DNA of 38,244 bases from Chloroflexota bacterium (GTDB lineage: Bacteria; Chloroflexota; Anaerolineae; Anaerolineales; Anaerolineaceae), in the NCBI GenBank assembly GCA_019136215.1, contig JAGVUP010000084.1, positions 1 to 38,244 of the forward strand, in the 5' to 3' direction. Every line of letters starts with the position of its first letter. The stretch's first letter is position 1. Below are positions 1-38,244 of this stretch, piece by piece. The notes below the pieces were generated by a model that saw only the letters and a list, made by a program, of their open reading frames with translations, was not told the DNA's origin and did no database searches. A program made the translations under genes and the position numbers.

Positions 1-513
1 ATGAGCACCAACACTTCTGAAAACGTTGCCGCTGTTGTGGCTGCGATGGCCAAGGCTAAACGCATTGACTTCTATGGCATGGGCCCTTCGCACGTGGTCG
101 CCCTCGATGCCCAGATCAAGTGTATGCGCCTCAGCATCCCCAGCAGCGCGTTCGGCGACCGCATCTCGATGATGCTGAATGCCAAAGCTTTCCACGATGA
201 CACCCTGGCGTTCATCATCTCATACACGGGCAAGACCACCGAGATGCTCGAGGTCGCCAGGGAACTCGTGAGGGTGGGCAGCAGTACTGTTTCTATCACC
301 TCAGTCAAGCCCAATGACCTGGTGGACCTTTGCACTTATAACCTTTTTGTGGATTCAACAGAATCCTGGAACCGGTTGGGGGGAATGTCGAGCCGAATCT
401 CGACCCTCAATTTGATCGATATCCTATTTACGGCTTTGATAAATTCGGATTACCAGAAATACGCCCAGAACATGAGCAGGAACATGGTCAACAACGTCTC
501 CAGGTCGAATTGA
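1..513 (+). CDS. RpiR-family regulator, SIS-domain part (5' partial)
   Basis: The 170 visible residues form a SIS (sugar isomerase) domain of the kind at the C-terminus of RpiR/MurR transcription factors, which sense phosphosugars. The stretch AKRIDFYGMGPS followed by a Ser-Thr-Gly-Lys type loop (SYTGKTTEM, residues about 74-82) is typical of the sugar-phosphate pocket. A free-standing regulator would have about 80-110 residues of helix-turn-helix and linker before this point. The ATG at base 1 is therefore most likely an internal methionine, with the true start left of the window. It ends convergently with the small - strand membrane protein gene. It could instead be a lone SIS protein, but the short lead-in before the domain argues for truncation by the window edge. 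Confidence 0.7.
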   Translation: MSTNTSENVAAVVAAMAKAKRIDFYGMGPSHVVALDAQIKCMRLSIPSSAFGDRISMMLNAKAFHDDTLAFIISYTGKTTEMLEVARELVRVGSSTVSITSVKPNDLVDLCTYNLFVDSTESWNRLGGMSSRISTLNLIDILFTALINSDYQKYAQNMSRNMVNNVSRSN

Positions 514-548
514 GTGACTTTTTTTGGTCTTTGTGAACTAACTTGAGG

Positions 549-824
549 TTATTTCTTTTTCTGTTCCTTGAGCAGTTTCTTATTGCGTCGGTTCCACAAA
601 GTGATAAAGACTGAGAACAACACGCCGGCGATCGCCAGGATGATGTATACCACGCCGCCCCAAACGCTTGCCTGCTGGAACTGCTTGACCGCTTCGATAA
701 TGGCAATTACCAGGATTGCCGCACTGGCGAGGTAGCACGAGAAAACAATCGTATCTGAAACGGTCTGAATGCGTGGAGGATCTTTTTGTTGCGTGTTGAC
801 CGACGGAAATTTTACTTTTGCCAT
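549..824 (-). CDS. small two-helix membrane protein
   Basis: This 91-residue protein has a polar N-terminus (about 20 residues), two hydrophobic helices (about residues 27-46 and 56-75) separated by a short polar loop, and a strongly basic lysine-rich C-terminus. It is therefore probably an integral cytoplasmic-membrane protein with its basic tail inside. The start is supported by a GAGGTG ribosome-binding site a few bases upstream on the - strand. I recognise no family and assign no function. It is divergent from the 40-residue lysine-rich gene at 994 and convergent with the SIS gene. Confidence 0.6.
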   Translation of the reverse strand: MAKVKFPSVNTQQKDPPRIQTVSDTIVFSCYLASAAILVIAIIEAVKQFQQASVWGGVVYIILAIAGVLFSVFITLWNRRNKKLLKEQKKK

Positions 825-952
825 CTTTCACCTCATTGGATATGGAGCATAGTGGGTATACCATGAAACAGAGCGATTGGGGAAAAAGGACTTAAATAAG
901 CGATGACACTCACAGACTAGACAAGATCTCATCCAATCTCTCGGTAATGGGC

Positions 953-958
953 TATAAT
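953..958 (+). promoter_or_regulatory. -10 box for the 40-residue gene
   Basis: A consensus TATAAT lies about 35 bases before the ATG at 994. No convincing -35 hexamer is visible at the usual spacing. Transcription would begin near 965, leaving a roughly 29-base leader that contains the GGAGGT ribosome-binding site at 984-989. Confidence 0.45.
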
Positions 959-993
959 TAGAGAGCAATCTCAATCTTGAACGGAGGTACACT

Positions 994-1116
994 ATGGCAA
1001 GTAAAGATAAAGCAGGCAAAGAAGAACGTAAGAAACCCAAATTGTCCATCAAAGAGAAGCGTAAAGTGAAAGAAGAGAAGAAGAAAACCACTTCTGTCAC
1101 CAACACCGGCGCTTGA
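994..1116 (+). CDS. 40-residue lysine-rich basic protein
   Basis: This is a short open frame that begins MASKDKAGKEERKKPKLS and ends TSVTNTGA. About a third of the residues are lysine, with arginines and glutamates in alternating clusters, so it should be highly charged and probably unstructured or helical. The call rests on three aligned signals. A strong GGAGGT ribosome-binding site sits about five bases before the ATG, a TATAAT lies 35 bases upstream, and a textbook intrinsic terminator starts 18 bases after the stop. I do not recognise the family. Nucleic-acid or ribosome association would fit the charge but is only inference. Confidence 0.6.
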   Translation: MASKDKAGKEERKKPKLSIKEKRKVKEEKKKTTSVTNTGA

Positions 1117-1133
1117 TCCAATCCGAATTAGCC

Positions 1134-1164
1134 AAAAGCCAGCCTTCGTCAGGCTGGCTTTTTT
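1134..1164 (+). terminator. Rho-independent terminator
   Basis: A perfect 12-base-pair stem (1134-1145 with 1151-1162) around the 5-base loop TCGTC runs into a T tract. It closes the small gene at 994-1116. The A-rich left flank means it could also work on the opposite strand. Confidence 0.85.
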
Positions 1165-1184
1165 CTATCTGACCTAAATTTTGC

Positions 1185-1213
1185 TTGACATTCGCGGGCC
1201 AAACCGGTAAAAT
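1185..1213 (+). promoter_or_regulatory. promoter of the tRNA-Ala genes
   Basis: A TTGACA (1185-1190) and a TAAAAT (1208-1213) are separated by exactly 17 bases. This is a near-perfect sigma-70 type promoter about 29 bases ahead of the first tRNA-Ala. Confidence 0.8.
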
Positions 1214-1241
1214 ATTGAGTCTTGAAATCTGGATGGAGTAC

Positions 1242-1314
1242 GGGCCTGTAGCGCAGTTGGGAGCGCGCTTCAATCGCACTGAAGAGGTCGAGGGTTCGAA
1301 TCCCTCCAGGTCCA
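1242..1314 (+). tRNA. tRNA-Ala (CGC)
   Basis: A complete cloverleaf folds by eye. The acceptor stem GGGCCTG/CAGGTCC contains the alanine identity pair G3-U70. The D stem is GCGC/GCGC, the anticodon stem CTTCA/TGAAG has loop ATCGCAC (anticodon CGC at 1275-1277), and the T arm GAGGG/CCCTC has loop TTCGAAT. The discriminator base is A and the 3' CCA is not encoded. It reads GCG codons and lies just downstream of a strong promoter. Confidence 0.93.
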
Positions 1315-1329
1315 TTCGATCAAGAGGAT

Positions 1330-1374
1330 GCCCATAGCGCAGATTATTCCCGCTTCGGAAGCGTTGGGAGTGCG
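1330..1374 (+). pseudogene. broken 5' half of a tRNA-Ala with a 21-base insertion
   Basis: Bases 1330-1342 are identical to 1405-1417 of the downstream tRNA-Ala(GGC) (acceptor strand plus start of the D arm). Bases 1364-1374 match 1418-1428 at 10 of 11 positions. Between the two matches lies a 21-base insertion (1343-1363) that contains a small hairpin, CGCTT-CGG-AAGCG. After 1374 the similarity stops: no anticodon arm or T arm follows. It therefore looks like a decayed tRNA copy and not a working gene. Confidence 0.55.
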
Positions 1375-1402
1375 GTGGGAGATAATAGAAGAGAAGTTGT
1401 TG

Positions 1403-1475
1403 GGGCCCATAGCGCAGTTGGGAGCGCGTCTCAATGGCATTGAGAAGGTCGAGAGTTCGAATCTCTCTGGGTCCA
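1403..1475 (+). tRNA. tRNA-Ala (GGC)
   Basis: The full cloverleaf has acceptor GGGCCCA/TGGGTCC again with the G3-U70 alanine identity pair. The D stem is GCGC/GCGC, the anticodon stem TCTCA/TGAGA has loop ATGGCAT (anticodon GGC at 1436-1438), and the T arm GAGAG/CTCTC has loop TTCGAAT. The discriminator is A, with no encoded CCA. It reads GCC and GCU codons and is probably co-transcribed with the upstream tRNA-Ala. Confidence 0.93.
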
Positions 1476-1480
1476 CTAAA

Positions 1481-1504
1481 GACAGCCGCAAGGCTGTTTT
1501 CGTT
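1481..1504 (+). terminator. probable terminator after the tRNA genes
   Basis: The stem ACAGCC (1482-1487) pairs with GGCTGT (1492-1497) around a GCAA tetraloop and is followed by TTTTCGTTT. It sits right after the second tRNA-Ala. Confidence 0.7.
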
Positions 1505-1555
1505 TAACGGAGTATTGAAAAGGTCGGTTTTGGCTGCCGCCAGAGGGCTGTGCAC

Positions 1556-1577
1556 AGTTCGAATCTCTCCGGGTCCA
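1556..1577 (+). repeat. second copy of the tRNA-Ala 3' end
   Basis: These 22 bases repeat 1454-1475 (T loop, T stem and acceptor 3' strand of tRNA-Ala GGC) with a single mismatch. No tRNA body precedes them. A bare repeat of a tRNA 3' end beside an intact tRNA is the usual footprint left by integration and excision at a tRNA gene. Decay of a tandem tRNA copy would look the same. Confidence 0.6.
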
Positions 1578-2018
1578 CCTGAAAAAAGATCTGAGAAACC
1601 TTACACTTCGCAGTCCTTGCAAGATGTACGGTGCCGCGGTTGTTATTATTGACTTTGCCACTGAATATTATCCCCGGATGAAAAAGCAAGCTGTAAAGAC
1701 ACCCAGCGATGAGTATATATTCACTTTACGATGAGCACGTCACTAACCTGGATATTTCCCTTAATAAAACTAATCCAAAACGATATAAGGAGGTAATCGT
1801 ATCTCAAAATGTCATAAACCAGAAAAAGTGAAACCTATTAATTAAAGCTCTAAGAAACCATTGGTTCATAGAAAAAGACCGCTCATAACCGCGCAGAAAT
1901 AATGGAAAAACTTTTGTAGAGTAGATTTTGAACCCTTCAATTTTCTCTCCCTCCACTTTTTCTCTATCCACGGACTTTTGAAACGCATACCCACTTCTTT
2001 CCCCACCTCATTCCTCAT
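1578..2018. other. AT-richer stretch without a clear gene
   Basis: About 440 bases are visibly more AT-rich than the flanking genes and carry no gene I can support. One 40-codon open frame (1709-1831, starting MSIYSLYDEHVTNLD) reads like protein but has no ribosome-binding site. A lone strong AAGGAGGT motif near 1788-1795 is followed by no usable frame. Both would fit remnants of decayed foreign genes next to the tRNA. Confidence 0.35.
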
Positions 2019-2046
2019 TTGACAAGCGTTTTAATCCGTTTATAAT
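2019..2046 (+). promoter_or_regulatory. consensus promoter of the glycan operon
   Basis: A perfect TTGACA (2019-2024), a 16-base spacer and a perfect TATAAT (2041-2046) are present. Transcription should begin near 2053, only about ten bases before the ATG of the regulator at 2063, so the leader has no room for a normal ribosome-binding site. This is probably the main promoter for the unidirectional block 2063-25471. Confidence 0.85.
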
Positions 2047-2062
2047 TCAATTCCTGAATTAT

Positions 2063-2063
<1 letters not shown>
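2041..2063. promoter_or_regulatory. candidate operator: perfect inverted repeat over the -10 box
   Basis: TATAATTC (2041-2048) and GAATTATA (2056-2063) are exact reverse complements separated by seven bases. The repeat begins with the -10 hexamer and ends on the first base of the start codon. A protein bound here would block the polymerase. The adjacent winged-helix regulator is the obvious candidate ligand (autoregulation), but that is inference. Confidence 0.55.
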
Positions 2064-4379
<2,316 letters not shown>

Positions 4380-4380
<1 letters not shown>

Positions 4381-5669
4381 TGATGGACAGTGAATTATCG
4401 ATTCTTGTCCGGGGCATCGGCAAGCGCTATAAAATCGGCTCTGCCCAGCAGCGCGCTGATACCCTGCGCGACCTGATCACTGCCCAAGCTGCCCGCATCA
4501 GCAGCCGCCTGCGCGGCAAAGGTCGCCGATCCAGCGAGCCGGATCATATCTGGGCGCTGCGGGACGTCAACTTTGAGGTCAAGCGCGGTCAGGCGCTGGG
4601 CATCATCGGACGCAACGGCGCCGGCAAGAGCACTTTGCTCAAGGTGCTCTCGCGCGTGACCGATCCAACCGAAGGCTATGGTGAACTGCGCGGGCGCGTT
4701 GGCTCGCTGCTCGAGGTGGGCACGGGCTTCCACCCGGAGCTGACCGGACGCGAGAATATTTTCCTGAACGGCGCGATCCTCGGCATGCACAAAAAGGAAA
4801 TCGCCGCCCGTTTTGATGAGATCGTGGCTTTCTCAGAAGTCGAAAAATTCATCGATACGCCCGTCAAGCGCTATTCATCGGGCATGTACCTGCGCCTGGC
4901 GTTTGCCGTGGCAGCTCATTTGGAACCGGAAATTTTGGTGGTGGATGAGGTGCTCGCGGTTGGCGACGCCGACTTCCAGCGCAAATGCCTCGGAAAGATG
5001 GGCGATGTTGCCAGTTCGGGGCGCACGGTATTGTTCGTCAGCCACAACATGTCCGCCATCCTGCGCCTCACTCAGGAATCCATCGTGCTTGATAAAGGCA
5101 GGGTGCTACTGCGCGCGCCGTCCAACGAAGCGGTCGATTTTTACCTCAACCGCGGACTTTCCAAGATGGGCGAACGCTTCTGGGAGGAAGACGAGGTGCC
5201 GGTTTCATGCGCGCCTTTCCGCCCGTTGGCGATCCGCATCCTCGACAAGACCGGTCAGGTCTCGGATTCCGTTCGCAGTGTGGACCCGATCCAAATCGAG
5301 ATCGACTACGAGCTTAGCGAGGACATCACTGGTTTGCGCATAGGTTTCTACCTCTTCACCACGCGCGGAGAGCCTGTTTTTACCAGTTTTGACATCGACT
5401 CGGAGCAGCTTTTCAGGGAATATACCGCCCGCCCAGCCGGTGTCTACACCAGCCGCTGCACCATCCCACCCGACACGCTCAACGAAGGGCGCTTTTTGCT
5501 TGGGATCAACGCCAGCTCCTACGGCATTCGCCGCTATTTCCAGGACGATCAGGCGCTTTCCTTCTCCGTGGACGCCTCCGGAGGTCCGGGCACCCACTGG
5601 CCGGAATCCCGACCAGGTCCGGTGCGCCCTGTGCTCGATTGGAACATTGAGCGGAAAGGCGGCGTCTGA
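4380..5669 (+). CDS. wzt: ABC exporter ATPase with glycan-recognition domain (Wzt-like)
   Basis: This is the ATPase subunit that drives polysaccharide export with the permease encoded just upstream. Visible motifs are Walker A GRNGAGKS (residues 77-84), signature YSSGMYLRLAF, Walker B ILVVDEVLAVGD and the H-loop SHNM. Beyond the ATPase (about residue 250) there is a roughly 150-residue beta-rich extension like the Wzt C-terminal domain. In O-antigen systems that domain reads the modified non-reducing end of the chain before export. The start overlaps the permease stop (TGATG), giving 429 residues; ATG 4383 is an alternative. The long frame open upstream from 4023 lies inside the permease and is not coding. 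A terminal methyl or similar cap made by a neighbouring methyltransferase would be a plausible export signal. Confidence 0.9.
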
Positions 5670-7315
5670 TGAAAAAGATTTTGAAGAACATTCTTGGGGA
5701 AATCCCGTTTTTTCCCGAAGCATATTGGCTTCTGCACGGCTCAAAAAAGCCCTGGAACGCCCACTACCAGCTCAGCGGACTCAACACCATCCTGCCTCAG
5801 GCAGTGGAGGACGTCAAGCAGTTCGGTCTAAAAGCCAGCAACCCCAAAAAGGTCGGCGTCTTCGCCACGCTGCACTATTGGATCGAGCAGGCTATCTTGG
5901 TCGCTTTGGCGCTGACCGGGCAGGGGCATGATGTAGAGATGGCATACCTGCCCTACGCGGAATGGGATAAGCCAATCACCGGCTACGACCTGCACATGCA
6001 GCATCTCCACAGCCAGCAGGTGCTTTTGCCCGCCGGAGAGGTGATGAGCATCGCACCGCTCATCCAGCACGACACCAGCGACGTCAGCATCTCGGATTAC
6101 CCCCCTGAATTGAGTGAAATCGCGCGGCAGGTCTCTGACTACGACACGCAATACACCCTGCAAGTCGAAGAAACGGACAAAGAAAGCCCGCTCTACCGGC
6201 TGCGTCTGGAACGCAACACTGCTGCCGCCATGGCGATCTACGATTGGCTGGCATCATCCCAACCGGAAGTCCTGATCCTGCCCAACGGCACGATTCTCGA
6301 GATGGGCGTAGCGTATCAGGTCGCGCGCTTGCTCGGCATCCGCACCGTCACCTTCGAGTTCGCCGATCAGCGCGAACGCATCTGGTTGGCGCAGGATGAC
6401 GAAATTATGAGCCACCATACCGCCGAGCTCTGGAATGGTCTTGGCGGGCAGCCCCTGCCCGAAGCCGCGCGACAGGCTGTCGGCGAACTTAGCTTCGCGC
6501 GCAAAAATGCGAAACTCTGGGGCGACTTTGCCCGCCAGTGGCAGCAGACCCCCGCCCGCGGCGCCTCCGAAGTGCGCCGGGCTTTGGGGCTGGACGAGCG
6601 CCCCGTGGCGCTCTTGGCGACCAACGTGCTCGGCGACAGCCTCACGCTCGGACGCCAGCGCATCTCCGGGACGATGGCTGAGATGATCGTCGGTACCATC
6701 CGCTGGTTCCTGAACCATCCCGAAGCCCAACTGGTCATCCGCGTGCATCCCGGTGAGCTGAAGACCCACGGCACCTCCATGGTGGAGGTGATCGAACAAG
6801 CCTTCCCCGCATTGCCCGAGCACATTCACCTCGTGCGCCCGGAGGATAAAACCAACACCTACGACCTGGTGGAGACGGCTGATTTCGGCATTGTCTACAC
6901 CACCACGGTCGGTTTGGAAATGGCGATGAGCGGCCTGCCGGTGGCGGTCACGGGCTTGACCCACTACGCTGAGAAAGGCTTCACGCTCGACCCAGCCGAC
7001 TGGCAGGATTTCGAAAGCATCCTTTCCAGACTCGCCGCCGATCCCGCTTCCATGCGCCTGAGCCAACAGCAAGTGGAACAAGCCTGGCTTTACGCCTATC
7101 TGTTCTTCTTTGAGTTCTCACTGCCCTTCCCCTGGCATTTGCTCTGGCTGCACGAGGACTTCGAAGCCCGCCCCATGCGCTTTGTGCTTTCGCCCGAAGG
7201 TCAGGAGAAGTACGCTCAAACCTTTGGCTACCTGGCAGGTGAACCGCTGGACTGGGCAGCCCGCGGTTTGGCGAGGCTGCCATCACTCTCAGAAAAAGAG
7301 GAGACTCATCAATGA
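5669..7315 (+). CDS. capsule-synthesis-type glycosyltransferase (KpsC/KpsS-like), candidate CMP-sugar transferase
   Basis: This 548-residue protein is without signal peptide or membrane segments. The C-terminal half looks like a GT-B nucleotide-binding lobe of the capsule polysaccharide synthesis type. An HP motif (VIRVHPGE, H360-P361) is followed about 50 residues later by a Thr-rich motif (YTTTVGLEMAMSG, T411-T413). HP plus S/T motifs bind the CMP moiety in several sialyl- and Kdo-transferase families. The N-terminal half is unlike anything I recognise with certainty. The gene is coupled to wzt by a TGATG overlap and to the next methyltransferase by ATGA. The protein at 20591 has the same layout and is a distant paralog. 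The donor and acceptor cannot be read from sequence. Confidence 0.6.
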   Translation: MKKILKNILGEIPFFPEAYWLLHGSKKPWNAHYQLSGLNTILPQAVEDVKQFGLKASNPKKVGVFATLHYWIEQAILVALALTGQGHDVEMAYLPYAEWDKPITGYDLHMQHLHSQQVLLPAGEVMSIAPLIQHDTSDVSISDYPPELSEIARQVSDYDTQYTLQVEETDKESPLYRLRLERNTAAAMAIYDWLASSQPEVLILPNGTILEMGVAYQVARLLGIRTVTFEFADQRERIWLAQDDEIMSHHTAELWNGLGGQPLPEAARQAVGELSFARKNAKLWGDFARQWQQTPARGASEVRRALGLDERPVALLATNVLGDSLTLGRQRISGTMAEMIVGTIRWFLNHPEAQLVIRVHPGELKTHGTSMVEVIEQAFPALPEHIHLVRPEDKTNTYDLVETADFGIVYTTTVGLEMAMSGLPVAVTGLTHYAEKGFTLDPADWQDFESILSRLAADPASMRLSQQQVEQAWLYAYLFFFEFSLPFPWHLLWLHEDFEARPMRFVLSPEGQEKYAQTFGYLAGEPLDWAARGLARLPSLSEKEETHQ

Positions 7316-8172
7316 GTCCTGATTCCGTCAAAAAAGAAATTGGTCAGTTTTATGACCAGATCGGCTGGCAGAAGGAAGACGACGGCGTCTATCAGAACGC
7401 CCGCTATGAGGACCTGCGCCCGGTTTCCTCTGAGTACATCCACCGCTGCCACATGCGCGTCAAGCGCCATCTTGCCCCTTCAGGAGACTTCCTTCTGGAT
7501 GCCGGCTCCGGTCCGGTGCAATATGACGAATACCTGACCTATTCCCAGGACTACCGCTGCCGGGTCTGTATGGACCTTTCGGTGGTCGCCCTGCAGGAAG
7601 CCCGCAAACGTTTGGGCGATAAGGGCGCCTATGTCAACGCTGACATCGCCAACCTTCCATTCAAGGAGAACAGTTTCGACGGCATCGTTTCGCTGCATAC
7701 CATCCACCACGTGCCTGTCGAGGAGAAAGTCGACGTCTATAAAGATCTGCAGCGCGTGCTCAAACCCGGGCGCAGCATGGTAACTGTGGACGGCTGGGCA
7801 GAAGTGCCCTTGGGCGAGGTGATGGAATTCCTGATGCGCGTTGCCAACAAACTGCGCCGCTGGACAGGCAAAGAAGCTCCTAAAATGCCTCCGGATCTTT
7901 CCTCGAATGGTAAAGAAGGCGAAGCAGACCGTCCTGCCGTAGGGACTTTCGTGCTGAAAACCAGCGCGAAATGGTTCCACAGCGTCATAAAAGACCAGCT
8001 GCCCTACGAAATTCGCGTTTGGCGCAGTGTCTCGGTAAAATTCCTGCGTTCCGTCATCCAACCTGAATGGGGCGGACGCTTTTGGCTGCGGATTCTCTAC
8101 CGCCTTGAGGAGTGGTTCCCCCGCTTCTTCGGCGAGAAGGGTCAGTATCCGCTGATTGTTATTAAAAAGTAG
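7312..8172 (+). CDS. class I SAM-dependent methyltransferase
   Basis: This 286-residue Methyltransf_11-like enzyme has SAM motif I LDAGSGPVQYDEY (about residues 62-74), an acidic turn at CMDLSVVALQEARKRL, NADIANLPFKENSFDGIVSLHTIHHV (motifs II-III) and LKPG. The C-terminal 100 residues are basic and hydrophobic and could sit on the membrane or a lipid-linked glycan. The start is ATGA-coupled to the preceding glycosyltransferase. It probably methylates a sugar or a chain end of the exported glycan. Together with Wzt it may cap the chain for export, but this is inference from position. Confidence 0.75.
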   Translation: MSPDSVKKEIGQFYDQIGWQKEDDGVYQNARYEDLRPVSSEYIHRCHMRVKRHLAPSGDFLLDAGSGPVQYDEYLTYSQDYRCRVCMDLSVVALQEARKRLGDKGAYVNADIANLPFKENSFDGIVSLHTIHHVPVEEKVDVYKDLQRVLKPGRSMVTVDGWAEVPLGEVMEFLMRVANKLRRWTGKEAPKMPPDLSSNGKEGEADRPAVGTFVLKTSAKWFHSVIKDQLPYEIRVWRSVSVKFLRSVIQPEWGGRFWLRILYRLEEWFPRFFGEKGQYPLIVIKK

Positions 8173-8199
8173 AGCGCGCTCAGCGCGAAGGAGAGATTA

Positions 8200-9213
8200 A
8201 TGGATTGGCAGAATAAAGTTGTTCTGGTCACCGGCGGTACCGGCTCGTTTGGCAAAAAATTCATCCGCCTGATGCTGGACGAGTACCATCCGGCAAAGAT
8301 CATCGTTTTCAGCCGGGACGAGTTGAAACAGCACGAAATGCGCACCACCGGCGGATTTGACCACCCATCCATCCGCTACTTTATCGGGGATGTGCGCGAC
8401 CGGGAGCGCCTTTCGCGCGCGTTTTTCGGCGTGGATATCGTCGTACACACCGCCGCGCTGAAGCAGGTGCCAGCCTGTGAATACAACCCGATGGAAGCCA
8501 TCAAGACCAACATTCTCGGCTCCAGCAACGTGATCGAAGCCGCGATCGAAAACGGCGTCAGCAAGGTGATGGCGCTTTCCACCGATAAGGCGGTCAACCC
8601 TGTCAACCTCTACGGCGCCACCAAACTGGCAGCAGAGAAGCTGATGGTGCAAAGCAATGCCTACGCCGGCGGGCGCAACACGCGCATTTCCTGCACGCGC
8701 TACGGCAACGTGGTCGGCTCGCGCGGATCTGTGGTGCCGCTTTTCATCAAGCAGCGCCCCAGCGGTGTGCTGACCATCACCGACGCCCGCATGACCCGTT
8801 TTTGGATCTCACTGGAGCAGGGCGCGCGCTTCGTGATCCGCTGTATCGAACAGATGCAGGGCGGGGAGCTCTTTATCCCGAAAATTCCCAGCATGAAAAT
8901 GACCGACCTCGCCAAAGCGATGGCGCCGGAGGCGGAAATCCGTATCATCGGCATCCGCCCGGGTGAGAAGCTGCATGAGTCGCTGATCTCCGAAGACGAA
9001 GCCCGCACGACCGTCGAACTGGATGACATGTTCGTGGTCCAGCCGGCTGGCGAACCTCTCTGGTTTGGTCACGCCTGGGCAGAAAAAGGACGCGCTCTTC
9101 CCGAAGGCTTCACCTACACCAGCGCGAACAACAGAGACTGGCTGGATGTGGACGGCATCAACGCGATCATCCGCCCGATCGAAGCGGAACTTTCCGCGGA
9201 AGCGAGAAAGTAG
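8200..9213 (+). CDS. pseB: UDP-GlcNAc 4,6-dehydratase, inverting (PseB/CapE-like)
   Basis: This extended SDR converts UDP-GlcNAc to a UDP-4-keto-6-deoxy-hexosamine. The NADP motif TGGTGSFG is at about residues 10-17. The dehydratase triad is D129, K130 and Y138 in STDKAVNPVNLYGATK, with the same spacing as D132, K133 and Y141 in the characterised PseB enzyme. RYGNVVGSRGSV and IRPGEKLHE are also typical, and 337 residues is the family length. PseB is the first step to pseudaminic acid; the close relative CapE/FnlA leads to L-FucNAc. The usual PseC aminotransferase does not follow. Instead an RmlD-like reductase is coupled by a one-base overlap, so the product is uncertain. An AAGGAGAG ribosome-binding site supports the start. 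Confidence 0.85.
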   Translation: MDWQNKVVLVTGGTGSFGKKFIRLMLDEYHPAKIIVFSRDELKQHEMRTTGGFDHPSIRYFIGDVRDRERLSRAFFGVDIVVHTAALKQVPACEYNPMEAIKTNILGSSNVIEAAIENGVSKVMALSTDKAVNPVNLYGATKLAAEKLMVQSNAYAGGRNTRISCTRYGNVVGSRGSVVPLFIKQRPSGVLTITDARMTRFWISLEQGARFVIRCIEQMQGGELFIPKIPSMKMTDLAKAMAPEAEIRIIGIRPGEKLHESLISEDEARTTVELDDMFVVQPAGEPLWFGHAWAEKGRALPEGFTYTSANNRDWLDVDGINAIIRPIEAELSAEARK

Positions 9214-10133
9214 TGACCCGTCTGCTCGTCACCGGCGTCAGCGGCATGCTCGGCGCGAACCTCGCCCTCTTCGCCCAAACCAGGGGCTTTGAGGTCTTGG
9301 GTTGGACGAATTCCCACCCGCTTTTGAATGCGCCTTTGGAGACGCGTTGCGTGGATTTCCGCGACCCGCGTATCCTGGCGGAGGCTTTCGCGGACGCTCA
9401 GGCAGAGATGCTCATCAACTGCGCCGCCCAGGCAAATGTGGACGCGGCTGAAAAACAGCCTGAAGCCGCTTTCCGCGTCAATGCCGAAGCCGCCGGGGAA
9501 CTGGCAAAGATGGCTCACGGCGCTGGGGTTCCCATGATACAGGTTTCCACCGACGCCGTCTTCGACGGCACGCGCGGCGACTACCGCGAGACCGACACGC
9601 CCAACCCGCTCAATATCTACGCTAAAAGTAAACTGGCAGGCGAGCGTGCCGTTGCCGAAGCGAATCCCGATGCAACCATTGCCCGCGTCGTCTTTTACGG
9701 TTGGTCGCTGACCGGCTCGCGCAGCCTCGCGGAGTTTTTCTACAACAATCTCTCTGCTGGCAAGCCTGTGAATGGCTTTACCGACATGTTTTTTTCACCG
9801 CTCTACGTGGGTCACCTGGCAGAAACCCTGCTGGACATGCTCCAAAAACGCCTGAGCGGCATCTACCACGTCTTCGCGCCGGTAAGCTTGAGTAAATACG
9901 AGTTCGGCGTGCGCCTGGCGCGGGAATTTGACCTGGACGCGAACCTGATACGTCCGATTTCCGCCCTTGATTCCGACCTGCCCACCCGGCGTTCACTGAA
10001 CCTGAGCATGAACACCGAAAAATTGCAAGCCGCGCTCGGCAAGCCCCTGCCAAATCAGACGGAAGGACTGCGAGCGCTGCATGCTGACTTTGATTCTGGC
10101 TTGCGCCGGAAATTGCTATCCTTTCATCACTAA
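9213..10133 (+). CDS. RmlD-like sugar-nucleotide 4-ketoreductase
   Basis: This 306-residue short-chain reductase belongs to the dTDP-4-dehydrorhamnose reductase (RmlD) type. The GVSGMLGAN nucleotide-binding motif is at the N-terminus. INCAAQANVDAAEKQPEAA is close to the INAAAYTAVDKAE-type signature, and STDAVFDG and YAKSKLAGE (Tyr-x3-Lys) supply the catalytic residues. It starts at GTG, overlapping the PseB-like stop by one base. The two genes therefore probably act in sequence: dehydration of UDP-GlcNAc, then 4-keto reduction. It lacks the C-terminal cupin seen in CapF, so the L-FucNAc route is not fully matched. Confidence 0.75.
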   Translation: MTRLLVTGVSGMLGANLALFAQTRGFEVLGWTNSHPLLNAPLETRCVDFRDPRILAEAFADAQAEMLINCAAQANVDAAEKQPEAAFRVNAEAAGELAKMAHGAGVPMIQVSTDAVFDGTRGDYRETDTPNPLNIYAKSKLAGERAVAEANPDATIARVVFYGWSLTGSRSLAEFFYNNLSAGKPVNGFTDMFFSPLYVGHLAETLLDMLQKRLSGIYHVFAPVSLSKYEFGVRLAREFDLDANLIRPISALDSDLPTRRSLNLSMNTEKLQAALGKPLPNQTEGLRALHADFDSGLRRKLLSFHH

Positions 10134-10144
10134 TCGGAGGACAC

Positions 10145-11209
10145 ATGGAACTTAAAATTGGAAACACCCTGATCGGAGACAATCACCCCACCTGGTTCAT
10201 CGCAGACATCGCTGCCAACCATGACGGCAGCCTGGAGAGGGCGCTGCTGCTCATACATCTTGCCGCTGAAGCCGGCGCGGATGCCGCCAAGTTCCAAAAC
10301 TTCCGCGGACCGGAAATCGTCTCGGATTACGGCTTCAGTCATATGAATGCGCAGGTTTCGCATCAGGCGAAATGGAAAAAGACCGTCACCCAGGTCTACG
10401 ATGAAGCCTCAGTGCCATTTGAATGGACGCCCATCCTCAAAGAAGAGTGCGACAAGGTCGGCATCACTTACTTTTCCTCGCCCTACGACTTCGACGCCAC
10501 TGACATGCTCGACCCCTACGTGCCCGCCTACAAAATCGGCTCCGGCGATATCACCTGGATCGAAGCCTGTCTGCGCATGGCGCGCAAGGGCAAGCCTGTT
10601 TTACTTGCCACCGGTGCCTCAACTATCGGCGACGTTCAGCGGGCGGTTGATGCCATCCTGGCGGTAAATCCCGAGCTGGTGCTGATGCAGTGCAACACCA
10701 ACTACACTGCCGCTGACGGCAACTTCGACAATATCCATCTTAACGTGCTCAAGGTTTACCGAAAGATGTGGCCCCAGCTTATTTTGGGGCTGAGCGACCA
10801 CACTCATGGGCACGCGACCGTTCTCGGAGCGGTTGCCCTGGGCGCGCGTGTGATCGAAAAGCACTTCACGGACGACAACAACCGCGAAGGTCCCGACCAT
10901 GCCTTTGCCATGAACCCGAAAAGCTGGGCGGAGATGGTCACCGCCACCCGCCAGTTGGAACGCGCCATGGGCTCCGCCAATAAGACGATCGCCGAAAACG
11001 AAGCCGACACGGTGGTGGTGCAGCGCCGCTGCCTGCGTGCCGCGCAGGACATCCGCGCCGGACAGACGCTGACCCGCGGGATGATTGACGTTTTACGCCC
11101 CGCCACACCCGGCGCGATTATGCCTTATGATATTGACCTGGTTGTGGGGCTGACCGCCCTGCACGATATCCCTGCCGGGCAGGAACTGCGCTGGACGCAG
11201 CTTGGATAG
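10145..11209 (+). CDS. NeuB-family nonulosonic acid synthase with SAF domain
   Basis: This enzyme condenses phosphoenolpyruvate with a six-carbon sugar to make a nine-carbon nonulosonic acid. Residues about 15-285 form the TIM barrel. They contain ADIAANHDG (D21 where Glu is usual), AKFQ (K49), KIGSGD, and the probable metal histidines in LSDHTHG and EKHFTDD. Residues about 295-354 form the SAF (antifreeze-like) lid, as in NeuB, PseI and SpsE. At 354 residues it is full length. A GGAGG ribosome-binding site supports the start. It is distinct from the shorter SAF-less paralog at 19711. Lying after a PseB-like gene and before an SpsF-like gene suggests a 6-deoxy-HexNAc-derived product, but the substrate cannot be fixed by eye. 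Confidence 0.85.
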   Translation: MELKIGNTLIGDNHPTWFIADIAANHDGSLERALLLIHLAAEAGADAAKFQNFRGPEIVSDYGFSHMNAQVSHQAKWKKTVTQVYDEASVPFEWTPILKEECDKVGITYFSSPYDFDATDMLDPYVPAYKIGSGDITWIEACLRMARKGKPVLLATGASTIGDVQRAVDAILAVNPELVLMQCNTNYTAADGNFDNIHLNVLKVYRKMWPQLILGLSDHTHGHATVLGAVALGARVIEKHFTDDNNREGPDHAFAMNPKSWAEMVTATRQLERAMGSANKTIAENEADTVVVQRRCLRAAQDIRAGQTLTRGMIDVLRPATPGAIMPYDIDLVVGLTALHDIPAGQELRWTQLG

Positions 11210-11215
11210 GATTTG

Positions 11216-12331
11216 ATGCGCATTTTATATTTCACGCGTGCCGATTCGGTGCACGATCAACGGTTTTTAGCTGCTCTGGCAGAAAGCGGGCATGAAGGTT
11301 TTGTGCTGCGCCTGCGCCCAGGCTCTTACCCCACGCCTGAAGGCGTCAGAAGCCTTGAGTGGGGCGGTATCCAAACCCCGCTGGCTGAAAACGACATCCC
11401 CCACCTCACCCGCGAGCTCAGCGATCTGCTTGCGCAGGTTCAGCCAGACCTGGTGCATGCCGGACCACTGCAGGACCTGGCTTTTCTGATCGCGCGGACG
11501 GGCTACACGCCGCTTTTGAGCATGAGTTGGGGCTTCGACCTGATGCACGACGTGCAGGTGAGCAGTGATGCCTCCGGGAAGGCGCGCTTTGCCCTCGGGC
11601 ACTCAACCCGCCTGATCACCGACGCGTACTGCTCCGCTGCCCAGGCGGTCAGGCTTGGCTTTGGCCAGGAAAAAATCTGCATCTTCCCCTGGGGGGTGGA
11701 CCTGGCGCACTTCTCGCCAAGTGTTGCGAGGGCGCGCGGCACGATCTGGCGCGAACGCCAGGCTTGGGACGGCAAACGCGTGCTGCTCTGCCTGCGCAGT
11801 TGGGAGCTGAACTACGGCGTGGACGTGCTCCTCAGGGCTTTCGCGAAAGCTGCCAAAAAAGATGATGACCTCAGGCTCATCCTTCTCGGAGATGGCAGCC
11901 AGCGTGAACATCTGCTGCGCATCCTTCAGGATGCGGACTTGAACGATAAAGTTTTCCTGGGAGGGCGCGTGCCCAACCAGGACCTGATCACTTACTACGG
12001 AGCTGCGGATCTTTACGTCACCCCGAGCCATGTGGACGGTTCTTCGGTCTCGCTGATGGAGGCGATGGCTTGCGGGCTGCCCAGCGTGGCTTCGGATATC
12101 CCTGCCAACCTGGAATGGGTCGCCGAAGGGCAGACTGGTTGGCTATTCCCCGATGGGGACTCTGACGCGCTGGCAGAACTGCTCCTGCGCGTCTCCAGCT
12201 TCAACCTGGGCGCTGTCGGCCGGCGCGCGCGTGAATTCGCTGAAAGACACGCTGATTGGCAGCAGAATAAACAACAGCTTTTCCTCTGCTGGGAAAAAGC
12301 TCTGAACCCTTCAAAAGGAAGGTATCTATGA
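11216..12331 (+). CDS. glycosyltransferase, GT4-like
   Basis: This 371-residue GT-B glycosyltransferase has an N-terminal acceptor lobe (residues about 1-170) followed by FPWGVDLAHFSP at the domain junction. Its C-terminal nucleotide-sugar lobe holds RSWELNYGVDVLLRAF, LILLGDGSQ, GGRVPNQDLITYYGAADLYVTPS and the E-x7-E type motif (SLMEAMACGLPSVASDIPANLE). These mark the GT4 family. I prefer the ATG at 11216, which has AGG five bases upstream, to the TTG one codon earlier. The donor sugar is unknown. The stop overlaps the next gene (ATGA). Confidence 0.85.
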   Translation: MRILYFTRADSVHDQRFLAALAESGHEGFVLRLRPGSYPTPEGVRSLEWGGIQTPLAENDIPHLTRELSDLLAQVQPDLVHAGPLQDLAFLIARTGYTPLLSMSWGFDLMHDVQVSSDASGKARFALGHSTRLITDAYCSAAQAVRLGFGQEKICIFPWGVDLAHFSPSVARARGTIWRERQAWDGKRVLLCLRSWELNYGVDVLLRAFAKAAKKDDDLRLILLGDGSQREHLLRILQDADLNDKVFLGGRVPNQDLITYYGAADLYVTPSHVDGSSVSLMEAMACGLPSVASDIPANLEWVAEGQTGWLFPDGDSDALAELLLRVSSFNLGAVGRRAREFAERHADWQQNKQQLFLCWEKALNPSKGRYL

Positions 12332-12969
12332 AAACTCGAATTCTTCTTATCGTCCTTGTCCTGTCCGTGCTGACCACGGCTTGCAGTTTGCCCTTCCTGG
12401 GTAAAAAAGAAAATCCCATCCCGCCAACCCCCACGCCAGATAACGGTCTGGAGCTCTATTATGGGAACGGAATGCAGATCATGCTGCCGCGGTCCTATGT
12501 TGCGGAAGATATCGACAGCGCCCTGCCTTCGATCGTCGCCGCGATCAAAAATTTCATTGGCGGAGAATCCAGCCCCTTAGCCGGTCTGGTAGACAGCCTC
12601 GAAGGCAATATCGGCTGGTATGGTTACGACAGCGATAAGGCTGCGGTATATCCCACCCGCCTGGTCATCCTGCGCAATAAGACCCTGGCAAAATTACCGA
12701 TCAGTATGGTCACCATGGGTATTGAAAAAATGCTCGGCAGCCAGTCCGCGTTGGTGGACAGCGATGATATCCGCCTCGGCGGGCGGGATGTGACCCGTCT
12801 TACTTATTCCAAGGATGACGTAGCCTGGGCAGCTTACCTGTTCAAGGAAGGCGACCACCTCTGGATGGCGCTCTACGTCACCACTCCCGCTAACCTCGCC
12901 GCAGAGCTGGAAGATTACGGGCTCAGTGTGAGCACCATCAAAATTGACCCTGTCCAGCCGGCGCCCTAA
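12328..12969 (+). CDS. lipoprotein of unknown function inside the glycan operon
   Basis: This 213-residue protein has a lipoprotein signal peptide: basic start MKTR, hydrophobic core, then TTAC with the lipid-modifiable C19. A short proline/threonine-rich linker (about residues 27-38) follows. The mature part has a predicted soluble alpha/beta fold with no motif I recognise. The start is ATGA-coupled to the glycosyltransferase gene, and the following gene has its ribosome-binding site just after the stop, so it is a true operon member. It should be anchored on the outer face of the cytoplasmic membrane. A role in glycan attachment or assembly is possible but unproven. Confidence 0.75.
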   Translation: MKTRILLIVLVLSVLTTACSLPFLGKKENPIPPTPTPDNGLELYYGNGMQIMLPRSYVAEDIDSALPSIVAAIKNFIGGESSPLAGLVDSLEGNIGWYGYDSDKAAVYPTRLVILRNKTLAKLPISMVTMGIEKMLGSQSALVDSDDIRLGGRDVTRLTYSKDDVAWAAYLFKEGDHLWMALYVTTPANLAAELEDYGLSVSTIKIDPVQPAP

Positions 12970-12982
12970 TGGAGGAATTGAG

Positions 12983-14683
12983 TTGAAAACTGTCGCGATC
13001 ATTCAGGCTCGCATGAGCTCCTCGCGCCTGCCGGGCAAAGTCTTGCGCCTGGTGGGCAGCCAGCCCATGCTGGCGAGGGTCCTGGCACGCGCCAGCCGCG
13101 CGAATCTGGTGGACGAGGTCTTGGTGGCGACCACCAATGACCCCAGCGACGAGCCGATAGCCATTTTTTGCCATAGCGGGGGAATTCCCTGCTTCAGGGG
13201 CGACCTCTACGACGTGCTCGACCGCTACTACCAGGCGGCGAAGCAGGCTGGCGCGGATGTGATCGTGCGGATTACTGCCGATTGCCCTTTTATTGACCCG
13301 CGGGAAATTGACCGGACAATCAGACATTTCTTTGATGCCAGCGCCGACTTCAGCGCGAACCGCCTGCCGCCGCCCTTCAAACGCACCACTCCCATCGGGA
13401 TGGACACGGAGGTCTGCTCTTTCGCGGCGCTTGAGCGCGCCTGGCAGGAAGCCGCTGAGCCTTTTGAACGCGAACATGTGATGCCCTATCTCTACGACAG
13501 CCCTGGTCGCTTTAAGGTGAGTCTCGCCGACCTGGAGGATGACCTCAGCCATCTGCGCTTCACGGTTGACACGCCCGAGGACCTCGAAGTCGCCAACCAA
13601 ATCTACGCCGCTTTTGACAACCGCGACGATTTCTCCCTGCAGGACCTGCTGACTGCCAGCGCGGAGCATCCTGAATGGCAAGCCCAGGTGGCAGGGGTGA
13701 AGCACAAAAACCTTTTCGCGGTCGATCAACGCGCCGACGCGCGGGAGCAAAAGAATGAAACCGCGCAAAAGGAGCCCCCAAATAAGGCTGCCAGACCTGC
13801 CGCGGCGCTCCGCTGCCCGCTTTGCGGAAAATCCGATGCGCGGGTGCTCTCAGAAATGAACTCTTTCGGCTTCAAGGTGCGCTATTACCTCTGCCAGACC
13901 TGCGGCTTTGTTTACCAAAATCCGGGCGAGAGCGCCGCTGCGGATCCTGCGTTTTATGAAGAAACATACCGCCGGCTCTACCAGGAGACCGAAGAACCGA
14001 CTGCCAAAGACCTGCGCCAGCAGCACCTGCGGGCAGAGTCCGAAGTGGGCTTCCTGCGCGAACAGGGCATTTGCTGTCTGAGGCGGGGGCTGGATATTGG
14101 CGCGTCTTCCGGCATATTGCTCCAGACCATCCATGAGGCTTTTGGCGCTGAAATGGTCGGCGTGGAGCCGGGCAATGCCTACCGCAAACTCGCGGAAGCC
14201 AAAGGTTTCCGGCTGTACCCTTCCCTTGAGGATCTGCGCAAGGAAGAAACAGAAAAATTTGACCTTGTAACCATGATACACGTGCTCGAGCACCTCGAAA
14301 ACCCGCTGGGTACGCTCAGGGAGATCAGAGAACACTTGCTGGAAGACAGTGGATTCTTACTGGTAGAGGTGCCCAACTTCTACGCGCACAATTCTTACGA
14401 GCTGGCGCATTTGAGCTGTTTCACTGAACACACGCTGATTGAAATGCTCAAACGGGCGGGATATGAGGCGGTAAGCAGGCGCAAACATGGCTTCCCGCGT
14501 TCCGAGACCCTCGACCTTTACCTGACGGTACTTGCCGCTCCGCGCGCCAAGACCGGCGGAGAATCAAAAATTGTCCCCGAACACGGGGTCGCTTTTAAAC
14601 GCGCTTTGGGTATGTTCAAACGAGGCTTGTTGACCAAACTATTGCCGGACAAAACCTGGCTGCCCATGGAGGATGAAGCCTGA
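12983..14683 (+). CDS. SpsF-like nucleotidyltransferase fused to a zinc-ribbon methyltransferase
   Basis: The 566-residue protein has two parts. Residues about 1-240 are an SpsF/cytidylyltransferase-type domain (IIQARMSSSRLPGKVL, then ADCPFIDP and FTVDTPEDLEV), the group that holds the PseF-like step of Bacillus spore-coat glycan genes. After a charged linker comes a four-cysteine zinc ribbon (C278, C281, C304, C307), then a class I methyltransferase with LDIGASSGILLQ (D371) and HVLEHLENP. That ribbon-methyltransferase order is known from sugar C-methyltransferases. The start is a TTG with GGAGG seven bases upstream; an ATG further up lies inside the lipoprotein gene and is less likely. The two activities in one chain suggest successive steps on one sugar. 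Confidence 0.8.
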   Translation: MKTVAIIQARMSSSRLPGKVLRLVGSQPMLARVLARASRANLVDEVLVATTNDPSDEPIAIFCHSGGIPCFRGDLYDVLDRYYQAAKQAGADVIVRITADCPFIDPREIDRTIRHFFDASADFSANRLPPPFKRTTPIGMDTEVCSFAALERAWQEAAEPFEREHVMPYLYDSPGRFKVSLADLEDDLSHLRFTVDTPEDLEVANQIYAAFDNRDDFSLQDLLTASAEHPEWQAQVAGVKHKNLFAVDQRADAREQKNETAQKEPPNKAARPAAALRCPLCGKSDARVLSEMNSFGFKVRYYLCQTCGFVYQNPGESAAADPAFYEETYRRLYQETEEPTAKDLRQQHLRAESEVGFLREQGICCLRRGLDIGASSGILLQTIHEAFGAEMVGVEPGNAYRKLAEAKGFRLYPSLEDLRKEETEKFDLVTMIHVLEHLENPLGTLREIREHLLEDSGFLLVEVPNFYAHNSYELAHLSCFTEHTLIEMLKRAGYEAVSRRKHGFPRSETLDLYLTVLAAPRAKTGGESKIVPEHGVAFKRALGMFKRGLLTKLLPDKTWLPMEDEA

Positions 14684-15636
14684 TGCCCGCCGCGCTGACG
14701 CTCTTCACTGCTCCCAAACCCTTCACCAACCCGCACATCGCCCTGATTCAGCGCAACGCGCTGCGCAGTTGGCAGGCAATGGGAGAGGACGTTGAAATCA
14801 TCCTGATCGGCTCCGACGAGGGGATCGCGGAAACCGCCGCGGAGCTTGGCATCCGGCATTTACCGGATGTGCCGGTCAATCAGCTCGGCACCCCCCTCAT
14901 CAGCGGCATTTTCAGCCTCGCCCGGAAGGCGAGCCAGAGCCAGCTATTGGCTTATGTCAACGCGGATATCATTCTCTTCCCCAATTTTTTGGAGGTGGCG
15001 CAGCAGGTCGCGGCGAAATTGCCGAAGTTCCTGCTGGTTGGGCAGCGTTGGGACCTCGAGGTGACCGAGTTGCTGGGCTTTGAGGGCGAGTGGGTGGAGC
15101 CATTGCGCCGGCATACCTGGCGAAACGGCATGCTGCATCTGCGGGCAGGGAGCGACTATTTCGTTTTTCCGCGCGCCTGCTTCCAGGACATCCCCGATTT
15201 CACAGTCGGACGCGCCGGTTGGGACAACTGGATGATTTTTAAAGCCCGACAGGAAAACTGGCCAGTTGTGGACTGCACCGCAGACCTGGACATTATCCAC
15301 CAAGATCACGATTACAGCCACTTGCCAAATGGGCAGGCGCATTACCGGCTGCCTGAAACAGGCGAGAACATTCGTCTGGCAGGTGGACAACGCACCATAT
15401 TTAACCTGGACGATGCCTCACACCGTCTGGTACGCGGCAGGATAGAAGTTGTTCCCCGGGATTGGAAGGGCAAACTGCGCGAATTCCAGAATCGTCCAAT
15501 GCTTAAAAATAACAATTTCGCTCTGACCCAACTGTTTTTCACTCTGCTTCAGCCGAGACGCGCCTGGGTCGAGTTTTGGAAGCGCCGTGAAATGCAAAAA
15601 ATCATGCAATCCGCACGGGACGCGGCAAGAGAATAG
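14683..15636 (+). CDS. glycosyltransferase-like protein, GT-A type
   Basis: This 317-residue protein starts on a TGATG overlap with GGAGG upstream. The N-terminal part looks like a GT-A fold. A beta strand (LTLFTAPKPF) leads to LAYVNADIILFPNFLEVA, where NADI sits at the DxD position. GRAGWDNWMIFKARQ is a conserved acceptor-side motif seen in GT-A-like proteins of glycan loci. The C-terminus is basic and amphipathic, suggesting membrane contact. The exact family and sugar are unclear. Confidence 0.6.
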   Translation: MPAALTLFTAPKPFTNPHIALIQRNALRSWQAMGEDVEIILIGSDEGIAETAAELGIRHLPDVPVNQLGTPLISGIFSLARKASQSQLLAYVNADIILFPNFLEVAQQVAAKLPKFLLVGQRWDLEVTELLGFEGEWVEPLRRHTWRNGMLHLRAGSDYFVFPRACFQDIPDFTVGRAGWDNWMIFKARQENWPVVDCTADLDIIHQDHDYSHLPNGQAHYRLPETGENIRLAGGQRTIFNLDDASHRLVRGRIEVVPRDWKGKLREFQNRPMLKNNNFALTQLFFTLLQPRRAWVEFWKRREMQKIMQSARDAARE

Positions 15637-15647
15637 AGGATAAAGTT

Positions 15648-16613
15648 ATGCGAGTTGGGCAAAACCCTGCAAAAAGCGTCAAAGAAGTGGCAAGACCGAA
15701 GCGTATTACTGTCGCCGTTCTGAACTATATCCCTTTTATGAGCGGATTTTTCGCCGAAACCTTCGATGTGCTCAAGCTCTGCCTCGGCAGCATCTGGGAA
15801 AACACCGACCTGCCTTTTGACCTGATGGTTTTCGATAACGCCTCCTGCCCGGAGGTGCGCGAGTACCTTGTCCAGAAGCAGAAAGAGGGCAAGATTCAAT
15901 TTCTGATGCTCTCCGATACAAATCTTGGTAAGGGTGGCGCGTGGAATATCATGCTGGCTGCAGCTCCGGGGGAAGTGATTGCCTACACAGACAACGACTG
16001 CTACTTCTTCCCGGGATGGCTTTCAAACTCGCTCAAACTGCTCGAAACCTACCCGAATGTGGGCATGGTGACTTCTCGCCCGATTGCCAATGACAACGAC
16101 TACAACAGCAGCACGGTTGCCTGGGCACAAAGCGACTCCGAAGCGACCATTGAATTTGGCAGGTTCCTGCAGTGGGAAGATTTCCGCTCCTTTGTCGGCA
16201 GCCTCGGTGTGACGGAAGAGGAAGCCCGTCAACGCTACAACGTGCTTGAGGACGCGGTCCTCACCTACAAGGGTGTGCCGGCTTACTTGGGCGCCATTCA
16301 TTATCAGTTCCTGGCGTATAAGCGCGTGCTGCAGCAATTTTTGCCCCTCGACATGGACCGCCCGATGGGGCAGGTGCAGCTTTTGGATGGGAAGGTCAAC
16401 GACGCCGGCTACTTGCGCCTGATGACTGCTGCCCCCTATATGCAGAACATGAGCAACCAGGTTCCGGATTGGGTCAGCCAGCAGGCTCGCCAGGCGCCCG
16501 TCAAATCCACAGAGAAGAAAAGCCGCTTCCAGCTAAAGAACCTGCGCGTCATCAAATGGCCTCTGATGCGGCTCTACGATTGGATTTTCAAAACATACTG
16601 GAAGGAAGGATAG
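15648..16613 (+). CDS. glycosyltransferase family 2-like protein
   Basis: This 321-residue GT-A enzyme has an opening strand ITVAVLNYIPF, DLMVFDNASCPEV (nucleotide-binding loop), TNLGKGGAWNIML and the metal site YTDNDCYFFPGW (DxD equivalent DND). The C-terminal region is unusual for GT2 and ends in a basic stretch that could touch the membrane. The start has an AGAGGA ribosome-binding site 12 bases after the previous stop. The donor is unknown; the active-site motif looks intact. Confidence 0.7.
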   Translation: MRVGQNPAKSVKEVARPKRITVAVLNYIPFMSGFFAETFDVLKLCLGSIWENTDLPFDLMVFDNASCPEVREYLVQKQKEGKIQFLMLSDTNLGKGGAWNIMLAAAPGEVIAYTDNDCYFFPGWLSNSLKLLETYPNVGMVTSRPIANDNDYNSSTVAWAQSDSEATIEFGRFLQWEDFRSFVGSLGVTEEEARQRYNVLEDAVLTYKGVPAYLGAIHYQFLAYKRVLQQFLPLDMDRPMGQVQLLDGKVNDAGYLRLMTAAPYMQNMSNQVPDWVSQQARQAPVKSTEKKSRFQLKNLRVIKWPLMRLYDWIFKTYWKEG

Positions 16614-16639
16614 CTCCCCGCCGGAGCATGGAGAGAACC

Positions 16640-17632
16640 ATGAAATTCTTAATTGCTGGTTTGGGATCGATTGGCAGACGCCATTTGCGTAATTTACGCA
16701 CGCTCGGGCAGCAGGATATACTCCTTTACCGCACCCACCAAGCTACCCTGCCGGACGCGGAACTTGACGGTTTCCCTGCTTTTAGCGAGCTAAGCCTGGC
16801 GCTTGCGCAAAAACCGGATGGGGTCATCGTTGCTAACCCTACCGCGCTGCACCTGGAGGTGGCGATCGCTTCCGCTAAGGCTGGCGCGGCTCTGTTGATA
16901 GAAAAGCCGGTTTCCAGCGGTCTTGCCGGATTGGATGAGCTGAAAAGCGCGCTTAATACAAGCGGCAAGCCGGCTCTCGTCGGTTTTCACTTTCGCTTTC
17001 ATCCGGTGCTCAACCAAATAAAAACCCTGCTCGAGAGCGGTCAGCTTGGCAAGCCGCTCTCCGCGCGTGCCCACTGGGGGGAATATCTTCCCGACTGGCA
17101 CCCCTGGGAGGATTATCGCCGCTCTTACGCTGCCCGGGCTGAGCTTGGCGGAGGAGTCGTGAACACGCTCTCCCACCCGCTGGACTATCTGCGCTGGCTC
17201 CTGGGAGAGGTTGAAAGCGTCAACGCCTGGACGGGGCGCCTGAGCAGCCTTGAACTGGACGTGGAAGACAACGCTGAGATCCTGCTGCGCTTCGCGAACG
17301 GCACGGAAGCCAGTCTGCACCTGGATTACTACCAGCGGCCGCCTTCCCACACGCTCGAAATCACCTGCGAAGAAGGGCGCGTCTGCTGGGATAACGCCTC
17401 AGGCGAAGCCCGCGTCTACCGCGCGTCTGCTGAAAGCCCTGTGCTGCTTGTGCCCCCCGAAGGTTTTGACCGCAACCAGATGTTCCTGGATGAGATGGCA
17501 GCTTTTCTGCGCCTCTGCGGCGGAGAGAACCTGCCGCACTGCACTCTTGCTGATGGCATCCGCGTTCAGGAGATCGTTCAGGCGGTCAAGCAATCCGCAT
17601 CTCAAGAAGGATGCATGGTCAGGCTTGGCTGA
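16640..17632 (+). CDS. Gfo/Idh/MocA-family oxidoreductase
   Basis: This 330-residue NAD(P)-dependent enzyme acts on sugars. The Rossmann motif AGLGSIGRRH is at the N-terminus, the EKP signature is at residues 88-90, and the GFHFRFHP and GGGVVNTLSHPLDYLRWL segments belong to the C-terminal substrate domain. I chose the ATG at 16640 because GGAGAG lies four bases upstream; an in-frame ATG at 16628 is possible. It heads a cassette with an SDR, a CMP-sugar synthetase and a NeuB-type synthase. It may therefore oxidise or reduce the nonulosonic acid or its precursor. Confidence 0.8.
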   Translation: MKFLIAGLGSIGRRHLRNLRTLGQQDILLYRTHQATLPDAELDGFPAFSELSLALAQKPDGVIVANPTALHLEVAIASAKAGAALLIEKPVSSGLAGLDELKSALNTSGKPALVGFHFRFHPVLNQIKTLLESGQLGKPLSARAHWGEYLPDWHPWEDYRRSYAARAELGGGVVNTLSHPLDYLRWLLGEVESVNAWTGRLSSLELDVEDNAEILLRFANGTEASLHLDYYQRPPSHTLEITCEEGRVCWDNASGEARVYRASAESPVLLVPPEGFDRNQMFLDEMAAFLRLCGGENLPHCTLADGIRVQEIVQAVKQSASQEGCMVRLG

Positions 17633-17667
17633 TGGTAGAATTCAGACGAGAGACACACGAGGCAAGC

Positions 17668-18492
17668 ATGAGTGATATCTTTGAAAAATTTGACCTACAC
17701 GGCAGAACAGCTATCGTCACCGGCGGAGCAGGTCTATTGGGGCGGCAATTCTCGCTGGCGCTTGCCCAGGCAGGCGCGAACATCCTGGTGGCAGATCTGG
17801 CTCAAACCGCAGCAGATGCCCACGCCTTCACCCTGCGCGAGCAGGGCTTGCACGCTGAAGGAATTGGCGTGGATGTCACTGACCCCAATTCCACTCGGGC
17901 AATGGCGCAAGCCGCCCAGGAGATTTTTGGCAGCCTTGACATTCTGGTCAACAGTGCCGCGCTCGACCCCAAGTTTGACCCTGCCAATGCTGGCTCGCAA
18001 GGCGCCAACGCGTTTGAGAGCTATTCGCTTGACTCCTGGCGCCAGGCGCTGGATGTCAACCTGACTGGGATGTTTCTCGCCTCACAGGCAGCCGTGCAAC
18101 CCATGCTTGCCGCGGGCAAAGGTGTGATCATCAATATCTGTTCCACCTACGGTCTGGCTGGTCCCGATCAACGACTCTACGAACGCCCCGATGGAACTCG
18201 GTCTTTCAAACCCGTGTATTACTCCGTCACCAAAGCCGGCGTGCTTGGATTCACCCGCTACCTTGCAGCCTATTACGCCGGAAAGAACATCCGCGTCAAT
18301 GCTCTGACCCCCGGTGGGGTTTATAACGGGCATGACGATATCTTCACCGCGCAGTATTCCGCCCGTACCATCCTGGGACGCATGGCGAACATCGATGAAA
18401 TGAGTGCCGCCATGCTCTTCTTATGCTCAGATGCCAGCAGCTACATGACCGGCAGCAATCTGGTGGTCGATGGAGGTTGGACAGCATGGTAG
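17668..18492 (+). CDS. short-chain dehydrogenase next to CMP-sugar synthetase (PtmA-like)
   Basis: This 274-residue classical SDR has TGGAGLLG (cofactor site, about residues 16-23), LVNSAA, INICSTYGLAG and the catalytic YSVTK (Y185, K189), then VNALTPGGV. An insert before the catalytic tyrosine (about residues 165-183) extends the substrate loop. I chose the ATG at 17668; the frame is open upstream, but only this ATG starts the normal N-terminus and it has a weak GAGG site. It overlaps the CMP-sugar synthetase gene by seven bases. SDR genes beside CMP-nonulosonate synthetase genes are known from flagellin-glycan loci (ptmA-ptmB order), which fits a role in the same sugar pathway. Confidence 0.75.
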   Translation: MSDIFEKFDLHGRTAIVTGGAGLLGRQFSLALAQAGANILVADLAQTAADAHAFTLREQGLHAEGIGVDVTDPNSTRAMAQAAQEIFGSLDILVNSAALDPKFDPANAGSQGANAFESYSLDSWRQALDVNLTGMFLASQAAVQPMLAAGKGVIINICSTYGLAGPDQRLYERPDGTRSFKPVYYSVTKAGVLGFTRYLAAYYAGKNIRVNALTPGGVYNGHDDIFTAQYSARTILGRMANIDEMSAAMLFLCSDASSYMTGSNLVVDGGWTAW

Positions 18493-19721
18493 GCAAACCC
18501 GAAGTGCTGGCGCTGATCCCGGCAAGGGGCGGCTCGAAGGGCATCCCTCGCAAGAATATCCGTGATTTTGCCGGTGCACCACTGATCGCCTACAGCATCG
18601 CCGCTGGATTGCAGTCGCAGCACATCACGCGCGTGATCGTCTCGACTGATGACGAGGAAATCGCTGCGGTTGCACGTGAGTGGGGTGCTGAAACGCCCTT
18701 TTTGCGTCCCGCTGAGTTCGCCCGGGACGACACCACCGATCTCCCAGTTTTCCAACAGGCCCTCGCCTGGCTGGCTGAGCACGAACAATATCATCCGGAT
18801 TTTTTGGTGCAATTGCGCCCGACCTCACCAGTTCGACCTGTACATCTGATCGACGAAGCTATCGAACTGATGCTCACCAATCCCCAAGCAGATTGCGTGC
18901 GTGGTGTGGTGCCCAGCGGGCAGAATCCTTTTAAGATGTGGCAGATTGAGCCGGATTCGCATCAGCTCAAACCCCTTTTGAGCCTGCCAGACCTGAAAGA
19001 ACCGTATAACGCGCCGCGTCAGGAACTGCCAAAGACTTTCTGGCAGACAGGTCATGTTGACGTCATTCGCACCAGCACGATTCTTGAAAAAGGCTCTCTG
19101 ACTGGGGATGTGATTCTGCCGGTATTGATCGACCCACGCTATACCGTTGATATCGATACTCCTGCCGACATGGCGCGCTATGCCAAGTTGATGCAGGACC
19201 CTGAACTCCATCCTGTTGATCCACTTAAAAGCCGGCGCGGTTTCCCAACTGATCCCAAACTACTGGTGATGGATTTTGACGGCGTTTTTACCGACGACAC
19301 TGTCATTACTGACCAGGATGGGCGAGAGAGCGTGATCTGCAGCCGCTCGGATGGCTTTGGACTTGATCTATTACGCCAGCAGGGCAAAGTGCAAGCAATG
19401 ATTCTCTCCCGTGAAAAAAATCCGGTAGCCAGCGCCAGAGCTCGCAAACTGAAACTTGAAGCCCATCAAGGTGTGCAGGATAAAGCTCAGGCTATTCAGC
19501 AGCTTATTAATGAACACAATTTAACGCAGGCAGAGGTTATTTACCTCGGTAACGACCTGAATGACCTGCCCGTTTTACCTTTCGTGGGATACTTTGTTTG
19601 TCCTCAGGATGCCCACTCTGAAGTGATTCGTAGGGCTGACCTGGTGCTGAGCAAACCCGGCGGACGCGGCGCTATCCGTGAATTAGTAGAGATTATCCTT
19701 AGGAGCGAACATGAATCGTGA
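18486..19721 (+). CDS. CMP-nonulosonic acid synthetase fused to HAD phosphatase
   Basis: The 411-residue protein has two domains. Residues about 1-235 are an acylneuraminate cytidylyltransferase: ALIPARGGSKGIPRKNI binds CTP, QLRPTSPVR binds the sugar, and VDIDTPAD is the C-terminal motif. Residues about 255-400 are a KdsC-like HAD domain with DFDGVFTDD (nucleophile D263, acid D265), ILSREKN, and GNDLNDLPVL for magnesium. Vertebrate CMAS has the same order, but here the HAD residues look intact. With the adjacent NeuB-type synthase the pair could run synthase, 9-phosphate phosphatase and CMP activation, as in the Kdn pathway. The start ATG has GGAGG upstream; the longer frame reaching back to 18423 is inside the SDR gene. 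Confidence 0.88.
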   Translation: MVGKPEVLALIPARGGSKGIPRKNIRDFAGAPLIAYSIAAGLQSQHITRVIVSTDDEEIAAVAREWGAETPFLRPAEFARDDTTDLPVFQQALAWLAEHEQYHPDFLVQLRPTSPVRPVHLIDEAIELMLTNPQADCVRGVVPSGQNPFKMWQIEPDSHQLKPLLSLPDLKEPYNAPRQELPKTFWQTGHVDVIRTSTILEKGSLTGDVILPVLIDPRYTVDIDTPADMARYAKLMQDPELHPVDPLKSRRGFPTDPKLLVMDFDGVFTDDTVITDQDGRESVICSRSDGFGLDLLRQQGKVQAMILSREKNPVASARARKLKLEAHQGVQDKAQAIQQLINEHNLTQAEVIYLGNDLNDLPVLPFVGYFVCPQDAHSEVIRRADLVLSKPGGRGAIRELVEIILRSEHES

Positions 19722-20589
19722 AGTGAGTATTGGCAACCGCAAGATCGGCGATGGACATCCCGCCTATATTATTGGCGAAATTGGCATCAACCATAATGGT
19801 GACATTAACGTAGCCAAAAAATTGATGGAAGTTGCCAGAAACGTCGGCGCAGATGCGGTTAAATTCCAAAAACGCACGCCAGAGCTATGTGTGCCGGAGC
19901 ATCAGCGCAACCAAATGCGCGACACCCCATGGGGCTATATCACTTACCTTGATTATCGCTACAAAGTGGAATTCGATGAGGAATCTTACACAGAAATCGA
20001 TCGTTTTGCCAGGGAAATCGGTATCGATTGGTTTGCATCCTCCTGGGATATCCCCTCGTTGGAGATCATCAATCGGTTCAATCCGCCCGCCCACAAAATT
20101 CCTTCCGCGCTCCTAACGGACTTGGAACTCTTGCGGGCTTACCGCGCCACAGGCAAGCCGCTGATCGTCTCGACCGGAATGTCCACCCTCAATGAGATCA
20201 AGGCTGCTCTGGAAATCATCGGCGAAGAAAACCTGATCCTCTGCCACACCACTAGCAGCTATCCCTGCCCACCTGAAGAACTCAACCTGCGCATGATCCA
20301 AACCCTGCGCGACATGACCAGCATCTGCCCAATTGGCTATTCCGGGCATGAAGTGGGCTTGGTGCCTTCGGCAGTAGCCGTGGCACTGGGAGCCTGCCTG
20401 ATTGAACGCCACATTACGCTCGACCGCGCCATGTGGGGATCTGACCAGAGCGCTTCCGTGGAACCGCAAGGTCTCGCCAGCCTAGTGAAGTATATTCGCG
20501 TTACGGAACGCTCGTTGGGCGATGGCATTAAGCGCGTCTATGACAGCGAGCTATCTTCGTTAAGCAAGTTAAGGCGGTTTAGCCAGTAA
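19711..20589 (+). CDS. NeuB-family nonulosonic acid synthase without SAF domain
   Basis: This 292-residue TIM-barrel synthase condenses PEP with a sugar or sugar phosphate. GEIGINHNG holds the canonical Glu (E23), VKFQK holds the PEP lysine (K51), KIPSALLTD follows, and the metal histidines are probably those in GYSGHE and ERHITLD. The DRAMWGSDQ-x-SVEP stretch is typical of phosphosugar-type synthases such as those for Neu5Ac-9-P or Kdn-9-P. The chain stops before any SAF lid, unlike the paralog at 10145. The start overlaps the CMP-synthetase/phosphatase gene by 11 bases with a TAGGAG ribosome-binding site. This supports joint function. Confidence 0.85.
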   Translation: MNREVSIGNRKIGDGHPAYIIGEIGINHNGDINVAKKLMEVARNVGADAVKFQKRTPELCVPEHQRNQMRDTPWGYITYLDYRYKVEFDEESYTEIDRFAREIGIDWFASSWDIPSLEIINRFNPPAHKIPSALLTDLELLRAYRATGKPLIVSTGMSTLNEIKAALEIIGEENLILCHTTSSYPCPPEELNLRMIQTLRDMTSICPIGYSGHEVGLVPSAVAVALGACLIERHITLDRAMWGSDQSASVEPQGLASLVKYIRVTERSLGDGIKRVYDSELSSLSKLRRFSQ

Positions 20590-20590
20590 G

Positions 20591-22213
20591 ATGAGAATCC
20601 TGCAGTTAATAGAATGTGTGAGCCGCCAGCTCAAGCTTGAGCTGGCGCATTTCGCCAACGATCGTCGTTTTGCCAACCTCGCCAACCAGGTGAAAGAGGC
20701 TGCGCCAGAGAAGACCGATGCCCCTGTCATTTTCTTCGATGTTTCCACGCGCCTGACAGGCACCAGCCTCAACGCGGCTTTTGCAGCCCTGAGCGCCTGG
20801 TCGCTGGAGCTGAAAGGTGTGCGGGTGATTCATTTTGTGTGTCAGCGAGGTTTGGCGCCCTGTGTTTTCGGCACGAAACGAAACGCCCTGCACCATCAGC
20901 CTCCCTGCGGAGGCTGCACGCGCCAGTCCAGAGCGCTTTTTGGGCAATCTGAGGTTTTCCCTTTTAGCTTCGACGCGGAAGCCCTGCCCCACGGACTGCT
21001 GGAACCGCTCGGGCTCGAGGAACTCAGCCGCTTCACCTATGCGGATTTGCCCCTTGGCGAGCTGGCTCTGCCCTCCATGCGCTGGATTCTGCGCCGGCAT
21101 CACCTGAGCGATGATGAGCTGACCTGTTCTCTGTTCCGGAACTATATCCGCTCTGCCTACTCCCTGGCTCTTCAGTTTGAAGCGCTCATACGGGAGACGC
21201 AGCCTCAAAGCGTGGTGGTGTTCAATGGGATGCAGTACCCCGAAGCCACTGCCAGGTGGGTGGCGCGCAAACACGGCATCCGCGTCATCAGCCACGAAGT
21301 CGGTATGGTTCCCTTCAGCGCTTACTTCACCGAAGGGGATGCCACTGCCTATGACCTCGACATTCCAGCGGATTTTGAATTGAACGAGGCGCAGAATCAA
21401 CGTCTGGATGAATATCTGAGCAAGCGTTTCAAGGGCGATTTCCGCATGGCGGGCGTCAGATTTTGGCCCTCAATGAGCGAGCTGAAGCCGGACTTTCTGG
21501 AAAAAGCTGCTGGCTTCAAGCAGGTGGTGCCGGTTTTTACCAACGTCATCTTCGATACCAGCCAGCCGCATGCCAATGTCGTCTTTGAAGACATGTTCAC
21601 CTGGCTTGATGCCCTGCTGGAAACGGTTAGAGAGCATCCCGAAACGCTGTTTGTCATCCGAGCCCATCCCGACGAAGCCCGCGCGGGCAAAGCCAGCGAG
21701 GAATCGGTAGCGCAGTGGGCAAAAGCACGCTCTTTACGGAAGCATCCCAACCTGCACTTCATCCCGCCCCAGGAATACGTTAACTCCTACGACCTGATCC
21801 GCATGGCAAAATTCGTGCTGATCTACAACTCCACGATCGGTCTTGAGGCCTCCATCCTCGGCGCGGCGGTGCTTTCGGCTGGCAAATCGCGCTACACAGC
21901 TTCTGATGTTGTCTGGCTGCCCCGAACAAAGGAAGCCTATCGCGAAAAATTAGAGGGTCTCCTGGCAGCCGAGACGGTTGAAGCGCCAGCTCACTTCAGG
22001 CGCAACGCCCGACGTTTCCTTTTTTGGCAGCTTTTCCGCTCCTCGCTCAGCTTCGAGGACTTCCTTAAACCGGATGGCGTCTGGGCGGGCTATGTGACCC
22101 TCAAAAAATTCCCCTGGCAGGCGCTCCTGCCCGAAAATTCCGCTGTGCTTCAAACCATTCAGGATGGCATCCTGCGCGGCGGAGATTTTATGCTCAAGGA
22201 GGACCCTCGTTGA
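20591..22213 (+). CDS. capsule-synthesis-type glycosyltransferase, candidate CMP-nonulosonate transferase
   Basis: This 540-residue protein has the same plan as the one at 5669. The C-terminal GT-B-like lobe has the HP motif IRAHPDE (H359-P360) and, about 55 residues on, the S/T motif YNSTIGLEA (S414-T415). These two motifs contact CMP in several sialyl- and Kdo-transferases. The N-terminal half carries a PPCGGC cysteine pair (about residue 100) and FGTKRN, known from capsule polysaccharide proteins. It sits exactly between a NeuB-type synthase and a CMP-sugar synthetase gene, which fits a transferase using their product. The ribosome-binding site is weak and the gap after neuB is one base, so translation is probably coupled. 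Confidence 0.6.
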   Translation: MRILQLIECVSRQLKLELAHFANDRRFANLANQVKEAAPEKTDAPVIFFDVSTRLTGTSLNAAFAALSAWSLELKGVRVIHFVCQRGLAPCVFGTKRNALHHQPPCGGCTRQSRALFGQSEVFPFSFDAEALPHGLLEPLGLEELSRFTYADLPLGELALPSMRWILRRHHLSDDELTCSLFRNYIRSAYSLALQFEALIRETQPQSVVVFNGMQYPEATARWVARKHGIRVISHEVGMVPFSAYFTEGDATAYDLDIPADFELNEAQNQRLDEYLSKRFKGDFRMAGVRFWPSMSELKPDFLEKAAGFKQVVPVFTNVIFDTSQPHANVVFEDMFTWLDALLETVREHPETLFVIRAHPDEARAGKASEESVAQWAKARSLRKHPNLHFIPPQEYVNSYDLIRMAKFVLIYNSTIGLEASILGAAVLSAGKSRYTASDVVWLPRTKEAYREKLEGLLAAETVEAPAHFRRNARRFLFWQLFRSSLSFEDFLKPDGVWAGYVTLKKFPWQALLPENSAVLQTIQDGILRGGDFMLKEDPR

Positions 22214-22893
22214 AACTCGAAAAGATCGTAGCTCTGGTGCCCATGCGTCACGACTCCAAACGCGTCCCCGGCAAGAATTACCGCATGATGTGCGGCAAGC
22301 CGCTCTACGCACATATCATCGAAACTCTTTTGAGCGTAGAAACCATCGACCAGGTGGTGGTGGATACCGATTCTCCGCCGGTGATGGAAGGTCTGGCGCG
22401 GGACTATCCGCAAGTGAAAGTGCTGCTGCGCCCGGAAGAGCTGCGTGCCGACACCACCCCCACGAATGAGATCCTGGTGCACGACACCTCCCTGGTGCCC
22501 GCCGACCTCTACCTGCAGACTCACAGCACCAACCCACTACTCAAAGGGGAAACCATTCGCCGCGCCATTGCTCAACTGTGTCAGTCCTACCCTGAATACG
22601 ACTCGCTATTTGGCGTTACCCGGCTTCAAACCCGTCTCTGGGACGAGCTTGGCAGGGCGGTGAACCACAACCCCGCCGTCCTCCTCCGCACGCAGGACCT
22701 GCCCCCAATCTACGAAGAAAACTCCTGCATCTATCTCTTCACACGCGAAACGCTGCTCTCAAGGCGCAACCGCCTGGGTGAGAGACCAATGATGTTCGAA
22801 ATCGACGCCCGTGAAGCAACAGATATTGATGAGGAACTGGATTTTGTCATCGCTGAAACGCTGATGGCGCATCAAAATAAGGTTCGAGGTTGA
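22210..22893 (+). CDS. acylneuraminate cytidylyltransferase-like enzyme
   Basis: This 227-residue stand-alone CMP-sugar synthetase has a variant nucleotide loop VPMRHDSKRVPGKNY, LQTHSTNPLL at the sugar site and FEIDAREATDIDEELDF near the C-terminus. It starts at TTG, overlapping the previous stop, with a perfect AAGGAGG site in front. It lacks the HAD domain of the paralog at 18486. Neighbouring 2-hydroxyacid dehydrogenase and SDR genes suggest a different or further modified substrate. Confidence 0.8.
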   Translation: MKLEKIVALVPMRHDSKRVPGKNYRMMCGKPLYAHIIETLLSVETIDQVVVDTDSPPVMEGLARDYPQVKVLLRPEELRADTTPTNEILVHDTSLVPADLYLQTHSTNPLLKGETIRRAIAQLCQSYPEYDSLFGVTRLQTRLWDELGRAVNHNPAVLLRTQDLPPIYEENSCIYLFTRETLLSRRNRLGERPMMFEIDAREATDIDEELDFVIAETLMAHQNKVRG

Positions 22894-22897
22894 CAAA

Positions 22898-23878
22898 ATG
22901 ACCAACGTGTTAGTTTCCGCCCCCTATATGCTGCCTTTCATGGACCGCTTCACTCCCGTTTTGGAACACTTCGGACTCCATCCCATCATTCCTGATGTCC
23001 ACGAACGCCTCGAAGCGGAAGAAATCCTGCGCTACGCGGGTCAGTTTGAGGGCACCATCTGCGGCGATGACCGCTACAATGCCGATGTCATCAAAGCCTG
23101 CCTGCCCGCGCTGAAAGTCATTTCCAAGTGGGGCACCGGCATTGATTCGATTGACAAGCAGGCTGCTGAAGCAATGGGCGTGCGCGTGATGAACACCCCA
23201 AACGCTTTCACCGTGCCCGTTTCCGAAAGCGTCTTGTGCAGCATTCTCAACTTTGCCCGCAGGCAGCCCTGGATGGATCGCTCCATGAAAAACGGCATCT
23301 GGGATAAGATCCCCGGGCACACCCTGAGCGAGTCCACCATCGGCGTGGTTGGCGTTGGAAATATCGGCAAAGCCGTGCTCAGACGCGCGCGCGCTTTTGG
23401 GATGAAACTCCTGGGGAACGACATCATCGAGATCGAGCCCGACTTCCTGATTGAAAACGGCGTGGAAATGACCACCCTCGAGGACCTGCTGCGGCGGGCG
23501 GACTACATCAGCCTCAACCCCTCTCTGACTCCATCGTCATATCACCTGATCAATGCTGAAACCCTGCGTCTGGTCAAGCCGACCGCGGTGCTGGTGAATG
23601 CCTCGCGCGGTCCGGTGGTACACGAAGCGGCGCTGGTGGAGGCTCTCCAGCAGGGCAGGCTGAGGGGCGCGGCGCTGGACGTTTTTGAAAAAGAACCGCT
23701 TCCTGCGGACAGTCCGCTGCTGCAGATGGATAATGTGATGCTCTCGCCTCACAACACCAACAGCAGCCCCTTCTATTGGGAACGGATCCACTGGAATACC
23801 CTGCGCAATCTGCTCATCGGGCTCAACATCCCAACTGGAGATATCGACAGCCTGAAAGCGCTCGAGAAACAAGCTTGA
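22898..23878 (+). CDS. D-2-hydroxyacid dehydrogenase (phosphoglycerate dehydrogenase-like)
   Basis: This 326-residue NAD-dependent enzyme has the GVVGVGNIG cofactor motif and a catalytic set of R237 (ASRGPVV), a glutamate in DVFEKEP (E264 or E266) and H285 (SPHNTN). The residues after the histidine (NTN) differ from the PHIGG of serine-pathway enzymes. That and the absence of an ACT domain suggest another 2-oxo or 2-hydroxy acid substrate. Position between a CMP-sugar synthetase and an SDR hints at oxidation or reduction of a sugar acid or side chain. Confidence 0.82.
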   Translation: MTNVLVSAPYMLPFMDRFTPVLEHFGLHPIIPDVHERLEAEEILRYAGQFEGTICGDDRYNADVIKACLPALKVISKWGTGIDSIDKQAAEAMGVRVMNTPNAFTVPVSESVLCSILNFARRQPWMDRSMKNGIWDKIPGHTLSESTIGVVGVGNIGKAVLRRARAFGMKLLGNDIIEIEPDFLIENGVEMTTLEDLLRRADYISLNPSLTPSSYHLINAETLRLVKPTAVLVNASRGPVVHEAALVEALQQGRLRGAALDVFEKEPLPADSPLLQMDNVMLSPHNTNSSPFYWERIHWNTLRNLLIGLNIPTGDIDSLKALEKQA

Positions 23879-23900
23879 GTTTGAAAGAAAAGGACGAAAT

Positions 23901-24662
23901 ATGAGCGAAACAAAGAAAAATATCCTGATAACTGGCGCCGCCGGAGGCGTGGGGCGGGCAACCGTGAAACTCTTCCACGAACGCGGCTTCCGCGTGATTG
24001 GCGTTGACCGCAAAAGCGTCTATGGCGAATTCCCCGCCGATGGGTTGTTTATCCAGGCGGACATTTCCGTGCCTGAGAATCTCGAAAAAATTTTTATGCA
24101 AGCCTCCCAATTTACCTCCACTCTGGACGTACTGGTAAACAACGCGGGTTTCCAGGTGACCAAACCTCTCATCGAGACAACGGTCGAGGAATGGGACATG
24201 GTGATGACTTCCAACCTGCGTTCGGTGTTTCTGGGCGCCAAGCTGGCTTATCCGCTGCTCAAAGCGAACGGCGGAGCGATTGTGAACGTTTCATCGGTTC
24301 ACGCCGTTGCCACCAGCGCCAACATCGCCGCATATGCTGCCAGCAAGGGCGGTTTGCTCGCGCTGACCCGCGCGATGGCGATCGAATTCGCGCCGGATAA
24401 GATTCGCGTGAACGCGGTACTGCCCGGGGCGGTCGATACGCCAATGCTGCGCGCGGGTTTTCACCGCGGACGCGAAAACGAAGCCTCCGAGGAAAGCCAA
24501 CTGGCAGCTCTGGCTGCCAAAACTGTCAACGGGCGCGTTGGTCTGCCTGAAGAAATTGCCTCAGTCATTTACTTCCTCGCGGATAACTCACAGTCCAGTT
24601 TCATCACCGGGCAAGGACTGTTGGCGGACGGTGGCGCGACCTGCCGCTTGAGCACCGAGTGA
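23901..24662 (+). CDS. short-chain dehydrogenase/reductase
   Basis: This 253-residue classical SDR has TGAAGGVG at the N-terminus, LVNNAG, NVSSVHAV (catalytic Ser), YAASK (Y145, K149) and VNAVLPGAVDTPM, ending with GQGLLADGG. Its length and motifs match 3-ketoacyl-reductase or sugar-dehydrogenase types. It lies between the 2-hydroxyacid dehydrogenase and the DUF115 gene, so a sugar or sugar-acid substrate is more likely than a lipid. Confidence 0.8.
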   Translation: MSETKKNILITGAAGGVGRATVKLFHERGFRVIGVDRKSVYGEFPADGLFIQADISVPENLEKIFMQASQFTSTLDVLVNNAGFQVTKPLIETTVEEWDMVMTSNLRSVFLGAKLAYPLLKANGGAIVNVSSVHAVATSANIAAYAASKGGLLALTRAMAIEFAPDKIRVNAVLPGAVDTPMLRAGFHRGRENEASEESQLAALAAKTVNGRVGLPEEIASVIYFLADNSQSSFITGQGLLADGGATCRLSTE

Positions 24663-25471
24663 CCATGATCCAACCCGACCAAACCCCCGAGATCTCCCCG
24701 CTGGGGCGCTTTGCCCGCAACGCCTACGATTTCGTCAAGCGCCTGCCTGAGCTGCCCGCAGCCTACTTGCACCCATGGAGGCGCGAATCCCGCCGCAGGT
24801 TGGGACTTTTGAAAGACAGTCATCGGGGCGAACGCTGTTTCATTGTCGGCAATGGTCCTTCGCTGAAGAACACCGACCTCAGTCTGCTCAAAAACGAGTT
24901 TGCGATTGGCATGAACCGCGTTTTCCTCGCCTCTGAGGAGCTCGGCTTCACTCCGAGCTGCCTGGTTTGTGTGAATGACCTCGTGGTGGAACAATCCGTG
25001 CCCGAGTTCAATGCCTTAAAGATGCCTAAATTTTTCGCGTGGCGTGCCAGCAAATGGCTGAAAATGGACGACTGGATGCACTTTATCTACACCACTTACA
25101 CCACACCGAAGTTCGCCACCGACGTCCGCAACCGGGTTTGGGAAGGCGCCACAGTCACCAACGTCTGCCTGCAGCTTGCCTATCATATGGGCTTCAGCGA
25201 GGTCATCTTGATAGGTGTTGATCACAGCTTTGCCACCAAAGGAAAACCGAACACTACCGTGGAATCCCAGGGCGATGACCCCAACCACTTCTCCGCGGCG
25301 TATTTTGGCAAAGGCTTCCGCTGGCAACTGCCGGACCTGGAGACCTCCGAAATCGGCTACCGCATGGCGCGCCGGGCTTATGAAAACGCTGGCAGACGCG
25401 TCTTGGACGCGACCATCGGCGGTAAGCTGGACATCTTCGAAAAAGCGGACTACCTGACCCTGTTTCGTTGA
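24659..25471 (+). CDS. DUF115/MptE-like protein, candidate nonulosonate transferase
   Basis: This 270-residue protein has FIVGNGPSLKNTDLSLL (glycine-rich nucleotide loop, G64-S68), IGMNRVFLASEELGF and the late motif ILIGVDHSF (D188, H189). These mark the DUF115 group, which includes MptE and the flagellar Maf proteins that put nonulosonic acids on flagellin. The opening loop also resembles GT42 sialyltransferases (AGNGPSLKN). It is the last gene of the main operon, right after CMP-sugar genes, so transfer of a CMP-nonulosonate is the best guess. The start is GTG overlapping the SDR stop; ATG 24665 is an alternative. Neither has a clear ribosome-binding site. Confidence 0.65.
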   Translation: MTMIQPDQTPEISPLGRFARNAYDFVKRLPELPAAYLHPWRRESRRRLGLLKDSHRGERCFIVGNGPSLKNTDLSLLKNEFAIGMNRVFLASEELGFTPSCLVCVNDLVVEQSVPEFNALKMPKFFAWRASKWLKMDDWMHFIYTTYTTPKFATDVRNRVWEGATVTNVCLQLAYHMGFSEVILIGVDHSFATKGKPNTTVESQGDDPNHFSAAYFGKGFRWQLPDLETSEIGYRMARRAYENAGRRVLDATIGGKLDIFEKADYLTLFR

Positions 25472-25522
25472 AGGGTCGAGCGAGAAACTCAAAACTAAGC
25501 GATCTGACCGACTGCAGCAGAC

Positions 25523-25528
25523 TATAAT
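25523..25528 (+). promoter_or_regulatory. -10 box immediately before a start codon
   Basis: A consensus TATAAT is followed by six bases (GAGAAA) and then the ATG at 25535. Transcription would begin on or next to the ATG, giving a leaderless mRNA. No clear -35 and no ribosome-binding site are visible. It probably starts a new transcription unit after the main block. Confidence 0.5.
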
Positions 25529-25534
25529 GAGAAA

Positions 25535-26503
25535 ATGCAACGCGATCCGCTGGTAAGCGTTATCACCCCCTCTTTCAACCAGTCTGCCTTCCTTGAGCAG
25601 GCGATTCAATCCGTCCTTGACCAGGATTACCCTGAAATTGAATACTGGGTGATGGATGGCGGTTCCACAGACCAAAGCGTCGAAATCATCAAGAAATTCG
25701 AGTCGCGGCTTGCTGGCTGGGTTTCCGAGAAAGACAAAGGACAGGCGGATGGCGTGAACAAGGGTTTTGCTAAAGCAAGCGGCGAGATTATCGGCTGGCT
25801 CAACTCGGATGACCTCTACTACCCGGGGGCTGTCAGAGGCGCGGTCGAAGCCTTCCGCCAACATCCGCAGGCTTCTTTTGTTTTCAGCGATGTTGAGTCG
25901 ATTGACGAACACGGAAACGCCTTCAACTTGATGCGCTATGGCGATTGGAAACTGGCAGACCTGATGACCTTCAAGATCATCGGTCAGCCCGGAGTTTTCA
26001 TGCGCCGCGAGGTGCTGGAGCAGGCAGGGTATTTGGACCTCAGTTACAACTACCTGTTGGACGTGCAGCTCTGGCTAAGGATGGCTGCCATTGCCGAGCC
26101 TTGTTATGTGCCCGGAGCCGTTTGGGCAGCCGCGCGCATTCACACAAACGCTAAAAACGTTGCCCACGCGCAGGATTTCGGCGCGGAAGCGTTCCGCCTT
26201 GCCAAATGGATCTGTGAGACCGAGCGGTTTTATCCTCTTTCCGGCAAGCTGTTCAATAAAATTTGGGCTGGGGCGCACCGTCTTAACGCTTTTTACCTGG
26301 TGGAAGCCGGTCAGTTCAAACCAGCGCTGCGGTCCTATGCGAAAATGCTGCGGCTGGCGCCATCCAGCGCGAAAGGTGCGCTAAGGCGCATGGGATATGC
26401 GGCTCTCGGCTCGCTTGGGGCGCAAAACTTGCGCCGGTCCTACGATAAATGGCGCCTGAATCGCTATCATAAGCGCGTTGGCAAGGAGTCGGACAGTGAC
26501 TGA
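25535..26503 (+). CDS. family 2 glycosyltransferase (first of a tandem pair)
   Basis: This 322-residue GT-A enzyme has SVITPSFNQSAFLEQAI, VMDGGSTDQSVEI, a conserved DKGQADGVNKGF and the metal motif LNSDDLYYPGA, then GQPGVFMRREVLEQAG. The DGGSTD and DKGQ-D motifs group it with GT2 enzymes that often make rhamnosyl or hexosyl linkages, but the sugar is unknown. It has no signal peptide. The neighbour at 26496 has the same motifs in the same order, so the pair arose by duplication. Confidence 0.88.
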   Translation: MQRDPLVSVITPSFNQSAFLEQAIQSVLDQDYPEIEYWVMDGGSTDQSVEIIKKFESRLAGWVSEKDKGQADGVNKGFAKASGEIIGWLNSDDLYYPGAVRGAVEAFRQHPQASFVFSDVESIDEHGNAFNLMRYGDWKLADLMTFKIIGQPGVFMRREVLEQAGYLDLSYNYLLDVQLWLRMAAIAEPCYVPGAVWAAARIHTNAKNVAHAQDFGAEAFRLAKWICETERFYPLSGKLFNKIWAGAHRLNAFYLVEAGQFKPALRSYAKMLRLAPSSAKGALRRMGYAALGSLGAQNLRRSYDKWRLNRYHKRVGKESDSD

Positions 26504-27269
26504 GCAGCCAAAAGTCAGCATCATCACCCCCTCCTATAACCAGGCGCGTTTCCTGGAGCAGACCATGCGCAGCGTGCTCGAGCAGGACTATCCCAATCTT
26601 GAATACATCGTCATCGACGGCGGTTCCAAGGACGGCAGCCGGGAAATCATCCAAAAATACGCCGACCGTCTGGCTTATTGGCAGAGCCAAAAGGACAAAG
26701 GGCAGACCGACGCGATCAACCAGGGTTTCGCGCGTGCTACAGGTGAGATACTGGCGTGGCTCAACTCCGATGACGTTTTCTACCCGGGCGCGGTCAGCGC
26801 GGCTGTGCGCCAGCTCCAACGGCACCCTGAAGTCGGCATGGTTTATGGCAACTGCCACTGGATCAACGCGGAAGGCAAAGTGATTGGCGACTTCCCCGCC
26901 GCTCAAACTGACCTTAAAAAGCTGCGCCGCGGCTACGTGCACATCCCACAGCAGACCGCTTTCTTCCGCGCGGAGCTCTGGCGCAAGGTGGCGCCGTTGG
27001 ACGACAGTTTTTACTTCGCCATGGATTACGACCTCTGGACGCGCCTGGCAGCCCTTGCACCCTTGCGTTACGTTCCCGAGGTTTGGGCGGCTTTCCGCCT
27101 GCACGAGGGCGCTAAATCCATCGCCGAGGATGATCGCTGCTGGCCGGAGATGCTGCGCGTGCACTACCGCGATGGCGGGCGCAGGATTTCTCCGCTTACA
27201 CTGAAGTACACCGTCCGCAAGTTGGTGCAGCCTTTGTGGATGTGGCTGCGCAAACGCCGGCTTCATTGA
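26496..27269 (+). CDS. family 2 glycosyltransferase (second of a tandem pair)
   Basis: This 257-residue GT-A enzyme has SIITPSYNQARFLEQTM, VIDGGSKDGSREI, DKGQTDAINQGFARA and LNSDDVFYPGA. It is shorter than its paralog upstream because the C-terminal extension is missing. I prefer the GTG at 26496, with AAGGAG seven bases before it, to the TTG at 26478. It overlaps the first GT gene by eight bases and the two were probably kept to add two successive sugars. Confidence 0.87.
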   Translation: MTEQPKVSIITPSYNQARFLEQTMRSVLEQDYPNLEYIVIDGGSKDGSREIIQKYADRLAYWQSQKDKGQTDAINQGFARATGEILAWLNSDDVFYPGAVSAAVRQLQRHPEVGMVYGNCHWINAEGKVIGDFPAAQTDLKKLRRGYVHIPQQTAFFRAELWRKVAPLDDSFYFAMDYDLWTRLAALAPLRYVPEVWAAFRLHEGAKSIAEDDRCWPEMLRVHYRDGGRRISPLTLKYTVRKLVQPLWMWLRKRRLH

Positions 27270-27290
27270 GAGGTAAAAAGGGAGTTCGAG

Positions 27291-28112
27291 ATGGGAATCG
27301 CAAAGAAAATTGGTACGGCTTTCAAAATCCTGAAACAAAAAGGACTCGCTGGTTTCTGGCACACCGTCCAGCAAAAGATAGTCGCTCTCACCTGCACTGA
27401 TGAGAACGAAATCATTTTTGATGTATTCCAGTCTTCCGCTTATACGGGCGTCATGTGTGACGTGGGCGCGCATCATGGTTACAGCCTGATTCCTTTCGCG
27501 AAAGCCGGATGGCAGGTGTTTGCGTTTGAGCCTGACCCTGTAAATCGCTCGCACTTGCTCGAAAACTCGCGTATCTATCCCGCTGTACAGGTGGACGACC
27601 GCGCGGTTTCAGATAAGGTGGAAGAATCGATCCCTTTCTTTACCTCAAAGGAATCCAGTGGTGTGAGCAGCCTTTCTGCCTTTCTTCCCAGTCATGAATC
27701 ATCATACACAGTCAGTACCACTACGCTCGATGTGTTTTTCCAGGAACGTGGTCTGACCAGCCTGGACTACTTAAAGATTGATACCGAAGGCTTCGATCTG
27801 ATGGTTTTAAAGGGACTGGCGTGGGAAAAGGTTAAACCAAGTGTCATCCTGTGCGAATTTGAAGATGCGAAAACGCAAAAGTTGGGGTACACCTATCAAA
27901 CCCTGGCTGATTACCTGGTAGCCAAAGGCTATCATGTGCTTGTTTCAGAATGGCGCCCGATCGTGAGGTACGGTGAACAGCATTCCTGGAGGGGATACTT
28001 TACCTATCCGCACAGATTGCATGATGAGAAAGCCTGGGGCAACCTGATCGCCACAAACGATGATGAGGTCTATCGCAAGCTTCTCAGGAAATGCAAGCTA
28101 AAAGCAGTGTAG
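27291..28112 (+). CDS. FkbM-family methyltransferase
   Basis: This 273-residue SAM-dependent O-methyltransferase has CDVGAHHGYSLIPFA (motif I), VFAFEPDPVNRSHL and the FkbM hallmark LDYLKIDTEGFDLMVLKG, then VILCEFED. FkbM enzymes methylate hydroxyls on sugars and polyketides. GGGAG six bases before the ATG supports the start. It follows the GT2 pair by 21 bases and probably decorates the sugar they add. Confidence 0.88.
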   Translation: MGIAKKIGTAFKILKQKGLAGFWHTVQQKIVALTCTDENEIIFDVFQSSAYTGVMCDVGAHHGYSLIPFAKAGWQVFAFEPDPVNRSHLLENSRIYPAVQVDDRAVSDKVEESIPFFTSKESSGVSSLSAFLPSHESSYTVSTTTLDVFFQERGLTSLDYLKIDTEGFDLMVLKGLAWEKVKPSVILCEFEDAKTQKLGYTYQTLADYLVAKGYHVLVSEWRPIVRYGEQHSWRGYFTYPHRLHDEKAWGNLIATNDDEVYRKLLRKCKLKAV

Positions 28113-28460
28113 CCAGCCCGGATCAGGCGTCAGTCACTTGTAGTAAGCTGAGGTTGTCAGCTCTTCTGCCTAGCCGGGTGCCATTTACCAGGATCACCAG
28201 GCAGCGCTAGGCTGCGGAACCCAACCGCCTGACTTCGGCTCTCCGGCTTATCAAACCCAGCAACAGGGGCAGGAATGCCAGTATATAGCGGATACCGGTA
28301 GATGCCGACGGGAGGAGATGTCCACATGAAAAGGCTTCGCCTCGGGATGAAAGTGACATTGAATCCTCGCCTCTTGGGATTGTAACGTGCCCAGGATGAA
28401 TAACCGACACCACGCGGGAGTTGGATTAACAAATGACATTTTTTGGTATGATTAGCCCCT
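28113..28460. other. 348-base gap without a supported gene
   Basis: No frame of convincing length or context is visible. A 19-codon frame (ATG at 28326) with a GGGAGGAG motif upstream is probably chance. Pieces of all three + frames read like weak protein with stops between, which would fit decayed coding DNA, but I cannot name a source. The last 15 bases hold the -10-like TATGAT of the GH13 gene. Confidence 0.3.
28447..28452 (+). promoter_or_regulatory. -10-like box for the GH13 gene
   Basis: TATGAT ends eight bases before the GTG at 28461, so transcription would begin almost on the start codon. No ribosome-binding site is present. A good -35 is not visible. Confidence 0.4.
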
Positions 28461-30329
28461 GTGAGACCTACCGATTCGTCCCAACCCGCCTGGCTCGCGC
28501 GGGTGCTGCATGGGCAGACTGCCGACTTTCTCTCTAATCCCAACCCTGCGCTGGGCGAGACGATAAGCCTGCGCCTGCTGATTCCCAGTCAGGCTCAACC
28601 CGACCAGGTTGTTTTGCGCACGATTCCCAATGGAGAGCAGCAGTTCACCGCCATGGAACCACAACCGGCGCGGGGAGGCTGGCGCGTCTGGGAAGCGGTT
28701 TTGAGGATCAACGAGCCGCGAGTCTTGTACCGCTTCGCCATTCAAACAGAGGGCAGGGTCTGGTGGCTGAACGCACTTGGCATCAGCCTGCATAGCCCTC
28801 TGGCGAATTTCGACTTCAAGCTTCTGGCAGATTTTGAACCGATTTCCTGGCTGCAGAGGTCGGTCTTTTATCAGATTTTTCCCGACCGCTTTGCCAATGG
28901 CGATCCAGGCAATGACCCGCTTGAAGAAACCGACCCGGGCTCCGGGGTCACGCGGAAAACCCACCCCTGGGGCGAGCCCGCTCTACGCAGCCGCTATACC
29001 ATCCCATTTTATGGTGGAGACCTGGCAGGGATTGAGGCGCGTCTGGGCTACCTGGAACGGCTCGGCGCCAATGCGCTCTACCTGAATCCCATTTTTACCG
29101 CTTATACCGACCACCGCTACGATGTCAGCAACTTCCGCGAGGTGGACCCGGTTTTAGGCGGCGATGAGGCTCTTGTCTCACTGCGCCGGGCTCTGGACCG
29201 GCGGGACATGCGCGTGGTGTTGGATATCGTCCCAAATCATTGCGGCTATAGGCACCCCTGGTTTCAATCCGCGCTGCAAAATGCTGAGAGCGACAAACGC
29301 GGGTACTTTTACTTTAAAGGAGACAGCTCGGAATACGTCTCGTGGATGGGCTTTCGGCATATGCCCAAGCTCAATTACGCCAATGAATCCCTGCGGCGCG
29401 AAATGATCGAGGACGAAGATTCTATCTTTGCTCATTGGCTTAAGCTGCCCTATTCAGCGGATGGCTGGCGGGTGGATGTGGGCAATATGCTCGGCAGGCA
29501 GGACGCTCACCAAATCAACCCCGAGCTCTTGCGGGCAATCCGCACAGCCGTTAAGCGCGTCTCAGGGGATGCGTACCTCCTGGGCGAAAACTTTTTTGAG
29601 GCTGCTGACCAGCTCCAGGGAGACGGCTGGGATGGGGTGATGAATTACGCGGGCTTTGCTGACCCAATCCTGAACTGGCTTAAAGGTCCCAAGCAGCATG
29701 CCTTGCGCTGTGAGCCGATTCTGGAATCTGCAGTTCCCTGGGACACCGACGCGCTGTTGCGGGCATGGCAAGAAAACCTGGCGTCCATCCCCTGGCAGAT
29801 CGCCCTGCAGCAATTAAATTTGCTGGATAGCCACGACACGCCCCGCCTGCTGACTCGTCTGGATGGAGACAAGGCGCTGTGCCGGCTGGCAGCGGTGGTG
29901 CAATTTTGTTTTCCTGGCGTGCCCTGCCTGTATTACGGCGATGAGATCGGATTGGTGGATGAGGAAGGCTTCGGCTCCCGCAATTGCTTCCCTTGGGATG
30001 AAGCGCGGTGGGACGCAGAAAGCCTGGCGTTTTACCGCACGCTGATCGCGCTTCGGCGGGAAAGCCCGGCTTTGGCGGAGGGTGCGCTTAGGGTCCTCAC
30101 TTTTGACCGCGACTGGTTCCTTTTCGCGCGCGTCCTGGGAGAGGAGTGGGTCATTGTCAGCGCTAACCGCTCCGACCGCCCGCAGCCTGCCGAGCGATTG
30201 GAAGTGCCCGGACTTAATTTGTCCTATGAGAGGGAATTTGGGGCTCTGTTTGGCTCAGGGAATATCCGGGCGGGCGAAGGCTGGCTTGAGCTGCCAGACC
30301 TGCCCCGGGGCGGTGAGGTTTGGCGCTAA
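28461..30329 (+). CDS. GH13 alpha-glucan hydrolase (maltodextrin glucosidase/neopullulanase type)
   Basis: This 622-residue enzyme has no signal peptide, so it acts in the cytoplasm on maltodextrin or glycogen-derived chains. An N-terminal beta domain (about residues 1-125, CBM34-like) precedes the barrel, which begins WLQRSVFYQIFPDRFANG. The GH13 regions are all present: DIVPNH (D255-H260), GWRVDV with nucleophile D339, GENFF with acid/base E376 and SHDTPR with D459. The layout matches MalZ, neopullulanase and cyclomaltodextrinase; specificity cannot be separated by eye. The GTG start follows a -10-like box directly. It is not evidently part of the glycan pathway around it. Confidence 0.88.
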   Translation: MRPTDSSQPAWLARVLHGQTADFLSNPNPALGETISLRLLIPSQAQPDQVVLRTIPNGEQQFTAMEPQPARGGWRVWEAVLRINEPRVLYRFAIQTEGRVWWLNALGISLHSPLANFDFKLLADFEPISWLQRSVFYQIFPDRFANGDPGNDPLEETDPGSGVTRKTHPWGEPALRSRYTIPFYGGDLAGIEARLGYLERLGANALYLNPIFTAYTDHRYDVSNFREVDPVLGGDEALVSLRRALDRRDMRVVLDIVPNHCGYRHPWFQSALQNAESDKRGYFYFKGDSSEYVSWMGFRHMPKLNYANESLRREMIEDEDSIFAHWLKLPYSADGWRVDVGNMLGRQDAHQINPELLRAIRTAVKRVSGDAYLLGENFFEAADQLQGDGWDGVMNYAGFADPILNWLKGPKQHALRCEPILESAVPWDTDALLRAWQENLASIPWQIALQQLNLLDSHDTPRLLTRLDGDKALCRLAAVVQFCFPGVPCLYYGDEIGLVDEEGFGSRNCFPWDEARWDAESLAFYRTLIALRRESPALAEGALRVLTFDRDWFLFARVLGEEWVIVSANRSDRPQPAERLEVPGLNLSYEREFGALFGSGNIRAGEGWLELPDLPRGGEVWR

Positions 30330-30348
30330 ATACGGTTGCGCTTATAAT
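30320..30348 (+). promoter_or_regulatory. promoter of the YihY-type gene
   Basis: TTGGCG (30320-30325), 17 bases, then a consensus TATAAT (30343-30348). Six bases later comes the ATG at 30355, so the predicted transcript is leaderless. The -35 overlaps the stop of the GH13 gene. Confidence 0.5.
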
Positions 30349-30354
30349 CATGAC

Positions 30355-31341
30355 ATGGCAGGTTTGTTTGGTTACTTCAAGAAACGAGTAGAAAACTTGG
30401 AAGGGCGCCAGGGGGAATACCGCGGGCACTTGCGCCGTTTTTACTTGAATCTCAATGATCGCCTGGGCGGGGCTTTGGGCATTATTCGGCATGCTTTCAC
30501 CAATTTCAACCTTGTCCATGCCACGGAAGCTTCCGCCAGCCTGGCATATTACGGTCTTTTTTCCATCTTCCCAATGCTGTTGGCAGCGGTCTCCATTGGT
30601 TCGATGTTCCTGGAAGGCGATGTTGTCAAATTGAAACTTCTGAACCTCATAATGCAGTGGATACCGGTTTCTGCCGACGCGGTCAACGCCCAAATCACCA
30701 CTGTCCTCAATATGCGCGGACCGGTAACGATCGTCGCAATCATCTCCCTGCTTTGGTCCGGTTCGAATGTGTTTGAGAAGGTTATTGTGAACGTAAACCG
30801 CGCTTTCCCGGAGGGAAGCCGACCGGGCTTTTTAAAAAGCCGCGGAATGGCGCTGCTGATTATTGTGTTTATTATCCTGCTTTTCAGCGTCTCCACGGTC
30901 TTCAGCACGGTTCTGGAAATCTTTGAATCCGCGGGAAAAGCGCTTTTCGGAACATCAATCACTTCCTCCACAGCGTGGATAGATTTGATAAAAGTAGTCC
31001 CAGTCCTGTTGAAGTTTCTCTTGTTCCTGGCAATATATACCTGGATACCGCAGAGTACCAACATCCTCTTTTTAGCGCGCCTGATTGGGTCGGCTGTCTC
31101 TGCCCTTTTGTGGGAATCCGCGAGCCGCCTGCTTGGATGGGCGATTTCGAGCGGATTCACCAACTACGAAATTATTTATGGCTCTCTGGCTTCGATGATC
31201 GCGCTTTTGTTCTGGCTTTACATTAGCAGTTACATCCTTTTTCTGGGAGCCCATTTGGTGCACGCGATCGACACGCACCTGAAGCGCAAACAAAACGGCA
31301 CGGAAAAGGGCATTCTGCCGGTCGGGGAGGAAGAAGCATAG
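30355..31341 (+). CDS. YihY/BrkB-family inner membrane protein
   Basis: This 328-residue integral membrane protein has about six hydrophobic helices. The family region HATEASASLAYYGLFSIFP lies early, followed by helices around SLLWSGSNVFEKV, LLIIVFIILLFSVS and the closing YGSLASMIALLFWLYISSYI. The family was once labelled ribonuclease BN in error; its real role is unknown, possibly transport. The ATG at 30355 is preferred over upstream extension because it follows a -10 box and gives the normal N-terminus. It ends on a one-base overlap with the next glycosyltransferase. Confidence 0.85.
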   Translation: MAGLFGYFKKRVENLEGRQGEYRGHLRRFYLNLNDRLGGALGIIRHAFTNFNLVHATEASASLAYYGLFSIFPMLLAAVSIGSMFLEGDVVKLKLLNLIMQWIPVSADAVNAQITTVLNMRGPVTIVAIISLLWSGSNVFEKVIVNVNRAFPEGSRPGFLKSRGMALLIIVFIILLFSVSTVFSTVLEIFESAGKALFGTSITSSTAWIDLIKVVPVLLKFLLFLAIYTWIPQSTNILFLARLIGSAVSALLWESASRLLGWAISSGFTNYEIIYGSLASMIALLFWLYISSYILFLGAHLVHAIDTHLKRKQNGTEKGILPVGEEEA

Positions 31342-32207
31342 TGGACCTTTCCATCTGCCTTGTCTCCCTGAACGCGCTCAAATACCTGAAACCCCTGCTG
31401 GCTTCGGTCAGGAAGTACACCACCGGTTTGGATTACGAGATTGTTATGGCGGATAACGCTTCCACGGATGGGACAGCAGACTGGATCGCGGAGACCTGTC
31501 CGGAAATCACCCTGATCCGTAATCAACAAAACATCGGTTTCACCCGCGGGAACAACCAGGCGATGAACCTGGCTAAGGGCGACTTCCTGCTGCTGCTTAA
31601 CCCCGACACCCTGCTGACAGAGGACTGTTTTGGTCCGCAAATCGACTACTTGCGAGCAAATCCGCAGGTGGGCATCTCAATCCCGAAGGTGCTCAACGCG
31701 GATGGCAGCTTCCAGCAACAGTCGCGCAGGGGAGACGCGCGCCCCGTGGAAGTGTTTGGCTATTTTCTCCGTTTGGGCAGGCTCTTTCCGGAGAACAAGG
31801 CGCTCAATGGCTACTTACAATCCTGGCTCCCAGAGGATGAAATCGCTGAAGTTAAAGCTGTTTCGGGCTCCTGCATGTTCATTCGGCGGGAAGTTTATGA
31901 GGAAATCGGCGGCTTGGATGAGCGGTTCTTTGCCTACCAGGAAGACAGCGACTACTGCCTGCGAGCCCGGGATGCTGGCTGGAAGGTGATGTACGTGCCC
32001 CTCAGCAGTATCATCCACTACGCGGGCGAGGGCGGTTCAAAAACCCAGCCATACCGCTCCATCTACCAGTGGCACCGCTCCTACTACTTGTACTACCGCA
32101 AACACTTCGCCCGCAAGCACTGCTTCCTCTTTAATGGGTTCTACTATCTGGTCATGCTCGCCAAGCTCCTTCTTGCCTTTCTTAAGCGCTTTGTAAAGGG
32201 GCGTTGA
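31341..32207 (+). CDS. family 2 glycosyltransferase (rhamnosyltransferase-like)
   Basis: This 288-residue GT-A enzyme has ICLVSLNALKYLKPLL, VMADNASTDGTADW, NIGFTRGNNQAM, LLLNPDTLL (metal motif) and the late GGLDERFFAYQEDSDYCLR. These are the hallmarks of WbbL-type rhamnosyl- or galactofuranosyl-transferases. It starts at GTG with GGGGAGG ten bases upstream, overlapping the YihY-type stop by one base. The basic, hydrophobic C-terminus may bind the membrane. Confidence 0.88.
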   Translation: MDLSICLVSLNALKYLKPLLASVRKYTTGLDYEIVMADNASTDGTADWIAETCPEITLIRNQQNIGFTRGNNQAMNLAKGDFLLLLNPDTLLTEDCFGPQIDYLRANPQVGISIPKVLNADGSFQQQSRRGDARPVEVFGYFLRLGRLFPENKALNGYLQSWLPEDEIAEVKAVSGSCMFIRREVYEEIGGLDERFFAYQEDSDYCLRARDAGWKVMYVPLSSIIHYAGEGGSKTQPYRSIYQWHRSYYLYYRKHFARKHCFLFNGFYYLVMLAKLLLAFLKRFVKGR

Positions 32208-32250
32208 CCCTCCTTTTTGCCAATCTCTCTGTTGGCTGCTTAAGATCCAT

Positions 32251-32621
32251 CCTGCGGGCACCTGCCCCTTCGTACGGCTGGGCCTTGGTCCAGCCGCTTG
32301 GCTTTGGAGGCTGAGATTGTCGGAGGGAGCGAGAGAAAAGAACGTTAAGGATGATAATGACACAGGACCAAAGGGAAGGCGGCAGGAGTGATACCCTGCC
32401 TCATCCGCAACGATATTGTATTTTGAGCCGGCATTTTTCTGGACTTGAACCTTCATTTGTTGGGTTGAGGGCAAAAATGTAGGGAGATGATAAAGTGTCC
32501 GAAGGATATTAGGGACGGACACAAACAATGTTGAAGGATACACGCTAAATCACCACCAATCCGCCGAAACAAACAGAGCCGCGCTGTACGGATGGGGCAT
32601 ATGCCCGCAGGGTATCACTCC
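32251..32621. repeat. three partial copies of one short repeat, one inverted
   Basis: Bases 32251-32268 pair with 32594-32611 in inverted orientation at 16 of 18 positions. Bases 32385-32399 are an exact 15-base inverted match to 32607-32621. Both matches fall on the same right-hand unit (about 32584-32621), so at least three related copies exist, two forward and one reversed, with internal deletions. Confidence 0.55.
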
Positions 32622-32723
32622 ACCCGCTTCCATCGGCGGGTTGAGGACGGTCATAAGACTGTAAAACAATGGTTCGGATTGTCCTCAACCCCGCCCTACA
32701 AAAAAAATTGTGCCTTCGGACAC
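32495..32723. repeat. 229-base segment bounded by an 11-base inverted repeat
   Basis: GTGTCCGAAGG at 32495-32505 is the exact reverse complement of 32713-32723. Part of the left arm also pairs locally with CGGACAC at 32516-32522. No target-site duplication is visible at the ends, so a transposon origin is unproven. Confidence 0.45.
32635..32695. repeat. long imperfect hairpin
   Basis: GGCGGGTTGAGGAC (32635-32648) pairs with GTCCTCAACCCCGCC (32681-32695), with one extra C in the right arm. The stem can be extended inward by four pairs that include G-T. The loop is about 24-32 bases. No T tract follows directly, so it does not look like a standard terminator. Confidence 0.6.
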
Positions 32724-33014
32724 GCTCATCAGACCCACTCCAGGATTAAGCAGCCTGACCTGACCTCATCCATCCTCGCCCCATTCCATAGCGGTGAAGG
32801 CTGAGCTGACGAAGCAAGAGACATCGAAAATCAATGCCTGTTTTGGGCTCTCATTGATGATCTTATGATCCTGAATGCCAAAGGGAAATGCTGCCAATTT
32901 TCCGGGTCTTCCTTGGAAAATGTATCCAGGGTTATTGGTTGCGATTGCTCTGGAGTCTATATAGGTTGTGTGGTGCGGGGAATATCATGCTAAAATTACG
33001 GGAAAGGTGTTGTT

Positions 33015-33464
33015 ATGGTTGAAGATCCAAAAATCAGAGAAACAATCGACAGAGCCAGCCAGCGCGACCGGTTTTGGGCAATCCTTTTCCCGATCATTCT
33101 ATTCAGCCTAATCGCAGTGGGGCTGATCGGATGGATAGCGCTCAAAGACGGGTTTGGCGCGGCGGACATTTCGGACCTCGCGGGGGTAGCCGTGGTGCTG
33201 CTTTCGCTGCCATTTTTTCTGCTTGGTTTGCTCGCGTTGCTGCTGCTGGTTGGACTGAGCATCGGCATTTTTAAACTGCGCGGACTTGTGCCCCTGGCGG
33301 GCAGCAAGCTCAGAGAGTATCTGGCTGTCGGGAAGCATTATCTGCTTCTCGCGGAGGACGCGTCTGTGAAGCCGATTTTTGAACTGAGAGGATTGAAAGC
33401 TAAAATTGACCAAATTGGAACGAGTCTGACCGACCGGTTCGCACAAAAAGGAAAAAACTTATGA
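33015..33464 (+). CDS. small two-helix membrane protein
   Basis: This 149-residue protein has a charged N-terminus (about 20 residues), two hydrophobic helices (about 22-44 and 55-85, the second leucine-rich) and a charged, helical C-terminal tail. I recognise no family. GGAAAGGTG lies shortly before the ATG. The stop overlaps the next small membrane gene (ATGA), so the two probably form a pair. Confidence 0.65.
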   Translation: MVEDPKIRETIDRASQRDRFWAILFPIILFSLIAVGLIGWIALKDGFGAADISDLAGVAVVLLSLPFFLLGLLALLLLVGLSIGIFKLRGLVPLAGSKLREYLAVGKHYLLLAEDASVKPIFELRGLKAKIDQIGTSLTDRFAQKGKNL

Positions 33465-33667
33465 AACCAAGCATTCGAACACTGACACTCGTGATTGGAA
33501 CCCTGGCTGGCGCTTTTATTGGCTATCGGGCGGCGATGACTTTCATCGAGCAATCCGAAGCGGAAAACAAGAGCGTTCCCCTCACCGCGCAGCAAGGGCT
33601 GCAGGTCGGTTTAACGGCGCTCGGCGCGCTGAAGCAACTCACGGGGATCAGTCAGAACAAAAAATAA
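33461..33667 (+). CDS. 68-residue single-helix membrane protein
   Basis: A basic start (MKPSIRT) is followed by one hydrophobic helix with small residues in register (GTLAGAFIGYRAA, a glycine-zipper look), then a polar, mostly helical tail. ATGA-coupled to the gene before it. Function unknown; an assembly or partner role with the upstream membrane protein is possible. Confidence 0.65.
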   Translation: MKPSIRTLTLVIGTLAGAFIGYRAAMTFIEQSEAENKSVPLTAQQGLQVGLTALGALKQLTGISQNKK

Positions 33668-33684
33668 TCCGGAGGTTCTGACTT

Positions 33685-34614
33685 TTGTTTGAGCTTGTTT
33701 TTTTGGGCACGTCCGCGTCCGCGCCCTCTATCAAACGCGGTTTGTCTTCCCTTATCGTGAAACACGATGAATACCGCTTTATGGTGGACTGCGGCGAGGG
33801 CACACAGCGGCAGATCCTGAGGTCTGGCGTTGGTTTTAAACGGCTGAACCACATCCTGCTGACTCATGGGCACCTCGATCATATCCTCGGTCTGGCGGGC
33901 ATGCTTTCCACCTTTATGCGCTGGGAGGCGATCGAGGAAGTTAATATTTACGGCAGCCGGCACACGATGGACCGTGTAAGCGATCTGATCAATGGGGTGG
34001 TCTTGAGGGGTGCTGCCGCTCCGATGCCCCTGAACCTGCTGGAAATCCGACCGGGGCTTATCTTTCAGGCTAAGCATTTCAGCGTGCAGGCTTTCCCGGT
34101 GGATCACCGGGGGTCTTCTTCGCTGGGGTATCGTTTCACCGAAAAAAGTCACCGCCCCTTCCTCTCCGATGCGGCAGAACAGCTTGGCGTGCCAAATGGA
34201 CCATGCCGGCGCGACCTCGTGCAGGGGAAGGCGATCACTCTGGAAGACGGAAGAGTGGTCAAACCGGAGGATGTGCTTGGGAAGGAACGCCCCGGGGTCA
34301 GCCTGGTGATTGTCGGCGACGTGGGCAAACCGGAAAAACTTCATGAGCATGTTTCCGGAGCGGATGTGATGGTGATCGAGGCAACGTATCTTGCGGAAGA
34401 CGCGGAGATGGCGAGAACCTTCGGGCATTCCACTGCCACGGAAGTGGCGCGTCTGGCTGCGGAAAGCGGCGTTGGGCAGTTGATTCTCACGCACCTCTCC
34501 CGACGCTACCGGGACGAAGATGTCCTGGCGGAAGCCCGCGCGATTTTTCCAGAGACTTATCTCGCCTATGACTTTGACCGCTTCGAAGTCCGCAAACCCG
34601 GGCAAGGGGACTGA
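33685..34614 (+). CDS. rnz: ribonuclease Z (tRNA 3' endonuclease)
   Basis: This metallo-beta-lactamase-fold nuclease cuts precursor tRNA after the discriminator base. That fits this genome, where the visible tRNAs lack encoded CCA. The zinc motif is H61-G-H63-L-D65-H66 in LLTHGHLDHILG. GTSASAPSIKRGLSSLIV and DCGEGTQRQI are at the N-terminus, and the late motifs FGHSTATEVA and LTHLSRRY bring the remaining ligands. At 309 residues it is a standard short-form RNase Z. It starts at TTG with GGAGG upstream. Confidence 0.92.
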   Translation: MFELVFLGTSASAPSIKRGLSSLIVKHDEYRFMVDCGEGTQRQILRSGVGFKRLNHILLTHGHLDHILGLAGMLSTFMRWEAIEEVNIYGSRHTMDRVSDLINGVVLRGAAAPMPLNLLEIRPGLIFQAKHFSVQAFPVDHRGSSSLGYRFTEKSHRPFLSDAAEQLGVPNGPCRRDLVQGKAITLEDGRVVKPEDVLGKERPGVSLVIVGDVGKPEKLHEHVSGADVMVIEATYLAEDAEMARTFGHSTATEVARLAAESGVGQLILTHLSRRYRDEDVLAEARAIFPETYLAYDFDRFEVRKPGQGD

Positions 34615-34650
34615 TTCGTTGAGCCGGTAAGGCTGTCGGAGCTTTCGTGT

Positions 34651-34656
34651 TAGAAT
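34651..34656 (+). promoter_or_regulatory. -10-like box before maf
   Basis: TAGAAT ends ten bases before the ATG at 34667, leaving at most a few bases of leader. No ribosome-binding site or clear -35 is visible. Confidence 0.35.
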
Positions 34657-34666
34657 CCCAACTTGT

Positions 34667-35329
34667 ATGTCCGCAATGAAACTGGTTTTAGCTTCCACTT
34701 CCCCGCGCAGGAATGAACTCTTGCGTTTGCTGGGGATTCCCTTCGAGAAGCGACCATCCAACGCGGATGAAACCCACCCCAGAGACGTGGACGCGGTGCA
34801 GTACGTGCAGAAAATGGCGCGCCAAAAGGGTTTCGCGGTCGCGCGGGCGGATGGGGAATGGATCCTTTCAGGCGATACGATTGTCGCGCTGGATGGGCGG
34901 GTGGTCGGCAAGCCCGCGGACGAAGCTGAAGCCTTCGAGACTCTCAGGGCGCTGCGCGGGCGCGCGCACGACGTGTATACCGCCTTGTGCCTGCGCACCG
35001 GTACAGACGACGAGACGGTGGAAACCCTCTGCGCTACGGATGTCCATATGCGGGACTACTCCGAAGAAGACCTGGCGGCATATGTTGCCAGCGGGGACTA
35101 CCGCGATAAAGCCGGCGGATATGCCATCCAGCATCAGCGATTTCACCCGTGCACGGGCGTGACAGGCTGCTATGCGAATGTGATGGGGCTGCCGCTCTGC
35201 CACCTCGCCGTGCTGCTCAAGTCAGTGGGATGCGAGCCCAATGTGGATGTGCCCCAGGTCTGTCAGCAGTATAATGGAATCACTTGTGACGTCTATCCGC
35301 AGATTTACCGTAAAGAAATCACAGGGTAA
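34667..35329 (+). CDS. maf: Maf-family nucleotide pyrophosphatase
   Basis: This 220-residue house-cleaning enzyme hydrolyses non-canonical or dTTP/UTP-type nucleotides. The signature LASTSPRRNELL, then SGDTIVALDGRVVGKP (catalytic Asp) and DYRDKAGGYAIQ, identify it. It is unrelated to the flagellar-glycan Maf proteins despite the name. The last 15-20 residues extend slightly beyond the family average. A second in-frame Met (MKLVLAST) three codons later is an alternative start. Confidence 0.9.
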   Translation: MSAMKLVLASTSPRRNELLRLLGIPFEKRPSNADETHPRDVDAVQYVQKMARQKGFAVARADGEWILSGDTIVALDGRVVGKPADEAEAFETLRALRGRAHDVYTALCLRTGTDDETVETLCATDVHMRDYSEEDLAAYVASGDYRDKAGGYAIQHQRFHPCTGVTGCYANVMGLPLCHLAVLLKSVGCEPNVDVPQVCQQYNGITCDVYPQIYRKEITG

Positions 35330-35333
35330 TAAG

Positions 35334-37520
35334 ATGAAATTCTTTAATAAGATCCTTTTTGTGTTCCTGGCTGTGGTTCTGGCTCTTTCTGCCTGCAATG
35401 GCAATAAGACCGATCCTGCTGCTACCCAGACCCCGGGTCTGCCCGATCCGGTCATCAGTATCGGTTCCGTGCCGGACGTAGAACAAGCGGCAAAAGCTTA
35501 CCTGGACCTCTGGAAAGCGGAAGATTACGGGGCGATGTACAATCAACTCAGCCAGCTCACAAGGGATGCTCTTTCCCCGGAGGATTTTGAAAAAAGCCAC
35601 CGCAACACCGCCATCAAGCTCACCATGCAGGGCATGGATTACACGCTGCTTTCGAAGATGGTCAATCCGACCAACGCGCAGGTCAGCTACGAAATCCGCT
35701 ACACAACCGCACTGATGGGCGAAATCTCGCGCAATACCATCATGAACCTCACGCTCGAGAACGACATCTGGCGGGTGCAGTGGGAAGCGGGCATGATGCT
35801 TCCGGAACTGGCAGGCGGTAATTACCTGGAACTGGTCATTGAAGTTCCTGCCCGCGGAAATATCTATTCTTCGGACGCCTCTGATAATTACCCTCTGGTT
35901 TCTTTTGAGGACGCGGTCACGGTGATGATCACGCCCGGCAAGATCAATCCCGACAGCGAAGGAAAAATGGTTTCTCTCCTGGCGGAGATGTTTGACCGTT
36001 CCGAGGCTTCCATTTATGCCGAGTATGAAAATACCGCCGATTATCAATATTCCATCATTGGCGATGTCACCCGCGAAACAGCCGGCAAGTATTACGACCG
36101 GCTTTCACGCTACGACGCCATCTCGTTTTCTGATTTTCGCTCCCGCTTTTATCATGACGGAGGCATCGCGCCGCACGTGACCGGTTTTGTCCTTACCGTG
36201 CCGGCGGAGGAATTGGAAAAGTACCAGCGCTTGGGCTACACCGGTGAAGAAAAAATCGGCGCCTCTGGGCTTGAAGCCTGGGGCGAACAGTATCTCGCCG
36301 GCAAACACGGCGCTGATCTCTACGTGAAGGATCCCCAGGGGCAGGTTCTGACCAAGATCGCCAGCGTGCCGGCGCAGCCGGCTCAATCCATCTACAGCAC
36401 GATCAACAGCGCCTACCAATACCGTCTCCAGCAAAGTTTTGGCGACAAAATCGGGGCGATTGTTGTGATGGAACGCGACACCGGCAAGGTGATCGCGATG
36501 GTTTCGAACCCGGGCTATGACCCCAACGTCTTTATCTCGCCGAATTACACGGCATACTCGATCGCTGAAGTCACTCAAAACCCGCTCAATCCCATGTACA
36601 ACCGCGCGTCGCAAGGCGTTTATCCTCCAGGCTCGGTCTTCAAGATCGTCACCATGGCGGCGGCGCTCGAGACGGGCGTTTTTCAACCGACCTCGTCCTA
36701 TTATTGCGATAATTATTGGCGTGAAATGGATGGCTGGGTGGGCGAAGACTGGACCGTCAGCCACGGGTTTGGGCCTTCGGGTCAGTTGACCCTGCAGCAG
36801 GGTCTGATGCGGTCCAGCAACCCCTGGTTCTGGCATATCGCTTTTTCCCTGTGGAACGAAGGCTACCGCACTTCCATCCCGGATGAGGGCATTGAGTTTG
36901 GCTTGGGCAAAACGACTGGGATTGAGATCCCGGACTTCGCTGGCAGCATCAACCCCGCGCCGGCAAGTGTCAGCGAGTATGTGCAGATGGCAATCGGGCA
37001 AAGCACGTTGCAGGTGAGCCCGCTGCAGGTGGCTGCCTTTGTGGCGGCGATCGGCAATGGCGGTACCCTCTACCAGCCGACGCTGATTGAGCGGATCGGT
37101 CTGATGGGGCAGGAGCCGGTATTTACCTTCGAGCCGATCGTGGTCCGCGAGTTAAGTCTGCAGCCTTCCACGATCGAGGCAATCCAGGAAGCAATGGTCA
37201 TGGTCGTCCGAAACCCGGATGGCACAGCGCAGTTCAACTTCAAGAATTTCCCCTACAAGATTGCAGGCAAAACCGGCACCGCCGAAAACCCGCTTGGCAA
37301 GTCCCATGCCTGGTTTGGAGGCTACACCTGGGAGAACGACCCGGAGCATCCGGATATCGCCGTGGCTATCATTTTGGAGAATGCTGGCGAAGGCTCCGAA
37401 ATGGCGGCGCCGCTCTTCAGACGGGCGGTTGCCCTGTACTTCTCGGATGGGAAAAACGCCGGCGGGACGATGCCCTGGGAAGAAAGCCCCTATGTACCGA
37501 TCGTGCCGAAAGAGGAATAA
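35334..37520 (+). CDS. class B penicillin-binding protein with lipoprotein signal
   Basis: This 728-residue transpeptidase cross-links peptidoglycan. The N-terminus is a lipoprotein signal with lipobox LSAC (C21) where most PBPs have a membrane anchor. Next come an NTF2/MecA-N-like domain (about residues 45-155), a dimerisation domain, and the transpeptidase with S434-x-x-K437 (PPGSVFKI), S494/S495-N496 and K646-T-G-T. This domain order matches PBP2a/PBP3-type enzymes. I chose the ATG at 35334 because it alone gives the signal peptide; the open frame upstream is inside maf. It lies five bases after maf. Confidence 0.88.
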   Translation: MKFFNKILFVFLAVVLALSACNGNKTDPAATQTPGLPDPVISIGSVPDVEQAAKAYLDLWKAEDYGAMYNQLSQLTRDALSPEDFEKSHRNTAIKLTMQGMDYTLLSKMVNPTNAQVSYEIRYTTALMGEISRNTIMNLTLENDIWRVQWEAGMMLPELAGGNYLELVIEVPARGNIYSSDASDNYPLVSFEDAVTVMITPGKINPDSEGKMVSLLAEMFDRSEASIYAEYENTADYQYSIIGDVTRETAGKYYDRLSRYDAISFSDFRSRFYHDGGIAPHVTGFVLTVPAEELEKYQRLGYTGEEKIGASGLEAWGEQYLAGKHGADLYVKDPQGQVLTKIASVPAQPAQSIYSTINSAYQYRLQQSFGDKIGAIVVMERDTGKVIAMVSNPGYDPNVFISPNYTAYSIAEVTQNPLNPMYNRASQGVYPPGSVFKIVTMAAALETGVFQPTSSYYCDNYWREMDGWVGEDWTVSHGFGPSGQLTLQQGLMRSSNPWFWHIAFSLWNEGYRTSIPDEGIEFGLGKTTGIEIPDFAGSINPAPASVSEYVQMAIGQSTLQVSPLQVAAFVAAIGNGGTLYQPTLIERIGLMGQEPVFTFEPIVVRELSLQPSTIEAIQEAMVMVVRNPDGTAQFNFKNFPYKIAGKTGTAENPLGKSHAWFGGYTWENDPEHPDIAVAIILENAGEGSEMAAPLFRRAVALYFSDGKNAGGTMPWEESPYVPIVPKEE

Positions 37521-37522
37521 GC

Positions 37523-38244
37523 TTGAGCGTCTCAAAGCCGCTTATTTCAGAAGAAGTCCCAAAAGAATATACTGAAGGATTAGTGATTCGTTCGCAGGCT
37601 GGCTATCTGACGGTGCGGACGGATGATGGCGATATCCAGACCCGTCTGCGCGGGAGGCTGCGCCAGGGAAGAGCCGAAGGCGACCTGGTGGCGGTTGGAG
37701 ATATTGTGCGTGTAGCCGTTCATTCTGACGGAACGGGCAGCATCGAAGATGTTTTGCCGCGAAAAACCGTTTTCTCACGCCGGCTTTCCGGCGTCAACTA
37801 CGATTACCAGCAGATCATCCTGGCGAACGCTGACCTGGCGCTGCTGGTGTTCGCCTGCACCCAGCCCGACCCGAGCCACCGCATGCTCGACCGTTTTTTG
37901 GTAGTGACAGAGCGGGCGCATATCCCGGCAGTTATTGTGGTCAACAAGGTGGATTTGATGCCCATTGAGCAGGCAGACAGGCTCTTTGGCATGTACCGCT
38001 CGATCGGGTATGAAGTTATTTATGCCTCCGCGAAAAGCGGGCAGGGGATCGAGGCGCTCCGCGAACGCACGCGGGGAAAGCTCAGCACCCTGGCGGGACC
38101 TTCGGGCGTGGGCAAAAGCAGCCTGCTCAACGCGGTCATTCCAGGCTTGCGTTTGGAGGTGGGCGCTCTAAGCGAGGGCGTTGGGCGCGGAAAAGGGCGC
38201 CATACCACGCGGGTGCGCCAGCTCTACCCCCTCCCGGAAGGCGG
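37523..38244 (+). CDS. rsgA: ribosome small-subunit GTPase RsgA (3' partial)
   Basis: The first 240 residues of this circularly permuted GTPase are visible. After an N-terminal OB-type beta domain (about 15-85), the G4 motif NKVD (N141-D144) comes before the G1 loop GPSGVGKSS (G192-S200), the order diagnostic of RsgA/YjeQ. The switch region GRGKGRHTTR follows. The C-terminal zinc domain lies beyond the window. The start is a TTG with AGAGGA upstream, two bases after the PBP stop. It assists 30S maturation. Confidence 0.9.
   Translation, partial: MSVSKPLISEEVPKEYTEGLVIRSQAGYLTVRTDDGDIQTRLRGRLRQGRAEGDLVAVGDIVRVAVHSDGTGSIEDVLPRKTVFSRRLSGVNYDYQQIILANADLALLVFACTQPDPSHRMLDRFLVVTERAHIPAVIVVNKVDLMPIEQADRLFGMYRSIGYEVIYASAKSGQGIEALRERTRGKLSTLAGPSGVGKSSLLNAVIPGLRLEVGALSEGVGRGKGRHTTRVRQLYPLPEG

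Follow-up and report, generated by a model that had tools for sequence, protein, structure and literature searches.

In the legionaminic acid pathway of Bacillus subtilis, spsF, which putatively encodes a cytidylyltransferase, is required for transfer of legionaminic acid to the spore surface, not for its synthesis (PMC7439481), a requirement consistent with CMP activation. SpsF-like domains also occur joined to a second enzyme: Vibrio B9-25K2 encodes an SpsF–aldo-keto reductase bifunctional protein (PMC7371886). A precedent for methylation of a CMP-activated nonulosonic acid by a SAM methyltransferase is PtmH, which N-methylates CMP-Leg5Am7Ac (PMC3766260).

Here we describe a gene that joins an SpsF-type cytidylyltransferase to a methyltransferase. 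It lies in a 38,244-nucleotide stretch of DNA, the whole of which is referred to as the window: contig 133 of the 222 contigs of genome G000, from an uncultured Anaerolineaceae bacterium, whose close relatives with names are Anaerolineaceae metagenome-assembled genomes (MAGs). As in B. subtilis, the SpsF-type domain belongs to a NeuB-type nonulosonate cluster starting from UDP-GlcNAc; however, B. subtilis SpsF is a stand-alone protein, whereas that of the window shares its chain with a methyltransferase, and the place taken by SpsM, SpsC and SpsD in B. subtilis is occupied in the window by a PseB-like and RmlD-like pair. The Vibrio protein also combines an SpsF-like domain with a second enzyme in a nonulosonate cluster, but the partner, an aldo-keto reductase, differs. 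In contrast to the methyltransferase of the window, PtmH of Campylobacter and ORF 8 of Legionella are encoded by separate genes (PMC3766260); the reaction proposed for the window domain would be of their type, SAM-dependent methylation of a CMP-nonulosonic acid. Our literature searches found no paper on an SpsF–methyltransferase protein; those for Chloroflexi nonulosonic acids and for zinc sugar methyltransferases yielded nothing useful. The combination appears undescribed in searchable papers; it is a new arrangement of known parts and not a new kind of system.

A third partner of SpsF-type domains came to light: fusions with a class III aminotransferase are present in Legionella maioricensis (L040, 8001–10025), a Legionellaceae MAG (L041, 5541–7565) and another gammaproteobacterial MAG (L042, 7506–9533), Pfam having been run on the first and last. 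In these fusions the SpsF-type domain is N-terminal, as it is in the window, and the partner is Aminotran_3 (PF00202).

Two domains in a single open frame

The fused gene and its parts, all on the forward strand, are as follows.

12971–12975, forward: Shine-Dalgarno-like GGAGG, read from the sequence, 7 nt before the TTG at 12983
12983–14683, forward: fused gene of 566 aa, running from TTG to the TGA at 14681–14683, no internal stop
12983–13732, forward: SpsF-type cytidylyltransferase domain, residues 1–250 (PF02348; nearest solved chain 6oew)
13733–13813, forward: linker, residues 251–277, its length and sequence varying among fused relatives
13755–13785, forward: possible trace of overlapping genes (ATG at 13755 in the +1 frame, TAA at 13783–13785 in the +2 frame)
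13814–14680, forward: class I SAM methyltransferase, residues 278–566, with N-terminal ribbon and conserved C-terminal tail (PF13489; fold)
13814–13903, forward: four-cysteine ribbon CPLC-x22-CQTC (C278, C281, C304, C307), from the alignment and the strands of the model

The first domain matches PF02348 (CTP_transf_3) at residues 4–206 with 111.4 bits (E 7e-32), well above the gathering cutoff of 22.6, and its closest solved chain is the cytidylyltransferase 6oew (E 2.7e-34). Three motifs, SSSRLPGK, TADCP and FTVDTPEDL, which we take to be CTP-site motifs with roles as in KdsB-type enzymes, are present and nearly invariant among the fused relatives. The domain nevertheless scores under the cutoffs of the characterized equivalogs KdsB and PseF; for PseF (TIGR03584) it reaches 27.9 bits against a cutoff of 205.7.

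The second domain matches PF13489 (Methyltransf_23) at residues 368–498 (67.2 bits, E 1.8e-18, gathering cutoff 27) and conserves the glycine-rich motif LDIGASSG. Thus the original prediction, that an SpsF-like cytidylyltransferase and a ribbon methyltransferase share one chain, is borne out by two profile matches within a single open frame, and the four cysteines fall exactly at the positions it gave. These cysteines are invariant in all 25 aligned methyltransferases, the predicted model places ribbon strands at residues 286–294 and 297–304, and from the motif they would be expected to hold a zinc ion.

The predicted structure of the methyltransferase domain (pLDDT 91.2) was compared with solved structures using Foldseek. 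KijD1, TcaB9 and MtmC came top (best E 1e-17; next group ∼1e-11), with a moderate TM-score of 0.66, up to 0.69, an rmsd of ∼6 and ∼16–20% identity. From entry titles and general knowledge we take these three to be C-methyltransferases of nucleotide-linked sugars. Methyltransferases of the TcaB9/KijD1 type are defined by a zinc-binding N-domain (PF08421) and a C-domain (PF08484); although these proteins are its best fold matches, the window domain gave no match to either profile at E values up to 1.

The full-length model consists of two well-folded domains (pTM 0.56) and a linker with pLDDT below 50 at residues 259–272. Because the linker is disordered in this model, no domain interface is claimed. 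Both halves of the fused protein are under purifying selection: dN/dS against split relatives is 0.10–0.15 in each, rough values with dS close to saturation. The position of the TTG start is common to four other fused relatives. This codon and its good ribosome-binding site, originally offered in support of the fusion, do support the start of the gene but say nothing for the join.

The surrounding gene cluster

The fused gene lies within a run of genes encoding, in order, PseB-like, RmlD-like, NeuB, GT4, lipoprotein-like, SpsF, methyltransferase and 317-aa proteins, followed by GT2, Gfo/Idh/MocA, SDR, NeuA–KdsC, NeuB, capsule-synthesis-like and NeuA proteins. This order is kept throughout the genus and largely throughout the family. 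The members most relevant to sugar synthesis are listed here.

8200–9213, forward: PseB-type UDP-GlcNAc 4,6-dehydratase (TIGR03589, 486.6 bits, cutoff 407.75)
9213–10133, forward: RmlD-like reductase (PF04321)
10145–11209, forward: NeuB-family synthase 1, with SAF domain (PF03102, PF08666)
18486–19721, forward: NeuA/PseF-like cytidylyltransferase fused to a KdsC-like phosphatase, second set (profile matches)
19711–20589, forward: NeuB-family synthase 2 (PF03102)
22210–22893, forward: third cytidylyltransferase, PseF-like (TIGR03584, 94.4 bits, under the cutoff of 205.7)

Apart from the fusion this is an ordinary surface-sugar gene cluster for a nonulosonic (sialic-acid-like) acid, in which NeuB-family synthase 1 is the likely supplier of the substrate of the SpsF-type domain. 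At 8200–10133 the PseB-type dehydratase is followed by the RmlD-like reductase with no PseC-type aminotransferase adjoining, which hints that the nonulosonic acid carries a hydroxyl rather than an amino group at C7. The cluster holds a second fusion (18486–19721), in which the partner is a KdsC/KDN-9-phosphatase-like domain, and which is kept across the family. The 317-aa protein (14683–15636) has no Pfam or NCBIfam match; in the family its gene comes directly after SpsF or SpsF–methyltransferase.

The methyltransferase is a variable element. In five genomes (G202, G271, L035, L036 and L038) the 317-aa gene comes straight after SpsF and no such methyltransferase is found there; a second genus of the family has several genomes (e.g., G263 and G413) in which it lies ∼1.8 kb from SpsF; in G496 the two are on different contigs. 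Given that it is variably absent or distant, the methyltransferase is best regarded as an optional member of the cluster that became adjacent to SpsF and then fused to it. Furthermore, since genera without it keep SpsF and its neighbors, methylation is dispensable for the core pathway.

Fused and split forms within one genus

Among the congeners searched, 10 carry both domains fused in one frame (the window included) and 10 have two genes. The fused count takes in G476, in which there is a frame break inside the SpsF half, and the split count G480, which begins at a contig end; G462 and G465, cut by contig ends, and seven genomes without a match at threshold were left out of both. Members of the family or order with both genes together (L006, L007, L023, L024, L055 and L061) are split and, as in the split congeners, the two genes often overlap.

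The linkers of the fused congeners are unlike one another. That nine further congeners encode the two domains as a single frame, each with a linker of its own, rules out a sequencing accident as the source of the whole architecture. It had been recognized that the prediction would fail if homologs were always separate, unrelated genes. This is not so: within the genus they form either one gene or two direct neighbors of a syntenic operon. A widespread fusion was likewise rejected: a search of 400 genomes of the phylum returned no fused match outside the genus, and no plasmid record covered 80% of the query.

Mapped onto the two domain trees, the fused state requires three changes on one and four on the other, at least two being forced by well-supported branches; it follows that fusion or fission occurred more than once. 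The join is genuine in the genus: a young, genus-restricted and recurrent merger of two adjacent genes.

What the fused protein may do

We consider it moderately probable that this young fusion of adjacent nonulosonate-operon genes combines CMP activation with methylation of the sugar or of a linked intermediate. The SpsF-type domain would couple CTP to the nine-carbon acid made by the NeuB-type synthase three genes upstream, yielding a CMP-sugar; the tethered SAM methyltransferase would then methylate the CMP-sugar, its sugar, or some further intermediate on the way to this glycan, and the putative zinc ribbon would play a structural role or act on the substrate side. The likeliest order would be CMP transfer first and methylation of the CMP-sugar second, the alternative being methylation before activation or on another residue; here we infer substrate and methyl position as well as step order. 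Since both parts belong to a nonulosonic-acid cluster, activation and methylation of the same sugar is our best guess. Given the flexible linker, fusion probably helps by keeping the two steps close together and their enzymes in equal supply rather than by creating a new catalytic reaction. The lack of PF08421 and PF08484 matches and the moderate TM-scores of the methyltransferase domain speak against this reading.

It is possible, though somewhat doubtful, that the fusion records the history of the operon and nothing more: the methyltransferase would act on a different residue of the same glycan, without coupling. As the methyltransferase is absent from some genera, its acceptor could indeed be another sugar of that glycan. 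The coexistence of fused and split forms at the same operon position in one genus is what such a history would leave, as are the repeated changes of state on well-supported branches, the unlike, disordered linkers and a methyltransferase that in some family members is not next to SpsF. However, within the genus the methyltransferase is always fused to SpsF or directly after it where both are seen, and its nearest folds are nucleotide-sugar methyltransferases.

At the other extreme, we think it unlikely that the chain is bifunctional in the full sense, passing the CMP-sugar between its sites to produce an undescribed methylated nonulosonic acid of the PseB–RmlD branch with no adjoining aminotransferase.

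Less probable again is that the first domain activates some other sugar or acid and is no CMP-nonulosonate synthetase, so that "CMP activation" would be a misnomer. Scores under the KdsB and PseF equivalog cutoffs leave room for this, as do the two further PseF-like proteins of the cluster; indeed, these other NeuA-like proteins could perform the CMP step for either NeuB. Yet the domain far exceeds the PF02348 cutoff, it retains all three CTP-site motifs and NeuB is a near neighbor throughout the family.

Origin of the join in the window genome

In the five nearest species the SpsF and methyltransferase genes overlap. On domain trees the window is the sole fused row of a well-supported clade of eight; the seven split rows are these five species, two of them represented twice. 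Aligned with the linkers of its split relatives, that of the window shows a net one-base gap. It contains a run of five C residues (13775–13779), and with one extra base in this run the window would read as an overlapping pair, the second gene starting from the ATG at 13755, upstream of which lies GGGAG (13743–13747), and with a TAA at 13783.

Judged from these sequence traces, a natural one-base indel is the likeliest origin of the fusion in this genome. The same gap, the restored pair with its GGGAG and the solitary position of the window in its clade would also be expected had an assembly or sequencing indel joined two genes that truly overlap, as they do in the closest relatives. To gauge frame errors, 593 kb of genome stretches were used, in which 99 genes were compared with one congener: three multi-frame matches were left once tandem paralogues had been set aside, and the two examined (L129, 18049, and L148, 771; contigs 25 and 44) are a 10-nt tandem duplication and a ∼20-nt deletion, natural or of assembly origin, neither being a single-base slip. 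Because these indels are multi-base events we favor a natural indel; with nine congeners carrying the fusion regardless, an artifact in the window is the least probable of the readings considered.

Significance of the fusion

Fusions are evidence that two steps share one pathway. This one ties a ribbon methyltransferase to CMP-nonulosonate synthesis, so that its substrate is narrowed and can be tested. The genus also offers a tidy example of overlapping operon neighbors fusing, with both states side by side. Together with the aldo-keto reductase and aminotransferase fusions, the window protein suggests that SpsF has been drawn into fusions repeatedly.
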